64,000 bases of DNA from Caulobacteraceae bacterium. GTDB taxonomy: Bacteria; Pseudomonadota; Alphaproteobacteria; Caulobacterales; Caulobacteraceae. Positions 1-64,000 of this stretch are shown piece after piece (positions within the stretch are counted from its first letter, which is position 1; each line of letters starts with the position of its first letter). The DNA is taken from positions 1-64,000 of the forward strand of contig CANJMO010000004.1 in the NCBI GenBank assembly GCA_947475845.1, in the 5' to 3' direction. The position numbers were made by a program, and so were the translations under genes. The notes under the pieces were generated by a model that saw nothing but the letters and a program-made list of their open reading frames with translations, made no database searches and was not told the origin of the DNA.

Positions 1-2457
1 CAGCCGTCGGTCGCCAACATGCTGGTCGACGCCAACATGATTCCCACCAGCCTGATCGACCGCGTCGAAGTGGTCACCGGCGGCGCCTCGGCGGCCTGGG
101 GCTCGGACGCCATCGCCGGCGTCGTGAACATGATCCTCAAGGACCGGATCGAGGGCTTCCAGGGCGGGATCGCCTACGGCCAGACCGACAAGAACGACAA
201 CAAGGAATACTCCCTGAACCTCGCCACCGGGAACACCTTCCTGGGCGGCAAGGGTCACTTCATCATCGGCGGCGACTACGTCAAGAATCTGGGCATCCCG
301 GACGCCTTCGTTACGCGCGCCTGGGGCCGCGAACAGTGGGGCTTCCTCAGCAACGCCACCACCCGCGCAGCCGGCATCCCGCAGAAGGTCGCTTCTACCC
401 ACGTCAATATTTCGGCCCGTATGACCCCCGGCGGCGTCGTCGTCGGCGGTCCGCTCAACGGCCTGATGTTCCTGCCCGGCGGCGCCACCGCCCAGTTTGT
501 TCCGGGATCCCTGGTGGCCGGGGATTCGCAGATCGGTTGCCCGACCTGCACCAACCAAGACTACACCATCACCGGCGGCTCGATGCTGGAGAACCCGATC
601 GAGCGCTGGACCACCATGGCGCGCGCCAACTACGAGTTCAGCGACAACCTGCAGGTCTGGGGCGAGCTTACCCAGGGCCAGTCCTGGTACGACGGCCTCA
701 GCGCCCAACGCCGCGACAACGCCGCCATCACCGTCCAGCGCGACAACGCCTACCTGCCCGAAGCGGTGCGCGCCCAGATGGTCGCCCTGAACCTCAACAC
801 CCTGACCGTCGGCCGTATCGAAAACGATCCGGGCTTCGGCACCCCGGGCAAGGGCGGCGGCTACTACGCCCGCTCCACCCACCTGAAGCTGACCCGCGCC
901 GCGGGCGGCTTCAAGGGGACCATCTTCGACAAGTGGAAGTGGGACATCTCCGGCGAAACCGGCAAGTCCGAGTACATCCAGTTCGGCCAAAACTCGAACA
1001 ACGTCGATTTCACCGCCGCCGTCGACGCGGTCCGCGACTCCTCGGGCCAGATCGTCTGCCGCCCGGGCCCCGCCCTCGCCATCGCCACCCCCGGCTGCGT
1101 GCCCTACAACCTCTTCGGCCAGGGCTCGCCGTCGCAGGCCGCCAACAAATATGTGATGGGCTACGGCCAGAACCACGTCGTGCTGCAGGAAAACGACATC
1201 GCCGCCAACATCAACGGCGACCTGCTGCAACTTCCCGCCGGTCCTCTGGCGGTCGCGGCCGGCGTCGAATACCGCTCCGAGCAGGCCCGCACCGACGTCA
1301 ACGCCAACTCCGCCGCCGGCCTCGGCGACAGCGCCAACTACAAGCCGTTCTCGGGCAACTACCACGACGAGGAAGTCTACGCCGAAGCCGTGGTCCCAAT
1401 CCTGAAGAACATGACGCTCGCCCACGCGCTCGACTTCAACGCCGCCGTCCGCGAGACCAACTATTCCAACTCCGGCGCCGTCACGACCTGGAAGATCGGC
1501 GCCACTTACGAGCCGACCGAGGACTTCCGCTTCCGCTTCAACCGCTCGCGCGACATCCGGGCGCCGAACCTGCAGGAGCTCTATTCAAAGGGCAGCATGG
1601 TCTATTCCACGGTCAACAACCCGCGCAACAAGGGGCTGTCGGGTCAGGTCCAGACCTTCCTGACCGGCAACGCGGACCTGAAGCCGGAAGAGGCCGACAC
1701 CATCACCGGCGGCCTGGTCTTCCAGCCGACCTTCTTCCGCGGCTTCCGGGCGTCGATCGACTACTACCACATCACCGTCAACGGCGTGATCGGCCAGCTG
1801 ATCGCCCAGAACGTCATCAACGGCTGCGAGACCGGCGACAAAGCCCTCTGTAAGTTTCTGACCTACAACGGGACTTCGCTGGACAAGATCAGCCTGGTCA
1901 GCCTCAACCTGAACAAGCTTGAGACCCAGGGCTATGACATCGAGGTCGCCTACCAGGTGCCCCAGGAGTACATGTTCAAGCTGCCCGGCCGCCTGGGCCT
2001 CAGCGCGCTCGGCACCAATGTCCGCCAGCTCGCCACTACCGCCATCGCCGCCAACGGCCAGCCCGGCGTGATCGACCGCGTCGGCCAGAACGCACCGAAG
2101 TGGGTGTGGAACTTCACCACCAACTACGACATCGGCCGCCTCAGCGTTCAGGCCCAGGTCCGCCTGATCAACGGCGTGGTGATCGACTCCACCTACCTCG
2201 ATCCCAGCGACGCGGGCTATTCCCCGACCCTGGCCAACTCGACCAACTACAACCACGAGCCGGACGTCACCTACCTCAACCTGTCGGCGCAATACACGCT
2301 CAAGGAAGAGGGCAATAAGCAACTGGTCGTCTACGGCGTTATGAACAACGTGTTCGACACCGCGCCGGGCAAATACTTCGCCCAGCCGTCCAACAACGTC
2401 GCTCCCTACGACCTGATCGGCCGCACCTTCCGCCTGGGCGTCCGGTTCAAGTACTAG
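1..2457 (+). CDS. TonB-dependent receptor, 5'-truncated by window edge
   Basis: This is the plug end and beta-barrel of an outer-membrane TonB-dependent receptor. The frame is open from base 1, so the signal peptide, TonB box and early plug lie outside the window; the first internal ATG at 19 is not the true start. The visible 818 residues begin with the plug signature IDRVEVVTGGASAAWGSDAI and end in an aromatic residue (FKY), as barrel proteins do. Phrases such as NRSRDIRAPNLQELYSKG and DLKPEEADTITGGLVFQP are typical of the large receptor class of Caulobacterales and sphingomonads. The substrate cannot be read from the sequence. A family X gene follows on the same strand after about 70 bp. 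Confidence 0.93.
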   Translation, partial: QPSVANMLVDANMIPTSLIDRVEVVTGGASAAWGSDAIAGVVNMILKDRIEGFQGGIAYGQTDKNDNKEYSLNLATGNTFLGGKGHFIIGGDYVKNLGIPDAFVTRAWGREQWGFLSNATTRAAGIPQKVASTHVNISARMTPGGVVVGGPLNGLMFLPGGATAQFVPGSLVAGDSQIGCPTCTNQDYTITGGSMLENPIERWTTMARANYEFSDNLQVWGELTQGQSWYDGLSAQRRDNAAITVQRDNAYLPEAVRAQMVALNLNTLTVGRIENDPGFGTPGKGGGYYARSTHLKLTRAAGGFKGTIFDKWKWDISGETGKSEYIQFGQNSNNVDFTAAVDAVRDSSGQIVCRPGPALAIATPGCVPYNLFGQGSPSQAANKYVMGYGQNHVVLQENDIAANINGDLLQLPAGPLAVAAGVEYRSEQARTDVNANSAAGLGDSANYKPFSGNYHDEEVYAEAVVPILKNMTLAHALDFNAAVRETNYSNSGAVTTWKIGATYEPTEDFRFRFNRSRDIRAPNLQELYSKGSMVYSTVNNPRNKGLSGQVQTFLTGNADLKPEEADTITGGLVFQPTFFRGFRASIDYYHITVNGVIGQLIAQNVINGCETGDKALCKFLTYNGTSLDKISLVSLNLNKLETQGYDIEVAYQVPQEYMFKLPGRLGLSALGTNVRQLATTAIAANGQPGVIDRVGQNAPKWVWNFTTNYDIGRLSVQAQVRLINGVVIDSTYLDPSDAGYSPTLANSTNYNHEPDVTYLNLSAQYTLKEEGNKQLVVYGVMNNVFDTAPGKYFAQPSNNVAPYDLIGRTFRLGVRFKY

Positions 2458-2469
2458 GCCAAGTCTGCA

Positions 2470-2495
2470 CCCCTCGCCGCGCAAGCGGCGGGGGG
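2470..2495 (+). terminator. GC-rich hairpin after the receptor gene
   Basis: CCCCTCGCCGC, loop GCAA, GCGGCG then GGGGG forms a stable stem 12 bases past the stop codon at 2457. No T-tract follows (only cttct), so it is either a weak terminator or an mRNA-stabilising 3' hairpin. Confidence 0.4.
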
Positions 2496-2526
2496 CTTCT
2501 CGCCTCCAATTGGCAGGCCGTAGGGC

Positions 2527-3321
2527 ATGCGCTTAAAGGTTCCGATGCGTCACGATCGAAGCAGTCAAGGCGGCGGGCGCCGCCGCCCCCTGCGACGGGC
2601 GGCGCCGGCGGGTCTGGCCGTCGCCATGATTGTCGCCGCCTTCGCTCAGGCTGCCGATGCTCCCGCCACCCTCGAGGGCCGCGCCGCGGGCGGTGATCAC
2701 CACATCGCGGGGCTGTGGGAAAACCGTTCCGGCGTGCTGTTCAACACCGAGACGCCCCCGCTCAAGGGCGAGTTCCTGAAGGCCTATACGGAATACCAGG
2801 AGGCCCAGAGAAAGTCGCTGAAGGCGCTGGGCGACCGGCTGGCGACCTGCCTTCCGTCCGGGGCGCCGCGGGTGATGTTCGCCCCCTTCCCCATTGAGAT
2901 CATCGAGAGCCGGGGGCAGGTCACCATCATCCAGGAATCGATGAGCCAGACCCGCCGGATCTTCATAGACGGCCGCCCCCACCCGGCCGATCTCGAGCCG
3001 ACCTGGAACGGCCACTCCATCGGCAAATGGGACGGCGATACCCTGGTGGTCGATACTGTCGGCATCCGCGACGACACCGTGCTCGACTCCCGCAACGTGC
3101 CGCACAGCGACGCGATGCACCTGGTCGAGCGCATCCACCGTTCGGCGCCGGATACCCTGGACTACGAGTACACCGTCGACGATCCGAAAGCCTTCAACAG
3201 GCCCTTCTCCGGCAGGAAGACCTACCGATACCGGCCTGACTGGCAGGTTCTCGACTGGATCTGCGAGAACAACAGAGAGTCGATCAACGAGGCCGGGGAA
3301 ACGGTGCAGCGGCTGAAATAG
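2527..3321 (+). CDS. Secreted protein of unknown function, family X copy A
   Basis: A 264-residue protein with an N-terminal hydrophobic leader (about residues 25-42, ending near AQAADA). It belongs to a family with six members in this window. The shared skeleton here is: G-x-W-E near residue 60, CLPSGAPRVMFAPFPIEII in the middle, QTRRIFIDGRPHP, GKWDGDTLVVDTVG, a VERIHR segment and ICENNRES near the C-terminus. I do not recognise an enzymatic motif. The conserved Cys in CLP and the one in ICENN could pair in the periplasm. M7 at 2545 is an alternative start. It lies downstream of a TonB receptor, an arrangement repeated for copy C, which hints at a role in handling receptor substrates (inference). 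Confidence 0.75.
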   Translation: MRLKVPMRHDRSSQGGGRRRPLRRAAPAGLAVAMIVAAFAQAADAPATLEGRAAGGDHHIAGLWENRSGVLFNTETPPLKGEFLKAYTEYQEAQRKSLKALGDRLATCLPSGAPRVMFAPFPIEIIESRGQVTIIQESMSQTRRIFIDGRPHPADLEPTWNGHSIGKWDGDTLVVDTVGIRDDTVLDSRNVPHSDAMHLVERIHRSAPDTLDYEYTVDDPKAFNRPFSGRKTYRYRPDWQVLDWICENNRESINEAGETVQRLK

Positions 3322-3327
3322 GTCGCC

Positions 3328-4035
3328 CTAGCCCGCGACCTCCAGCCCAAAGGCGCGGTAGGCAGGCGCTGCCGCCGGCGAGGCCAGGAAGTCGATCAGG
3401 ATCTGGGCCGCCTTAGGCTCACGGCTATCGGTGAAGATCGCCGCGGCGAACTGCGTGGTGCTCTGCAGGCCGGGTGGGAACGGGCCGACGATCTCGGCAT
3501 GCTCGACGGCCTTCAGCTCGCTCATCTGCTGCACCGCCAGGTCGGCGCGGCCGTCGAACAGGGTCTCGGCGGTGAAACCGCCCGGAACCACAGTCGCCTT
3601 GGCGTTGACCTGATCGGCTATGCCCATCGTGGCCAGCATGGCGGCAACGTATTGGCCGCTAGCCCCGCTCTTGGAATAGGCCAGCGAGCGGGCCGCCAGC
3701 AGGGCCTGCCTAAACGCTTCGGGGGTCGAGATGTCGGGATGCTTGGAGCCGGGAGCGACGGCCACGCCGAGGCCGCTCAGAACCACAGGCTTGCGGCTGG
3801 CTGATGTGACCACCCCGTCCTTGGCCAAGGTGTCGATGGTGTCGCGCACCGCCACGATCACATCGGCCTTCTGCCCGGCCTTCAGCCGGCCCAGCAGCAG
3901 GGCGGTCGGGTCATAGACCGCGTTGAGCCCGATTCCGGTGCTCCGCTGGAACGCGGCGGCGAGGGTTCCCGCCACGGCGCCCTGGATCGCCAGGGTGCAC
4001 ATCAGCGACACGGTGGTCTTCTGGGTTTCCGCCAC
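3328..4035 (-). CDS. Leaderless ModA-like type 2 periplasmic-binding-fold protein (possible aconitate isomerase)
   Basis: Last gene of the seven-gene carboxylate operon. It encodes 235 residues with the fold signature of ModA-type solute-binding proteins: an early VSLMCTLAIQGAV strand, LLGRLKAGQKADVIVAV, and a C-terminal PKAAQILIDFLASPAAAPAY helix as in ModA. The GTG at 4035 is chosen because AAGGA sits just upstream and overlaps the TAA stop of prpF; longer starts run through prpF. From this start there is no signal peptide and no lipobox, and the operon has no ABC permease or ATPase, so a transport role is unlikely. From memory, the characterised Pseudomonas aconitate isomerase belongs to this fold, and with an aconitase and CitMHS transporter alongside, a cytoplasmic isomerase is a reasonable inference. 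Confidence 0.75.
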   Translation of the reverse strand: MAETQKTTVSLMCTLAIQGAVAGTLAAAFQRSTGIGLNAVYDPTALLLGRLKAGQKADVIVAVRDTIDTLAKDGVVTSASRKPVVLSGLGVAVAPGSKHPDISTPEAFRQALLAARSLAYSKSGASGQYVAAMLATMGIADQVNAKATVVPGGFTAETLFDGRADLAVQQMSELKAVEHAEIVGPFPPGLQSTTQFAAAIFTDSREPKAAQILIDFLASPAAAPAYRAFGLEVAG

Positions 4036-4045
4036 GGCTTTTTCC

Positions 4046-5184
4046 TTACGTCTGTGACCAGACCTGGCCGTCGAACAGCGGCCTTGCCGTGCGATAGAAC
4101 GAACCGGACCGCGCGGTACAGACTCCATCTTGCTGCACCACGTCGGCGGCGACGGTCAGCACGCCCGACGGCATGCCCAGGCGAACCGGGCCGGTGTCGG
4201 GGGCGCCCTCGCGCAAGCAGGCGTGGACCAGGCTGCCTGTGATCCGCGCCGCCACCGCCGAACAGAGCGACGCGGTCAGCGGCAGGGCGCGGTGCGGCTG
4301 GCCCGAGGAGATGAAGCGCAGGTTCACGTCGTAGGCGTCGGCCCTCAGCGTCTGGCCGTCGAGGGTGACGAAGTCGGTCGGGCTGGAGACCATCGCGACG
4401 TAAGGAACGGTCATGGTCACCGCCGCCGTCTCGATGTCAGGCGCTATGCCCATGGCCACGGAAGCCTGCCGGCGGATCACCTGCAACTGCTCCAGCAGTT
4501 CGGGCATGGCGTCCAGCTCGCCCGGCAGCTCGGTCCCGGTCAGGCCGACGTCCGACGCCCGCACGAACACGCAGGCGTTGGCGGCGTCGATCATCGAGCA
4601 TTCGATCTCGCGCCCTTCGTGCATCACCGTCCCGCGCGGCGAGCCGGTGGGCAGAAGCTTGCCCGTGGTCGCGCCGCCGGGTTGCAGGAAATCGAGCCGG
4701 ATCGGCGCTCCGGTCCCCGACACTCCGGGAATCTCAAGCTCGCCCTCGTAGACCGGCTTGCCGTCCTGCATGGGAAAGGCGGCGTGGATGATCTTGCCGG
4801 TGTTGGTGTTGAAGATGCGCACGAGACCGCTGTTGCCGCCCGCCGCGATGATCCCGTAGTCGAGCGCGAACGGGCCGATCGCCGAGCTCATGTTGCCGCA
4901 GTTGCCGCGGTAGTCGACGTAGGGCCGGTCCACCATCACCTGGCCGAATGTGTAGTCGACGTCGGCGTCTTCCCGCGCCGAGGGGCCGACCACGCAGACC
5001 TTGGACAGGGACGAGATGCCGCCGCCCATGCCGTTCATCTGCCGCCCGTAGGGATCGGGGCTGCCCAGGGCGCCGATGAAGATGGGGTCCCATTCGGCGC
5101 GGTCGGCCGGCAGGTCGTCCAGTCGGAACATCAGCGCCTTGCTGGTGCCGCCGCGCATGAAGCGGCAGGGATAGGCGGTCTCGG

Positions 5185-5188
<4 letters not shown>
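4046..5188 (-). CDS. prpF: PrpF/GalD-family isomerase (methylaconitate or 4-oxalomesaconate type)
   Basis: A 380-residue member of the PrpF family, cytosolic enzymes that move a double bond by proton abstraction in compounds such as 2-methylaconitate or 4-oxalomesaconate. Visible motifs are RFMRGGTSKALMF near residues 9-21, LGSPDPYGRQMNGMGGG near 41-57, SSLSK with Lys63 and GNCGN with Cys97. The spacing of this Lys and Cys equals that of the two catalytic residues reported for Shewanella PrpF. The SPDPYG form is closer to PrpF than to GalD. Its ATG overlaps the aconitase stop (ATGA) and its TAA overlaps the ribosome site of the next gene, so translation is coupled. No PrpB or PrpC is present, so the substrate need not be methylcitrate-derived. 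Confidence 0.85.
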
Positions 5189-7766
<2,578 letters not shown>

Positions 7767-7770
<4 letters not shown>

Positions 7771-9083
7771 GGGTGGACCGGCGCCGTGTGGAACAGCGGG
7801 AAGGCTCCCGTTGCGATGGCGACCACGGTCATCACCACGGCGACCGCCACGCACCACTTCAGGGTCGTCTTCTGGTGGTCGGCCAGATCGACCCCGGCCA
7901 GGGTCACCAGCAGATAGGTGGCGGGCACAAGCGGGCTGGCCTGATGGAACGGCTGGCCGATCAGCGAGGCGCGCGCGATCTCCGCCGGGGTGATGCCGTA
8001 GTGGGCCCCGGCCTCGGCCAGGATCGGCAGCACGCCGTAGTAGAAGGCGTCGTTGGAGATGAAGAAGGTGAACGGCAGGCTCAGGGCCGCCGTGATCGGC
8101 GCGAGGTACGGACCGAGCGGGGCCGGCACCAGGGCCACCACGCTCCTGGACATGCCCTCGACCATGCCGGTGCCGTTGAGGATGCCGGTGAAGATGCCCG
8201 CGGCGAAGATCAGCGACACCACCGCCAGAACATTGGGCGCATGGGCGGCCACCCGGTCCTTCTGGTCCTGCAGGTTGGGGTAGTTGACGATCATGGCGAT
8301 GGAGAAGCCGAGCATCATCAGGATCGGCAGGGGCACGATCGCCAGGACGAGACAGACCAGCAGCACCACGGTCAGCGCGGCGTTGACCCAGACCATACTC
8401 GGCCGGCGGATCGCCAGGTTGGACGGCGCGCACAGGGTGTCGATGTCGGGCAGCTGATTGGCGCCGACCACGCCCAGGCGCTTGCGCTCGCTGCGCCCGA
8501 ACAGCCAGGCGACGAAGAACATGAAGGCGATGCCTGCGAACATCGCCGGGACCATGGGCACGAACAGGTCCGAGGCATCGAGCTTCAACGCGCTGGCCGC
8601 CCGCGCAGTCGGTCCGCCCCAGGGGATGATGTTGATCAGGCCGGTGGTGGTCATCACCAGGCAGCACAGCCGCCGACGGCTCATGCCCAGGCAGTCGTAG
8701 AGCGGCAGCAGGGCCGCGGTGGTGATGACGTAGGTGGTCGAGCCGTCGCCATCCATCGCGATCATAGCGGTCAGGGCGACGGTCCCCAGCGACACCTTCA
8801 TCGGATCGCCGTGCACCGCCTTGACCAGGCGTTTCACCACCGGGTCGAACAGGCCGACGTCGGTCATCAGGCCGAAGTAGAGGATGGCGAACATCAACAT
8901 GACCCCCGTGGGGGCGAGCGCCTTGATGCCGTCCAGCATCATCGGGCCGAGCTTGGGCGCGAAGCCGGCGATCACGCCGTACAGCACCGGGATCAGGATC
9001 AGGGCGACCAGGGCGGTCATCCGCTTGGTCATGATCAGGACCATGAAGGTCGCGACCATCAGGAAGCCGAGCGCGGTAATCAT
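7767..9083 (-). CDS. CitMHS-family citrate/tricarboxylate transporter
   Basis: A 438-residue inner-membrane protein with about 11-12 hydrophobic segments. The family mark is TAMIAMDGDGSTTYVITTAA near residues 104-123, with LINIIPWGGPTARAASAL in the middle. CitMHS proteins import citrate or related tricarboxylates as divalent-metal complexes with protons, and a Bacillus homologue is linked to trans-aconitate. It sits between a dehydrogenase and an aconitase in the operon, so it likely brings in the substrate of the pathway. AGGGA lies 6 bases before its ATG. Confidence 0.92.
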
Positions 9084-9092
9084 GGCGTTTCC

Positions 9093-9980
9093 CTACGACC
9101 CCTTGGCCCGACGGAAGCGCACGCCGAGCGCCGCTTCATAGGGCAGGATCATGGCTCCCTTGTCCTTATCGGCGTGCCCTTCGATGAGGGCCTTCTGGTA
9201 GACGGCGGTGGCGGCGGCCAGCACGGGCACCGGCAGGGCGCGGTCGGCGCTCAGGCGCGCCGCGCTGATCAGATCCTTATAGGCGGCGCCCATCGGATAG
9301 CCGTCACCGAAATTGCCGTCGAGGATGCGCGGGGCGAAGAACTCCGAAGCATAGCTGCGCCCGGTGCCGGTGTTGATCACACGCTCGACCTGCTCGGGAT
9401 CGAGCCCGACCTTGACCGCCAGGGTCAGGATTTCGCCGAGCGCGGCGGCGTTGATGTCGAACAACAGCTGGTTGACCAGCTTGGTCAACTGGCCCGAGCC
9501 GGTGGGGCCCATGTGCAGGATGGTCTCGCCGATCCGCTCAAGATACGGCCGCAGCCCCTCGACGTCGGCGGCGGCCCCGCCGCACATCACCGTCAGGGTG
9601 GCGTCCTCGGCCCGTTTCTTCATGCCGGAGATCGGCGCGTCGACGAAGCGCAGGCCCCGCGCCGCCAGGCGGGCGGCGATGGCCATGGTCTCGTCATGGG
9701 CGGTGGTGCCCAGATCGACCACGAGGGCGCCGGGCGCCAGCGCGGTCTCGACCGTGTCGAGGGTCTGCTGCACCGCCTTACCGTCGGGCAGGCAGAGGAA
9801 CAGGATTTCGGACCCCGCCGCCGCCTCGGTCGGATCGGCGCAGGCCTTGGCGCCCGCCGTCTCCAGTTCTGCGAAGGCCTCGCTGCGCGACGCGCTGACG
9901 CTCAGCTGATCGGCGGCGTCGATCAGGTTGCGGGCGATGGGCGCGCCCATGGTTCCCAGGCCGATCACGCACAGCTTCAT
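9093..9980 (-). CDS. NAD(P)-dependent beta-hydroxyacid dehydrogenase (3-hydroxyisobutyrate/tartronate-semialdehyde type)
   Basis: A 295-residue enzyme of the 3-hydroxyisobutyrate dehydrogenase / 2-hydroxy-3-oxopropionate reductase family. The Rossmann motif GLGTMG is at residues 7-12, the substrate motif DAPISGMKKRAEDA near 115-128, and the catalytic Lys167 in GSGQLTKLVNQ. It would oxidise a beta-hydroxyacid or reduce a semialdehyde in the cytosol. The third position of the usual SGG triad is Met here, suggesting a non-canonical substrate. It is preceded by the IlvD-like gene (18 bp gap) and followed by the transporter (9 bp gap). Which isomer it acts on cannot be told. Confidence 0.88.
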   Translation of the reverse strand: MKLCVIGLGTMGAPIARNLIDAADQLSVSASRSEAFAELETAGAKACADPTEAAAGSEILFLCLPDGKAVQQTLDTVETALAPGALVVDLGTTAHDETMAIAARLAARGLRFVDAPISGMKKRAEDATLTVMCGGAAADVEGLRPYLERIGETILHMGPTGSGQLTKLVNQLLFDINAAALGEILTLAVKVGLDPEQVERVINTGTGRSYASEFFAPRILDGNFGDGYPMGAAYKDLISAARLSADRALPVPVLAAATAVYQKALIEGHADKDKGAMILPYEAALGVRFRRAKGS

Positions 9981-9998
9981 CGGCGTTCCCCCTCCCGC

Positions 9999-11714
9999 TC
10001 AGGGCCGCGCCGGCTGGGCGCGCAGGAAGTCGAAGTCGCAGCCCTCATCCGCTTGCAGCACCTCGCGGCGGTATAGGCGCGCATAGCCGCGCACCGGCTC
10101 AGGCGCGGGGGGCGGCGCGGCGGCGGCGCGCTTGGCCAGCTCTTCAGCCGACACCAGCAGGTCCAGCGTCCGGTTCGCCACCGAAACCCGGATACGGTCA
10201 CCGTCGCGCACCAGTCCGATCGGGCCGCCCGAGGCGGCGTCGGGGCTGACGTGCAGAATCACGGTGCCGTAGGCTGTGCCGCTCATGCGCGCGTCCGACA
10301 GCCGCAGCATGTCCTTGACCCCGGCCTTGGCCAGCTTGCTCGGGATCGGCAGATAGCCGGCTTCCGGCATGCCCGACGGGCTCATCGGCCCGGCGTTCTG
10401 CAGCACCAGGATGTCGTCGGCCGTCACGTCCAGGTCCGGGTCGTCGATCCGCGCCGACAGATCCTCCAGCGAGGTGAACACCACCGCGCGCGCCTCGCGC
10501 TCGAACAGGGCCGGATCGGCCGCCGCTCGCTTCAGGATCGCACCGCGCGGGGCCAACGAGCCGAACAGGGCCACCAGCCCGCCGTGCGGCTGCAGCGGCT
10601 CGGCCAGGGTGCGCACAACCTCGCGATCGACATAGCCGTCGTCGGCCGCCAACCGCTCGCCGAGGGTCTCGCCGGTCACCGTCAGGCAGTCGAGGTTGAG
10701 CAGGGGCTTCAGCTCGCGCAGCACCGCGCCGATGCCGCCGCCGTTGTGCAGGTCCTCCATGTAGAAGGGGCCCGTCGGCTTCAGATCGACCAGCACCGGG
10801 GTGGTGTCCGACAGACGGTTGAGCTCATTCAGGTCGACCTTGATCCCCGCCCGCCCGGCCATGGCCGTCAGATGGATGATGGCGTTGGTCGAGCCGCCGA
10901 TCGCCAGCAGCACGCGCAGGGCGTTCTGCACCGACTTCTCGGTGATGATCCTGTCCGGCGTCAGGCGCTCCAGCGCCAGCCGCATCGCCGCCTTGCCGGT
11001 GGCTTCCGCCGCGCGCAGCCGGTCGGCGTGCACCGCCGGGATCGCCGCCGTGCCCGGCAGCATGATTCCCAGCGCCTCGCAGATCGCCGCCATGGTGCTC
11101 GCCGTGCCCATCACCGCGCAGGTGCCGGCGGTGACCGACAGCGAATTCTCCACCGAGTCGATCTCGTCCTTGGCTAGATCGCCGGCGCGGTACTTGGCCC
11201 AGAAGCGGCGACAGTCGGTGCAGGCGCCCAGCTTCTCGCCGCGCCAGCGCCCAGTCATCATCGGCCCGGTGACCAGCTGGATCGCCGGCACATTGGCCGA
11301 CAGCGCGCCCATGATCTGGGCCGGCACGGTCTTGTCGCAGCCGCCGATCAGCACCACCGCGTCCATCGGCTGGCCGCGGATCATCTCCTCGGTGTCCATC
11401 GCCATCAGGTTGCGGAAGAACAGGCTGGTGGGGTTGAGGAACACCTCGCCAAGCGAAATGGTCGGGAACTCCAGCGGCAGGCCGCCGGCCGCCAGCACCC
11501 CGCGCTTGACCGCCGCGACCAGCTCGGGAACCAGACGGTGGCAGTTGTTGAACTCGCTGTAGGTGGCGGCGATGCCCACCACCGGCTTCTTCAATAGCTC
11601 GGCCGACAGACCCATCGACCGCGCGAACGACATCCGCAGATAGCGGGCGAAGTCGGGATCGCCATAGTTGGTCAGCCCGCCTTCGAGGCCCTTGGGTCCA
11701 TGGTTGTCCGTCAT
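9999..11714 (-). CDS. IlvD/Edd-family dehydratase (sugar-acid or hydroxyacid type)
   Basis: A 571-residue Fe-S dehydratase of the dihydroxy-acid / sugar-acid dehydratase family. Cluster and metal motifs are visible: GGCDKTVPAQIMGAL, GACTDCRRFW, ENSLSVTAGTCAVMGTASTM and IGGSTNAIIHLTA. The C-terminal GYARLYRREVLQADEGCDFDFL resembles the arabinonate/xylonate dehydratase branch more than biosynthetic IlvD (from family memory). Its ATG overlaps the regulator stop (ATGA at 11711-11714). In an operon with aconitase it probably dehydrates a hydroxylated acid intermediate rather than serving branched-chain amino acid synthesis; this is inference. Confidence 0.88.
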   Translation of the reverse strand: MTDNHGPKGLEGGLTNYGDPDFARYLRMSFARSMGLSAELLKKPVVGIAATYSEFNNCHRLVPELVAAVKRGVLAAGGLPLEFPTISLGEVFLNPTSLFFRNLMAMDTEEMIRGQPMDAVVLIGGCDKTVPAQIMGALSANVPAIQLVTGPMMTGRWRGEKLGACTDCRRFWAKYRAGDLAKDEIDSVENSLSVTAGTCAVMGTASTMAAICEALGIMLPGTAAIPAVHADRLRAAEATGKAAMRLALERLTPDRIITEKSVQNALRVLLAIGGSTNAIIHLTAMAGRAGIKVDLNELNRLSDTTPVLVDLKPTGPFYMEDLHNGGGIGAVLRELKPLLNLDCLTVTGETLGERLAADDGYVDREVVRTLAEPLQPHGGLVALFGSLAPRGAILKRAAADPALFEREARAVVFTSLEDLSARIDDPDLDVTADDILVLQNAGPMSPSGMPEAGYLPIPSKLAKAGVKDMLRLSDARMSGTAYGTVILHVSPDAASGGPIGLVRDGDRIRVSVANRTLDLLVSAEELAKRAAAAPPPAPEPVRGYARLYRREVLQADEGCDFDFLRAQPARP

Positions 11715-12430
11715 GCCGACCGTTGCGCTTTCAGGTAGGCCGTCTGCGACGGCGGGAGGTGAGCGGCGCAGAGGCCGACGAGCGTCTTGCGGTCGCCCGC
11801 TTCGATGGCCTTGATGATCCGCCAGTGCTCCCGGCGCGCCCGCTCCAAGCCGCGGGGATCGGACAGGGAATGGAAGCGGACCCCGTGCGCCTGGCGCGCC
11901 AGGTCCTCGATAGTCGCCGCCAGCACCGGGTTGCCGCTGGCGCCGAACAGCGCCCGGTGAAAAGCCTGATTGGCGTGGAAGGCCCGGATCGAATCCCCTT
12001 CGCTCACCGCCGCGTCATGCTCGGCCTGCACCTGAGTCAAAGCCGCCACCAAACCGGGCGCTCCGGGCAGGGGCATGGTGCGAGCGGCTTCGGTCTCGAC
12101 AAGGGCGCGCACGGCGTAGAGATGCTCGACCTCCGCCCGGCTCCAGCTTTTGACCACCGCCCCCCGATTAGGGATCCGATCGATCAGTCCGATCCGTTCG
12201 AGCTCGACCAGGACCTGGCGCACGACGTGACGCTTGGCCCCCAGGCGTAGGATCAATTCGTCCTCGATCAGCCGCTGGCCCGGCCGCGCTTGGCCCAGCA
12301 CAATTTCCTCCTCCAGCCGCGCCACCAGCGAAGGCAGAACGTCGGCGGCCCGCTCGGGCGCTTGGGCGGGGGATGCAGCGGCAAAGCTTGTCACGGCGTC
12401 TGGGTTAGCCCGCCCTCTTGAACGTGGCAA
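11711..12430 (-). CDS. GntR-family regulator with FCD domain
   Basis: Local regulator and first gene of the carboxylate operon. A winged helix lies at about residues 28-95 (LEEEIVLGQARPGQRLIEDE, then a helix-turn-helix around RHVVRQVLVELERIGL) and a helical FCD effector domain follows, with EVEHLYAVRALVE and a C-terminal KTLVGLCAAHL. FCD proteins bind small carboxylates through a metal site. The start is uncertain: the frame opens with TTG at 12430, directly against an 18-bp palindrome, and a GTG at 12394 is an alternative; neither has a clear ribosome site. It likely represses its own operon until substrate appears (inference). Confidence 0.87.
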   Translation of the reverse strand: MPRSRGRANPDAVTSFAAASPAQAPERAADVLPSLVARLEEEIVLGQARPGQRLIEDELILRLGAKRHVVRQVLVELERIGLIDRIPNRGAVVKSWSRAEVEHLYAVRALVETEAARTMPLPGAPGLVAALTQVQAEHDAAVSEGDSIRAFHANQAFHRALFGASGNPVLAATIEDLARQAHGVRFHSLSDPRGLERARREHWRIIKAIEAGDRKTLVGLCAAHLPPSQTAYLKAQRSA

Positions 12431-12448
12431 CAGATTATCGATAATCTG
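12431..12448. promoter_or_regulatory. Perfect 18-bp palindrome, candidate operator of the GntR/FCD regulator
   Basis: CAGATTATCGATAATCTG is identical to its own reverse complement and AT-rich in a GC-rich region. It sits at the head of the seven-gene operon, against the first possible start codon of the regulator. Short perfect palindromes upstream of their own gene are usual operators for GntR/FCD proteins. Binding is inferred. Confidence 0.7.
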
Positions 12449-12597
12449 AATGGTCGTTGCATTTTAGCTGCAAGATATCCAAACGTGCCCACAGTTCTGA
12501 ATTTCGCCCTGGACCAGGCTCGTCACCCACCAGAAGCGTCCCGGGATGCGGCTGCAGGAACAGGTCTGCGTCCGCGACCGCAAGATGTGAGCAGGCC

Positions 12598-13770
12598 CTA
12601 GGGGGTCGCCACGAAACGGACCGCGCCCGGCGACGCGACCTTGGCCACCGGACCGGTGACCGCCAGTTGTCCCGTGCCGGGATTGATCGCCAAGGCGATC
12701 ACCTGATCGGCGCCCGCGCTCGCGGCGAAGAGGTAGCGGTTGGTCGGGTCGATGGTGATGTTGGCCGGCACGCCCGGCACCGGCGTGAAGCCGATCGAGG
12801 TCAACGTCCCGCTCGCCTGGTCGATGCTGTACGCGGCGATCGAGCTATCCTTGGCCCCGCGGTTGGCGACGTAGAGGTGGCGCCCAGTCTTATCGATCTG
12901 GATCTCGGAGTTGGAATTGCGGCCCTGCCAGCCAGGCGGGATGGTGGTCAGCGACTGAATCTCCACCGGCTTGCCGCCCTCGATGCGGAACGCCTTCACC
13001 GCCGACTCCTGCTCGTGATCGACATAGAGGAACTTGCCGCTCGGATGGATCTGTAGCCGGCGCGGCCCCGAGCCCTGCTTGACGGTGATGAACGGCGTAT
13101 CGAATGGCGTCACCGACCGCTTCGCCGCGTCAACGCGGTAGATGTAGATGCGGTCCAGCCCAAGGTCGGCGACGTACAGCCATTTGCCGTCGGGACTGAA
13201 TTCGGCGCCGTGGACCATGGTCCCGACCCGGTGTCCGGCGTGCAGCACGGCCCCATCGTCGGGGTGACGGTCGATGTAGAACGGCTTGCCGACCTTGCCG
13301 TCCGCCTCGATCGGGAACGCCACCAGGGTGCCGACCGCGTTGCACGCCACCGCGATGCGGCCGGACGGATCGAGCACCACTTGATCGACCCCGCCGCGCA
13401 GCTTGGATTCGGCCGGCGGCAGGCCCTTGGAGTCGATCATGTTGAGCAGGCGCAGGGCGCCGGTCTTGCGGTTGATGGCGTAGGCGCTGACGGTGTCATC
13501 GAAGCCTTGGTTGTCCATCCGCTGCCAGTTGATCCCATAGAGCGCCTTACCGTTCGGAGCCGCCCACAGGTGCACCAGATTGTTGGCCTCGGCCTGCAAG
13601 CCGAGTGGGCTCAGGGTTCCCTTGGAAGGATCGAAGCGCCAGGCGTAGACGCCCTTTGCGGCCGTACCTCCGTCGGTCTGGGTGCCCACGTACATAAGAT
13701 AACCCGCCGCCCATCCAGGCAGCGGCGCCGCGATCAGGGTTGCGGCCAGGGCCAGGGCGGCTTTGCGCAT
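12598..13770 (-). CDS. Secreted lactonase-like seven-bladed beta-propeller
   Basis: A 390-residue protein of the lactonase (YbhE-type 6-phosphogluconolactonase) family. A signal peptide ends near residue 21 (LPGWAAG). Repeated blade phrases are seen: YLMYVGTQTDGGTAAKGVYAW near the start, FSPDGKWLYVADLGLDRIYIYR, HPSGKFLYVDHEQESAVKAF and DKTGRHLYVANRGAKDSSIAAY. The secretion signal argues against a role in the cytosolic pentose phosphate pathway; it more likely opens or binds a lactone or sugar-acid ester in the periplasm. The family X copy B gene lies 61 bp upstream on the same strand, so the two may be co-transcribed. Confidence 0.82.
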   Translation of the reverse strand: MRKAALALAATLIAAPLPGWAAGYLMYVGTQTDGGTAAKGVYAWRFDPSKGTLSPLGLQAEANNLVHLWAAPNGKALYGINWQRMDNQGFDDTVSAYAINRKTGALRLLNMIDSKGLPPAESKLRGGVDQVVLDPSGRIAVACNAVGTLVAFPIEADGKVGKPFYIDRHPDDGAVLHAGHRVGTMVHGAEFSPDGKWLYVADLGLDRIYIYRVDAAKRSVTPFDTPFITVKQGSGPRRLQIHPSGKFLYVDHEQESAVKAFRIEGGKPVEIQSLTTIPPGWQGRNSNSEIQIDKTGRHLYVANRGAKDSSIAAYSIDQASGTLTSIGFTPVPGVPANITIDPTNRYLFAASAGADQVIALAINPGTGQLAVTGPVAKVASPGAVRFVATP

Positions 13771-13831
13771 GGATATCTCCCAAGGCGGTCGGAGCCGCGC
13801 CGAGGGCGCGACTCCGCCGGGATGGCGCCAA

Positions 13832-14530
13832 CTATTCCTTGATGCGGATGGCGTCCCGGTTGTTGTCGCAGACGTATTCCATCAGGCGATAGCCCACCTT
13901 GGTGAAGTACACGGTGTAGCTCCACGGCGCGGTGTAGTTGGCCGGGTCGGTGACGGTGATCTTGTCTTCCATCCGCTTGCCGCCGTCGATCAGGCGTAGG
14001 CGCTCCTGAATCTTGGCGTCCGGGGATTGCGGCAGGCCGGCGCGGTCGATCTGAATCTTGTCGTTGAAGCCGATGGTGTCGACCACCAGGGTAGCGCCTT
14101 CCCAGTGCCCCACCGACGAGCCCATGTAGCTGGGATCGGGGTCCTCGACCGGCTTCTGGTCCATGTAGACGATGCGCTGGTTGTGATTGACCTCGTACAG
14201 GAAGCCGACCATCTCCGGGCGCTGGATGACCTGCATCGGGAACGGCGTATACATGATCCGCGGCATGCCGTGCGGCAGGCACGAGGTGGCGGAATCGGGG
14301 ATCTGCTGACCGGCCTTCATCCGGGTTGTCTTCATCTCGTACAGTTTCAAGGCTTCGGGCTTCATCGGCGGAAGCTTGCCGTCGTCCATCTTCAGATATT
14401 CGAGCATGTGCATTTCCCACATGCCGGTCAGGTCCGGGCGGGCCGGCTTGACCTTGGTCGCGGCGTGGGCCGCGCCGGCCATCAGGGCCAATGCCGTGCA
14501 TCCGGCCACGGCCGCTTTGAAACCGCTCAT
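13832..14530 (-). CDS. Secreted protein of unknown function, family X copy B
   Basis: A 232-residue protein with a clear signal peptide (cleavage near GAAHA). It shows the family X skeleton: PDLTGMWE, a central CLPHGMPRIMYTPFPMQVI, QRIVYMDQKPVEDPDP, SSVGHWEGATLVVDTIGF, ERLRLIDGG, TDPANYTAPWSYTVYF and EYVCDNNRD at the end. No known catalytic motif is recognised. It is divergent from the FecI/FecR/receptor cluster that begins 275 bp away and may share its control region. Confidence 0.75.
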   Translation of the reverse strand: MSGFKAAVAGCTALALMAGAAHAATKVKPARPDLTGMWEMHMLEYLKMDDGKLPPMKPEALKLYEMKTTRMKAGQQIPDSATSCLPHGMPRIMYTPFPMQVIQRPEMVGFLYEVNHNQRIVYMDQKPVEDPDPSYMGSSVGHWEGATLVVDTIGFNDKIQIDRAGLPQSPDAKIQERLRLIDGGKRMEDKITVTDPANYTAPWSYTVYFTKVGYRLMEYVCDNNRDAIRIKE

Positions 14531-14804
14531 CTCTTCATCTCCCTTGTCGCGTTGCCGGCTTGTTTTCGCTTTGCCGGCTTTTCGCTGATGTCATCTAGGC
14601 CCGTGATCGGACCGGCTTCAACACCTGCTTGCTGAGACGTCGGGCAATTGCTGCGCGGAAGGCGGCCTAGATACATTTTTGCCATCGCCGATCCCGTCGG
14701 CCGATGGGCGCCACGTCGTCCCGTGGAATATATTTCGACTCGGGGCTGGGGTCGGGGCGCGCGACAGTGTCAAATACAAGTGTGGGCGGGAGGGCGTGCG
14801 CGCC

Positions 14805-15341
14805 GTGTCTGGACTGAGCGGATCAGCATCGAAGGAGGGCGGCGTCGCCGCCAACCCGCGTCTGCGCGACTGGATCGAGCAGTACGGGCCCGCCTTGCGC
14901 CGCCATTTCCAGAAGCGCGGGGCCGGCGCCGATTCCGAAGACCTGGCGCAGGAGGTGTTCATCCGCCTGCAGATGGCCAGCGCCCGCGGGGCCATCGACA
15001 ATGTCGAAGGCTACATCTTCAAGATCGCCAACAACGTGATGAGCAACCGCTTACGCCACGACGCCGTAGCCCGCCGCCATCTGCGCGACGCGGCGACCGA
15101 CGAGGCCGAGGAGACCATCTCGCCCGAGCGCATCCTGCTGTCGCGCGAAAGCTGGGCCCGGCTGGCCGTCGCCATCGAGGTGCTGCCGCCGCGCGCCCGC
15201 GAGGCTTTCTACCTGCACCGCTTCGAGGAAGTCCCTTACGCCACCATCGCCCGCCAGATGGGCATCACCATCAGCGCCGTGGAGAAACTGATCGGCCGCG
15301 CCCTCAAGCAGCTGATGATCGAAGTAAGCGGCGGCGCGTGA
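14805..15341 (+). CDS. fecI: ECF sigma factor, FecI type
   Basis: A 178-residue extracytoplasmic-function sigma factor. Region 2 is seen in DSEDLAQEVFIRLQMA and YIFKIANNVMSNRLRHD; region 4 in LPPRAREAFYLHRFEEVPYATIA followed by the helix-turn-helix around GITISAVEKLIGRALKQL. The GTG at 14805 has GGGAGG upstream and gives the usual FecI length; the longer open frame from 14679 has no family match. Its stop overlaps the start of fecR. In FecIRA-type systems the sigma factor is released when an STN-domain receptor signals through FecR, and such a receptor follows here. Confidence 0.9.
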   Translation: MSGLSGSASKEGGVAANPRLRDWIEQYGPALRRHFQKRGAGADSEDLAQEVFIRLQMASARGAIDNVEGYIFKIANNVMSNRLRHDAVARRHLRDAATDEAEETISPERILLSRESWARLAVAIEVLPPRAREAFYLHRFEEVPYATIARQMGITISAVEKLIGRALKQLMIEVSGGA

Positions 15342-16357
15342 ACGACGGGATCGACCCCTTCCCCGAGAACGACGCCTCGCCGGCCCAGGCCGCCGCCGAC
15401 TGGTTCGCCCGGTCGCGCTCGCCCGGCTTCGGCCGCGACGACCAGAACGCTCTGGCCGCCTGGCTCGACCAATCGCCCGACTACGGCGAGGCCTATCTTC
15501 GGGTCATCGAGCTGTGGCGCGAAACCGAGAGCCTGCACTCGCACCCCAGCGTGCTGAAAGTGCGCGACGTCACCAAGCGCCGCTATCGCGCGACCTCGCG
15601 CCGGCGCTCTGTCCTGATCGCCGCGGCCTGCGCCTGCGCCGCTGTCGCCGCGGGCCTCGGCGCGATGGCTTACCGCGACGCCGCCGCGCCCAAACCGGTC
15701 ACCCAAGTGTTCCAGACCGAGGTCGGCCAGACCGCCCACATCGCCCTGATGGACGGCTCCAAGCTGACGCTCGACACCGACACCACGGTTCACGCGGTGA
15801 TCGGCCCGCACAAGCGCGAACTCCTGCTTGATCGCGGACGGGTCTATTTCAAGGTCGCCAAGGACAAGTCGCGGCCGTTCATCGTCACCGCCGACGGGCG
15901 CTCAGTCACCGCCACCGGCACCGAATTCGAGGTCCGTTCGGAGGCCCGCCACTTCGAGGTGTTGCTGGTGGAAGGGCGCGTGCGCGTCAGCCAGCCGGCG
16001 TCCCGCAACGGCGGTGTCGCCGGCGATCTGATGTCGACCGATCTTGAGCCGGGGACCCGACTGGTCGGGGGCGAGGACGGGCGCTGGATCCTGGCTCGCG
16101 CCGAAGGGCAGGCCGATCTGGCCTGGATGAGAGGCCAACTGGTGTTCAAGAACCGTCCGGTGGGCGAGATCGCCGCCGAGATGAACCGCTATTCGCGCCG
16201 CAAGATCGTGGTCAGCGACGCCCGGATCGCCAATCGATCGGTATTCGGAGCGTTCATGGCCGGCGACGTCGACCAGTTCGTTCGCGCCTTGATCGACTCC
16301 AAGATAGCGCGGATACAATCGCAGACAGATAATTCTGTTGTGCTGACGGCGCCTTAG
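15338..16357 (+). CDS. fecR: FecR-family anti-sigma / signal-transducing membrane protein
   Basis: A 339-residue inner-membrane regulator. The N-terminal cytoplasmic part has the FecR-N pattern (AQAADWFARSRSPGFGRDDQ and LAAWLDQSPDYGEAYLRVIELW), a single transmembrane segment lies near residues 90-110, and the periplasmic FecR domain follows (TEVGQTAHIALMDGSKLTLD, LLLDRGRVYFKVAKDKSRPF, VTATGTEFEVR). The C-terminal part (QLVFKNRPVGEIAAEMNRYS) is the domain expected to contact the receptor STN. Start GTG at 15338 overlaps the sigma stop by GTGA, so the two are coupled. Confidence 0.92.
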   Translation: MNDGIDPFPENDASPAQAAADWFARSRSPGFGRDDQNALAAWLDQSPDYGEAYLRVIELWRETESLHSHPSVLKVRDVTKRRYRATSRRRSVLIAAACACAAVAAGLGAMAYRDAAAPKPVTQVFQTEVGQTAHIALMDGSKLTLDTDTTVHAVIGPHKRELLLDRGRVYFKVAKDKSRPFIVTADGRSVTATGTEFEVRSEARHFEVLLVEGRVRVSQPASRNGGVAGDLMSTDLEPGTRLVGGEDGRWILARAEGQADLAWMRGQLVFKNRPVGEIAAEMNRYSRRKIVVSDARIANRSVFGAFMAGDVDQFVRALIDSKIARIQSQTDNSVVLTAP

Positions 16358-16401
16358 TCTTCTTTTTCGATAGTCCTTGGTCGCTCGACCATGAGGCGGA
16401 G

Positions 16402-16437
16402 GTGGAGGAGGCAACCTCCACGGTCTTGGGGGGGGGG
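16402..16437 (+). promoter_or_regulatory. Leader hairpin plus ten-G tract before the STN receptor gene
   Basis: GTGGAGG (16402-16408), loop AGGCAA, CCTCCAC (16415-16421) makes a 7-bp stem, and a run of ten G (16428-16437) lies one base before the ATG at 16439. The G-run is the only Shine-Dalgarno-like element, so tract length could alter translation. The hairpin contains a GGAGG/CCTCC pair that could hide or mimic a ribosome site. Function is inferred. Confidence 0.5.
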
Positions 16438-16438
16438 C

Positions 16439-19400
16439 ATGTCCGATCGGGCATCGGATGTTTTGCGACTGATATCCGGCGTGGCCATCTGCGCCTTGGC
16501 GGCTCAATTCGCCTGGGTCCCGCCCGCCTACGCTCAGGCCGCGAGGCCCATCAATATCGCGCCCATGCCGCTGGTCGGCGCCCTTTCCGAATTCGCCACT
16601 CAGAGTCACGCCTCGATCCTGGCGGCGGGCGACTTGACCGCTGGCAAGACCTCGCGCGGATGGACCGGAACTGCCGAGCCGGCCAAGGCCCTGGCCCGGC
16701 TGCTGTACGGCACCGGCCTGACCTTTCGCCGTTCGGGCGAAGCCTTCGTCATCGTCGCCATGCCGGCGGCGCCGGCTGCGCCGCCGACGGCGGTGATCGT
16801 GAAGGCGCCCGCGCGGGCGCTGATCCATGCCGAGTCGTTTCCCCTGGGTGAGGTGATCGTCACCGCCACCCGCCAGATCTCCACCGCCAACCGCGCCGCC
16901 TTGTCGCTGACCGCCTTCAACCAGCAGACCCTCGACGAGCAGGGCATCAAGACCTTCAGCGAATTCGCCCGCTTCACCCCATCGGTGGTGTTCACCCGCT
17001 CAGGCACCGAGAGCAATCCAAACATCGCCATCCGCGGCATCAGCTCCACCCTGGGCGCGCCGACCACCGGGGTCTATCTGGACGACACCCCCCTGCAGAA
17101 ACGCGGCACCAACGGCGCGGTCACCGGCAACGGCTCGCCGACACCGCAGATCTTCGACCTCGACCGCATCGAGGTGCTGCGTGGCCCGCAAGGCACCCTG
17201 TTCGGCTCCGGTTCGGAAGGCGGCACCATCCGCTTCGTCACTCCTCAGCCCAGCCTCAGCCGGTGGACAGCCTATCTGCGCAGCGAAGTGTCGGTCACCG
17301 AACAGGGCGCGCCCAGCTACGAAGCCGGCGCGGTGCTCGGCGGGCCGCTGGTGGAGGACAAGCTCGGCTTCCGCGTCTCCCTGTGGAGCCGCAAGATCGG
17401 CGGCTATCTCGACCACGTCAGCCTCTACGACGGATCGACCATCGCCCGGGACACCAATTCAGGCCGCCAAGCCGTGGGGCGGCTGGCGGTCGCGTGGCGG
17501 CCGACCGCCAACCTCAAGATCAGCCCGTCGCTGTACCTGTCGCTGGAGCACGCCGACGACACCGACATCTTCTTCGAGAGCATCCCGAAGTTCGCCACCA
17601 ATGCCGGGACCTTCACCAACAAGGTGCGCATCGGCCCGCCGGCCAGCGGCCTGGCTCCAGACAACAACGGCTTTTTCTACCAGTTCCCGACCGCGACCCT
17701 CCCCTCCTACAGCTTCGGGCCCTATGCGTTCGGGCCCTACAAGAGCGGGGCGGCGGTCTATTACGACAACAACTGCGGGGCCTGCACAGCCTACAAGCCG
17801 TTCGGCCCGTCGCAGATTCTGATCGGCGCGCAGACGGTCGGCGGCGTGCTCTATCCGGCCCGCGTCATCAATGTCCCGGGGCAGCAGCCCGGTGCGAACC
17901 GGGCCGAGGTCACCCAGTCGCCGCGCACCTCGACCCTGTTGGTTCCGAGCCTGGACATAGAATTCAATTTGAACGGCCGCACCCTTAAGTCGATCACCTC
18001 CTACGTCGACGACGACGCGCGCGGCGATGTCGGCGGCCAGTTCGGCGCGCGCACGGCTATCCTGCCGACCTCCACAACCTCGCCGACCACGGTCGGCGGC
18101 CAGTTCCTGACGCCGGGCGGAACCGATGTGCCGGGCGGCTCCGGATCGGCGTTCATCACCATCCCCACCACCCCGTACCAATATTCAGATTTCGCCTACT
18201 ACAACCGGCGCGAGGCCTTCACCCAGGAGTTCCGCGTCAACTCCGACCCGGTCAGCCGCCCGTTCACCTGGGTCGCCGGCGCCTTCTTCTCGGCCGCGCG
18301 GCAGAACCAGCAACTGACCCAGCCCGCCACTGAAGCCCAAACCGCCTACGACCTGCGCGGCATCGACGAAGCCTTCACGCTCAACTCGCTCAACGTGAAC
18401 CCGGCGACAGGGAACAACATCGCGATCGACTTCACCTGCAACACCTCGCCCAACCCCGGCACGATCGCGCCCAACGCTGTTTACAACTGCGTAGAGACCA
18501 CCCGGCCCGGCTACAACGGCAACTCGGTGATCCTGCGCAAGGTGCACATCACCGACCGCGAGTTGGCGGCGTTCGGGGAGGCCAACTACTTCATCACCGA
18601 AAATCTGAAGCTGACCGCCGGGCTCCGCATCGCGGAAATCTCCAACACCTACACCCAGTTCCTGCAGGGTTCGGTCTATGGCAATCCCTTCCCAGACCAG
18701 GGCTTCACCGCCACGCCCGGCCACCCGTTCGCCGTGCCCGGCGACAAGATGTCGACCACCATCTCCGGCTCTCAGACCGAGCATCCGGTCACCCCGCACG
18801 TCGGCGTCTCATGGCAGGCGAGCGCGGACTCGCTGCTCTATGTCAGTGTGGCGGAGGGCTACCGCGCCGGCGGGGTCAACGCCCCCGCCTCGCTCGGCAA
18901 CTGCGCGGCCCAGTTGGCGATGCTTGGCACCCCCCAGACCCCGCTCAGCTACAACTCCGACAAGGTCTGGAGCTATGAGGCCGGTACCAAACTTCGGTTG
19001 GTGGATGGCCACGCCCAGATCAATTCCAGCATATTCTACATCGACTGGCGCGACCCCCAGCTGACCATGGCCCTGACCTGCGGCTCGTCCTATGTGACCA
19101 ACGCCGGCGCCGCGGCCTCCAAGGGCTTCGACGTCCAGAGCCAGCTGCACTGGGGCGGGCTGACCGTGTCCCCTTCGGTCGCCTATACCGACGCGGTCTA
19201 CACCCAGAACGTGCCGGTGCCCGGCACCGCCACCTTCCTGGTCAGGAAGGGCATGGCCCTGCCTGCCCCGCAATGGCAGGCGGCGCTGGCGGCGCGCTAC
19301 GACTTCCGCCTGCTGGACCGCTACCCCGCCTTCGTGCGCGGCGACTATGAATATCAAAGCGACTATGTGCGCACCAATCCGGGGCAGGCCAACTACGATC

Positions 19401-19606
19401 CCGTCACCGCGCGCGGCGCCCAAACCCACATCCTGAACGCCCGCGCCGGCCTGATCCTGGCCGGCTACGATATGAATCTGTTCGTCAACAACCTGACCAA
19501 TTCCCAGGACCGGCTGACGGTGGCGCACACCTTCGCCTCCGCCCTGGTCACCGCCTCGACGTTCCGTCCGCGCGAAGTCGGCCTGCAGCTGATCTATCGC
19601 TATTGA
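16439..19606 (+). CDS. TonB-dependent transducer receptor with N-terminal STN domain
   Basis: A 1055-residue outer-membrane receptor. After a signal peptide ending near AYAQA comes an STN (secretin/TonB N-terminal) signalling domain at about residues 35-105 (INIAPMPLVGALSEFATQSH, LLYGTGLTFRR), then a TonB box-like GEVIVTATRQ, the plug and a 22-strand-type barrel ending in QLIYRY. The STN domain and upstream FecI/FecR make it a FecA-like transducer. The ATG at 16439 is chosen over an in-frame ATG at 16391, whose extra residues are arginine-rich and not signal-like. It is strikingly similar to the next gene, including NGAVTGNGSPTPQIFDLDRI in both. The ligand is unknown. Confidence 0.93.
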   Translation: MSDRASDVLRLISGVAICALAAQFAWVPPAYAQAARPINIAPMPLVGALSEFATQSHASILAAGDLTAGKTSRGWTGTAEPAKALARLLYGTGLTFRRSGEAFVIVAMPAAPAAPPTAVIVKAPARALIHAESFPLGEVIVTATRQISTANRAALSLTAFNQQTLDEQGIKTFSEFARFTPSVVFTRSGTESNPNIAIRGISSTLGAPTTGVYLDDTPLQKRGTNGAVTGNGSPTPQIFDLDRIEVLRGPQGTLFGSGSEGGTIRFVTPQPSLSRWTAYLRSEVSVTEQGAPSYEAGAVLGGPLVEDKLGFRVSLWSRKIGGYLDHVSLYDGSTIARDTNSGRQAVGRLAVAWRPTANLKISPSLYLSLEHADDTDIFFESIPKFATNAGTFTNKVRIGPPASGLAPDNNGFFYQFPTATLPSYSFGPYAFGPYKSGAAVYYDNNCGACTAYKPFGPSQILIGAQTVGGVLYPARVINVPGQQPGANRAEVTQSPRTSTLLVPSLDIEFNLNGRTLKSITSYVDDDARGDVGGQFGARTAILPTSTTSPTTVGGQFLTPGGTDVPGGSGSAFITIPTTPYQYSDFAYYNRREAFTQEFRVNSDPVSRPFTWVAGAFFSAARQNQQLTQPATEAQTAYDLRGIDEAFTLNSLNVNPATGNNIAIDFTCNTSPNPGTIAPNAVYNCVETTRPGYNGNSVILRKVHITDRELAAFGEANYFITENLKLTAGLRIAEISNTYTQFLQGSVYGNPFPDQGFTATPGHPFAVPGDKMSTTISGSQTEHPVTPHVGVSWQASADSLLYVSVAEGYRAGGVNAPASLGNCAAQLAMLGTPQTPLSYNSDKVWSYEAGTKLRLVDGHAQINSSIFYIDWRDPQLTMALTCGSSYVTNAGAAASKGFDVQSQLHWGGLTVSPSVAYTDAVYTQNVPVPGTATFLVRKGMALPAPQWQAALAARYDFRLLDRYPAFVRGDYEYQSDYVRTNPGQANYDPVTARGAQTHILNARAGLILAGYDMNLFVNNLTNSQDRLTVAHTFASALVTASTFRPREVGLQLIYRY

Positions 19607-19751
19607 CGCACGCTGAATCCGGCAAGCCAGATCATTGTATTCTCAAGTTTATTGTGACCTCCGCGCCTCACTTCCGAGAATCTGACGGAAGCGAGAAAAA
19701 TATTGCGGCCGGAGCGTGGGGGGGGCGGCGACTTGGGTGTCTAAGCTGTTA

Positions 19752-19767
19752 GGAGGGTCCACCCTCC
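19752..19767 (+). promoter_or_regulatory. Leader hairpin before the second receptor
   Basis: GGAGGGTCCACCCTCC forms a 6-bp stem with a 4-base loop, 23 bases before the ATG at 19791. An eight-G run lies upstream at 19718-19725. The arrangement mirrors the leader of the preceding receptor: a G-run plus a hairpin with a GGAGG/CCTCC core. It may act on translation; no protein or RNA partner is evident. Confidence 0.4.
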
Positions 19768-19790
19768 AAGAAAAATTGGAGAGGATTCTC

Positions 19791-22685
19791 ATGTCCAAAC
19801 GCGCCATCGACACTCTGTGCCTGCTGTCCAGCACGGCCATCATCAGCGCCCTGGCCGTCACATCGGCCTTCGCCCAGAACGCGTCGGCGCCGGGCGGCCA
19901 AGCCGGCGACGCCTCCACCATCGGCGAAGTGGTCGTCACCGCAACCCGCCAGTCATCGACCGTCAACAAGGTGGCCCTGTCGATCACCGCCGTGACGCAG
20001 AAGGCCTTGGACCAACAGGGTGTCAAGAACGCCCAGGACTTCGCCCGCGCCACCCCTTCGGTCGTGTTCACCCGCGCCTCGAGCGAAGGCAACCCCAGCA
20101 TCGCCATCCGCGGCATCGCATCGACCCTCGGCGCCCCGACTACCGGCATCTATCTGGATGACACTCCCATCCAAAAGCGCGGCACCAACGGCGCGGTCAC
20201 CGGCAATGGCTCGCCGACCCCGCAGATCTTCGACCTCGACCGCATCGAAGTGCTGCGCGGTCCCCAAGGCACTCTGTTCGGCTCCGGCTCGGAAGGCGGT
20301 ACGATCCGCTTCATCACGCCCCAGCCCAGCCTGACCCGCTATTCGGTCTATGGCCGCGGCGAAGCCTCATCGAACCTCGGCGGCGCGCCCAGCTACGAGT
20401 TCGGCATCGCCGCCGGCGGCCCGATCATCGAAGACAAGCTCGGCTTCCGCGCCTCGATCTGGAATCGTAACGTCGGCGGCTACCTGGACCATGTGAACAT
20501 CTATGACGGCGCCACCATTGGCCAGGACACCAACAGCGGCCACCAGTTCGTCAGCCGCATCGCCTTGGCCTGGGCCCCCACGTCGGACCTCAAGATCACC
20601 CCCGCGATCTACACCTCGGTCGATCACATCGACGACCAAGATACCTTCTGGCAGAGCATCCCGCGCTTCACGACCAATGGCGGCACCTTCAACAACAAGG
20701 TTCGCATCGGTCCTCCGGCCAGCGGCCTGGCGCCGAACAACAACGGCTTCTTCCTGCAATTCCCGACGGCGACGATCCCGTCCTACAGCTTTGGTCCCTT
20801 CCCATTCTTCGGCGTGGGCAAGACCGGGGTCGGCGTCTACACCAACAACAACTGCGGCGGCTGTACCGCCTACACCCCGTTCGGTCCGTCGCAGGTCCTG
20901 ATCGGCGCCCAGACCGTCAACGGCGTCACCACTCCGGCCCGCACCATCGACATCCCCGGCCAGAAGACCGGGGTGAATGGCGCGAAGCTGACGACCTCGC
21001 CGCGCACCAACACCCTGACCATCCCGTCGCTTGATATCGAGTACAACTGGCATGGTCTTTCGCTGAAATCGATCACCTCTTACTCGGCGGACAACTCGTC
21101 GGGCGACAACGGAGGCCAGTTCGGCGCGCGGACCTCGTTCGCCCCGACCTCGACCACCTCGGCCACCTCGGTCGGCGGTCAGTTCCTGATCCCGGGCACC
21201 ACCACCAGCCAGCCTGGCGGCACCGGCTCGGCCTTCATCGTCATGCCGGCCACGCCGTACCAGTTCTCGGACTTCAACTATTACAACAAGAAGGCCGCCT
21301 GGACCCAGGAACTGCGCGTCAGCTCCGATCCGACCAGCCGCTTCACCTGGGTCGCCGGCTTCTTCTACACCAGCAACAAGCAGGACCAGAGGCTAGTGCA
21401 GCCGGCCACGGAGGCACAGACGTCCTACGACCTGCGCGGCATCGACGAAGCCTTCACGCTGAACTCGCTGAATGTGAACCCGAACACGGGGGCCAACATC
21501 CCGATCGACTTCACCTGCAACACCACGCCCAATGCCGGTACGGTGGCGCCCAACGCCACCTACAACTGCATCGAGAACACCCGCCCAGCCTACACCGGCA
21601 ACTCGGTGATCCTGCGTAAGGTCGGCATCACCGAGCGCGAAATCGCGGGCTTCGGCGAAGCCAACTACAAACTGACCGACACCGTCAAACTCACCGCCGG
21701 CGTTCGCGTGTCGGAGATTTCCAACTCCTACTCGCAATTCCTGCAGGGTTCGGTTTACGGCGACCCCTTCGTCACCGACGGATTCACCGCCACCCCGACC
21801 CACCCCTTCGCGCTGCCGGGCGACGTGCAGTACACCCTGATCACCGGCAGCCAGACCGAACACCCGGTCACGCCTCACGTCGGCATTTCCTGGCAGGCCA
21901 CTCCCAACGACCTGTTCTACCTGAGCGCGGCGCAGGGCTATCGGGCCGGCGGCATCAACGCCCCGGCTTCGCTCGGCAACTGCTCGGCGCAGCTGGCGGC
22001 CCTGGGCACCACCCAGACCCCGCTTAGCTACAACTCGGACTCGGTGTGGAGCTATGAAGGCGGCGCTAAGCTGCGCCTGTTCGACGGCCACGCCCAGATC
22101 AACTCAAGCGTGTTCATGATCGACTGGAAGACCCCGCAGCTGACCGTCGCCCTGACCTGCGGCTCGTCCTACATCACCAATGCCGGCGGCGCCCGCTCGC
22201 AGGGCTTCGACGTCCAGAGCCAGTTCCGGTTCGCCGGCTTCACCGTCTCGCCGTCGGTGGCCTACACCGATGCAAAGTACACCCAGGACGTGCCGGTCCC
22301 CGGCTCGACCACCTTCCTGGTCAAGAAAGGCATGTTCCTGCCGGCGCCCAAGTGGCAGGCATCGATCATCGCCCAGTACGACTTCCAGGTGATGGGCAAG
22401 TACAACGCCTACGTCCGCGGCGACTATGCGTACCAGAGCGACTACGTGCGCACGAACCTCGGCCAGGCCGGATATGACACGATCACGGCGACCGGCGCTT
22501 CGACCCGGATCGTGAACGCCCGGGCAGGCTTCAGCCTAAACGGCTACGAGATCGCCGCCTTCGTCAACAACGCCGCCAACTCCCAGGACCTGCTGACGGT
22601 CGGCCACACGGCCGCATCCGCCCTGGTCACGGGCACGACCTTCCGCCCGCGCGAAGTCGGTGTGCAATTCGTTTACCGCTACTAA
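19791..22685 (+). CDS. TonB-dependent receptor, tandem paralogue lacking STN
   Basis: A 964-residue outer-membrane receptor. A signal peptide ends near SAFAQ, a TonB box-like GEVVVTATRQ lies near residue 46, followed by the plug (IAIRGIASTLGAPTTGIYLD) and a barrel ending in VQFVYRY. GGAGAGG upstream supports the ATG at 19791. It shares long identical stretches with the preceding receptor through plug and barrel but has no STN domain, so it should transport without signalling. The pair likely arose by tandem duplication and may be co-induced by FecI. A strong terminator follows at 22726-22757. Confidence 0.94.
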   Translation: MSKRAIDTLCLLSSTAIISALAVTSAFAQNASAPGGQAGDASTIGEVVVTATRQSSTVNKVALSITAVTQKALDQQGVKNAQDFARATPSVVFTRASSEGNPSIAIRGIASTLGAPTTGIYLDDTPIQKRGTNGAVTGNGSPTPQIFDLDRIEVLRGPQGTLFGSGSEGGTIRFITPQPSLTRYSVYGRGEASSNLGGAPSYEFGIAAGGPIIEDKLGFRASIWNRNVGGYLDHVNIYDGATIGQDTNSGHQFVSRIALAWAPTSDLKITPAIYTSVDHIDDQDTFWQSIPRFTTNGGTFNNKVRIGPPASGLAPNNNGFFLQFPTATIPSYSFGPFPFFGVGKTGVGVYTNNNCGGCTAYTPFGPSQVLIGAQTVNGVTTPARTIDIPGQKTGVNGAKLTTSPRTNTLTIPSLDIEYNWHGLSLKSITSYSADNSSGDNGGQFGARTSFAPTSTTSATSVGGQFLIPGTTTSQPGGTGSAFIVMPATPYQFSDFNYYNKKAAWTQELRVSSDPTSRFTWVAGFFYTSNKQDQRLVQPATEAQTSYDLRGIDEAFTLNSLNVNPNTGANIPIDFTCNTTPNAGTVAPNATYNCIENTRPAYTGNSVILRKVGITEREIAGFGEANYKLTDTVKLTAGVRVSEISNSYSQFLQGSVYGDPFVTDGFTATPTHPFALPGDVQYTLITGSQTEHPVTPHVGISWQATPNDLFYLSAAQGYRAGGINAPASLGNCSAQLAALGTTQTPLSYNSDSVWSYEGGAKLRLFDGHAQINSSVFMIDWKTPQLTVALTCGSSYITNAGGARSQGFDVQSQFRFAGFTVSPSVAYTDAKYTQDVPVPGSTTFLVKKGMFLPAPKWQASIIAQYDFQVMGKYNAYVRGDYAYQSDYVRTNLGQAGYDTITATGASTRIVNARAGFSLNGYEIAAFVNNAANSQDLLTVGHTAASALVTGTTFRPREVGVQFVYRY

Positions 22686-22725
22686 GACGCTCCCTGACGC
22701 CAACCCCTAGCAGGAGGCGTTTCCT

Positions 22726-22757
22726 GCGCCCTCCCTTCGGGGAGGGTGCCCTTTTTT
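22726..22757 (+). terminator. Rho-independent terminator after the receptor pair
   Basis: GCGCCCTCCC, loop TTCG, GGGAGGGTGC gives a 10-bp stem with a stable tetraloop, followed by six T. It ends only about 24 bases before the next start codon (22782), so it may also act as an attenuator for the family X gene. Confidence 0.85.
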
Positions 22758-22781
22758 CCCTCGAGAGGATGGGTGTTTCCC

Positions 22782-23738
22782 ATGTCTTCCACCGTTTTCC
22801 ACCGCCGGGCCCTGGTCGCGGCGTCCGCCCTTTCCCTGCTGTGCGGCCTGCCGGCCCTGGCCCAGCCGGGCAAGGCCACCGCCTCCGGCCAGACCGGCGA
22901 ATTCGCCGATGCGCCGTCCGAGGACCGCAGCGGCCGCAAGGTCGACCTGGACATTACCCACGGCATCCAGGCCCCCAAGCGCGACAATTCCAAGCTGCCC
23001 AACACCTTCGAAGCCGCAGCCAAGACCCAGCCGGTCAGCGCCACCTGGGGCAAGGTCGCCTACAAGCCCACCAGCCCGCGTGACTTCAACGGCCTGTGGC
23101 TGAACCAGGGCGGCATCGGCTGGACCCCCGGCATCCCGCCCGGCGTGCGGCAAAACCCGCCGCTGACGCCCGAGTATCAGAAGATCTTCGACACCAACGT
23201 CGCCAACGCCCGCATCGGCAAGCCGACCGGCGACATCACGGCCAGTTGCCTGCCGCAGGGCATGCCGCGGATCATGACCATGACCTATCCCATGGAAGTG
23301 AACATGACCCCGTCGCATATGACCATCTATGCCGAGTGGATGGAGCAGACCCGCCGCGTGTTCACCGATGGCCGCCCGCTCGATCCGGATCCGGACTCCA
23401 CCTTCTACGGCCAGTCGGTGGCCCACTGGGAAGGCAATGTCCTGGTCTCCACCGCCTTCGGCTTCCACCCCGACACCAACCTGGAAGCCTCGGGCCTGCC
23501 CAAGAGCGACAAGATGATCGCCTATGAGCGCTTTTGGCTGGCCGACGACGACACCCTGCGCGACGAGATCACTCTCACCGACCCCAAGGCCCTGGCTAAG
23601 CCGTGGACCGTGACCAAGACCTACAAGCGCGCACCGGCGGACTTCAAACTGATGTCGTACGTCTGCCAGGAGAACAATCGCAACCCGATCGCGGCCGACG
23701 GCTCGATCCAGGCGATCCTGAAGAGCAGCACCAAATAG
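22782..23738 (+). CDS. Secreted protein of unknown function, family X copy C
   Basis: A 318-residue protein, the longest family X member here. A signal peptide ends near LPALAQ and is followed by about 70 residues absent from most copies. The common core is seen in DFNGLWLNQGG, CLPQGMPRIMTMTYPMEV, EQTRRVFTDGRPLDPDPD, SVAHWEGNVLVSTAFGF, ERFWLADDD, TDPKALAKPWTVTKTYKR and YVCQENNRNPI. The ATG at 22782 starts a clean signal peptide; a longer frame from 22746 would run through the preceding terminator. It follows the receptor pair across a terminator and ends in its own terminator, so it is probably a separately controlled unit. Confidence 0.77.
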   Translation: MSSTVFHRRALVAASALSLLCGLPALAQPGKATASGQTGEFADAPSEDRSGRKVDLDITHGIQAPKRDNSKLPNTFEAAAKTQPVSATWGKVAYKPTSPRDFNGLWLNQGGIGWTPGIPPGVRQNPPLTPEYQKIFDTNVANARIGKPTGDITASCLPQGMPRIMTMTYPMEVNMTPSHMTIYAEWMEQTRRVFTDGRPLDPDPDSTFYGQSVAHWEGNVLVSTAFGFHPDTNLEASGLPKSDKMIAYERFWLADDDTLRDEITLTDPKALAKPWTVTKTYKRAPADFKLMSYVCQENNRNPIAADGSIQAILKSSTK

Positions 23739-23761
23739 ACCGACAGTTCGGCAAGACATCG

Positions 23762-23791
23762 AGCCCTTCCCGGCGACGGGGAGGGCTTTTT
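23762..23791 (+). terminator. Rho-independent terminator
   Basis: AGCCCTTCCC, loop GGCGAC, GGGGAGGGCT, with the T-run running to 23791. It lies between two convergent genes, the family X copy C gene and the minus-strand receptor that ends at 23800. Confidence 0.85.
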
Positions 23792-23799
23792 GCTGCGCG

Positions 23800-25818
23800 T
23801 CAGAAGCTCTTGCGCATGCGCCACACCAGGAACGGCTTGAACTCGGCGTAGCGCGCCTCATAGACCGGCGTTTGCGGCACGGCGCGCGAACCGGTGTAAA
23901 GGGTGCGGAAGCGCTCCTTGTCCTTGGCCGAGATGTTTTCGACCTGGAAGCGGAACTGCAGGTCCGGCCTGGGCATCCAGTCCCAGTAGATCTTGAGCAG
24001 CGGCTGATCGACGTTCTGGCGGATTTCGGCCAGACGGAAGAAGGTTTCGCTGTAGCCGAACACACCCTCCAGGTTGATCGACGACTTCATCGAGGGGAAC
24101 TGCTTGGACAGCAGGAAGTCGCCCTCGAATGGCCGCTGGCCCGAAATCACCCTGCCCTTGTTGGTCACTGGATCGGTGACCTCGGACCACCGCCAGGTGC
24201 CGTTGAATCGGAACTGGGCGCCGGAGAGCCGCAGCTTGTCCAACGGCAGGGTCAGGCTGAACTTCAGTTCCTCCCGGCGGCCGTTGCCGATGTTGCCGGG
24301 CGCGTCGAAGCCGTTGATCGGGACCAGGTCGGCGACGTGCTCGACCTCGTAGTGGGCCAAGGTCAAAACCGCGGCGCCCCGGCCCCAGAAGCGGCGTTCG
24401 AAGGCCGCCTCCACCACCCAGGCGCGCTCAGGCTCCAGGTCAGGGTTGCCGGCGTTGACGGTGCCCGCCTCCAGCGAGGATGAGGCGGCGAACTCCTTGA
24501 AGTTTAGCTGGCCGACCGTGCGCTCGATCCGGGCGCGAATCTGGCTCTGTCCGTCAGGCTCGAACGCCAGGATCGCGCGCGGCTTGAAGAACGACAGCGA
24601 CTTGCTCTGATTTGCCCCGCCGGTCTGATCGATGGTCGAGGCCTCCATCCGTGCGCCCAGTTCCAGCGACAGCTTGTCGGCGGGTTTGAGGTTGGCGGTG
24701 GCGAAGATTTCGCCGCGCGTCTCTTGCACCCGCACATTGGCCGAAGGCACCGCCACGGCGAGCCCGCCCTTGCTCAGGGTCGATGTCGAATCCAGGCTGT
24801 TGAGCGCGCCCTCCATACCGCCTTCGAGGCGCAGACTGGCCCAGCGCGAGGACGACAGCACCACCCGTCCGATGCTTTCACTGGTGTCGCCCTGTTCGAA
24901 CGCGGTTTGCGGTGTGTTGCGCCCATCCAGTTGCGAGCGCTGGGCGTCCCTCTTGACGGTCTGCAGCCCGATCACCTGGCCCGTCAGCCAGGTGTTGAAG
25001 GCATGCCGGTAGTCGGCGCCGACTTCGCCCTTGTCGTTGCGCAGCTTGACCCGGGTGCGCTCGAAGAAGCCTTGGCGCGTGGACAGTTCGACCGGATAGC
25101 CGCGTTCGTCACGGTTGGTGTCGGAGCGTTCGCCGCCCAGGGTGACATGCAGCAGATCGTTGTTGGGCAGGCGGTACTCCGCCGCGCCGTTGGCCTGGTA
25201 GAAATCCTGGTGAACGTCGGCGTCGAAGGCGCCCGCTTCGTTGACCCCGGGGCCGACCCGGGTCATGCGGCCCGCGCCGGTGTCGGTATGCTTGTCCTTG
25301 CGCACCTGAACCGCGCCTTCCAGCGCCAGGGGCCCCCTGCGCCAGCTCTGTTCGATCCGGCCGACCAGGGCGGTGTCGCCGTCCATATAAGGTTTGATCA
25401 GGGTCTGGACGGCGGTGACCGCCTCGCCGGTGGGGAAGCGCATCACATTGGCCAGCACCGACTGACCCTGCATGTCGATGCCCGGCGCGCCGCCGCGGAT
25501 CAGCTCGATCCGGTCCACGCTCTTGGCCGGAATGCGCTGCAGCAATTGGTCCAGCGGCACGGATTTGGAGGTTGGGCGCACGCCGTCGATCAGCACATTG
25601 CCCGCCGCCCCCGCGAAACCGCGCACCTCGTCGCCCTTGTTGAAGGTGAAGCCGGGCAGCTTCTGAACCATGTCGTTGGCGTTGGTCGGCAGGAAGTCGG
25701 CGAAGAACCCGGCCCGGTAGACCACGCGCCCATCGGCGGCCTCCGTTTGAGCGATCGCTTCCCCACCGGGGATCATGCAGGCGAAAGACGCGCCAAGGAG
25801 GGTGGCGGCGTTCCTCAC
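23800..25818 (-). CDS. TonB-dependent receptor (short barrel type)
   Basis: A 672-residue outer-membrane receptor with a signal peptide ending near GEAIAQ. The plug is seen in FTFNKGDEVRGFAGAAGNVL and IDGVRPTSKSVPLDQLLQRI, then AKSVDRIELIRGGAPGIDMQ; the barrel ends WRMRKSF. It begins with GTG at 25818; no good ribosome site is visible, so the start could differ. It is divergent from the DUF4198/ApbE-DUF2271/PepSY operon, a pairing often seen around metal or siderophore uptake (family knowledge). It is not closely related to the 16-22 kb receptors. Confidence 0.88.
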   Translation of the reverse strand: MRNAATLLGASFACMIPGGEAIAQTEAADGRVVYRAGFFADFLPTNANDMVQKLPGFTFNKGDEVRGFAGAAGNVLIDGVRPTSKSVPLDQLLQRIPAKSVDRIELIRGGAPGIDMQGQSVLANVMRFPTGEAVTAVQTLIKPYMDGDTALVGRIEQSWRRGPLALEGAVQVRKDKHTDTGAGRMTRVGPGVNEAGAFDADVHQDFYQANGAAEYRLPNNDLLHVTLGGERSDTNRDERGYPVELSTRQGFFERTRVKLRNDKGEVGADYRHAFNTWLTGQVIGLQTVKRDAQRSQLDGRNTPQTAFEQGDTSESIGRVVLSSSRWASLRLEGGMEGALNSLDSTSTLSKGGLAVAVPSANVRVQETRGEIFATANLKPADKLSLELGARMEASTIDQTGGANQSKSLSFFKPRAILAFEPDGQSQIRARIERTVGQLNFKEFAASSSLEAGTVNAGNPDLEPERAWVVEAAFERRFWGRGAAVLTLAHYEVEHVADLVPINGFDAPGNIGNGRREELKFSLTLPLDKLRLSGAQFRFNGTWRWSEVTDPVTNKGRVISGQRPFEGDFLLSKQFPSMKSSINLEGVFGYSETFFRLAEIRQNVDQPLLKIYWDWMPRPDLQFRFQVENISAKDKERFRTLYTGSRAVPQTPVYEARYAEFKPFLVWRMRKSF

Positions 25819-26116
25819 CGGGAACCGAGCGGCTTTCGCGCCTGGATTTGTTGAGGCGTCACAATGGCTTCCAACGATTCATGAGCGACTCCCCCTATGG
25901 CAGAGCTTCAATTGCTCGAACAGCGTTATGAATGCGGCGCAAGCGTGACAATTGCGTTGACGACTGGATTAAGAGCCGTCGGTGAACAGGCTGGGGCGCC
26001 GGGGCTCAACGCTACATTTCGACATGCCCGACGCCTTGACGGCGACACATTCCCGAGGCCTCTTGAGATTGAGAATGATCCGCAAGACGACCGACAACGA
26101 CGCCGCTGGGAAGCAA

Positions 26117-26962
26117 ATGGAACCGACTAAGAGCGCCGCCATCGGTTGGGCCGCCACCGGCTTGGCCGTCGTCCTGGCTGCGGCGCCGGCATGGGCGCGC
26201 ACGCCCTACATCCTGCCCAACACGTTCAACCCTGAGCGCGCCCAGGTCACGCTGCAAGGCGCGACCACCGAGGACGACTATTTCAATCCCGACGGCGCCC
26301 TGAACGCGCCGGATTACCTCTCGACCCTGCCTTCGGGCCAGCAGACGCGGATCGTGCCGGCGGCCCGGCTGCGGGATATGGTGGTTACCGAGGCGGCTCT
26401 GCAGGAGGCGGGAACCTATCGTTTCTCCACCGGCCAGATGGTCACCCGCACCGCCGATTTCGCCAATGTCGCCGGCCGCTGGCTGCCGATCCGCGAGCCG
26501 CGCGGGCCGCGACCGGCCATACCCACCTTCGTCCCCGAGGCCGAGGTCCCCGCCGGCGCCGCGCGCATGAAGAGCGACAGCGTGATGGTGGTGGAAACCT
26601 ATGTGTCCAAGGGCGCTCCGACAGAAGCCGCGCTGAAGACCTCAGGCCAGGGCTTCGAACTGAAGCCCGTCAACCATCCCAATGCCGTCTATGTGGACCA
26701 GGGCTTCGCCTTCCAGCTTCTGGCGGACGGGCAGCCGGCGGCGGGGGCCGCTATCGCGGTCTACCGCTCGGGCAATATCTATGACGACCGCCGCATCGCC
26801 GCCGAGCAGAAAAGCGACGCCAAGGGCATGACCAAGATCGCCTTCGCCCAACCCGGCGTCTATCTGCTGACCGCCCGCTACCCAGTCGGCCCGCGCGCGC
26901 CGGGCGAGGCCCCGCCGGCCAAGACCTACACCTACAGCCTGACCTTCGAAGTCACCCGCTAA
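26117..26962 (+). CDS. DUF4198-family secreted protein
   Basis: A 281-residue periplasmic protein. The signal peptide ends near AAPAWARTPY and the mature part has the DUF4198 pattern: an N-terminal beta domain starting YILPNTFNPERAQVTLQGAT and a C-terminal transthyretin-like segment (FQLLADGQPAAGAAIAVYRS, KGMTKIAFAQPGVYLLTARY). DUF4198 proteins are linked by neighbourhood to metal uptake. The ATG at 26117 is preferred because upstream in-frame starts place a charged stretch before the signal. It is first in an operon with ApbE-DUF2271 and PepSY-TM genes. Confidence 0.8.
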   Translation: MEPTKSAAIGWAATGLAVVLAAAPAWARTPYILPNTFNPERAQVTLQGATTEDDYFNPDGALNAPDYLSTLPSGQQTRIVPAARLRDMVVTEAALQEAGTYRFSTGQMVTRTADFANVAGRWLPIREPRGPRPAIPTFVPEAEVPAGAARMKSDSVMVVETYVSKGAPTEAALKTSGQGFELKPVNHPNAVYVDQGFAFQLLADGQPAAGAAIAVYRSGNIYDDRRIAAEQKSDAKGMTKIAFAQPGVYLLTARYPVGPRAPGEAPPAKTYTYSLTFEVTR

Positions 26963-26985
26963 GTCCCTGACCGAGGCCGATCACC

Positions 26986-28497
26986 ATGCGCTCCCATTCG
27001 ACCTGGCTCCTCGCCGGCGCCGCCCTGCTCCCCCTCGCGGTCCCCGCGGCGGTTCATGCCGAGCCCTATCGCTTCCACTACGATCATGTGCTGGGCACCT
27101 CGCTGGACATCACCGCCATGGCCTCGGATGAATCCTCGGCCCTGATGGCCGTCACCGCCGCGCGGCATGAGATCGCCCGGCTGGATCCGATCCTCAGCGC
27201 TTGGCGCGAGGACAGCGAACTGCAGCACCTCAACCGCTCGGCCTCGGCCCAGGTCTCGCCGGACCTCTATGCGGTGCTGGCGCGCGCCGAGCACTGGCGC
27301 GCGGTCACCGATGGCGCCTTCGACTGCCGCACCGGCGGCGCCCTGGCCATCTGGCGCGGAGCTGAGGCCTCGGGCAAGCCGGTCGACGCCGCTCGCCTCA
27401 ATCGGACGCTTGCCTCGGCCCTGGATAGCCTGCGCCTGGAAGGCGCGGCGCGCATCGTTCACCGCCCCGAGGGGGTGCGCCTGACTGTCGACGGCGTGGC
27501 CAAGGGCTATGTCATCGACGCGGCGCTGGCCGCGGCGCGCAAGGCCAGCCCCAACCTGCACGGCCTGATGATCGACATCGGCGGCGACCTGCGTTGCTGG
27601 GGCCGGGCGCCCCAGGCGTCGGGCTGGAGCGTCGGCGTGGCCGGCCCGCGCGAGGCCGATAACCTGCAGCCGGCCCTGGCCCTGCGCCTCCACGACCAAG
27701 CGGTGGCCGCCAGCGGGCGCGGGGACCGCGACCTGAAGATCGCCGGCGGCGCCGTTTCGCACACCCTGTCGCCCGCCACCGGCCGCCCGGTGGCTCATGT
27801 GCAGCACGCCGTGGTCGTGGCGGCCACCGCTACCGACGCCGACGCCCTGGCGACAGCCTTCATGGTGATGGCCCCGCGCGACGCCATCGCCTTGGCCGAC
27901 CGAACCCAAGACGTCGAGGTCCAGGTCGTCGACCACGCGGGAACGCGGCACAGCTCACGCGGCTGGGCCGACCTGCAGTCGCCCCCCGCGGGACTGATCA
28001 AGGCCAGCTTCGCCTCGTCCGCCATCGCCGCCGTCGCGCCGGCGGCGGCCGGCAAGAGCATCGGACTGGACCTGACCTACCAGGTGCCTAAGATCGACGC
28101 GGAGCCCTATCATGCTCCCTATGTGGTCATGTGGGTGACCGATGAGAACCGTCAGATGGTGCGCACCTTGGCCGTACTGGGAAACAAGCCCAAATGGGCG
28201 CCGGAGAACTTCGTGTGGTGGCGCCGCTATGGCCGCCAGGCGCCGCAGGTGCTCGACACCGTGGCCCGCGCCAGCCGCCTGCCCGGCCGCTACAACCTGT
28301 CGTGGGACGGCAAGGACGACGACGGCAAGCCGGTCGCCGCCGGTAAGTACATCCTGCACATCGAAGCCTCGCGCGAGAAGGGCGGCCACACCTACCAAAC
28401 CGTCGATCTCGACCTGAACGGCGCCGCCGGGAGCAAGGCCCTGCCGGCCAAGGACGAGATGGGTCCCGTCGACCTCAAATTCGGCCCCGGCGTGTGA
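26986..28497 (+). CDS. apbE: FAD:protein FMN transferase (ApbE) fused to DUF2271
   Basis: A 503-residue secreted fusion. After a signal peptide (ending near AVHAE), residues about 25-330 form ApbE, which transfers FMN from FAD to a Thr or Ser of target proteins. It shows LDPILSAWREDSELQHLNRS, VDGVAKGYVIDAAL, MIDIGGDLRCWG and a late segment with VSHTLSPATGRP. The rest (about 345-503) matches DUF2271: LDLTYQVPKIDAEPYHAPYV, FVWWRRYGRQ and YNLSWDGKDDDGKPVAAGKY. The fusion suggests DUF2271 works directly with flavinylation or electron transfer. Its stop overlaps the start of the PepSY gene. Confidence 0.9.
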   Translation: MRSHSTWLLAGAALLPLAVPAAVHAEPYRFHYDHVLGTSLDITAMASDESSALMAVTAARHEIARLDPILSAWREDSELQHLNRSASAQVSPDLYAVLARAEHWRAVTDGAFDCRTGGALAIWRGAEASGKPVDAARLNRTLASALDSLRLEGAARIVHRPEGVRLTVDGVAKGYVIDAALAAARKASPNLHGLMIDIGGDLRCWGRAPQASGWSVGVAGPREADNLQPALALRLHDQAVAASGRGDRDLKIAGGAVSHTLSPATGRPVAHVQHAVVVAATATDADALATAFMVMAPRDAIALADRTQDVEVQVVDHAGTRHSSRGWADLQSPPAGLIKASFASSAIAAVAPAAAGKSIGLDLTYQVPKIDAEPYHAPYVVMWVTDENRQMVRTLAVLGNKPKWAPENFVWWRRYGRQAPQVLDTVARASRLPGRYNLSWDGKDDDGKPVAAGKYILHIEASREKGGHTYQTVDLDLNGAAGSKALPAKDEMGPVDLKFGPGV

Positions 28498-29147
28498 CTG
28501 AGACGTCTCTGAGACCCGCGGCGAAGGCGCCCAAGGCAACGGCCAAGGCCCCCGGTTTCGACCGGGGCGCCTTCTACCGTGTCTGCCGGATGCTGCACGC
28601 CTACTTCTCGGCGTTCGCCTTCCTGACGCTCATCTTCTTCTCGATCACCGGGCTGATCCTCGACCACCCCGAATGGATGCAAGCCCGCGGGCGGGAGGAT
28701 CAGGTCAAACTGACCGTGCCGGCCGCCGCGCTGGCCGAGGCAAACAAGGCCTCTGATCCCAAGGCCGCCTTGGCTGCGGCGGTTGCCAGGATGACCCCAA
28801 TGATGGGCGCCTACAGCAGTGGCGATATCGAGGACGGCCAGGCCAACCTGCGCTTCGTGGGGGTCAAGGGCGCGTCCACCATCCTGTTGGATGTCGCGAC
28901 TGGCGAGGCCGAAGTCACCGTCGAGCACGCCACCGCCATTACCATGATCGGCGACCTGCACCGGGGCAAGAACGCCTCCCTGCCCTGGCGCATGCTGATC
29001 GACCTGTCGGCGATCCTGGTGCTGATCCTCTCGGTGATCGGCTATGTGCTATTCTTCAGCCTGCGCTTCCGCCTGCGCACCAGCCTGATCCTGACCGCGG
29101 TCAGTCTGCTGGCCATGCTGGCGGTGTTCGCCTTCCTGACGCCCTAG
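28494..29147 (+). CDS. PepSY-associated transmembrane protein
   Basis: A 217-residue inner-membrane protein with a helix at about residues 38-58 (FSAFAFLTLIFFSITGLILD, then HPEWM), a periplasmic segment, and two C-terminal helices (LIDLSAILVLILSVIGYVLF and the following one). This is the PepSY-TM arrangement common in membrane electron-transfer proteins beside TonB receptors. The start GTG at 28494 overlaps the upstream stop (GTGA). The periplasmic loop has GVKGAST, which resembles but does not fit the Asp-x-x-(S/T)-Gly-Ala-(T/S) flavinylation motif. Confidence 0.82.
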   Translation: MTETSLRPAAKAPKATAKAPGFDRGAFYRVCRMLHAYFSAFAFLTLIFFSITGLILDHPEWMQARGREDQVKLTVPAAALAEANKASDPKAALAAAVARMTPMMGAYSSGDIEDGQANLRFVGVKGASTILLDVATGEAEVTVEHATAITMIGDLHRGKNASLPWRMLIDLSAILVLILSVIGYVLFFSLRFRLRTSLILTAVSLLAMLAVFAFLTP

Positions 29148-29204
29148 GCATCGACAGACGCGCGAGCGGCCCAGCCGTCGCGCGCCTGCCTTGCAATCCT
29201 TTGG

Positions 29205-29228
29205 ACGCCCCGCGCGGTGGCGGGGCGT
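29205..29228. terminator. Hairpin between convergent genes
   Basis: ACGCCCCG and CGGGGCGT enclose an 8-base loop. It sits between the ends of the PepSY and DUF6152 genes. There is no T-tract on either strand, so termination is possible but unproven. Confidence 0.4.
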
Positions 29229-29231
29229 ATA

Positions 29232-29612
29232 TCAGGCGCCGTTGCCAACCTTCACGCCATTGATCTCGACGCTGACGATATTGCCGCCGGGGCCGCCGTC
29301 CTTGAGCGGATGGATGACCATCACGGCCTTGTCGCCCGGCTTCAGCGAATTGGGCTTCCAGCCGTTGCGGATCAGGGCGTTGGGGCTGCCCCCTTCGATC
29401 GACCATTCGACGTCCTTGCCGGACGCGTCACGGGCGACGATCTGGATCCAGCTATGCGGATTGGTCCACTGGAATTCCTTGATGGTGCCGTTAAGGGTGA
29501 CGCTCTTGTCGCGCTCGAACATCGCGCCGGAGTGGTGGGCGAACGCGGGAGCGGCCGCAAGAGCGACTACCGCGATGCCGGCCAAGGCCAGCATCTTCTG
29601 GGTCACGGGCAT
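29232..29612 (-). CDS. DUF6152-family small secreted protein
   Basis: A 126-residue protein with a signal peptide ending near APAFA followed by HHSGAMFERDKSVTLNGTIK, FQWTNPHSWIQIVARDASGK and WSIEGGSPNALIRNGWKPNS, which is the DUF6152 pattern. The mature domain is a small all-beta fold with paired His at its start. The function is unknown. It is transcribed away from msrA. Confidence 0.85.
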   Translation of the reverse strand: MPVTQKMLALAGIAVVALAAAPAFAHHSGAMFERDKSVTLNGTIKEFQWTNPHSWIQIVARDASGKDVEWSIEGGSPNALIRNGWKPNSLKPGDKAVMVIHPLKDGGPGGNIVSVEINGVKVGNGA

Positions 29613-29809
29613 CTTAGTGCTTCCTTCCTTCTTATCGTTCTCGACGGCCGTCGGGTTTTTCTGACCCTTCCGTCAAAATCAACATAGCCGAAAAACAAGA
29701 TTTCGCCACAATTGACCGCGCCGCCCCTGCCTCTGCTAGGCGTTGCAGACCATTGCGTCCGGGCCGATCCGGCCTATCTGTGACGGACCATCAACAAGGA
29801 GCGGCATCC

Positions 29810-30313
29810 ATGTCGACCACTGAGCGCGCGGTTCTGGCCGGAGGCTGCTTCTGGGGCATGCAGGATCTGCTGCGCCGTTTCAAAGGCGTGGTCTCCACCC
29901 GGGTCGGCTACAGCGGCGGCGACGTGGCCAACGCCACCTACCGCAATCATGGCACGCACGCCGAGGCCATCGAGATCGTCTTCGATCCAGCCCAGCTGAG
30001 CTTCCGCGAGCTGTTGGAGTGGTTCTTCCAGATTCACGATCCGACCACGCTGGACCGTCAGGGCAACGATCGCGGCGCCAGCTACCGCTCGGCGATCTAC
30101 TACACCAGCGAGGCGCAGAAGCAGGTCGCCATCGACACCATTGCCGACGTCGACGCCTCCGGCCTGTGGCCCGGCAAGGTGGTCACTGAAGTGACGCCGA
30201 TCGGGCCCTTCTGGGAGGCCGAGCCCGAGCATCAGGACTATCTGGAGCGAATCCCGTCCGGCTACACCTGCCACTTCGCGCGGCCCGGCTGGGTCCTGCC
30301 CAAACGGGCGTGA
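29810..30313 (+). CDS. msrA: Peptide-methionine (S)-S-oxide reductase MsrA
   Basis: A 167-residue cytosolic enzyme that reduces methionine-S-sulfoxide in proteins. The catalytic GCFWG motif has Cys13, followed by [19 protein letters not shown], an [20 protein letters not shown] segment and [18 protein letters not shown] lies 8 bases before the ATG at 29810. The C-terminal resolving cysteines of long MsrA forms are not seen; the only late cysteine is in GYTCHFARP. Confidence 0.96.
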
Positions 30314-30344
30314 ATCCTTATCCCGTGATGCGCGTTATCAAGGC

Positions 30345-30572
30345 ATGAGCACCGAACAGACCCTGCGCACTTTCGCCGTGCACCAGCTCGATCAGGCCCC
30401 GGCCCGCCTGATCGACGAGACCAGCGTCGAGGCCGCCGCCGTCGCCTACGCCGAAGACATGGCCCCTGCCGACGTCCACCAATTGAGTGTGGTCGTGCAC
30501 GAGATCGACACCGGCCGCGAGCACTGCTTTCGCGTCGATCTGGACACCGGAGCGGCCGCGCCGTGCGCCTAG
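30345..30572 (+). CDS. Small protein of unknown function
   Basis: A 75-residue acidic, soluble protein. The middle (EAAAVAYAEDMAPADVHQLS) and the end (REHCFRVDLDTGAAAPC) resemble a small Caulobacterales family that I think is DUF5961, but this is from memory. It starts 31 bp after msrA on the same strand and its end overlaps the end of the opposite-strand gene by 4 bp. Confidence 0.6.
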   Translation: MSTEQTLRTFAVHQLDQAPARLIDETSVEAAAVAYAEDMAPADVHQLSVVVHEIDTGREHCFRVDLDTGAAAPCA

Positions 30573-30907
30573 GAACAGCCGGCGGTCGGCCCGGCTAACC
30601 GCGCCTGCCACATCGGCAGGTTCGCCCCTTGCATCGAAGCGGCGGCGAGCACCTGGACCGGTTCAAGTTGCAAAGCCTGGCGCCGCGACTCCAGGCGGAT
30701 GAAGGCGATCTTTTCGTCGGCGCAGTCCTGCGCCAAGGCGTCGGCGTCGCCGCCGGTCTGGCTGACATGTGGCGGGCCGGCCGCCGTCGGGTTCTTCTGA
30801 TCGAAATCCAGTTGCGCCGCCGCGTTGACCCAAGCGCCCAGCGCCGCCCCCAGCATAAAGTCCGGCGACGGTTCGCCGCGCGCCCGTTCGGCTCGCACAG
30901 CGGGCAC
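30569..30907 (-). CDS. Hypothetical protein downstream of cytochrome c
   Basis: The frame from GTG at 30907 gives 112 residues. It stays open upstream to the cytochrome stop, where a CTG at 31003 would add a hydrophobic, signal-like LIRLVLLAAILSAADQ. Translation coupled to the cytochrome gene from that non-standard start, giving about 144 residues, is therefore possible. No motif or family is recognised. It could be a remnant or a spurious frame; the opposite strand is also open here. Confidence 0.4.
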   Translation of the reverse strand: MPAVRAERARGEPSPDFMLGAALGAWVNAAAQLDFDQKNPTAAGPPHVSQTGGDADALAQDCADEKIAFIRLESRRQALQLEPVQVLAAASMQGANLPMWQARLAGPTAGCS

Positions 30908-30999
30908 GTCGCTGGACGAAAAGCCGACCGAGCTCGCGCCCCGGCGGATCTCAGCTTGATCGGCGGCCGAGAGAATCGCCGCCAGCAGAACGAGCCTGA

Positions 31000-31398
31000 T
31001 CAGTGGAAGGGCAGCACCGAGGCGTCCTGCTGCGGCGGCCCCGGATCGCCGCGCGCCGCCGCGATGGTCGCCGTGTCGACCGCGGGCGCCTTGTTGCCCC
31101 AGGCCGAGCGGACGTAGCTGAGCACCGACGCCATCTTCTCGTCGGTCAGTTCCTCGCTGAAGTTAGGCATGCCGCCGCGCCCGTGCAGCAGGACATAGGC
31201 CGGCGCCTTGGGATCGCCCTGGACCACCTTGTTGCCGTCCAGCGCCGGGAAGAACCCCGGCACCCCCTTGCCCGTGGGCTGGTGGCAGGCGGCGCAGTTC
31301 TCGGTGAACAGGGTCACGCCATCCTGGGCTACGGCGGAATCGGCAAGACCGAGCGCGGCGGTCAGGACGGCGGAGCAGACAAGACTTTTCACGATCAT
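31000..31398 (-). CDS. Class I c-type cytochrome
   Basis: A 132-residue secreted mono-haem cytochrome. The signal peptide ends near SAVAQ; the haem site CAACH is at residues 35-39 and the likely axial Met77 is in GRGGMPNFSEELTDEKMASV. The C-terminal tail is Pro/Ala-rich. It lies two bases downstream of the amine oxidase remnant on the same strand, consistent with an original oxidase-cytochrome pair. Confidence 0.9.
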   Translation of the reverse strand: MIVKSLVCSAVLTAALGLADSAVAQDGVTLFTENCAACHQPTGKGVPGFFPALDGNKVVQGDPKAPAYVLLHGRGGMPNFSEELTDEKMASVLSYVRSAWGNKAPAVDTATIAAARGDPGPPQQDASVLPFH

Positions 31399-31400
31399 GA

Positions 31401-32654
31401 CTAGGCCATGGCCCTCTTGTGAAGTTTGGCGATCTGCTGCCAGGCGGACTCAATGCCCCCTTCCTGCCAGCCGGTTAGGTAGCTGAGGTGCTCACCGGCC
31501 AGATAGAGGCGGCCGTCGGGCTCCAGCAGCGTCGGGTAGTATTTGGCGCGGCCCTCCTCGGTCCACTCGGCCCAACCGCCCATGTTGAACGGCACCCGGT
31601 GCCAGGCGATCGAGAACGAGCCGTCGTTGGCGGCGGTGTATTCGGGGAACACCTTCTGGCCGGCGGCCAGGGCGTAGGCCTTGCGGGCGGCCAGGGTCAT
31701 GCCGCTCATGCGGGCGGCGGCGGCGCCGTGCGGATAGAAGCCCAGGATCACGCCCTTCTGGCTCAGCCAGCCGGTCGAGGGCAGGCTGATGGTGCCGATC
31801 ACCGGATCGTCGACATAGACGTGGCCGCCGTAGATCTGGTGGTTGGTTTCCCAGAAGCGCTCCTTCATCTGCAGGCCGATCTTGCCGACCAGGGCGTAGG
31901 ACACGCCGCCGATGGCTTCCTTGAACTTCGGCGAGACCTGCAGATCGATTCCGCGCAGCACCGACAGCGGGATGGTGCACACGCAGTAATCGGCGGTGAT
32001 CGAGCCCTTCTGCCCCTTACCGTCGGTATAGGCGACCGTGACGCTGGTCGGGGTCTGGCTGATCTTCTCCACAACGTGCTGCAGCTTGATGATCGGCTTC
32101 ATGTTGCGCACGAAGCCGGCCGGCAGCCGGTCCATGCCGCCGATCGGCTCGAACATGGTGCGCTGCTGATCGAGGTTGGAGATCGAGCGCAGGGTCTGCC
32201 AGGTCCGCGACTTGAGGATGTCGCCCAGCGGATAGGGCTTGGATTCCTTGCCCGGGCCCGGATCCAGGCCGGCGCCGGGATTGATGTCGGGGCTGCGGCC
32301 CTCGGCGCCGATGTATTTGAAGTCGCCTCGCGTCAGGAAACCTTCGCTGCGCAGGTAGTCGAGGAACAGCTCCTTGTCGCCGGCCCCGAAATCGCTGTCG
32401 AGCGCGCCCTGACGCACCTGTTTGGCCAGCATCTCGGCAGCGTAGCCGCGCATGTCGGCGGCGATCTCGACCTTGCGGATCGGCTTGCCGACCAGGGGGC
32501 CCGTACCCTTTTCGAAGTTGATCGGCGAGCGGTCGTTGTCGTTGTTGAACAGCTCGACTCCGACGCCGAACTTCCTGGCGTAGTGCAGGTAGCCGGTGTG
32601 GAAATAGGGGATCCGCCAGGGGCCGGGGTTGATGTAGTGGCCATCGCCCTCTAT
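31401..32654 (-). pseudogene. Flavin monoamine oxidase, N-terminally truncated
   Basis: The frame holds the substrate-binding and C-terminal FAD-contact parts of an amine/L-amino-acid oxidase: GHYINPGPWRIPYFHTGYLH, MFEPIGGMDRLPAGFV, DYCVCTIPLSVLRGIDLQ, and the terminal GRLYLAGEHLSYLTGWQEGG-IESAW motif. The N-terminal GxGxxG Rossmann domain (roughly 130-150 residues) is absent: an in-frame stop lies at 32655-32657 and hydrolase sequence starts on the other strand. The first ATG (32453) lies well inside the domain. Without the dinucleotide fold the product cannot work, so I call it a pseudogene made by deletion. Confidence 0.75.
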
Positions 32655-32930
32655 TCAGGAGCGACGGCAAAGGACCATCCGCGGATCTCCGCCCTGTTCA
32701 CCCCAGATGCTGTGCTGGCGCACTTTCCGCCGACCCTGATCCAGGTTTCGACGGCGGAGTATCTGCTGCCCGACGCCCACGCCATGGCGGCACGCCTGAC
32801 CGCTCTAGACCGGCGCGTGGTGCTTAGCGCCTGGCCCGACATGCCCCACGTCTGGCACGCCTTCCGGGGCCAGCTACCCGAGGCCGGACAGGCGCTGGCC
32901 GAGGCCGCGCGTTTCCTCGCGGACGGCTGA
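32652..32930 (+). pseudogene. C-terminal remnant of an HSL-type alpha/beta hydrolase
   Basis: About 92 residues match the end of hormone-sensitive-lipase-type esterases: HPRISALFTPDAVLAHFPPT, LIQVSTAEYLLPDAHAMAAR, and WPDMPHVWHAFRG with the expected catalytic Asp and His regions. The HGG and GDSAG parts of the family are missing. The coding similarity stops abruptly at about 32650, where the amine oxidase remnant on the other strand also stops. No start codon or ribosome site of its own is visible. Confidence 0.7.
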
Positions 32931-32942
32931 ACGGTCGCCCGA

Positions 32943-34031
32943 TCAGCCCAGCTGTGCGGCGACAGCCTTGCCGGCGCTGGTGGTGTCGGCCGCGCCACCG
33001 AGGTCGCGGGTGCGCAGGGACGGTTCGGCCAGGGTCCGCTCGATCGCCCTGAGGATCTCGGCGCCGGCTTCAGGCTCGCCCAGGTGGTCCAGCATCATCG
33101 ACGCCGACCATATCTGGCCCACCGGATTGGCCACGCCCTGCCCCGCGATGTCGGGCGCGGAGCCGTGCACCGGCTCGAACAGGGACGGGAAATTGCCTTC
33201 CGGATTGATGTTGCCCGACGGCGCGATGCCGATGGTGCCGGTGCAGGCGGGGCCCAGGTCCGACAGGATATCGCCGAACAGGTTGGAGCCCACCACCACG
33301 TCGAAGCGGTCGGGGTTGAGCACGAAGTGCGCCGCCAGGATGTCGATATGGTACTTGTCCCAACGCACGTCCGGATACTTGGTCGCCATCGCTTCGACCC
33401 GCTCGTCCCAGTAAGGCATGGTGATGGCGATGCCGTTGGACTTGGTGGCCGAGGTCAGGTGCTTCTTGTCCCGCTTCTGCGCCAGGTCGAAGGCGAACTT
33501 CAGAATCCGGTCGGTGCCGACGCGGGTCAGCACGGTTTCCTGCATGACGATCTCGCGCTCGGTGCCGGGGAACATGCGCCCGCCGATCGCCGAATATTCC
33601 CCTTCGGTGTTCTCGCGCACCACGAAGAAGTCGATGTCGCCGGGCTTACGGCCGGCCAGGGGGCACGGCACGCCGGGCATCAGCCGCACCGGGCGCAGAT
33701 TGACGTACTGGTCGAACTCGCGCCGGAACTGCAGCAGCGAGCCCCACAGCGAGATGTGGTCGGGCACCGTGGCCGGCCAGCCGACCGCGCCGAAGAACAG
33801 GGCGTCGTGACCGCCGACCTTGTCCTTCCAGTCGTCGGGCATCATCTGGCCGTGCTTGGCGTAGTAGTCGCACGAGGCGAAATCGAACTCGTCCAGCTGC
33901 ACCTGGAACCCGAACTTCTTGGCCGCCGCCTCCAGAATGCGCACGCCTTCGGGCATGACTTCCTTGCCGATGCCGTCGCCGGCGATGACAGCGATGCGAT
34001 AGACGCGGTTGGCGCCGTGGGTCTGGGTCAT
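32943..34031 (-). CDS. Tartrate/D-malate dehydrogenase-type enzyme (isopropylmalate dehydrogenase family)
   Basis: A 362-residue metal- and NAD-dependent decarboxylating dehydrogenase. Visible are AVIAGDGIGKEVMPEGVRIL, FFGAVGWPATVPDHISLWGS, FRREFDQYVNLRPVRLMPGV, VVRENTEGEYSAIGG, the Asp-rich GSNLFGDILSDLGPA, and EPVHGSAPDIAGQGVANP. The HISLWGS and DYYAKHG phrases fit the tartrate / D-malate / tricarballylate dehydrogenase branch rather than LeuB (family memory). It acts in the cytosol on a small hydroxy-dicarboxylate. ATG 34031 is chosen; a GTG 9 bp upstream is also possible. A cupin gene lies upstream on the same strand. Confidence 0.88.
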   Translation of the reverse strand: MTQTHGANRVYRIAVIAGDGIGKEVMPEGVRILEAAAKKFGFQVQLDEFDFASCDYYAKHGQMMPDDWKDKVGGHDALFFGAVGWPATVPDHISLWGSLLQFRREFDQYVNLRPVRLMPGVPCPLAGRKPGDIDFFVVRENTEGEYSAIGGRMFPGTEREIVMQETVLTRVGTDRILKFAFDLAQKRDKKHLTSATKSNGIAITMPYWDERVEAMATKYPDVRWDKYHIDILAAHFVLNPDRFDVVVGSNLFGDILSDLGPACTGTIGIAPSGNINPEGNFPSLFEPVHGSAPDIAGQGVANPVGQIWSASMMLDHLGEPEAGAEILRAIERTLAEPSLRTRDLGGAADTTSAGKAVAAQLG

Positions 34032-34094
34032 TCGAAACACTCTGTCGTTGGCCGATCTTCGCCCTTCCCTAAGGCGCCAGGACGCGCTCGGCTA

Positions 34095-34556
34095 CTACCG
34101 CGGGACGTGGATCGCCATCAGGGTCATGGTCCCGTCGACGGTCAGGATCTGGTGCGGCGTGGCCTGGGGCACGAAGACGAAGGCGCCCTTGGTCAGGGGA
34201 TAGGTCGCGGCGCCCTCGATCACGGCGTCCTTGACCTCGGTGGTCGGCTTGCCCGCCTTGTCCTTCATCGCCCCGCCCATCAGGAAGCTGCCGGTCCCGT
34301 CCATGATGTAGATGAACTCGGCCTCCTTGGGATGGAACGAGGGTCCGCCGCCGGCCACTCGGTAGTCCACGGTGACGTCGTAGGGCGCCAGGGCGACGAC
34401 GCTCTGGCTGATGTCGGTCTGCCCTGGCTTAATCGTGGCCTTGGCCTTGGCGATCAGGGCCTGCACCTCGGCCGAGGACGCGAAGGTCTTCATGTCCTGG
34501 GCGTGCGCGGACACGGTAGTCAGGGCCAGGGCCACGGCGAGCAGGGTCGTCTTCAT
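34095..34556 (-). CDS. Secreted cupin-domain protein
   Basis: A 153-residue protein with a signal peptide (cleavage near VSAHAQ) and a single cupin barrel: GPSFHPKEAEFIYIMDGTGS forms motif 1 and a later FVFVPQATPHQILTVDGT forms motif 2, with His and Glu as metal ligands. AAGGA precedes the ATG at 34556. Only 11 bp separate it from the upstream SnoaL-like gene, so they share a transcript. Single cupins here may bind a metal or a small ligand; the role is unknown. Confidence 0.82.
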   Translation of the reverse strand: MKTTLLAVALALTTVSAHAQDMKTFASSAEVQALIAKAKATIKPGQTDISQSVVALAPYDVTVDYRVAGGGPSFHPKEAEFIYIMDGTGSFLMGGAMKDKAGKPTTEVKDAVIEGAATYPLTKGAFVFVPQATPHQILTVDGTMTLMAIHVPR

Positions 34557-34567
34557 CGCCTGATCCT

Positions 34568-36658
34568 TCACGGCCGCGGCTTGTGCTGCTTGGCCTGCAA
34601 ATCGGCTTCGCAGGTCTTGATGTCGAGGCAGTAGTTCCACGGCTCGCGCCCCGAAACCGGGTTCTTGAAGTTCAGCCACATCGGCTTGATGTTAGGCCAA
34701 AGCACCGCGTTCTCTGGATCGCGCGAGTGGTCGTCGATGCCATAGAAGCGGATCTTCATCTTGGTGATGCGGTCGTAGTCGGCCTCGGCGGCGCCGGGCG
34801 GCGGGGTCTTGTGCGTGTCGGCGACCTTATCGCCCCACTTGGACCAGCCCTCCTTGTAAGTCGACGAACTCCAATAGGGCTCCTCGATGGAGATGACGTC
34901 GGCCTTCCACACCCCGTCGACCACCTTGAACTGGTCGTTGTACATGGCGCCGGACAGCACGCCCGGCATGTCGGGATCGACGCTGAAGCTGTGCAGGCGG
35001 GTATGCTCGACCGACGACTTACCGTCCTCGGAGACCACGATCACCGGCTGGAACATCATCCGGCCGCCCCAGCTAAAGCGCGGGTGCGGCAGGGGCAGGT
35101 CGCCCCAGCTGGTCTCGCAATTGGCGATGTGCTCGGCGCCGATGCAGAAGCCCACCGCCTGTTTTCCGCGCCAGCCGTCCTTGGTGTAGAGCCGCCCCTC
35201 GTTCACGAAGTCGTTGTCCACGAGATAGAAGCCGAAGGCGTGGGTCATGTTGTCGGTGGCGTCGTAACCGTATGATCGCGACAGCCGGCGCTGGGCTTCG
35301 GCCACGGTGGTCCCGCCGGCCGGCTTGGCGACGCCGCCCGTTGCGGGCAACAGGCTGCCGGCGCCGACGGTGCGTGAACCGGCTGGCAGGATTACCGGCT
35401 TGCCGGTCACCGGATGGTTCTGGAAGAACACCGGGATCGCGCCGTCGCCCATCCTGTCGGCCGCCGGGACCGGACGGTCCGGGGCGAAGCCGGCGCCCGG
35501 CGCCGGGGTCTCGATCCGGCTCTGGTTCCAGCCCTGGTAGTAGTCGGTGGTCTGGGTCGGGAACACGCGCATCTCGCGGATGCGCCAGATACCGTCGTCG
35601 CCCTGGGCCATGGTGTTGACGAAGGTGGCCAGGCCGAGCCGCGCCATCTGGGTATTGTTGTCGCCCAACTCGCGCCATTCCACGCCGCGCACCTGGGCCG
35701 AGCGGCCGTCACGCGCGATCGAGACGGTCATGTCGAACTTGGGCCGCTCGTTCAGCTCGCCCTTCTTCAGCCCCTGCGGACCCAGGCGCTCGAACGAGTG
35801 GCGGATGCTCTTGGCCCCGACATAGATGCCGACATCGGCCTCTTCCAGCACCGCGTCCTCGGCGAACAGGTCGCCGGCGTCGTCCCACATCTTGCGGTCG
35901 GAGTAGTAGCCGAAGGCGTTCTGCAGGTTGCGGATCTTGTCTTCGTCGTTGAGCCGCGTGATGCGCCGGTCCAGGTCGGCCAGGGCGGCGCCCGGCGCTC
36001 CCTTGATTGGCGGGATCGCCATCTTGGCGGGCACGGCGGGGACAACGATCGAGGCGTTGAAGGCGTTGAAGTGGAACGGCACAATCGGCACCTCGCCCGC
36101 CGTGGTCCAGCCGTCTTTGTAGGTCCCCCTGGCGTAGGGGTAGTAGTGCAGCCTGGAGATCTTCCAGACCCCGTTCTGCTTGACGTACTCGTTCTCGTGC
36201 ACGCCGATCGCCCAGCCCTGCAGGCTATCGGGCCCGCCGTACTGGCCGTTCATGGTCACTTCCGACCAGCGCCCCTTGGCCGAATTGCCGTTGGCCGACA
36301 GGTGCACCACCGGAGTGTCGATCAGTTCGGCGCGCACGCCGCCCGCAGCGAGGCCCTCGCGGCCGGACCATTTCTTCTTCAGATAGGCGTCGATGGCGGC
36401 GGGCCCGGTCGCCGTGTCCTTGCCGTAGATCATCACGCCCTTGGCCGAGAACAGGGCGCCCATCTGGCTCCACAGGCCGTACTGCGCGTACTGGGCGTAG
36501 TTCATCTGCAGCGTCTTGACCGCACGCAGGTCCTCCATGCGCTGCACGTCGAGCGCCAGCCGGGCCACCTGAGCGGCGCTCTGGGCGTGGGCGGCGGGCG
36601 CAGCGAGGGTCAGGGCGGCGGCGCAGGCGCCCAGCGCCAGCAGAGCCTTTGAAGTCAT
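34568..36658 (-). CDS. Secreted multi-domain SnoaL/NTF2-like protein, copy 1
   Basis: A 696-residue protein with a signal peptide (ending near AAHAQ) and what reads as three successive NTF2/SnoaL-like units beginning near residues 38, 235 and 450. Each unit starts with a helix-rich phrase (LRAVKTLQMNYAQYAQYGLW, IRNLQNAFGYYSDRKMWDDA, MTHAFGFYLVDNDFV) followed by beta strands and an iron-free WR/WK-I phrase (GVWKISRLHYYP, GIWRIREMRVFP, GVWKADVISI). SnoaL-like domains bind or isomerise hydrophobic ring compounds. It is a paralogue of the next gene upstream, with the same architecture. Three domains in one chain is unusual for this fold. Confidence 0.75.
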   Translation of the reverse strand: MTSKALLALGACAAALTLAAPAAHAQSAAQVARLALDVQRMEDLRAVKTLQMNYAQYAQYGLWSQMGALFSAKGVMIYGKDTATGPAAIDAYLKKKWSGREGLAAGGVRAELIDTPVVHLSANGNSAKGRWSEVTMNGQYGGPDSLQGWAIGVHENEYVKQNGVWKISRLHYYPYARGTYKDGWTTAGEVPIVPFHFNAFNASIVVPAVPAKMAIPPIKGAPGAALADLDRRITRLNDEDKIRNLQNAFGYYSDRKMWDDAGDLFAEDAVLEEADVGIYVGAKSIRHSFERLGPQGLKKGELNERPKFDMTVSIARDGRSAQVRGVEWRELGDNNTQMARLGLATFVNTMAQGDDGIWRIREMRVFPTQTTDYYQGWNQSRIETPAPGAGFAPDRPVPAADRMGDGAIPVFFQNHPVTGKPVILPAGSRTVGAGSLLPATGGVAKPAGGTTVAEAQRRLSRSYGYDATDNMTHAFGFYLVDNDFVNEGRLYTKDGWRGKQAVGFCIGAEHIANCETSWGDLPLPHPRFSWGGRMMFQPVIVVSEDGKSSVEHTRLHSFSVDPDMPGVLSGAMYNDQFKVVDGVWKADVISIEEPYWSSSTYKEGWSKWGDKVADTHKTPPPGAAEADYDRITKMKIRFYGIDDHSRDPENAVLWPNIKPMWLNFKNPVSGREPWNYCLDIKTCEADLQAKQHKPRP

Positions 36659-36688
36659 GGTCGTCTCCCTAGTCGTTCTTGTTCTTGA

Positions 36689-38791
36689 TCAGCGGGTCTT
36701 GGCCGCCGCCAGGTCGGTTTCGCAGGTCTTCAGGTCGGGGCAGTACAGCGGCGGCAGGCGTCCGCTGACAGGGTTCTTGTAAGAGAACCACATCGGTTTG
36801 ATGTCGGGCCAGCGCAGCACGTCATTGGGCGGGATCGAGCCGTGGTGGCGCAGGTTGAGGGTGTCGCGGTTGATGTCCGGCGGGAAGTTGCCCGTCGGCG
36901 CGATGTGCTGCTTGATCGGCGGGATTTTGGTCGGCTCGCCGGTCTTGCGCGACCACCCCGCCGCATAGCTGAACGATTCCAGATAGGGCTGGTCGGGCGC
37001 CGCCACGTCGAACTTCCACACCCCGTCCACCAGCTTGGCGGCGTTGTTGGGATAGAGCCCGTCAGAGATGCCGACGCCGTAGTCGGCGCTGGTGTTGAAG
37101 TGGATCAGGTAGTTGCGCATCCGCGCCGACCGGCCGTCTGGCGCCACGTCGATCACCGGCTGCACCATCCAGTGGCTGGCCGAGAACACCCGGGGCATGG
37201 CCGCCACCCCGTCGTAGCTGGTCTCGCAGGCCTCGGTGTGTTCGGGTCCGATGCAGAACGCCACCGCCAGCTTGGCGCGCCAGCCGTCCTTGGCCATCAG
37301 CTGGCCGAGGTCGCGCCACTTCTGGTCGTCGATGTCGTAACCGAGCGCGTGGCTGAGGTTGTCGGCGCCGACGTACGCGACCGACAGCGACAGACGCCGC
37401 CGGGCTTCCACGATGGCCGCCTCGATGCCGCCCGGCAACCCCTCGGCCTTGGCCAGACCGGTCGGCGCGCCCAGCAGCGATCCGCCGCCGACGGTCTTGG
37501 TTCCGGCCGGCATGACCACCGGCTTGCCGGTCACCGGGTTGCGGTCCAGGAACACCGGGATAGCACCATCGGTCAGGGCCCCGACATCCGCGGCGGGAAC
37601 AGGCCGATCGGGTTTCGCGGCGCCGGTGACAGCGGCCGTGACCAGCCGGTTCTTATGCCAGCCCTGGTAGTAGTCCGTGGCCATGATCGGAAAGTTGCGC
37701 AGCTCGCGGATGCGCCACTTGCCGTCCGCGCCCCGCACAAAGCGGTTGTCGAACACCGACAGGCCCCAGGCTGCGGTCCCGGCGTCGTAGTCGCCGAGAA
37801 GGTCGAACTGCGTCCCGCGCACCCGCGCCTGGGCGCCGTCGTCCGACACCGTCACGGTCTCGTTGAAATAGAGCCGGTTGTTAAGCTGCCCGCGCTTCAG
37901 CCCCTGCGGCCCGAACCGCTCGTAGGATCGGCGAATGCTTTTCGGCCCGACCCAGACCCCCGCGTCGGCCTCTTCCAGCACGCCGTCATCGGCAAACAGC
38001 TCGGCCGCGTCGTCCCACATCTTGCGATGGACGTAATAGCCGTAGGCGTTCTGCAGATTGAGGACCGTGTCCTCCGCGTTCATGCGGCCGATCCGCTTGT
38101 TCAGCCCCGCCAGCGCGGCGGCGGGCGCGCCCTTGATCGCCGGAATGGCCATGCCCTTGGGGATCGCCGGGATCGGCACCCCGGCCTGCTCGGCGGTGAA
38201 GCGGTGAGGGACCGTGACCACGGTGGGCGACACGCTCTTCCAGCCGGTCTCGTACGATCCGGCGGTGACCGGGAAATAGTGCAGGCGCGCGATCTTCCAG
38301 ATCCCGCCTTCCTTCACATAGTCGGCCTCGATGATGCCGCAGGCCCAGTTGGCGGTAGCCCCGTACTGGCCGGTCATCGAGAACTGCGACCAGCGTCCGC
38401 GCGCGGTCCGGCCGTCCGCCGCTAGATTGACCACCGGAATGTCGACCAGTTGGGTGTGCAACTGACCGGCGGCCAGGCCTTCACGCGCCCCGCCCCACGC
38501 GGCGCGGTAATAGCTCGCGATCGCCGCCGGTCCGCGCCGCTCATCGGCGCCGTAGATCGCCACGCCCATAGGGCTGAACAAGGACGCCATCTCGATCCAC
38601 AGGCCGGCCTGGGAATATTGCGCATACACCGTCTGCAGCCGGCGTACGGCGCGGATGTCCTCGGTGCGGGTGACCTCCAGCGACAGCCGGGCAACCTTGG
38701 CGGCAGGGGTTTGAGCGAAGGCGGGAGCGGTGGTGATCAGCACGCCGGACGCCAACAGGCCACGGCAGATCTTCCAGACGCGAGACGTCAT
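36689..38791 (-). CDS. Secreted multi-domain SnoaL/NTF2-like protein, copy 2
   Basis: A 700-residue paralogue of the downstream gene, collinear along its whole length. Matching phrases include IRAVRRLQTVYAQYSQAGLW, LNLQNAYGYYVHRKMWDDAA, the linker NPVTGKPVVMPAGTKTVGGG, LSHALGYDIDDQKW and a C-terminal WPDIKPMWFSYKNPVSGR ending in a Cys-x-Asp-x-Lys-x-Cys motif (CPDLKTC). The paralogue ends with CLDIKTC, so the two cysteines are conserved. The ATG at 38791 starts a proper signal peptide (to PAFAQ). It is first in a likely four-gene unit with copy 1, the cupin and the dehydrogenase. Confidence 0.75.
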   Translation of the reverse strand: MTSRVWKICRGLLASGVLITTAPAFAQTPAAKVARLSLEVTRTEDIRAVRRLQTVYAQYSQAGLWIEMASLFSPMGVAIYGADERRGPAAIASYYRAAWGGAREGLAAGQLHTQLVDIPVVNLAADGRTARGRWSQFSMTGQYGATANWACGIIEADYVKEGGIWKIARLHYFPVTAGSYETGWKSVSPTVVTVPHRFTAEQAGVPIPAIPKGMAIPAIKGAPAAALAGLNKRIGRMNAEDTVLNLQNAYGYYVHRKMWDDAAELFADDGVLEEADAGVWVGPKSIRRSYERFGPQGLKRGQLNNRLYFNETVTVSDDGAQARVRGTQFDLLGDYDAGTAAWGLSVFDNRFVRGADGKWRIRELRNFPIMATDYYQGWHKNRLVTAAVTGAAKPDRPVPAADVGALTDGAIPVFLDRNPVTGKPVVMPAGTKTVGGGSLLGAPTGLAKAEGLPGGIEAAIVEARRRLSLSVAYVGADNLSHALGYDIDDQKWRDLGQLMAKDGWRAKLAVAFCIGPEHTEACETSYDGVAAMPRVFSASHWMVQPVIDVAPDGRSARMRNYLIHFNTSADYGVGISDGLYPNNAAKLVDGVWKFDVAAPDQPYLESFSYAAGWSRKTGEPTKIPPIKQHIAPTGNFPPDINRDTLNLRHHGSIPPNDVLRWPDIKPMWFSYKNPVSGRLPPLYCPDLKTCETDLAAAKTR

Positions 38792-39057
38792 GTTTCCAGG
38801 CCCCCCACCGACCGCCGGCATCCCCACCGGCGCTCACGCTTGTTCTTTGCTCGGCCGCTCTGGACGACCGTTCGAAATTCCAACCTCGTCATAGTGCGAC
38901 GGCGCGGCTAGCCAAGCAATCAGTGATCAACGGCGGGGCGCCGTAGAGCTCTATTGACAGGCGTTGGGGCCGAGACGAGGGTTCCACCGCCGCCGGCCGC
39001 CTCGGGCGCCGGACGGAAAAGACCGAACTCATTCGGCGCATTTTGGGGGGACCACCC

Positions 39058-40128
39058 GTGAAGAAGTATCTGCTGGCGCTGGCGGCGCTGCTGATGGCCG
39101 GACCGGCCTTCGCCCAGGGCACGACGGCGATGCCGATCCCGTTCACCTCGACACCCAACTTCCCCGACCTGCCCAACGGCCAGAACCTAGGCGAGACGCC
39201 CGGCGTGGCTACCGACTCCAAGGGCAATGTCTACGTCGCCTCGCGCTCGACCCCGTTCGTCGCCGGCCCGGCCTTCGGCGCCGCCGCCGGCCAGCTGTTC
39301 GAGTTCGACAAGAACGGCAAGTTCATTCGCGAGCTCGGCAAGGGCCTCTACGGCTTTTCCGAGATTCACAGCGTCCGCGTCGACAAGTACGACAACATCT
39401 GGGCCATCGATAAGGGCTCGGACATGGTTATCGAGTTCAACCAGGCCGGCCGCGTGGTGAAGGTGTTCGGGCGCAAGAAGGAGGCGGAGGAGGATCCCCA
39501 CGCCTGGGCCAACCTCAACCCGCCGCTGCCGCCGATGGAGTCGAGCTTCCGCGCCCCGACCGACATCGCCTGGGACTCCAAGGACAACATCTACATCTCG
39601 GACGGCTACACCAACTCGCGGGTCGCCAAGTTCGACAAGGACGGCAACTTCCTGAAGATGTGGGGCACGCCCGGCGACAAGCCCGGCCAGTTCAACCTTC
39701 CCCACGCCATCGTCATCGACAAGGACGACAACGTCTACGTCGGCGACCGCACCAACCACCGCGTTCAGGTGTTCGACACCGAGGGCAACTTCAAGCGCCT
39801 GTTTTCGGTCGACGTGCCGCCCGATCCCACCACCAAGGCGGTCAATGGCAACACCCCCACCGGCGCCCTGCTCAAGCAGTGGATCGGCGCGCCCAATTCG
39901 CTGTGCATCCCGCCGGACAACCCCAACGTCATCTTCCTGGGCGAGTCGACCTATCCCGGCCGCATCTTCAAGCTGAAGCTGGACGGCACCATCATCGGCA
40001 CCTTCGGCAAGTCGGGCCGGGTCCTCGGCACGTTCTCGGGCGCCCATGGCCTGGCCTGCCCGTCCGAGCACCTGCTCTACGTCGCCGAGACCTCCAACTG
40101 GCGGGTCCAGCAGATCCGCCTGAAGTAG
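39058..40128 (+). CDS. Secreted NHL-repeat six-bladed beta-propeller
   Basis: A 356-residue protein with a signal peptide ending at PAFAQG and repeated NHL blades: GVATDSKGNVYVASRS, SVRVDKYDNIWAIDKGSDMV, DIAWDSKDNIYISDGYTNSR, AIVIDKDDNVYVGDRTNHRV and a final HGLACPSEHLLYVAETSNWR. The pattern is close to peptidyl-alpha-hydroxyglycine lyase-like and SMP-30-like propellers, but the substrate is not evident. The GTG at 39058 has a G-rich ribosome site at 39045-39050. It is divergent from the SnoaL-like unit and closes with a strong terminator. Confidence 0.82.
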   Translation: MKKYLLALAALLMAGPAFAQGTTAMPIPFTSTPNFPDLPNGQNLGETPGVATDSKGNVYVASRSTPFVAGPAFGAAAGQLFEFDKNGKFIRELGKGLYGFSEIHSVRVDKYDNIWAIDKGSDMVIEFNQAGRVVKVFGRKKEAEEDPHAWANLNPPLPPMESSFRAPTDIAWDSKDNIYISDGYTNSRVAKFDKDGNFLKMWGTPGDKPGQFNLPHAIVIDKDDNVYVGDRTNHRVQVFDTEGNFKRLFSVDVPPDPTTKAVNGNTPTGALLKQWIGAPNSLCIPPDNPNVIFLGESTYPGRIFKLKLDGTIIGTFGKSGRVLGTFSGAHGLACPSEHLLYVAETSNWRVQQIRLK

Positions 40129-40153
40129 CTCGAAACCATTTCAGGGATGGAAG

Positions 40154-40180
40154 GGCCGGCGGGCGACCGCCGGCCTTTTT
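40154..40180 (+). terminator. Rho-independent terminator
   Basis: GGCCGGCGG, loop GCGA, CCGCCGGCC, then five T. It ends the NHL-propeller gene and lies against the stop codon of the converging CFA-like gene at 40181. Confidence 0.9.
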
Positions 40181-41404
40181 CTATGCCCGCGCCAGGGACA
40201 GTTGGATCACATCCGTTCGCCGGGTGCGGAAGCCCGCCTCGCAGTAGCCGAGATAGAACAGCCACAGGCGGCGGAAGCGCTCGTCGAAGCCGAGTGGCGC
40301 GATCGTGCTCCACTGCGCCTGGAAGCGTTCGGCCCACTCGGCAAGGGTGCGGGCGTAGTCCTGCCCGAACCGCGTGGCCCCCTGCCAGGTCAGGCCGGCC
40401 CCGGCGATCTCTTGGCGCAGCCGCGTCTCGGACGGCAGCATGCCGCCGGGGAAGATGTACTTCTGGATGAAGTCCGCCTGGCGCTTGTAGTCCTCGAACA
40501 GCTCGTCCTTGATGGTGATGATCTGCAGCCCCGCCCGGCCGCCGGGCTTGAGCAAGTCGCGGACCTTGGCGAAATAGGTCGGCCAATAGGCCTCGCCCAC
40601 CGCCTCGAACATCTCGATCGAGGCGATCCGGTCGAAGCGGCCCTGCACATCGCGATAGTCGATCAGCTTGATCTCGGCCCGCTCGGCCAGGCCCTGCTCG
40701 AACAGGCGCTTACGGGCGAAGTCGTACTGGGCCTGCGAGATGGTCACCCCGGTGACCTTGGCTCCGACGCGCGCGGCGGCATATTCGGCGAACCCGCCCC
40801 AGCCGCAGCCGATCTCCAGCACGCTGTGCGAAGCCTCCAGGCCCATGCTCTGGGCCAGGGCCGCGTACTTAGCTTCCTGCGCCCGCGGCAGGGGCTGGTT
40901 GGGCGCGGAGTACAGGGCCGAGGAATAGGTCATGCCCTCGTCCAGCCAGGCTCCGTAGAAGGCGTTGCCGAGGTCATAGTGGGCGTGGATGTTGTGCCGC
41001 GAACCCTTGCGGGTGTTGCGCCGCAGGGCATGCTTCAGCCCGTGGATCGCCCGCATCAGGGGGTTGCCGTCCACCAGCCGCTGCAGGCGGTCGAAGTTCA
41101 TCGAGAACACCTCCAGCAACAGGGGCAGGTCCGGCGTATCCCACTGCCCCGCCACATAGCTTTCGGCGAAACCGATGGCGCCCGAGGCCGCGACCCGGCG
41201 CACGAAGCTATAGTCGTTGATGATCATCCGCGCGGTCGGGCCCGGCTGCGGCCCATGGATAGTCATTTGGCGCCCACCCGGCAGCGCCACCTCCAGCGAG
41301 CCCTCGCCCCAGTTCTGCGACAGCACCTTGAACGCTGTCCGCACCATCGAGGGCGCCCCGCGCAAGGCGGTGTGGCCCATGTCCATCGGATCGGCGAATG
41401 TCAT
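40181..41404 (-). CDS. cfa: Cyclopropane-fatty-acyl-phospholipid synthase-family methyltransferase, copy 1
   Basis: A 407-residue SAM-dependent enzyme that methylates or cyclopropanates unsaturated acyl chains of membrane lipids. The SAM motif LEIGCGWGGFAEYAA is near residue 180, with HYDLGNAFYGAWLDEGMTYS before it and EMFEAVGEAYWPTYFAKV and IFPGGMLPS after it, as in full-length CFA synthases. The N-terminal domain with GSLEVALPGGRQMTIHG is present. ATG 41404 is chosen for its AAGG ribosome site. It is the last gene of the RpoE-ChrR operon. Closest by context are the CFA-like proteins of the singlet-oxygen response. Confidence 0.9.
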   Translation of the reverse strand: MTFADPMDMGHTALRGAPSMVRTAFKVLSQNWGEGSLEVALPGGRQMTIHGPQPGPTARMIINDYSFVRRVAASGAIGFAESYVAGQWDTPDLPLLLEVFSMNFDRLQRLVDGNPLMRAIHGLKHALRRNTRKGSRHNIHAHYDLGNAFYGAWLDEGMTYSSALYSAPNQPLPRAQEAKYAALAQSMGLEASHSVLEIGCGWGGFAEYAAARVGAKVTGVTISQAQYDFARKRLFEQGLAERAEIKLIDYRDVQGRFDRIASIEMFEAVGEAYWPTYFAKVRDLLKPGGRAGLQIITIKDELFEDYKRQADFIQKYIFPGGMLPSETRLRQEIAGAGLTWQGATRFGQDYARTLAEWAERFQAQWSTIAPLGFDERFRRLWLFYLGYCEAGFRTRRTDVIQLSLARA

Positions 41405-41426
41405 GCTGCGATACCTTCGATCCGGC

Positions 41427-41852
41427 TCAAGCGATCGCCCGTGCGGCCCAGGTGGTGATGAAATAGCTGGCCAGGGCGGCGACGGCGCTGGCGAAGGCAC
41501 CCCAGCACAGGTCCAGAACGGTGATCTTCAGGGACCAGATGCGCAAGGTGGCCTGGTTGGTCAGGTCGTAGGTGGCGTAGGCGACCAGGCCGAGCAACAC
41601 CCCGTTCAGCCCGGCCCGGCCCCACGAGCCCTCGGTCAGGGCCGGCCAGACCGCGAAATAGACCAGGCCCGCCAGGTAGATCAGGTAGAAGGCCATGGCC
41701 GGCGCCACCTGCACCTTGTCGGCCAGCATCGGCCCCAGGGCCGGCTTGTACAGCGACGGCCCGGTCAGGCTCAGCCAGCAGAAATCCAGGGCCGCGAACA
41801 CCACCATCACCGAGACGTAGGCGATGGCCGATTCCATGACGATGCGGGGCAT
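41427..41852 (-). CDS. DUF2177-family membrane protein
   Basis: A 141-residue protein with four hydrophobic helices. It matches DUF2177 by ALDFCWLSLTGPSLYKPALG near residues 21-40 and GLVAYATYDLTNQATLRIWS with a following DLCWGAFASAVAA. The function is unknown; the family is often adjacent to CFA synthases. It is 22 bp upstream of one CFA-like gene and 11 bp downstream of another, so probably a membrane partner of the lipid modification. Confidence 0.85.
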   Translation of the reverse strand: MPRIVMESAIAYVSVMVVFAALDFCWLSLTGPSLYKPALGPMLADKVQVAPAMAFYLIYLAGLVYFAVWPALTEGSWGRAGLNGVLLGLVAYATYDLTNQATLRIWSLKITVLDLCWGAFASAVAALASYFITTWAARAIA

Positions 41853-41863
41853 GTCCTATTTCC

Positions 41864-42925
41864 TCAGTCGTTGGCGCTGCGCGGATCGGGCGCGGGCGAC
41901 AGGCGATAGTGGCTGACGCCCCATTCGGCGCCCGCGGCGTGGCCGAACAGGCCGGCCACCGACAGGAAAAACAGCCGCCAGCGCCGCCGCCACAGCCCCG
42001 CGTCGGGGCCGTAAACCTCGGCCAGGATCTGGCGGATGCGCGCGTCGTTGCGGTCGAAATTGGCCAGCCAGTCCATCGCCGTGCGGCGGTAGTGCTCGCC
42101 GCTCCAGCGCCAGTCCTGCTCGACCTCGAACAGCGACCCGAACTGATGAATCAGATGGTGACTGGGCATCACCCCACCGGTGAAGAAGTGCTGGGCGATC
42201 CAGTCGGCCTTGTCGTTGCGGTCGAAGGCGTAGGGCGTCGTGCGGTGGGTGAACACGTGCAGGAACAGCCGCCCGTCGTCCTTGATCCAGCCGCGCACCC
42301 GCTCCAGCAGGGCCGGCCAGTTGGACATGTGCTCGAACATCTCCACCGAGACCACCCGGTCGAAACGCTGCCCGGCCAGGGCCGCGTCGTCGAGCTGGTT
42401 CATGTCGGCCGTGACGACCTTCAGATTGGTCAGCCCGCGGGCAACCATCTGGGACTGGATATAGAGCCGCTGCGAATTGGAGTTGGACACCGAGACGATG
42501 CGCGAATTGGGATAGTGCTCGGCCATCCACAGCGACAGCGAACCCCAGCCGCAGCCGAGCTCCAGCACGTCCTGCCCATCCATCAGGTCGGCGTGGTCGC
42601 AGGTCAGGGCCAGCGCCCGCGCCTCAGCCTGACCCAGGGTGTCGGTAGACCCGGCATAGAAGCAGCTGGAATATTTGCGGTGTGGACCCAGCGCCAGTTC
42701 GAAGAATTCGGCCGGCAGCTCGTAGTGCTGCTCGTTGGCTTCATCGGTGTTTTCGGCGATCGGATGATCGAGCATGCCTTGCGCGAACAGGCGCTCGGTT
42801 TCCGGCGGTAGGCGCTGCAGGCGCTTGTCGGCGGCGCCGCACAGGTAGTCTATGCCCATCAGGGTCAGCTTGTCCGGGCACGGCGTGCGCTCGAAGGCGT
42901 GGATGGCGGCGGCGAGGGCGTTCAT
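41864..42925 (-). CDS. Cyclopropane-fatty-acyl-phospholipid synthase-family methyltransferase, copy 2
   Basis: A 353-residue SAM-dependent methyltransferase from a different CFA-like branch than copy 1. It has HYELPAEFFELALGPHRKYS, the SAM motif LELGCGWGSLSLWMAEHYPN near residue 120, DRVVSVEMFEHMSNWPALLE, and FTGGVMPSHHLIHQF. It lacks the long N-terminal lipid-binding domain of classical CFA, so it may methylate a different acyl intermediate. This branch recurs next to flavin oxidoreductases and DUF1365 in sigma-E regulons (family knowledge). Confidence 0.88.
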   Translation of the reverse strand: MNALAAAIHAFERTPCPDKLTLMGIDYLCGAADKRLQRLPPETERLFAQGMLDHPIAENTDEANEQHYELPAEFFELALGPHRKYSSCFYAGSTDTLGQAEARALALTCDHADLMDGQDVLELGCGWGSLSLWMAEHYPNSRIVSVSNSNSQRLYIQSQMVARGLTNLKVVTADMNQLDDAALAGQRFDRVVSVEMFEHMSNWPALLERVRGWIKDDGRLFLHVFTHRTTPYAFDRNDKADWIAQHFFTGGVMPSHHLIHQFGSLFEVEQDWRWSGEHYRRTAMDWLANFDRNDARIRQILAEVYGPDAGLWRRRWRLFFLSVAGLFGHAAGAEWGVSHYRLSPAPDPRSAND

Positions 42926-42958
42926 GAGCGGGGCTCCTGCAGCCGCCCGGCTCGCGGC

Positions 42959-43762
42959 CTAGGCGGATCGTCCACGGGGCGGCCACAAGAAGAAGCGGCT
43001 GGTGCGCGCTTGGTAGTCGCGGAAGGCGTCGCCACGGCTCTTGAGCATCTGCGCTTCGAGCGGTGGAACGCCGTTGCCGCGGTCGAGCACCAGATACATC
43101 AGGACGGGAGCGCCCCATGCGGCCCAGCCTAGGAGGTATACGCTGCCGATCTGGGATGAGATCACCGGGTAGGCTAGCCAACCGAACCATTCGAAGAAAT
43201 AGTTGGGATGCCGCGACCAGGCCCACAGGCCGGCGTCATTGATCGCGCCCTTCGGCGGCTTCGACGCCTTGAAGCGGCGCATCTGCTCGTCGGCCAGACC
43301 CTCGCCCGCGATGGCCACGATCAGGATCAGAGCGCCCAGGGCATCCGCCACGCCGAGCCCGCCGCCAGGCGTCCGCGCCGCCAGCATGATCGCCAGGGCC
43401 AGCAGCAAAGCCACCGGCGCCTGCAGCAGGACGAACGGCAACAGCTTACTCTGAAACGCCGCGCCCCACTGCCCGCGCAGATCGACGTAGCGGCGGTCCT
43501 CGTCGGGCGATTTGGCCACGCGGATGGCGACATAGAGGCCCAGCCTCAGCGACCACACAGCGGTCAGACCGGCGACTAGCCATTGGCGCGCCGTCGGCGG
43601 CCCATCGACCGGCGCCAGGGACAGGACCACCCCGGCCAAGCCTGTCCCGAAGGTCCAGAACACATCGACCCAGCCGACGTTGCCGACCGCCCGCTGGTAA
43701 AGCCAGCCCGAGCCCATGATCGCCAGCAGGCCCAGGCCCACGACGGCGATCAGCGTGACCAC
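42959..43762 (-). CDS. DUF1295 membrane protein (steroid 5-alpha-reductase-like)
   Basis: A 267-residue integral membrane protein with about seven helices. The C-terminal half has the family motif GLWAWSRHPNYFFEWFGWLA and a later RGDAFRDYQARTSRFFLWPP, as in DUF1295 and steroid reductase-like proteins that reduce double bonds with NAD(P)H. It starts with GTG at 43762, 4 bp past the chrR stop, so it is translationally linked to the regulator genes. It probably takes part in the lipid pathway of this operon (inference). Confidence 0.87.
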   Translation of the reverse strand: MVTLIAVVGLGLLAIMGSGWLYQRAVGNVGWVDVFWTFGTGLAGVVLSLAPVDGPPTARQWLVAGLTAVWSLRLGLYVAIRVAKSPDEDRRYVDLRGQWGAAFQSKLLPFVLLQAPVALLLALAIMLAARTPGGGLGVADALGALILIVAIAGEGLADEQMRRFKASKPPKGAINDAGLWAWSRHPNYFFEWFGWLAYPVISSQIGSVYLLGWAAWGAPVLMYLVLDRGNGVPPLEAQMLKSRGDAFRDYQARTSRFFLWPPRGRSA

Positions 43763-43766
43763 GGCC

Positions 43767-44414
43767 TCACACTCTCAGGAAGGATTTGACCAGGCTCATC
43801 AGACCCGAGGTCTTGATGCCGCCCTGGCCCGAGATCAGGCAAATGCAGGCGCTGTCGCCATGCACCGACGGCGCGTGTTCCAGCCCCTCGCCGCTCTCGC
43901 CGAAATCGCCCGCCGCGAACACACTGTTGTCGTCGACGAAGGCGCCCTGCAGGACGGTGGTGAATTCCGGGCCGTGGTGGCCGTGATGGGGCATGGCGAC
44001 GCCCTGCGGCACGCGCATCAGATAGGTGCGCCAGCCGTCGGCGGCATTGGATTTGATCGGAGCCACCCAGATGCCGGGGCCGACCCAGCGGCGGGCGCCG
44101 ATCTCGCGGCGCGCCACGGCGGACGGCAGCGCCAGGCCGCCGATCGACTTGCTCACCGGCGTGGAGGCGCGACGCGCCGGCTGCGGCCGCTCGATCCCGG
44201 CCAGGGCGCGGGCCAGGGCGTCATCGGCCATATCGACCTGCTCTACATCGGCCAACAGGGCGCCGCCGACCTGCTCGAACAGGGCCACGCGGGAACGGCA
44301 CGCCGGGCAAAGGTCCAGGTGCGCCGACACCGTCAGGCTGGGGCCGTCCGCCAGGGCGCCCGAGGCGTAGCCCGCCAGGACCACTTCGGTGGGATGATGA
44401 CGCAGCCTACTCAC
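43767..44414 (-). CDS. chrR: ChrR-type zinc anti-sigma factor with cupin domain
   Basis: A 215-residue cytoplasmic anti-sigma factor. The zinc-binding anti-sigma motif His32-x3-Cys36-x2-Cys39 is in SAHLDLCPACRSR, within an N-terminal helical domain, and the C-terminal cupin shows MPHHGHHGPEFTTVLQGAFV with clustered His and Glu. That is the two-domain ChrR architecture, in which the cupin senses singlet oxygen or organic peroxide. The GTG at 44414 overlaps the sigma stop (GTGA), and the longer frame upstream is a shadow of the sigma gene. Confidence 0.93.
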   Translation of the reverse strand: MSRLRHHPTEVVLAGYASGALADGPSLTVSAHLDLCPACRSRVALFEQVGGALLADVEQVDMADDALARALAGIERPQPARRASTPVSKSIGGLALPSAVARREIGARRWVGPGIWVAPIKSNAADGWRTYLMRVPQGVAMPHHGHHGPEFTTVLQGAFVDDNSVFAAGDFGESGEGLEHAPSVHGDSACICLISGQGGIKTSGLMSLVKSFLRV

Positions 44415-45043
44415 AACAGGTCTTCCAATTGCGCGCGCAGCCGGACCATGGCCAGGCGCAGGCGGGACTTCACGGTGCCGAGGGGAACACCGAGATTCTG
44501 GGAAATCTCCGCGTGGGCCTTGTCGTGGAAGAACGACAGGCGGACCACTTCGGCTTGATCCGGGGGCAGGGTCTTGAGGGCCGTGCGCAGCTTCTGCTCG
44601 CGCTCGCCGGCGGACAGAGCATCGTCGGGGCGCGTCTCTTCGGCCGGCAACAGTTCCGGCTCGTCGATCAGGTCGTCGGGATGGCGTTCGCGGCGGATGG
44701 CGTCGATCCGCAGGTTCCGCGCGATGGTGAAGATCCAGGTCGAAGCGGAGGCCCGCGAGGGGTCGAAATAGGCCGCCTTGCGCCACACCGCGAGCAGGGT
44801 CTCCTGCGCCAGTTCCTCCGCCAGCTCTGGCTTGGCGCCCAGCTTCAGCAGGTAGCTTTTCACACGCGGGGCGAAGCGGCCGAACAGCAGGGCGAAGCTT
44901 TCGCGGCATTGCTTTGTGGCGATCGCCACGATCCAGGCCGAGGGGTCAGCGCGCTCATTGGCCTGGAACTCGGCCACGGTCTTCATCGGGTCGATCCACA
45001 GGGGCGGCGAGGCCGACGCGACCGGGCGCAGCGCCTGGGGCAT
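44411..45043 (-). CDS. rpoE: ECF sigma factor RpoE (ECF11, ChrR partner)
   Basis: A 210-residue sigma factor. Region 2 is seen in FALLFGRFAPRVKSYLLKLG, ELAEELAQETLLAVWRKAAY and TWIFTIARNLRIDAIRRERH; region 4 in LPPDQAEVVRLSFFHDKAHA then EISQNLGVPLGTVKSRLRLA. Several ATGs are in frame; the one at 45043 is preferred for its AGGA site 7 bases upstream and because a candidate promoter at 45097-45125 would start transcription near 45090. The frame itself opens at 45091. It heads an operon of chrR, DUF1295, CFA-like, DUF2177 and CFA-like genes. Confidence 0.9.
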   Translation of the reverse strand: MPQALRPVASASPPLWIDPMKTVAEFQANERADPSAWIVAIATKQCRESFALLFGRFAPRVKSYLLKLGAKPELAEELAQETLLAVWRKAAYFDPSRASASTWIFTIARNLRIDAIRRERHPDDLIDEPELLPAEETRPDDALSAGEREQKLRTALKTLPPDQAEVVRLSFFHDKAHAEISQNLGVPLGTVKSRLRLAMVRLRAQLEDLL

Positions 45044-45096
45044 CGCCCCGTCCTGTTCACCCATGCTGATCGCGATAAGCCCGACATTCATGCTCC

Positions 45097-45125
45097 CAGT
45101 ACGGGCCGGCTAGGCCAGCAGATCA
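45097..45125 (-). promoter_or_regulatory. Possible sigma-E promoter for rpoE-chrR operon
   Basis: On the minus strand TGATCT (45125-45120) is followed after 17 bases by GTACTG (45102-45097). The first box differs by one base from the TGATCC box of ECF11 promoters; the second is weak. It fits autoregulation, but is less convincing than the opposite promoter. Confidence 0.35.
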
Positions 45126-45150
45126 CAAGGCGCCTCTTTCCCAGCCTGAG

Positions 45151-45180
45151 TGATCCACGTCCAGCCCGCCCTCGTAAACC
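45151..45180 (+). promoter_or_regulatory. Sigma-E (ECF11) promoter for flavin oxidoreductase-DUF1365 unit
   Basis: TGATCC (45151-45156), an 18-base spacer and TAAACC (45175-45180) match the -35 TGATCC / -10 TAA-type consensus known for Rhodobacter RpoE. It is 24 bases before the start at 45205 and divergent from rpoE itself. Confidence 0.75.
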
Positions 45181-45204
45181 AAGGGTATTAAGGACGCCCG
45201 CAAG

Positions 45205-46551
45205 ATGACCGCCGAGCCGCACCGCACCCTCGACATCGCCATCGTCGGTCAAGGCATAGCGGGCATGTCGGCCGCATGGCTGCTGAGCCAGGGTCACCGC
45301 GTCACCATCTATGAAAGCGAGGACCGCATCGGCGGCCACAGCCAGACCGTCGAGGCCCCAAGCCCGCAGGGGCCGGTGCCGGTCGACATGGGCTTCATCG
45401 TATACAACGAGCTGGCCTATCCCAACCTGACGGCCCTGTTCAAACACCTGGACGTGCCGACCAAGGCCTCGGACATGTCGTTCTCGGTGTCACTGGACAA
45501 CGGCGGCTTGGAGTACGGCGGGGCCAATCTCAAGAGCTGGTTCGCCCAGCCGCGCAACCTGCTCAGCGGACGATTCTGGTCGATGCTGCGCGACCTCTAC
45601 CGATTCTACCGCATGGCTCCGGTCCACGCCGACGACCTCGACAGGTCCACCACGAGCCTCGGCGACTATCTGGACGCCAACCGCTACGGCGGCGCCTTCC
45701 AGGACGATCACCTGCTGCCCCAGGCCGCCGCCATCTGGTCGGCCTCGGTCGAGGAAATCCGCGACCTGCCGGCCGCCGCCTTCATCCGCTTCTGCCAGAA
45801 CCATGGCCTGCTCAAGATCGTCGGCCGGCCGATCTGGCGCACCGTCGACGGCGGCTCGCGCGCCTATGTCCGCCGCCTGACCGCTTCCTACAGAGACAAG
45901 GTCCGGCTCAACGCGGCCGTGCGCCATGTGCGCCGCCTGCCGGACGGCGTCCGCATCACCGACATCGAGGGCCGCACCCAGACGTTCGACCACGTGGTGA
46001 TCGCCGCCCACGCCGATCAGGCGCTGAGGATGCTCGAGGATCCCTCGGTCGAGGAAGCCCGCCTGCTGGGCGCCTTCCGCTACACCCGCAACCACGCCGT
46101 CCTGCATTCGGACGTCAGCCTGATGCCGCGCCGCAAGAGCGTGTGGTCGAGCTGGAACTACCTCGGCAAGGCGGCCCAGACCGGCGCCGGTCGCCAGCTG
46201 TGCGTCACTTATTGGATGAACAAACTGCAGGGCCTGCCGGACTCCACGCCGTTGTTCATGACGCTCAACCCGATCCGCCCTCCGAAATCCGGGACCCTGA
46301 TCCGGACCGAGGTGTTCGAGCACCCGCTGTTCGACGCCGCCGCCATGGCCGCGCAGAAGGAGCTGTGGTCGCTGCAGGGGGCCAATCGCACCTGGTTCTG
46401 CGGCGCCTATTTCGGGGCCGGCTTCCATGAGGACGGCTGTCAGGCGGGCCTGGCCGTGGCCGAGCAACTCGGCGGCGCGCGCCGTCCCTGGACCGTGCAG
46501 GGCGAGTCAGGCCGCATCCATCTGACCCGGCCCGAGCCGGTGGCCGCGTGA
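45205..46551 (+). CDS. NAD/FAD-binding amine-oxidase-like oxidoreductase
   Basis: A 448-residue flavoprotein. The N-terminal dinucleotide motif is seen in IAIVGQGIAGMSAAWLLSQG, then ESEDRIGGHSQTVEA; the substrate region includes VDMGFIVYNELAYPNLTALF and the C-terminal FAD contact CGAYFGAGFHEDGCQAGLAV. This type sits next to DUF1365 and CFA-like genes in many bacteria, and the Rhodobacter counterpart is in the sigma-E singlet-oxygen regulon. It likely oxidises or desaturates a modified acyl chain (inference). It is divergent from rpoE and follows a sigma-E promoter. Confidence 0.88.
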   Translation: MTAEPHRTLDIAIVGQGIAGMSAAWLLSQGHRVTIYESEDRIGGHSQTVEAPSPQGPVPVDMGFIVYNELAYPNLTALFKHLDVPTKASDMSFSVSLDNGGLEYGGANLKSWFAQPRNLLSGRFWSMLRDLYRFYRMAPVHADDLDRSTTSLGDYLDANRYGGAFQDDHLLPQAAAIWSASVEEIRDLPAAAFIRFCQNHGLLKIVGRPIWRTVDGGSRAYVRRLTASYRDKVRLNAAVRHVRRLPDGVRITDIEGRTQTFDHVVIAAHADQALRMLEDPSVEEARLLGAFRYTRNHAVLHSDVSLMPRRKSVWSSWNYLGKAAQTGAGRQLCVTYWMNKLQGLPDSTPLFMTLNPIRPPKSGTLIRTEVFEHPLFDAAAMAAQKELWSLQGANRTWFCGAYFGAGFHEDGCQAGLAVAEQLGGARRPWTVQGESGRIHLTRPEPVAA

Positions 46552-47330
46552 CCGACCGGCACGCCTCGGGCCTATATTCCGGCGTGGTCGCCCACGCCCG
46601 CTTTCGCCCGCGCGTGCACCGCCTGCGCTACCGCATCTTCATGCTGCTTCTGGACCTGGACGAGGCCGAAAGCCTCGGCCGCCGGCCCAAGCTGTTCGGC
46701 TACAATCGCCGCGCCCTGATCGCCTTCCGCGACCGTGACCACCTGGCCGGCGACGGCCGCACCCTGCGCAGCCAGGTCGAGAGCGAACTCCTCGCCGCCG
46801 GCCTCGATCTTGGCGGCGGCGCCATCCGCATCCTCAGCATGCCGCGCGTTCTGGGTTTCGTGTTCAACCCGATCAGTGTCTTCTTCTGCCACCATGCCGA
46901 CGGGACGCTCGGCGCCACGCTGTACGAGGTCAACAACACCTTCGGCCAGCGCCACACCTACCTGATCCCGGTCTCACGGGCCGAGGCGCGTCAGGACGTG
47001 ATCGCCCAGGCCTGCGACAAGGCGTTCCACGTCTCGCCGTTCATGGAGATGGCGATGCGCTACCAGTTCCAGGTGGCGCCGCCCGGCGGGGAAGCCCGGC
47101 TGATCGTCGATGCCCATGACGCCGAGGGCCAGATGTTGGCGGCCTCGTTCCGCGGCAAACGATCCGAGCTAACCGACAAGGCCATCGCCCACGCCTTCAT
47201 GGCCCACCCGTTACTGTCGATCGCGGTGCTGGCCAGCATCCACTACGAAGCGGTCAAGCTGCTGCTCAAGGGCATGCGGCTGAAACCGGCCCCGCCCGCG
47301 CCCTCCAGCCCCGTGTCGGTCGTCCGCTAG
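46548..47330 (+). CDS. DUF1365-family protein
   Basis: A 260-residue protein with the DUF1365 pattern: SGVVAHARFRPRVHRLRYRI, FGYNRRALIAFRDRDHLAGD, SMPRVLGFVFNPISVFFCHH and NNTFGQRHTYLIPVS. The GTG start at 46548 overlaps the upstream stop (GTGA), so it is coupled to the flavin oxidoreductase. Its end overlaps the end of the opposite-strand dioxygenase by 4 bp. The biochemical role is unknown; genomic pairing suggests it works with the oxidoreductase on lipids. Confidence 0.9.
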   Translation: MTDRHASGLYSGVVAHARFRPRVHRLRYRIFMLLLDLDEAESLGRRPKLFGYNRRALIAFRDRDHLAGDGRTLRSQVESELLAAGLDLGGGAIRILSMPRVLGFVFNPISVFFCHHADGTLGATLYEVNNTFGQRHTYLIPVSRAEARQDVIAQACDKAFHVSPFMEMAMRYQFQVAPPGGEARLIVDAHDAEGQMLAASFRGKRSELTDKAIAHAFMAHPLLSIAVLASIHYEAVKLLLKGMRLKPAPPAPSSPVSVVR

Positions 47331-48610
47331 GTCTTGGCCTCGACCTTGTCGCGGCTCTCCGCCCCGGCCACCGAATAGAGCACCTGGCTGTTGCGGGTCT
47401 TCTGGAACTCTTCCAGCGTCTGACCGCGCATGTGCGAATAGACGTGCAGGTTCGAAACCCCCGACACCGCCGCCAGCTTCTCCAGCACGAAGAAGATCGC
47501 GCCGTACTGCATCATCGCCCGCCAATCCAGGCGGCGGATCATGTCACGCTCCTGCTCGGTCAGCCCAGCCTTCTCGAACGACGCTTCCGGGTCGGCCTTG
47601 AAGGCGGCGCGGTGGTCCGGCTTGACCAGATCATGCAGGAACCGATTGAGCCGGTAGTAGGCGACGCTGCGGTCCAGATCGAAGGGATAGGTGCCCTCCA
47701 GGTTTTCGATGCCGCGCAGCTGCTCGGCCGACTTGGCGCGCTCGGCCTTGGCCAGCTCGGCCGACATAGGCTCGGCCTGGTTCTCGTAGATGGCGGTGAC
47801 GATGGCGGTCATCGACGGCAGGTAATAGGTGCGGTGCAGGCACTTGATCCCCGCCGACATCGCCCCGCGCGCCAGCAGCCACATCACCACTTCGGAGCTT
47901 TCCATCCCGCCCAGCCGGGCATGGTCGGCATGGGTCATGCGGGTCAGGGCGATGGGGTCGTTCTCCAGCAGTTCGAGGAATTCCTCGTCCCAGGCCGGAT
48001 TGTTGAAACCGCACCGCTCGCCCTGCACCTGGTGCGACAGGCCGCCGGTGGCGACCATGGCCACGGTGATGTCCTCGGGATAGCTCTCGATGGCGTTGCG
48101 GATCGCCTGACCCAGATTGTAGCAGCGCTTGGCGCTTGGCACCGGGAATTGCAGCACGCCGCATTGCAGGGGGATGATCGGGATCGGCCACTCCGGCTCG
48201 TGCGGCATCATCATCGACAGCGGCGAGAAACAGCCGTGGTCCAGGTCGCGGTTCTGGAAGAACGACATGTCGAATTCGTTGGCCATCAGCGAATTTCCGA
48301 TGTGCTTGGCCAGCTTGCTGTGGCCCTTGATCGGCGGCAGGTCGCGGCGTCCGCCGCCTTCGTCCGCCACCTTCCACTCTTCCCCGATCCCCAGCACGAA
48401 GGCCGAGTAGTGATCGAAGAAGAACGAGGTCAGGTGATCGTTGTAGACCACGATCAAGGCGTCCGGCTTCTTATCGCTCAGCCAGGCCTGAATCGGCTCA
48501 TAGGCCTTGAAGATCGGGGCCCAAACCGGATCGTTCTGTTTCTTGCCGTCGTAGGCGAAGCCGATGGTCGGGGTGTGGGACGTGGCGATCATGCCGACGA
48601 TGCGGGCCAT
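47327..48610 (-). CDS. galA: Gallate dioxygenase-type extradiol ring-cleavage enzyme (fused LigB-LigA)
   Basis: A 427-residue type II extradiol dioxygenase. The N-terminal LigB part (residues 1 to about 280) has the iron-binding pattern SHTP with His12, YNDHLTSFFFDHYSAF, LDHGCFSPL and VATGGLSHQ; the C-terminal part (about 300-427) is LigA-like, with YRLNRFLHDLVKPDHRAAFK and LTEQERDMIRRLDWRAMMQY. LigA and LigB in one chain of this length is the gallate dioxygenase (GalA/DesB) architecture, which opens gallate to 4-oxalomesaconate. Protocatechuate or a substituted relative is possible. No hydratase or aldolase for the next steps lies in the window. Confidence 0.85.
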   Translation of the reverse strand: MARIVGMIATSHTPTIGFAYDGKKQNDPVWAPIFKAYEPIQAWLSDKKPDALIVVYNDHLTSFFFDHYSAFVLGIGEEWKVADEGGGRRDLPPIKGHSKLAKHIGNSLMANEFDMSFFQNRDLDHGCFSPLSMMMPHEPEWPIPIIPLQCGVLQFPVPSAKRCYNLGQAIRNAIESYPEDITVAMVATGGLSHQVQGERCGFNNPAWDEEFLELLENDPIALTRMTHADHARLGGMESSEVVMWLLARGAMSAGIKCLHRTYYLPSMTAIVTAIYENQAEPMSAELAKAERAKSAEQLRGIENLEGTYPFDLDRSVAYYRLNRFLHDLVKPDHRAAFKADPEASFEKAGLTEQERDMIRRLDWRAMMQYGAIFFVLEKLAAVSGVSNLHVYSHMRGQTLEEFQKTRNSQVLYSVAGAESRDKVEAKT

Positions 48611-48763
48611 GGGTTTGCCTCCTAGTTCTGCCTTTTGGCGACAGCTACACGACTAACTAATCAGCGGCTCTGTGCAGTCAATTCGCAAAGCATTGGACGT
48701 GACAACACACCGTGCGAAATTGAGCCGCCGCGCGGACAATAAGAAGCTCAAAGGCCGACTGGA

Positions 48764-50695
48764 ATGATCTCGCTCAAGCGCTGCGGCGCCGCCCTCGCCC
48801 TACTGCTGCTCGCCGCCGCCCCCGCCCGTTCCGAAGTGGTGCGCTTCGACATCCGCTCCGATGACGCCGCCGCCCTGGAGGGCCGCACCTTCGGCTCACG
48901 CGGCCGGGCCCGGAAGATCGTCGCCGAGGCGACCATAGCGGTCGATCCGTCCAACCCGATCAACGACGCCATCGTCGACCTCAAGTCGGCCCCGCGCGAT
49001 GCCCAGGGCCGGGTTCAGGCCAAGGCCGACGTGATCATCCTGCGCCCGGCCAGGCCCAACGGGGCCATGGTCCTGGAACTGCCCAATCGCGGCGGCGAGC
49101 TGTTCCTCAGCCTGATCGACGACGCGACCTTCGAGGCCGGCCAGCGCCTGACCAAGGCCGGCGACGTCGGCAACGGCTTCCTGCTCAACGAGGGTTACAC
49201 CGTGGTCTGGGTCGGCTGGCAGGGCGACCTGCGCCAGCCCACGGACATCGGCCTGCGCCCGCCCATCGCCAAGGGCCTGACCGGCCGCTCGCGCGACCAG
49301 TGGACCATCCGCACCGCCGATCCCAAGATTCAGCTGCGGCTGCAATATCCCGCCGCCGACCCCGCCGACGCCAAGGTCTATCTGCGCCAGCGCCCCGACG
49401 CCGAACCGGCCACGCCGGACGGTCTCGGCTTCCGCTTCATCGACGACCAGACCATCGAGATCACCCGCCAGCCCGGCGCCGCAGCCGGCGACCTCTACGA
49501 CTTCATCTACACCACCCGCGATCCGGCGGTGATGGGCATGGGCTTCGCCGCCGTACGCGACGTCGCCAGCTTCCTGAAGAATGACGCCAGCGCCCTCAAT
49601 CCCCTGGCGGCAGCCGGCAAATCCGGGCTCGACCGCGCCATCGCCACCGGCATCTCCCAGAGCGGCCGGGCCCTGCGCGACGCCCTCTATTCCGGCTTCA
49701 ATCAGGACGAGAAGGGCCGGATGGTGTTCGAGGGCATGTTCCCGATCATTCCCGGCACGCGCCGCAGCTTCACCAACGCCCGCTTCGCTCAGCCGACCCG
49801 CAACGCCGGGGTCCAGGCCGACCAGCTTTATCCGATGGACCAGTTCCCGTTCGCCTACGGCGCCCAGACCGACGCCCTGACCCAGAAGCACGACGGCCTG
49901 CTGCAACGCTGCGGCCAGGCCAAGACCTGCCCCAAGATTTTCCAGATGGACGCCGAGTATGAGTTTTACGGCTCGCGCGCCAGCCTGCTGGTGACCGACA
50001 CCAAGGGCGCCGCGGCGGCTCTGCCGGAAAACGTTCGCGCCTTCATGATCGCCGGTTCGCCGCACGACAACACCTTCGATGCGGTGTCGGCGCCCACGCC
50101 CGGCTGCCGGCTGCCGTCCAGCCCGGTGTTCTACGGCGCCGCCCTGCGCGCCCTGCTCAACGACCTCGACGGCTGGCTGAGGAACCAATCGCCGCCGCCT
50201 AGCCGCATCCCGACCCTGGCCGACGGCACGCTGGTTGCGGCCAAGGACGTCTATCCGTCCGGCATTCCCCTGCCCTGGCGCGGGCAGTACCTGCACGCCT
50301 ACCTGATCCTGCAAGGCAAGGGTGAACCTCAGGTGACCGGGGAATATCCCGTTTTCCTGCCCAAGGCCGGCGCCGACGGCAATGCACTCGGCGGCATCCG
50401 CCTGCCCATCGTCGACGTTCCGCGCGCCACCTACGTCGGTTGGAATCCGCAGGTGGGCCATGACGGCCCGTCGGATCTGTGCGACCACGCCGGCGGCATG
50501 GTCCCCCTGGCCAAGACCAAGGCCGAGCGTCTTGCCGCCAAGGACCCGCGCCCGTCCCTCGAAGAGCTCTATCCCAAGCGCGGCGTCTACGCCGCCGCCG
50601 TGCGCAAGTCGGCCGATAAGCTGGTCGCCGACCGTCTGCTGCTGCGCCCCGACGCCGACGCCTTCATTAAGGCCGCTCAGGACCTCGATCACTGA
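48764..50695 (+). CDS. Secreted alpha/beta hydrolase-domain esterase
   Basis: A 643-residue protein with a signal peptide ending near APARSE. It belongs to the large secreted alpha/beta hydrolase-domain family (PF20091 type, from memory). The nucleophile elbow GISQSGRAL is near residue 305, and the oxyanion/core strand YTVVWVGWQGDLR near residue 145; a late HDGPSDLCDHAGGM may hold the catalytic His. The enzyme probably hydrolyses an ester of an aromatic or phenolic acid outside the cell. It is divergent from the gallate-type dioxygenase, 153 bp away, and coupled by TGATG to the next gene. Confidence 0.8.
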   Translation: MISLKRCGAALALLLLAAAPARSEVVRFDIRSDDAAALEGRTFGSRGRARKIVAEATIAVDPSNPINDAIVDLKSAPRDAQGRVQAKADVIILRPARPNGAMVLELPNRGGELFLSLIDDATFEAGQRLTKAGDVGNGFLLNEGYTVVWVGWQGDLRQPTDIGLRPPIAKGLTGRSRDQWTIRTADPKIQLRLQYPAADPADAKVYLRQRPDAEPATPDGLGFRFIDDQTIEITRQPGAAAGDLYDFIYTTRDPAVMGMGFAAVRDVASFLKNDASALNPLAAAGKSGLDRAIATGISQSGRALRDALYSGFNQDEKGRMVFEGMFPIIPGTRRSFTNARFAQPTRNAGVQADQLYPMDQFPFAYGAQTDALTQKHDGLLQRCGQAKTCPKIFQMDAEYEFYGSRASLLVTDTKGAAAALPENVRAFMIAGSPHDNTFDAVSAPTPGCRLPSSPVFYGAALRALLNDLDGWLRNQSPPPSRIPTLADGTLVAAKDVYPSGIPLPWRGQYLHAYLILQGKGEPQVTGEYPVFLPKAGADGNALGGIRLPIVDVPRATYVGWNPQVGHDGPSDLCDHAGGMVPLAKTKAERLAAKDPRPSLEELYPKRGVYAAAVRKSADKLVADRLLLRPDADAFIKAAQDLDH

Positions 50696-51321
50696 TGCGC
50701 GTCGCCCTGATCCATGCCCTGCGCCACTCCCCGCCGCCGATCGTGGCGGCGTTCGCCCGGCTGTGGCCAGAACCGACTCTGGTCAATCTGCTCGACGACA
50801 GCCTGTCCGCGGACCTCGCCCGCGCCGGCGCCCTGACCCCCACCATGACCGACCGCTTCCTGCGGCTGGCCACCTATGTGGTGGACGCCGGCGCCGACGC
50901 CATTCTGTTCACCTGTTCCGCGTTCGGTCCCTGCATCGACGCCTGCGCCGCCGCCTATCCCAACATGCCGGTGTTGAAGCCTAACGAGGCCATGATCGAA
51001 GAGGCGGCGGCATATGCCGATATCGGCCTGCTCTCCACCTTCGCCGCCAACCTGATCTCCATGCCGCCCGAGTTCCCGTCATCGACGCGGATCACGCCGC
51101 GTCTGGCCCAAGGCGCCTTGGCCGCGCTCGACGCCGGCGACGTCGCCACCCACGACCGGCTGGTGATCGAGGCTTCGCGCGACCTGTCCGCCTGCGAAGC
51201 GGTGGTCCTGGGTCAGTTCAGCATCAGCCACCTCGGATCGCGGGTCGCCGAGGCCGCCGGAAGGCCTGTTCTGACCACCCCGGACAGCGCGGTGCGCAAG
51301 CTGCGCCGCCTGATGGCCTGA
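50695..51321 (+). CDS. Asp/Glu racemase-superfamily protein
   Basis: A 208-residue cytosolic protein of the aspartate/glutamate/hydantoin racemase superfamily. The first half-site Cys is in GADAILFTCSAFGPCIDACA; the second half-site, normally a GCT-type Cys, reads VVLGQFSISHLG and lacks the cysteine. Loss of one cysteine is found in arylmalonate decarboxylase- and isomerase-like members, so racemase activity is not assured. The start overlaps the hydrolase stop by one base (TGATG). It probably acts on the product of the upstream hydrolase or the ring-cleavage branch. Confidence 0.75.
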   Translation: MRVALIHALRHSPPPIVAAFARLWPEPTLVNLLDDSLSADLARAGALTPTMTDRFLRLATYVVDAGADAILFTCSAFGPCIDACAAAYPNMPVLKPNEAMIEEAAAYADIGLLSTFAANLISMPPEFPSSTRITPRLAQGALAALDAGDVATHDRLVIEASRDLSACEAVVLGQFSISHLGSRVAEAAGRPVLTTPDSAVRKLRRLMA

Positions 51322-51602
51322 GTCTTTCTCCGCGCCAGTAATAACCTTGAAATTTCAACCTTCGCGTGTGCAACGTGGCGCGGAAGTCATGTACCCGACA
51401 CGGCCGTTGGCCGCGACGACTTGCGGCATCGTCGGGGGTTTCCTTTTGCAGCAAAATGTCCGTGTCAAATTGCGCCAGCAACCCTTGGGCGCTGCACTTG
51501 AAATCAGTTTCGCAAGACGGGCCGTTGTTGGCACGTCAATTGCTTTGCATCCACGATCTATTTTCGGCCTTCGCGTCGCTCCGAAAGAACCAAACAAACC
51601 CC

Positions 51603-53022
51603 ATGACGGGAGCGGGCCCAAAACAGACAACTGGCGGCCTGGCGATTCCGCTCTACGCCGCGGCGTGCGTTTTCGCCGCCGTCCCTGCGTCCGCCCAGCA
51701 GAATCCGCCACCGGCGGCCCAAACGTCCGGCGTTTTGGTCCAGCGCGTCACCTTCACCGGCAACGCCAGGATGCCCGCCGAACGCCTGGCTAAGGTGGTC
51801 GCTCCCTGGCTGCGCCGCCCCTCCACCCTCGCCGACCTGGACAAAATGGCCGAGGCGGTCGGCGCCTATTACCGGGCGCACGGCTTTCTGGTGGCCCAGG
51901 CCTACGTCCCGCCGCAGACCATCGACGGCGGCATGGTCGAGGTGGCGGTGCTGGAAGGCCGTTTCAGCGACATCGAACTTGCCGCCAACGGTTCGCGCAT
52001 TTCCGCCGAGCGACTGCTGCGCACCGCCCGCCTAAACGCCTGCGGCCAGCCCAAGTCCTGCACCGGCATCGGTCCGGTGATGCAAGCTCAGGTTGAGCGC
52101 GCCGCCCTGCTCGTTTCCGAGATCTCGGGGGTGAGGGCCACCTATCAGCTGAAGGCCGGCAAGGAGCCCGGCTCGACCTCGATCGTGCTCGACGTCAAGC
52201 CGGCCCGGCGCTTTTCCGGTTCCGCCAGCCTCGACAACGAGGGCTTCGCCTATACCGGCCGCAACCGCCTGACCCTGGCCGGGACCGCCGCCAACCTGAC
52301 CGGCCGCGGCGACCTCACCTTCGGCGGCCTGCTCGGGTCTGACGTAGTCACCGTGGACACGTCTGGCGCGGTCGGCAGCTTCGCCACAAAGGCGGCCGGC
52401 ATCGGCAAGACCGTCAACATCACCGGCATCACCCTGGGCGGGCTCGACGCCGGCAACTAAATCCTGGCCAGCGTCACCGCCTCGGCCACCGCCAGCATCA
52501 TCGCCGCGCCCGTCATCGTTCCGCCGGTCATCATCCCCGAAGCCCCCCCCGGTGATTACGCCGCCGGTGATCGCCCCGCTGGTGACGGCTCCGGTCGTCG
52601 CGCCGGTCTTGGAGCCCGTGATCGTCCCGGTGGTCGCCGCGCCGGTCGACGTCACCACCCCGTCGACGCCCGAAATCGCCGGCGGGGCCGTCATCGCCCA
52701 GGCCGTGACCAGCCCGTCGTCGGTGAGCGGCGTCCCGGTGTCGCCGGTCGCCCAGCTGTCGAACCTGCTGTTCAGTCCCCCGGCCGTCTCGCTCGCGCTC
52801 AACCTGAATCAGGCCCCGATCGTCGCGCCCCCGACGATCACCGCAGCCTCGACCTTCGTCCCGGGCGCCGCGCCCACCACGGCGCCGCAGGCGCCGTCTC
52901 AATCGAACGCGACCGCGCCGGCCCTCACGGCGCCCGGCGTCGACATCGCGGCGCCGCCGCAGGAACCCTCGACCACCGACGATCAGGCTAACGAGGACAA
53001 CCTCAACAACGGCCCGGCCTGA
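51603..53022 (+). pseudogene. Chimeric two-partner secretion relic: TpsB (ShlB/FhaC) N-terminus fused to a TpsA adhesin C-terminus
   Basis: From ATG 51603 the frame encodes a signal peptide (to PASAQ), a POTRA domain (VLVQRVTFTGNARMPAERLA to VLEGRFSDIEL) and the first strands of a TpsB barrel (SGSASLDNEGFAYTGRNRLT). At about 52310-52335 it switches to the last YDG-type repeat of a filamentous adhesin (DTSGAVGSFATKAAGIGKTV, GITLGGLDAGN). A TAA at 52458-52460 then replaces the expected Tyr codon, the repeat ending carries on in frame, and eight C at 52543-52550 shift the frame; with seven C the reading continues into a Pro/Val-rich tail to 53022. A large deletion, a nonsense codon and a frameshift all mark it as dead. 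Confidence 0.8.
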
Positions 53023-53053
53023 CCCGCTCGAGCAGGCCGGTAGCGAAGCAGGA

Positions 53054-53908
53054 CTACTTGGCGACCGTGACCCCGTTGACCGGCTTATTGCGGTTGTTCT
53101 CTTCGCAGACGTACTCCTGGTTGCGCAGGTCCGGGCGCCAGTTGAACATGATCGGCACCATCGTATAGGGCCGCTCCAGGGTCACCGGATCCTCGATGGT
53201 GTTGTCCATCTGCAGCCTGCGCCCGCCGTCGACCTTGTGGATGCGTTCGATCACATGCTGCTGCGTCGAATGGCGGCTGCCTTCGTCGTCGATCAGGGTG
53301 CGGTCGTTGAGCTTGATGGTGTCGACCACCAAGGTGTCGCCCTCCCAATGGCCGACCGAGTCGCCGAGGAAGCTTTCGCCCAGGTTCGGGTTGTGCTTTT
53401 CGGTCATGTAGATCCGGCGGATATTGTGCAGGGTCTCCATCAGCATCACGTAGTGCTCGGGCTGGCCGTGCGCCGCAGGTACATGAATGATCTCGATCGG
53501 ATAAGGCGAGTCCATCGCCCGAGGCGTGCCGTGGGGGAAGCACTGGGTCTGGGCGTCCGCGATCGGGATGCCCTTGTTCTTGGTGCGGATGTAGTCTTCC
53601 AGCAGCTTCATGTATTTGGGCTTCAGCGGCGGCGGCATGCCCGGTTCGGACCCGAACAGCTTGTGCGTGCCGACGATCCACCAATGGCCTTCGATGTTGC
53701 GGGGGTCGGGATTGGGCGCCGCCGCTCCGGGCGGTGCGGGCGTTGAACTGACCCCGTTCTGCGTCAGGGCCAGGGTCTTGTCCGAACCGTTGTAGAGGTT
53801 GCCCAGCCTGGCCGACTGCGCCGCGGCGGATCCGCCGATCGCTAGCGTACCCAAAAGTCCCAGGCCAAGGCCCAGCAGGCGGCGCCCCCGCTTTTCGGGA
53901 TTACCCAT
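53054..53908 (-). CDS. Secreted protein of unknown function, family X copy D
   Basis: A 284-residue protein with an RRR-containing leader and a hydrophobic segment ending near GGSAAAQ, possibly Tat-like (EKRGRRLLGLGLGLLG). The family X core is seen in PRNIEGHWWIVG, QCFPHGTPRAMDSPYPIEII, HNIRRIYMTEKHNPN, SVGHWEGDTLVVDTIKLNDR, VIERIHKVDGGRR, EDPVTLERPYTMVPIMFNWR and EYVCEENNRN. It is close to copy F (62620-63471), much closer than to the other copies. It starts near the head of an MFS-transporter operon and is transcribed in the same direction, so it may belong to it. Confidence 0.77.
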   Translation of the reverse strand: MGNPEKRGRRLLGLGLGLLGTLAIGGSAAAQSARLGNLYNGSDKTLALTQNGVSSTPAPPGAAAPNPDPRNIEGHWWIVGTHKLFGSEPGMPPPLKPKYMKLLEDYIRTKNKGIPIADAQTQCFPHGTPRAMDSPYPIEIIHVPAAHGQPEHYVMLMETLHNIRRIYMTEKHNPNLGESFLGDSVGHWEGDTLVVDTIKLNDRTLIDDEGSRHSTQQHVIERIHKVDGGRRLQMDNTIEDPVTLERPYTMVPIMFNWRPDLRNQEYVCEENNRNKPVNGVTVAK

Positions 53909-53964
53909 TCGTCACTCTCCCTTGTTTGCCCCAGCTGTCGCCGCCAGGTGCAAAATCGCTCTTC

Positions 53965-55212
53965 TCAGGCCGCGGCCTTGACCGGAACCTTCAGCGGCAT
54001 GCCGAAGGCGCAGGCCGCGCCTATGCCCATGATACACATCGAGACCAGGAACGGCAGGTACCAGTTTCCGGTCAGGTCGATCAGATAGCCGCCGACCACT
54101 GGCGACACGATCGCCGCTCCGGCCGAACCGATATTCATCAGTCCCGCCGCCGTGCCCGAATGCTCCGGCGCGATGTCCATCGGCACCGACCACATCGGCC
54201 CCACCACCAGTTCGGCGAAGAAGAACCCGGCCGACAAGCACAGGGCGACGGTGGTCAGATCGCGGAAATAAAGGATCGGCAGCAGCGAGAGCAGGGCCCC
54301 GATGAAGCCGCCGACGATCAGAATCAGACGCGACAGCCGCAGGTTGCCGGTGCGCCTCAGCAGCATGTCCGACAGCACCCCGCCCAGGGTGTCGCCCACC
54401 ACCCCGGCGAAGAACACGCCCGAGGCGAAGATCGCCGACTTCTGGATATCCATCTTGTAGCTGGTCTTGAAAAACAGCGGCACCCAGGTGAGGTACAGCC
54501 ACAGCGTCCAGCCGTAGCAGAAGTAGGTCAGGGTCACCGGCCACATCCGGCGCACCAGCATCTTCCACGGGATCGGCGCCGTGCGCTTGGCCTTGGGCAG
54601 GGGCAGCTCAGCCAGCTCCTGCGCCGTCACCCCCTTGTGGTCGCGCGGGTCGTCACGGAAATACAGGCCCCACAGCACGATCCAGATCATGCTGACCACG
54701 CCGATGATGACGAACGAGCCGCGCCAGCTGAAGGTCACCGTCAGGGCCGCCACAACCGGCGGGGTCAGGGCGTTGCCCAGACGGGAGAACGAGTGGGTGA
54801 TGCCTTGGGCGAAGCCACGCTTCTCCACGGGCACCCATTTCTGCATGGCCGCCGTCGCCGCCGGGAAGGTCGCCCCTTCGCCGAGGCCGAGCAACAGCCT
54901 CGCAGCGAACAGCGACACCAGGCCCATCGACAGGCCGGTCAGCACCGTGGCTCCGGCCCAGACGACGCCGCACACCACCAGGGTCCGCCGGGCGCCCCAC
55001 TTGTCGGAGATCAGTCCACCGAACACCTGGCACAGCAGATAGGGATAGGCGAAGGCCGAAAAGGCTAGGCCCATCTGCGTGTTGGTCAGGCCGAACTGCT
55101 CCTTGATCGGCCCCGCCGCCGCCGAGATATTGGTCCGGTCGACGTAGGTGATGAAGTACATCAGGCAGAGCAGGGCCAACACGATGTTGGTGGCTCGGAA
55201 GATTTTGCTCAT
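53965..55212 (-). CDS. MFS transporter, anion:cation symporter type
   Basis: A 415-residue inner-membrane protein with 12 helices. It starts ATNIVLALLCLMYFITYVDR-TNISAAAGP and has the loop motifs GGLISDKWGARRTL and ARLLLGLGEGATFPAATAAM, which fit the ACS (anion:cation symporter) family that carries phthalate, hydroxyphenylacetate, hexuronates and other organic anions. The substrate is probably an aromatic or hydroxy acid. It is the third gene of a likely operon with PrpD-like and aminotransferase genes, which lie upstream. Confidence 0.88.
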   Translation of the reverse strand: MSKIFRATNIVLALLCLMYFITYVDRTNISAAAGPIKEQFGLTNTQMGLAFSAFAYPYLLCQVFGGLISDKWGARRTLVVCGVVWAGATVLTGLSMGLVSLFAARLLLGLGEGATFPAATAAMQKWVPVEKRGFAQGITHSFSRLGNALTPPVVAALTVTFSWRGSFVIIGVVSMIWIVLWGLYFRDDPRDHKGVTAQELAELPLPKAKRTAPIPWKMLVRRMWPVTLTYFCYGWTLWLYLTWVPLFFKTSYKMDIQKSAIFASGVFFAGVVGDTLGGVLSDMLLRRTGNLRLSRLILIVGGFIGALLSLLPILYFRDLTTVALCLSAGFFFAELVVGPMWSVPMDIAPEHSGTAAGLMNIGSAGAAIVSPVVGGYLIDLTGNWYLPFLVSMCIMGIGAACAFGMPLKVPVKAAA

Positions 55213-55242
55213 GCGTGCGCCCGGGCCGTTTCTTTTTGGCGT

Positions 55243-56436
55243 CTAAGACTGCGAGGTTTCGGCGAGATAGGCCATGGCGGCCTGCACGCCGCCGGTCTTA
55301 TAGGCCGTACCGGACAGGCCCAGCGCCATCTCCACCCCGGCCAGCGCGCCGACCAGGGTCAGGGCGTTGATGTCGCCCAGGTGGCCGATGCGGAACACCT
55401 TGTCGGCCGCCTTGGACAGGCCGGCGCCGAGCGAGATGTCGAAGTTTTTCAGCGCGATGGCGCGCAGGTTGTCGGCGCCCTTGCCGTCCGGCATGACCAC
55501 CGTGGTCAGCACCGGCGAGAAGGCTTCGGGTTGGCTGCACATGTTCTGCAGGCCCCAGGCCGCGACGGCGCGGCGGGTCGCCTCGCCATAGCGCAGGTGG
55601 CGGGCGAACACCCGGTCAAGCCCCTCCTCGTGCAGCATGTCGATCGCCTCGACCAGGCCGTAGAGGGTGTTGGTCGCCGGGGTGTAGGGGAACGAGCCTT
55701 TCTCGTTGGCCTTGAGCATCTCCTCCCACGACCAGTAGGGGCCGCCCAGGGTTGAGCCCTTGCTCGCCGCCAAAGCCTTGCCGCTGATGGCGTTGAACGA
55801 GATGCCGGGCGGCATCATCAGGCCCTTCTGCGAGCCGGACACGGTGACGTCCACGCCCCATTCGTCATGGCGGTAGTCGGCCGAGCCCAGCGACGACACC
55901 GCGTCGACCATCAGCAGCGCCGGGTGGCCGGCCGCGTCGATCGCCTTGCGCACCGCAGCCACGTTGGAGATCACGCCCGAGGAGGTCTCGTTGTGCACGA
56001 TGCACACCGCCTTGATGGCGTGGGTCTTGTCGTCGCGCAGCTTCGCCTCGATGGCTCCGGCGTCGACCGCGACGGTCCAATCCGAAGGAATGATCTCGGC
56101 CTGCAGGCCCAGCTTGTCGGCCATGCCCTTCCACAGGTTGGCGAAGTGGCCGGTCTCGAACATCAGCACCTTGTCGCCGGGCGACAGGGTGTTGGCCAGC
56201 GAGGCCTCCCAGGCGCCGGTGCCCGAGGACGGATAGATGATCACATGGCCTTCGGTCTTGAAGACCCCGCGGATGCCGGCCAGCACCTTGAAACCCAGTT
56301 GCGCGAACTCGGGCCCGCGGTGGTCGATGATCGGCTTGGAAATGGCGTGCAGGATGCGGTCCGGAATCGGGCTCGGGCCGGGGATTTGCAGGAAGTGGCG
56401 GCCGGGGATGCGGGGGGCGGTGTTGGTCAAAGCCAT
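55243..56436 (-). CDS. Class V PLP-dependent aminotransferase (serine/alanine-glyoxylate type)
   Basis: A 397-residue enzyme of the alanine-glyoxylate / serine-glyoxylate aminotransferase group. The N-terminus has FLQIPGPSPIPDRILHAISK, then IDHRGPEF, IIYPSSGTGAWEASLANTLS, NETSSGVISNVAAV, and MVDAVSSLG before the PLP lysine Lys204 in SGSQKGLMMPPG. The C-terminal domain has FRIGHLGDINALTLVGALAG. It would move an amino group between a small amino acid and glyoxylate or pyruvate. The neighbours (PrpD-like dehydratase, anion transporter) suggest a catabolic rather than photorespiratory role. Confidence 0.88.
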   Translation of the reverse strand: MALTNTAPRIPGRHFLQIPGPSPIPDRILHAISKPIIDHRGPEFAQLGFKVLAGIRGVFKTEGHVIIYPSSGTGAWEASLANTLSPGDKVLMFETGHFANLWKGMADKLGLQAEIIPSDWTVAVDAGAIEAKLRDDKTHAIKAVCIVHNETSSGVISNVAAVRKAIDAAGHPALLMVDAVSSLGSADYRHDEWGVDVTVSGSQKGLMMPPGISFNAISGKALAASKGSTLGGPYWSWEEMLKANEKGSFPYTPATNTLYGLVEAIDMLHEEGLDRVFARHLRYGEATRRAVAAWGLQNMCSQPEAFSPVLTTVVMPDGKGADNLRAIALKNFDISLGAGLSKAADKVFRIGHLGDINALTLVGALAGVEMALGLSGTAYKTGGVQAAMAYLAETSQS

Positions 56437-56466
56437 CGTCTATCCAATCGAAAAATCGAGGCGCGG

Positions 56467-57939
56467 TTACGCGCGCGCCATTAGCCGGGTCAGGGAGCGG
56501 ATGTCGGCCACGCGGTCAAGGTTCTGCACCTGAACGATGATCTGTTCGGCGGCCGCCTTGGCCAGGCCGGCATAGCCCGCGCAGTCGCGGAACTTGTCCT
56601 TCTCGTCGTCGAACGACATCGGGATTTGCGGGCTGCCGCGGGCGTAGTCGACGACGGCTCCGTTGATCGTCCGCCCGTCCTTCAGCCTGATCTCGATGAT
56701 GCTGCGCATCTTGTCGGTGCCGGCGGCGTCGGCGGCGGGATTGTTGTAGAACTCGACGCGTCGCAGCAGCGCCTGCACCGCCGAGCGGTTGACCGCTTCG
56801 TCGGTGAATTCGGCCAGCCCCGCCTTGCCGTCGGTCACCAGCACCGCCATCACATATTCCATCGAGAACTTGGCCTCGAGGCCCGTCTTTGGCTGGTGCT
56901 GGATCAAGGTGTTGAGCATCGGCTTGGAGGCCCCGACGCGGATCGCGGCGATATCGTCGGCCTTCAGATTGTTGGCCCGCACCAGCCGAGTCATCTCGTC
57001 CATCGCCGGATGGGTCAGCGAACCTGACGGATAGGGCTTGATCGAAACGCCGGGGGTCAGCAGCGACCACGGCTTGCCGAGCTTGCCGGCGATGGCATTG
57101 CGGTCAAAGCCGCCGCCCGCCGCGTTGAAGATGCCGCGCTGGGCTTCCAGGATGTTCTCCGCCGCGGTCCAGCCCAGCCCCGCCAGGTCCGCCGCCATCA
57201 CCCCACCCTCGGCCGCGTGCCCGGCCTGGAACGGCTTGGTCATGGTGCCGAAGTTCTCGCGCAGGCCCGACGCCTCGCCCCCGGCCACGCCCAGCGCGTT
57301 GCGCACGCCCTTGGCGTCCAGGCCCTTGACCTTGGCGGCGGCGACGGTCGCGCCGAACACCCCGAACAGGCCGGTGGAGTGGAAACCGCCGTCATAGGCG
57401 CGCGGATTGCTGGCCTCGGCCACTTTGCACTCGACCTCGACCCCCATGTGGTAGGCGAGCATGAAATCGCGCCCCGATTTGCCGGCGGCTTCGGCCATGG
57501 CCAGGGCGGCTGGGAGGGCGGTGACGCTGGGGTGGGTCAGCAGGCCGTAGACCCGGTCCTTGGCGACCGCCAGTTGGGTGTCGTCATAGTCGTCGGCGTG
57601 GATCGCCACCCCATTGGCGAAGGCGGCGAAACGGGCCGGCGCGCGCAGGCCGGTGCCCAGCACCGTCGCCGCCCCGGTCTTGCCGCCGCCGACCGTGGCC
57701 AGATAGCGGGCGACGATCGGCGCGGTTTCGGCCTTCTCGCCCGAAAGGGCCAAGCCCATGGAATCCAGGATGTGCTTCTTGGATAGCTCCACCAGATCCG
57801 CGGGCAGGCTGTCCCAGCGCGACGAGACCACGAAGTCGGCGACCTCGGCGGTAACGCCCTGCGCGGCTTGAGCCGACGCCGCGCGCGGCGCGGCCGCGAG
57901 AGCCGAGAGCCCGGCCAGGAATTGCTTCCGGTCCAACAT
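56467..57939 (-). CDS. Exported MmgE/PrpD-family protein
   Basis: A 490-residue member of the MmgE/PrpD family (2-methylcitrate dehydratase, aconitate decarboxylase and related). Family marks are FANGVAIHADDYDDTQLAVA, LLTHPSVTALPAALAMAEAA, GFHSTGLFGVFGATVAAAKV and KPFQAGHAAEGGVMAADLAG. Unlike the cytosolic enzymes it opens with a leader MLDRKQFLAGLSALAAAPRA ending ASAQA, so it appears to be exported. The leader has DRK rather than the full Tat twin arginine. GGGGGA precedes the ATG at 57939. It heads the unit with the aminotransferase and MFS genes. Its reaction is unknown. Confidence 0.85.
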   Translation of the reverse strand: MLDRKQFLAGLSALAAAPRAASAQAAQGVTAEVADFVVSSRWDSLPADLVELSKKHILDSMGLALSGEKAETAPIVARYLATVGGGKTGAATVLGTGLRAPARFAAFANGVAIHADDYDDTQLAVAKDRVYGLLTHPSVTALPAALAMAEAAGKSGRDFMLAYHMGVEVECKVAEASNPRAYDGGFHSTGLFGVFGATVAAAKVKGLDAKGVRNALGVAGGEASGLRENFGTMTKPFQAGHAAEGGVMAADLAGLGWTAAENILEAQRGIFNAAGGGFDRNAIAGKLGKPWSLLTPGVSIKPYPSGSLTHPAMDEMTRLVRANNLKADDIAAIRVGASKPMLNTLIQHQPKTGLEAKFSMEYVMAVLVTDGKAGLAEFTDEAVNRSAVQALLRRVEFYNNPAADAAGTDKMRSIIEIRLKDGRTINGAVVDYARGSPQIPMSFDDEKDKFRDCAGYAGLAKAAAEQIIVQVQNLDRVADIRSLTRLMARA

Positions 57940-58230
57940 CCGTTTCCCCCTGAGGCCTTGCCCCCTGAACAACTGGGACGGCCTCGGATTTTTCTATGCC
58001 CACCTCTTTTGCCTAAGCGGTCCACGGTTGACCAACCCCGGCCCGCCGACTTGACCCGACCACATCTTACCGACATTGAACCTGGAGGCGCCGACCCGGC
58101 CGTACTCTGTAACAAGCTTGGCCATGTATTTTATATCGTAACCTGAGGGATAGTTCCCCTCTCGCGCGTATTCCAATGCAGTAAGGGCAGCACTGACGTC
58201 CGCTCAACGCATATCGGGGACACTAGGTAG

Positions 58231-60491
58231 ATGACGCGTACGATTGATCGGCTGGCTCCGGCCCGCCGGCTTGCTTTGCTGTTGACCGGCATTTCGGCCC
58301 TGGCTTTCGCCCATTCCGCATCCGCCCAAACCACCCCGGCCCCCGCCGCGCCGATCCAGCTTGCTCAGGCCGCTCCGGCTCCGGGCTCCACCACGGTCAA
58401 CGAAGTCGTCGTCACCACGTCGCGCCTCAATCTGATGGGCGTCGCCGCCACCGCCAGCCAGGGCGCGGTCACCCAGAAGGAACTGGAGCTGCGCCCGGTC
58501 TATCGCCCCGGCCAGCTGCTGGAGACCACTCCCGGTCTGGTGGTCACGTCTCACTCCGGCGAGGGCAAGGCTAACCAGTACCTGGTGCGCGGCTTCAACC
58601 TCGACCATGGCACCGATATCGCCAACTTCATCGACGACATGCCGATCAACCGACCGTCCAACGCCCACGGGCAGGGCTATTCGGACGTCAACTTCTTCAT
58701 CCCGGAAGTGACCGCCGGCCTCGACTTCACCAAGGGCCCCTATTACGCCGCCGTTGGCGACTTCGGCGCAGTGGCCTCGACCCACGTTAAGATCGCCAAG
58801 GAACTGCAAAACCAGATCGCCGTCACCCGCGGCACGCTGGGCATCTACAACATCTTCGCCGGCGGCACGCACAAGCTGGGCGACGACGACCGCCTGATGG
58901 GGGCGGTCTATTACGGGCATCTCGGCGGCCCTTGGGACCATCCGGACGACTTCCGCAAGACCACCGGCATCCTGCGATACAGCCACGGCTTCGCCACCGA
59001 GGGCTGGAACGTCACCGCCATGTACTTCAAGGGCGACGGCAACTTCACCACCGACCAGCCCCAGCGCGCCGTCGACCAGGGTCTGATCACGCGCTACGGC
59101 ACGCTGGACCCGACTGACGGCAATAGCTCCGAGCGTCTCAGCCTGTCGGCCCATTGGGCGCACCAGACCGAGAATTGGAAGTTCAACGTCTCCGGCTACT
59201 ACATCCAATCGCGCATGACGCTGTGGAACAACTTCACCCACTACCTGGACGATCCGGTCAACGGCGACCAGGAGCAGCAGGACGAGACCCGCGGCACCCG
59301 GGGCGGTCAGACCTCGGCGACCTGGGAGCACGATTTTGGCAAGATCCAGAGCCAAATGGTGTTCGGCCTGCAGACTCGCTACGACCAGCTCTACGTCGAC
59401 CGCCGCCACACCCTGCAGCGCCAGACGCTGAACTATTGCAGCCAGCTCGGCGACACCAGCCTGAGCCTCGGTCCCGACGGCGCCGCGCCCAACTCCGTCG
59501 CCCGGCTGAGCAACGATCCGCGCTACAGCTTCTCGGCGGCCATCGGCGGCGCCTGCACCGCGGACCGGGCGACCATGCTCGACGTCGGTCCCTATGTGGA
59601 GAACACGACCCGCTGGACGCCGTGGCTGCGCACCGTCGTCGGCGTCCGTGAGGAATATTACGCCGCCACCGACCACAGCTACATCAGCGGATTCTCCGGC
59701 AGCGCCAACCAGACCCTGTTCCAGCCCAAGGCCAGCCTGATCCTCGGCCCGATCTGGCAGACCGAGCTCTACGTCAGCGCTGGGCGCGGCTTCCACTCCG
59801 ACGACGTGCGCGGCGTGTTCGGCACTGTGCCGACAGAAGGCTTCGCATCGGGACCGACCCCGCTCATGGCGCCGCGGAGGGCTATGAGGTAGGCCTGCGC
59901 ACCAACATCACGCCCAGGCTGCAGGTGCAGATCGCCCTGTTCCAGGAGGATTTCAAATCCGAGCTGGCCTACAACGCCGACGCCGGCAGCGACAGCGCCA
60001 GCGCCCCCAGCCGCCGCCAGGGGGTGGAAATCTCAGGTCAGTACCATCCGTTCCGCTGGCTGGAGTTCAACACCGACCTGGCTTTCTCCAAGCCGCGCTA
60101 TGTCGGCGACTTCGCGGCCTTCGGCGTGAGCGGCCCCTATATCGAGAGCGCGCCGAACTTCATCGGCTCGGTCGGCATCCTGGTCGACAACCTCGGCCCG
60201 TGGTTCGGCGGCTTCCAATGGCGCGATCTCGGGGGCTTCCCGATCAGTGACGGCAACGAAAACCCCAAGGACCCCGGCTACAGCCAGTTCAACGTCGACG
60301 TCGGCTGTCGGGTCAACGAGCACCTCAAGCTCCAGGCCACGGCGTTCAACCTGACCAATGTGCGCGGCAACGCGGGGGCGTTTCTCTACACCGGCCGCCT
60401 GCGCGGTGAGCCGGTAGAAGGCGTCGAGGACTTCCAGAACCACCCGCTGGAACCGTTGTCCGGCATGCTCAAGGCGACCTGGACCTTCTAG
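58231..60491 (+). pseudogene. TonB-dependent receptor with frameshift at about 59870
   Basis: The first frame (58231-59892) encodes a signal peptide (to SASAQ), a TonB box-like NEVVVTTSRL, a plug (GQLLETTPGLVVTSHSGEGK, NQYLVRGFNLDHGTDIANFI) and most of a barrel; it stops at 59890-59892. The rest of the barrel (EGYEVGLRTNITPRLQVQIA to MLKATWTF) continues in another frame to 60491. One missing base in the GC-rich stretch at about 59868-59875 explains it: restoring it gives a continuous receptor of about 753 residues. I call it a pseudogene, but a sequencing error would look the same. It is divergent from the PrpD-like operon. Confidence 0.85.
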
Positions 60492-60510
60492 GTCCTGCGC
60501 GGACGTTCAG

Positions 60511-60547
60511 ACGGCCCGGCGCTGCACGCGTCGGGCCGTTTTCGTTT
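60511..60547 (+). terminator. Rho-independent terminator
   Basis: ACGGCCCG and CGGGCCGT frame a 13-base loop, followed by TTTTCGTTT. It lies 20 bases after the receptor stop. Confidence 0.75.
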
Positions 60548-60671
60548 GTCCGGCGCCCCTGCTTTCCCCCTCCCGACGCTTGAGCCCGCATGCGTTGCCA
60601 CGGCCAGGCTTATGTATGAATATCGCGCCGCGCGGACCGCCAAGAACGCCGGCCGCCTGGAGGAGCACTAG

Positions 60672-61115
60672 ATGAAAACGACCGCCTTCGTTGGCGCCCT
60701 TATCGCCGCCGCCACGCTGACGGCCGGCGCAGCCGGCGCCCAGACCGGCGTCCCTTATGGCGCGCCCATCACGTTGGACAGCGCCAAGGCCGTGGGCGCC
60801 GCCGCCCATGCCGAAGCCGTCAAGCGCAAGGTGTCGGGCACCTTCGCCATCGTCGACGTCCTGGGCGAAATGGTCGTGGTCGACCGCGGCATGAACGCTT
60901 CCAACGCCGGCGTCGAGATCGCCCTGGCCAAGGCCCGTTCCGCCGTGAAGTACCGCAAGACCGGCCTGCCCCTGGCCGAATTCCCGGCCGGCGCCGAAGG
61001 CCTCACCGGCGGCAGCGCCCTGCTGGTCTCCGGCGGCCAGATCGTCGGCGCCATCGGCGTCACCGGCGGCTCCAACGACCAGGTGGTTTCGGCCGCCGTC
61101 GCGGCGCTGAAGTAA
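60672..61115 (+). CDS. Secreted HbpS/GlcG-like haem-binding-family protein, copy 1
   Basis: A 147-residue protein with a signal peptide (ending near AAGAQ) and the GlcG/HbpS fold: ITLDSAKAVGAAAHAEAVKR, TFAIVDVLGEMVVVDRGMNA, ALAKARSAVKYRKTG and GQIVGAIGVTGGSNDQVVSA. Family members bind haem or sense redox outside the cell; others are fused to or follow aromatic and glycolate genes. It is 27 bp upstream of a second copy and downstream of the broken receptor. No His haem ligand stands out, so haem binding is not certain. Confidence 0.83.
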   Translation: MKTTAFVGALIAAATLTAGAAGAQTGVPYGAPITLDSAKAVGAAAHAEAVKRKVSGTFAIVDVLGEMVVVDRGMNASNAGVEIALAKARSAVKYRKTGLPLAEFPAGAEGLTGGSALLVSGGQIVGAIGVTGGSNDQVVSAAVAALK

Positions 61116-61142
61116 CCGCAACCGAACCTCAGGACAGACATC

Positions 61143-61661
61143 ATGATGAAGACCTTTGGACCGGCCGCGATGCTCGCCGCCCTCCTCGTCAATCCCGCCC
61201 TGGCCCAGGCTCCGGCCGCCCCGGCTCCGGCCGCTCCGCCGGCCGCCCCGCGCGCGCCGCCGTTCCCGGCGCCGATCCCCTACGGCCCGACCATCACCTA
61301 CGAACAGGCGCACAAGGTGCTCGACGCGGCCCTGGAAGAGGCCGCCAAGCGCAAGGTCTCCTCGACCATCGCCATCCTCGATAACGCCGGGGGCATTGTC
61401 TATTACGAGAAGCCCTCCAGCGTCGCCTACAACGCCAAGGCCCTGGCCGTGCAGAAGGGCTTCTCGTCCGCCCGCACCACTCGCGCCTCCAAGTTCGAGG
61501 CCGACCGCTATCCGTTCAACGCCGGCATCCTGGCCATCGACGACGTCTTCCCGTTCGCGGGCGGTCAGGCGATCGTGGCCGGCGGCAAGATGATCGGCGC
61601 CATCGGCGTCACCGGCGGCGACGACCCGGTCGCCCTGGCCGGCGTCGCGGCGGTCAAATAG
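61143..61661 (+). CDS. Secreted HbpS/GlcG-like protein, copy 2
   Basis: A 172-residue paralogue of the preceding gene. After the signal peptide (to PALAQ) there is a Pro/Ala-rich linker of about 25 residues, then the same domain: ITYEQAHKVLDAALEEAAKR, TIAILDNAGGIVYYEKPSSV, FPFAGGQAIVAGGKMIGAIG and VTGGDDPVALAGVAAVK. The start uses the first of two adjacent ATGs. The pair ends in two strong terminators. A tandem duplication with different linkers suggests a heterodimer or two ligands. Confidence 0.82.
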   Translation: MMKTFGPAAMLAALLVNPALAQAPAAPAPAAPPAAPRAPPFPAPIPYGPTITYEQAHKVLDAALEEAAKRKVSSTIAILDNAGGIVYYEKPSSVAYNAKALAVQKGFSSARTTRASKFEADRYPFNAGILAIDDVFPFAGGQAIVAGGKMIGAIGVTGGDDPVALAGVAAVK

Positions 61662-61687
61662 AGCCGTCCTGCACACGAAACAATTCA

Positions 61688-61719
61688 GGCGGCGGAGCTC
61701 AGGCTCCGCCGCCTTTTTT
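61688..61719 (+). terminator. Rho-independent terminator
   Basis: GGCGGCGGAGC, loop TCAG, GCTCCGCCGCC, then six T. The 11-bp perfect stem follows the second HbpS-like gene. Confidence 0.93.
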
Positions 61720-61737
61720 GTCGCCTAACAGCCAAAC

Positions 61738-61785
61738 AAAAAGGCCCGGCGGAACGGTCGCGTGACCGTCTCGCCGGGCCCTTTT
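61738..61785. terminator. Bidirectional terminator between convergent genes
   Basis: GGCCCGGCG ... CGCCGGGCC with an inner stem ACGGTC/GACCGT, flanked by an A-run at 61738-61742 and TTTT at 61782-61785. It should terminate both the HbpS pair and the two family X genes coming from the right. Confidence 0.88.
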
Positions 61786-61825
61786 GCGTCATCCGGCGGG
61801 CGAACCCGCCGGCTGCGCTACAGGC

Positions 61826-62623
61826 TTATTTCTTGACCGTCGCGGCGGCGGCCGGGGCGGCCGAAGCCGTCTTGGCCGGGGCCCGTTTCACCGCCGTGCC
61901 GGCGAGCTTGCCGTTCACGTCGAGGTGGGTCTGGATCACCTTGGTCGCGCAGACTTCTTCCGGGATGCGGAAGGAGGCCGGAACGCGCTTGTAGGTCGCC
62001 ACCGTGGTCCACGGCGCGGTGTAGTTGGCCGGGTCGGTGATGGTGATGCGGTCGGTAAGGATGCCGTCCTTCACGCTCAGGCGTTCGGTCAGCTTCATGT
62101 CGGCGCTGTGCGGCAGGCCCGAGCGGTCGAGCACGGTCTTGTCGTTCAGGCCGACGATGTCGGCGACCAGGGTGTCGCCTTCCCACTTGGCCGAGGCGTC
62201 ACCCATGAAGGTGGGGTCGATCTCGTCCGACGGCGGGTGCGGCTGGTTGATGTAGACCCAGCGCGGAACGCGGTTTTCCTGATACAGGAAATACAGCGCA
62301 TCCGGCTTCTGCAGCACCTGGAACGGCTTGTTCAGCAGCTGGGCGTAGGGCATGCCCGGAGGCAGGCACTCGCTGACGCCGTCGAACGAACGGTTGCCCT
62401 TTTTGCCCAACGCCAGGTTCTTGTCATAGACCGCCTTGGCCGCCGCCGTCAGCGGCGGGGTCTTGCCGTCTTCGGTTTTGGCCGCGTTGATCGGCTTGGT
62501 CAGCGTCCAGATGCCCGACAGGTCGGGATGGGCGGGATCCTGGGCGGAGCTGGTCACGCCGTAGGAAGCAGCCAGCGCGAACGAGGCCGCGGCCAGGAGA
62601 GAGTGGAGGGTTGAGCGTTTCAT
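61826..62623 (-). CDS. Secreted protein of unknown function, family X copy E
   Basis: A 265-residue protein with a signal peptide (to TSSAQ) and the core HPDLSGIWTLTKP, ECLPPGMPYAQLLNKPFQVL, RVPRWVYINQPHPPSDEIDP, ASAKWEGDTLVADIVGLNDK, ERLSVKDG and TDPANYTAPWTTVATYKR, ending EEVCATKVIQTHL instead of the usual CENN. A lysine/alanine-rich tail follows. This is the most diverged copy at its end. Its start overlaps the stop of copy F by ATGA, so the two are translated together, probably as a complex or sequential pair. Confidence 0.77.
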   Translation of the reverse strand: MKRSTLHSLLAAASFALAASYGVTSSAQDPAHPDLSGIWTLTKPINAAKTEDGKTPPLTAAAKAVYDKNLALGKKGNRSFDGVSECLPPGMPYAQLLNKPFQVLQKPDALYFLYQENRVPRWVYINQPHPPSDEIDPTFMGDASAKWEGDTLVADIVGLNDKTVLDRSGLPHSADMKLTERLSVKDGILTDRITITDPANYTAPWTTVATYKRVPASFRIPEEVCATKVIQTHLDVNGKLAGTAVKRAPAKTASAAPAAAATVKK

Positions 62624-63471
62624 TTTGCTGTCGTGATCCCGTGTTCGTCGACGCCGTTACGGTTGTTCTCTTCGCAGATGAACTCCTGGTTCCGGATGTC
62701 CGGACGCCAGTGCAGCACAGTGCGGGTGGTGTAGGGGTGGTACAGGGTCACCGGGTCGGTGACCGTGCTGAGGACGATCAGCTTCTTGCCGTCGGGGCTC
62801 TTGTGGATGTGCTCGACCACCGATTCCTGGGTCGAGTGGGTCGTGCCCTCGTCGTCCAGATAGGTGCGGGTGTTGAGCTTGTTGGTGTGCACCACCAGAT
62901 CGTCGCCTTCCCAATGGGCGATCGATTCACCGAGGAAGCTCTCGCCCATCTTGGCGTTGTGCTTGTCGGTCAGGTAGAGCCGCCGGATGTTGTGCAGCGT
63001 CTCCATCAGGATCGTCACCTGGGCCGGCTGGCCATGGGCCGCCGGGGTCATGATCACTTCCACCGGATAGGGTGACTCGATCGCGCGCGGCGTGCCGTGC
63101 GGGAAGCATTGGGTGGAGGCGTCGCCTTCAGGAATGCCGCTGTTGGTGTCGCGCATCCGCTTTTCCAGCAGCTTCAAGTATTTCGGCCTCAGCGGGGCGG
63201 GCACGCCGGCGGCCGGGCCGGCCAGGTGCTTGATGCCGAAGTTGACCCAGTGACCGTTGAAATCCTTCACATCGAGGTTCGGCGGCTTGCTGCCGGCCGG
63301 AGCCGGGCCGGTGTCGCCGGACGGCGCGGTGATCTCAAGGGTATGATCGGGGCCGTTGTAGAGGTTCCGTCCGACGTCGCGCTGCGCCAGTGCGCTCGTG
63401 CTCATCCCCAGAACCGCGGCGCCGAGCCCAAGCCCCAGCGCCAATCGTCCCAGTTTTCTGGGATCTTGCAT
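62620..63471 (-). CDS. Secreted protein of unknown function, family X copy F
   Basis: A 283-residue protein with a leader (KLGRLALGLGLGAAVLGMST to ALAQ) and the core VKDFNGHWVNFGIKHLAGPA, QCFPHGTPRAIESPYPVEVI, HNIRRLYLTDKHNAKMGESF, LGESIAHWEGDDLVVHTNKL, VEHIHKSPDGKK, TDPVTLYHPYTTRTVLHWR and FICEENNRNGVD. It matches copy D closely, including the leader and the DKHN/EKHN phrase. It is divergent from the LigA-like gene, 310 bp away, and heads a two-gene unit with copy E. Confidence 0.78.
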   Translation of the reverse strand: MQDPRKLGRLALGLGLGAAVLGMSTSALAQRDVGRNLYNGPDHTLEITAPSGDTGPAPAGSKPPNLDVKDFNGHWVNFGIKHLAGPAAGVPAPLRPKYLKLLEKRMRDTNSGIPEGDASTQCFPHGTPRAIESPYPVEVIMTPAAHGQPAQVTILMETLHNIRRLYLTDKHNAKMGESFLGESIAHWEGDDLVVHTNKLNTRTYLDDEGTTHSTQESVVEHIHKSPDGKKLIVLSTVTDPVTLYHPYTTRTVLHWRPDIRNQEFICEENNRNGVDEHGITTAK

Positions 63472-63781
63472 GGTGTCACCTCCCTAGTCGTTTTCGTTGG
63501 ACGCGAGCGAGCGCGCCTCGTTTGTTTTAGTTCAATCGCAATCTACATCGTGGCCGCTCTAGAGTCACACGAGCAGCAGCGTCCCGCTCTTTGTGTCATC
63601 ACCCCGGCCTAGCTTTCAAGTCCCGCCGCCGGTAACCGGCCAAAAAAACTCCGCGCGTCCACAATTCCGCCGCACCTGTGCGTGGCGGGATTTTCGGCGC
63701 TTAGCCGACGACAACCGCCCGCCGAACAGTGTAAGTTGCTTCAAATGCCGCCACGACGAGACGGAAAGCGGGAAAATCAGC
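63472..63781. other. Intergenic region without recognised gene
   Basis: This 310-bp divergent region separates family X copy F from the LigA-like gene. It is more AT-rich than its flanks in part (63520-63560). No convincing palindrome, promoter pair or small gene was found by eye; it should hold the two divergent promoters. Confidence 0.6.
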
Positions 63782-64000
63782 ATGCGCGACTACTGGCTGA
63801 GCCGGTTTTTCTTTGAAATGCAGCAGCCCGCTGTGCGCGAACGTTATGCCGCCGACCCCCAGGGCGTGATGGACGGCTATCGCATCAAGCCCGAGGTCCA
63901 GACCGCGATCCGGGCAAACGACGTCGGCGCGCTCAGCGCCCTGACCAACCCCTACCTGCTGCGTTTCTACTTCGGCTACGTCGGCATGCCCGAAGCCGAA
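63782..64000 (+). CDS. LigA-like extradiol dioxygenase subunit or domain, 3'-truncated by window edge
   Basis: The first 73 residues of a protein: MRDYWLSRFFFEMQQPAVRE, then ADPQGVMDGYRIKPEVQTAI and NPYLLRFYFGYVGMPEAE. The helical pattern and the NPYLLRFY phrase match the LigA (alpha subunit) family of protocatechuate 4,5-dioxygenase. The frame is open at the window end. A LigB-type catalytic subunit would be expected next. No standard ribosome site is seen; GGGAAAA lies 8-14 bases upstream. Confidence 0.75.
   Translation, partial: MRDYWLSRFFFEMQQPAVRERYAADPQGVMDGYRIKPEVQTAIRANDVGALSALTNPYLLRFYFGYVGMPEAE

Follow-up and report, generated by a model that had tools for sequence, protein, structure and literature searches.

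An apparently autoregulated sigma-E/ChrR island in a Caulobacteraceae bacterium with a predicted route to dimethyl-furan fatty acids

Results

The locus described here occupies positions 40181 to 47330 of the window, by which we mean the whole 64,000-nucleotide stretch of a Caulobacteraceae contig (CANJMO010000004.1) that was analyzed. All of the genes that the original prediction had named on the two strands are intact open reading frames with strong family matches. The minus strand carries rpoE, encoding an ECF11-type sigma factor (44411 to 45091), chrR, encoding an anti-sigma factor with zinc and cupin domains (43767 to 44414; TIGR02451, 157.8 bits against a cut-off of 124.5), a gene for a DUF1295 membrane protein of the 5-alpha-reductase/ICMT superfamily (42959 to 43762; PF06966, E 2e-57), the CMAS-like methylase gene CFA2 (41864 to 42925; CMAS family match, E 4e-41), a gene for a small DUF2177 membrane protein (41427 to 41852; PF09945, E 2e-43), and CFA1, encoding a CFA-like fatty-acyl methylase (40181 to 41404; PF02353, E 9e-83). 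The plus strand carries a gene for an FAD-dependent oxidoreductase of the amine-oxidase type (45205 to 46551; PF01593, E 4e-28), followed by a DUF1365 gene (46548 to 47330; PF07103, E 2e-75). Same-strand neighbors overlap by up to 4 bp or are separated by up to about 33 bp, consistent with two operons. A scan for sigma-70 promoters detected none, and a terminator scan returned fewer terminators than expected by chance.

The regulatory genes form a pair of the ECF11 kind, in which an ECF sigma factor gene is followed by chrR, and the Rhodobacter sphaeroides SigE and ChrR structures are the best matches. The top PDB match of RpoE is SigE (2q1z, E 1.3e-39), and the alignment of ChrR to its R. sphaeroides counterpart (2z2s) spans the length of the protein and shows conservation of the H/H/C/C positions and of the cupin H-x-H, E, and H positions. 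The 113-bp intergenic gap contains a divergent pair of predicted sigma-E promoters of the form TGATCY-N16-CGTA. The one facing ufaD-ufaO (45151 to 45180, plus strand, 54 bp upstream of the ufaD ATG) can be written as TGATCC-N18-TAAACC or TGATCC-N16-CGTAAACC and is the promoter proposed originally, which is conserved in relatives and proves to be half of a pair. The other, TGATCT-N16-CGTA (45100 to 45125, minus strand), lies 34 bp upstream of the rpoE ATG, a spacing (34 to 35 nt) that recurs at nine other loci. With so short a spacing, the rpoE mRNA is predicted to be leaderless. A predicted autoregulated promoter of the TGATCC-N16-CGTA type, equivalent to TGATCC-N18-TAA, is found on both intergenic strands. 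The pair has the same position in many relatives and also occurs in Shinella and Ensifer.

The genome-wide motif scan proposed with the original prediction, a search by sequence pattern, returned 11 strict sites in 2.65 Mb, from which rate the chance of one strict site per strand in the 113-bp gap is about 5e-8; the looser pattern TGATCN-TAMR gave 38 unspecific sites. Strict sites elsewhere in the genome lie upstream of a photolyase gene, an aldehyde dehydrogenase gene, and a second chrR. The first two of these sites, along with those of rpoE and ufaD, are shared by a sister species. The original prediction had missed this distal regulon, as well as the rpoE-side promoter and the FufM identity of the second CFA-like gene. 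Of 39 related loci, 16 have the motif upstream of ufaD, and almost every one of these 16 has rpoE beside or near ufaD. Some relatives have ufaD-ufaO-ufaM with neither a local rpoE nor the motif, so sigma-E control is not universal. A further motif occurrence within DUF1295, ahead of fufM (43164 to 43139), was rejected as a promoter, as protein conservation could account for its persistence.

The proposed sigma-E/ChrR control of the CFA-like, flavin oxidase, and DUF1365 genes is supported. It is rather unlikely that such a regulon chiefly answers organic hydroperoxides or metals, as partly reported for the Caulobacter sigma-E/ChrR system, with furan lipids as a side branch. In favor of this reading, the NCBIfam ChrR model NF051881 is described as cadmium, peroxide, and UV responsive, although the ChrR of the window scores under its cut-off. 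Against it, few parts of the regulon are conserved as well as the furan genes, on which ChrR turnover in singlet oxygen depends in R. sphaeroides (PMC6852236).

The proposed link to methylated furan fatty acids is supported by orthology, as CFA1, the oxidoreductase, and the DUF1365 protein are orthologues of UfaM, UfaD, and UfaO, respectively. CFA1 is 50% identical to UfaM of both Rhodopseudomonas and Cereibacter johrii, the predicted methylated-acyl desaturase UfaD is 47 to 48% and 44% identical to its counterparts in these organisms, and UfaO, the predicted enzyme of O2-dependent furan formation, is 45 to 47% and 38% identical. The Rhodopseudomonas and Cereibacter genomes named here were reached by a contig search with CbbM (form II Rubisco). 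For this pathway, which has been proven by experiment, the Rhodopseudomonas palustris genes assigned to UfaM, UfaD, UfaO, and FufM in PMC7380195 are RPA2569, RPA2571, RPA2570, and RPA0924, respectively, and strain R. palustris XCP has the same UfaM-UfaO-UfaD run. Up to 11% of "11-methyl C18:1" has been reported for strains of Brevundimonas, also Caulobacteraceae (PMC8551962), which is consistent with the product of UfaM.

The second methylase, CFA2, is 59% identical over 345 amino acids to the R. palustris XCP gene that adjoins DUF1295, and its profile is nearer to plant coclaurine-NMT-like enzymes (282 bits) than to Escherichia coli CFA (140 bits). Apart from UfaM, XCP has just two full-length CMAS genes; their identities to C. 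johrii UfaM are 37% and, for the gene matched by CFA2, 28%, and identities to R. sphaeroides UfaM of 38% for RPA3082 and 26% for RPA0924 are given in PMC7380195. We infer that the XCP gene adjoining DUF1295 is the orthologue of RPA0924 (FufM; UniProt Q6NBA4), because its identity to UfaM matches that of RPA0924; the assignment was thus made through a related strain and the agreement of these percentages rather than from the CGA009 sequence. Rather than a cyclopropane synthase, CFA2 is an apparent orthologue of FufM, the methylase by which Rhodopseudomonas forms dimethyl furan fatty acids.

An alternative is that the locus, like the R. sphaeroides regulon, governs formation of a monomethyl furan, and that CFA2 acts on another substrate, for example as an N-methyltransferase, so that no dimethyl furan is formed. 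The top profile scores of CFA2 are indeed plant coclaurine and pavine N-methyltransferases, and just one FufM has been assayed. We nevertheless regard this as quite improbable, as CFA2 shares both its sequence and its DUF1295 neighbor with the putative FufM gene and sits within a furan regulon, and a plant homologue, Arabidopsis FUFM1, was itself named on homology to FufM (PMC10940516). With FufM included, the locus would encode the complete characterized route to dimethyl-furan acyl chains.

Both genes of the "two different CFA-like enzymes" originally proposed are present, but they belong to two distinct methylase families, neither of which resembles cyclopropane synthase. In E. coli CFA, bicarbonate is bound by Cys139, Glu239, His266, Ile268, and Tyr317 (E. 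coli numbering); CFA1 has Ser139 and Gln266, and CFA2 has Ser139 and Phe268. Cyclopropane synthesis by either gene was rejected on these active-site residues. Relative to E. coli CFA, CFA1 carries the changes C139 to S, H240 to A, and H266 to Q, a signature that the UfaM orthologues share (with S or A at position 139) and that is absent from two true Cfa proteins. Ser139/Ala240/Gln266 thus offers a simple sequence test that separates cyclopropane synthases from methylases of the UfaM type, two groups that often receive the same annotation. A generic membrane-stiffening island is very improbable. In that reading, both CFA-like genes, each matching the CMAS Pfam family, would serve cyclopropane fatty acid formation, with a loose association of the flavin oxidase, DUF1365, DUF1295, and DUF2177. 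Against it, CFA1 is without two of the bicarbonate-binding residues and matches UfaM orthologues there, CFA2 groups with FufM and the plant enzymes, and Rhodopseudomonas has ufaD-ufaO-ufaM as one run.

The suggested membership of DUF1295 and DUF2177 in the pathway is supported by co-occurrence and conserved promoters. DUF1295 co-occurs with FufM in 8 of 8 genomes and is 51 to 55% identical to the DUF1295 protein encoded beside fufM in Rhodopseudomonas. DUF1365 accompanies DUF2177 in all but one of the 19 DUF2177-bearing genomes of the class (18/19), and DUF2177 has its own sigma-E-type promoter at five loci, including those of Shinella and Ensifer. This linkage to the furan pathway looks to be unreported. 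For an ene-reductase assignment of DUF1295, we looked for a significant profile match together with a PNY..E cofactor motif; steroid 5-alpha-reductases (7c83, E 0.0009; 7bw1) matched weakly, as did ICMT methyltransferases. A profile search of DUF2177 against the PDB gave no match, and single-sequence AlphaFold models were poor (pLDDT 49.5 for DUF1295 and 56.6 for DUF2177).

Discussion

We conclude that the locus is likely an autoregulated sigma-E/ChrR (ECF11) stress island with a dimethyl-furan fatty acid route and with DUF1295 and DUF2177 as accessory members. The zinc- and cupin-domain ChrR with its sigma factor, the two divergent sigma-E-type promoters, and the orthologues of UfaM, UfaD, UfaO, and FufM can be read directly from the sequence; the sequence of events that they imply is predicted. 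Singlet oxygen or organic peroxide would lead to loss of ChrR, and the freed sigma-E would fire both divergent promoters. UfaM would then methylate vaccenoyl chains of phospholipids, UfaD would desaturate the product, UfaO would add oxygen from O2 to give a monomethyl furan, and FufM would put on the second methyl group, so that the acyl chain ends up with a dimethyl furan. These furans may act as singlet-oxygen scavengers and in turn influence the turnover of ChrR, and DUF1295 and DUF2177 would be accessory members of the sigma-E/ChrR regulon.

Furan methylation probably does not require DUF1295, since R. sphaeroides given fufM alone makes dimethyl furan (PMC7380195) although its close relative C. 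johrii is without DUF1295. A deletion of RPA0923 was made in the same study, and we found no discussion of it in the main text, as far as that was covered. As a speculation, the most likely role for DUF1295 is to reduce a C=C bond of an acyl product that comes from a furan, or of a related acyl product. We also put forward, as a doubtful extension, that DUF1295 and DUF2177 are unrecognized parts of a furan-lipid cycle extending from alphaproteobacteria to green algae. In such a cycle, DUF1295 would be an NADPH ene-reductase for the enedione that forms when singlet oxygen is quenched by a furan acyl chain. Ring closure of the 1,4-diketone so produced could restore a furan, and DUF2177 would assist in the membrane. 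If true, the furan scavenger would be renewed rather than consumed. A single 7-kb block holds every characterized dimethyl-furan fatty acid gene, the regulator, and two orphan membrane families, and it makes testable both the roles of DUF1295 and DUF2177 and whether furan lipids are consumable or renewable singlet-oxygen traps.

The joining of regulator and enzymes at one locus is not the novelty that it was first taken to be, as Cereibacter shares the divergent arrangement at the core of the locus, and islands nearly identical to it occur on megaplasmids of Rhizobiaceae. The R. sphaeroides regulon (RSP_1092-1093, the ufaD-ufaO operon RSP_1091-1087, and ufaM, RSP_2144) resembles that of the window in its sigma/anti-sigma pair, its promoter class, its three enzymes, and a photolyase in the response. 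The divergent layout of rpoE-chrR and ufaD-ufaO is likewise shared, as observed in C. johrii and as the locus-tag order in R. sphaeroides indicates (RSP_1093-1092 / 1091-1087; PMC7074977 and PMC7380195). Unlike R. sphaeroides, the window has ufaM, fufM, DUF1295, and DUF2177 inside the rpoE-chrR operon, and its island is without counterparts of RSP_1089-1087. R. palustris (RPA2569-2571 and RPA0924) has all four enzymes and a fufM adjoining DUF1295, but its genes are split over two loci, whereas those of the window form one sigma-E island; the sigma-E motif was not found in the stretches of R. palustris XCP examined. The Rhizobiaceae islands (Shinella sp. H4-D48 p1, Ensifer sp. PDNC004, and Rhizobium johnstonii pRL12), for which a literature search found no published description, share rpoE-chrR with fufM, the FAD oxidoreductase, and DUF2177. 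DUF1295 is annotated beside fufM in Shinella and R. johnstonii, and DUF1365 is annotated in Shinella and Ensifer. These islands differ in an extra DUF2147 gene and, in Shinella and Ensifer, in a divergent DUF2177 with its own promoter. Finally, in Chlamydomonas under singlet oxygen, CFA1, a coclaurine-NMT-like "CFA2," DUF1365, DUF1295, and DUF2177 are co-induced in a SAK1-dependent manner (PMC4067076). The families are those of the window, although the organism is a eukaryote with dispersed gene identifiers and another regulator, and we found no furan lipid chemistry for it in the consulted passages of that source. The matching gene set suggests that an answer obtained for the bacterial block would extend to photosynthetic eukaryotes.

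Results

Family searches recovered every gene of the predicted island intact. From 45091 downward, rpoE-chrR-DUF1295-CFA2-DUF2177-CFA1 follow one another on the minus strand, divergent from an FAD oxidoreductase gene (ufaD, 45205-46551) and a DUF1365 gene (ufaO, 46548-47330) on the plus strand, both assigned by family match; rpoE/chrR and ufaD/ufaO each overlap by 4 bp. The sigma factor has R. sphaeroides SigE as its top structure match. ChrR exceeds the NCBIfam threshold of the ChrR anti-sigma-E family and is alignable with R. sphaeroides ChrR (2z2s) along its length, retaining the zinc-site residues (two His, two Cys) and the cupin ligands. The flanking genes, encoding a triple SnoaL-like protein (36689-38827) and a large extradiol-type dioxygenase-like protein (47327-48610, convergent with ufaO with a 4-bp overlap), are apparently not tied to the regulon.

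The furan fatty acid route demonstrated in R. sphaeroides and R. palustris comprises UfaM (vaccenoyl methylase), UfaD (FAD desaturase), UfaO (DUF1365, which uses O2), and FufM (second methylation) (PMC7380195). Comparison genomes were picked by a form II Rubisco (CbbM) scan, and their CMAS, DUF1295, and DUF1365 genes were then located. CFA1 is 50% identical both to UfaM of Cereibacter johrii, a close relative of R. sphaeroides, and to the Rhodopseudomonas gene adjoining ufaO-ufaD; identities to the Rhodopseudomonas and C. johrii proteins are 48% and 44% for UfaD and 47% and 38% for UfaO. R. palustris strain XCP has two further full-length CMAS genes, whose identities to C. johrii UfaM are 37% and 28%; the 28% gene adjoins DUF1295 and is 59% identical to CFA2. 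Because these values match the 38% and 26% identity to R. sphaeroides UfaM given for RPA3082 and RPA0924 (FufM) (PMC7380195), the sequence case that CFA2 is FufM is strong, though inferred. RPA0923 and RPA0924 deletions are described singly and jointly (PMC7380195), which is consistent with the DUF1295 neighbor in XCP corresponding to RPA0923.

Active sites were compared by alignment with E. coli CFA, whose numbering is used here. In CFA1 and the UfaM orthologues of related loci, Cys139 is replaced by Ser or Ala, His240 by Ala, and His266 by Gln, whereas all three are kept in both true Cfa proteins of Rhodopseudomonas. Cys139 and His266 are bicarbonate ligands in the E. coli enzyme, and their loss fits a methylase that closes no cyclopropane ring. 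FufM proteins retain His266 and have Phe at 268; the FufM-type profile scores 282 bits against coclaurine N-methyltransferase structures versus 140 bits against CFA.

The predicted TGATCC-18-TAAACC promoter lies at 45151-45180. When the ufaD/rpoE gaps of relatives were compared, the motif could be refined to TGATCY-N16-CGTA, which is present on each strand. Its minus-strand copy (45125-45100) is 34 nt ahead of the rpoE ATG, and since a spacing of 34 to 35 nt recurs at nine related loci, the rpoE transcript may be leaderless. The motif precedes 16 of 39 ufaD and 13 of 21 rpoE genes at related loci, where about 0.01 one-strand matches are expected by chance per 410-bp upstream region. A scan of the window's genome for this motif gave 20 matches, against 6 for a control pattern. 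Among the genes that follow these sites are rpoE, ufaD, a photolyase gene (contig C20 near 19.8 kb; L281, L291; TGATCC-N16-CGTA 35 nt ahead of the ATG), a second chrR, and an aldehyde dehydrogenase gene. The rpoE, ufaD, photolyase, and aldehyde dehydrogenase orthologues of the sister species (G002) also lie behind a copy of the motif.

The second chrR (L290:6533-7222; contig C1 near 107.5 kb) is an orphan with no adjoining rpoE. Its product, 66% identical to the island ChrR, is possibly an extra negative-feedback anti-sigma factor, and the gene has its own motif 35 nt ahead of the start. The aldehyde dehydrogenase (contig C41 near 25.2 kb; L288, L292) is of the succinate-semialdehyde type and might remove lipid aldehydes. 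A PlsC-type acyltransferase-like gene has the motif 35 nt ahead of its start in G002 (L313, contig C125), an arrangement not found in the window's genome. Within DUF1295, upstream of fufM, TGATCT-N16-CGTATACC (43139-43164) is shared with the sister species and could either serve as a promoter within the gene or simply reflect conserved codons. On Rhizobium johnstonii pRL12, a sigma-E-type motif lies ahead of folE, adjoining the island (L293:11841).

The divergent arrangement recurs in the window's own family, with local losses, and relatives of the island occur on Shinella, Ensifer, and Rhizobium megaplasmids. Across 190 genomes sampled from the whole class, DUF1295 was present in all 8 FufM genomes versus 25 overall (Fisher P = 3e-8) and DUF1365 in 18 of 19 DUF2177 genomes versus 93 overall (P = 1e-5); these counts ignore shared ancestry, and the seeds of the underlying alignments (A1, A3) are partly the linked genes themselves. 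fufM directly adjoins DUF1295 in the window's genome and in four others (G064, G079, G169, G195). For L091, L092, L099, Shinella, and Ensifer, a separate sigma-E-type promoter is predicted ahead of DUF2177. In L092, DUF2177 and ufaO (7500-8234 and 8241-8642) are same-strand neighbors with such a motif upstream, divergent from ufaD. DUF1365, DUF1295, and DUF2177 matches are also present in Caulobacter vibrioides.

The best matches of the DUF1295 profile are steroid 5-alpha-reductases (E = 0.0009 and 0.007), followed by the AtTam46 chain, ICMT, and delta-14 sterol reductase, in a superfamily that spans NADPH ene-reductases as well as methyltransferases. A PDB profile search returned no solved relative of DUF2177.

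Discussion

For this organism, gene expression, the lipids made, and the turnover of ChrR are inferred. Stress would remove ChrR, sigma-E would turn on both operons, and the four enzymes would convert vaccenoyl chains to mono- and dimethyl-furan chains, which would quench singlet oxygen and drive additional ChrR turnover, as proposed for R. sphaeroides (PMC6852236). The first step is probably active in related Caulobacteraceae, because "11-methyl C18:1" reaches up to 11% in Brevundimonas strains (PMC8551962).

DUF1295 is probably not needed for furan methylation, since fufM alone is described as sufficient in R. sphaeroides (PMC7380195) and a gene search of the C. johrii genome found no DUF1295. 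The most specific proposal, a speculative one, is that DUF1295 acts after singlet-oxygen attack, reducing the ring-opened enedione. We found no mention of DUF1295 and furans together in the literature searched, in which only three papers mention DUF2177. The main value of the island is a readily testable hypothesis on these two orphan families.

The photolyase gene behind a sigma-E-type motif has a counterpart in the R. sphaeroides singlet-oxygen response, which includes the photolyase gene phrA (PMC7074977). In Chlamydomonas, the listed SAK1-dependent singlet-oxygen-induced genes include CFA1, CFA2 (also labeled coclaurine N-methyltransferase), DUF1365, DUF2177, and DUF1295 (PMC4067076), and the Arabidopsis lipid-droplet methyltransferase AT4G33110, which shares 38% identity with FufM, has been named FUFM1 (PMC10940516). 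The system as such is already known; its compact layout with FufM, DUF1295, and DUF2177 appears to be an undescribed variant.
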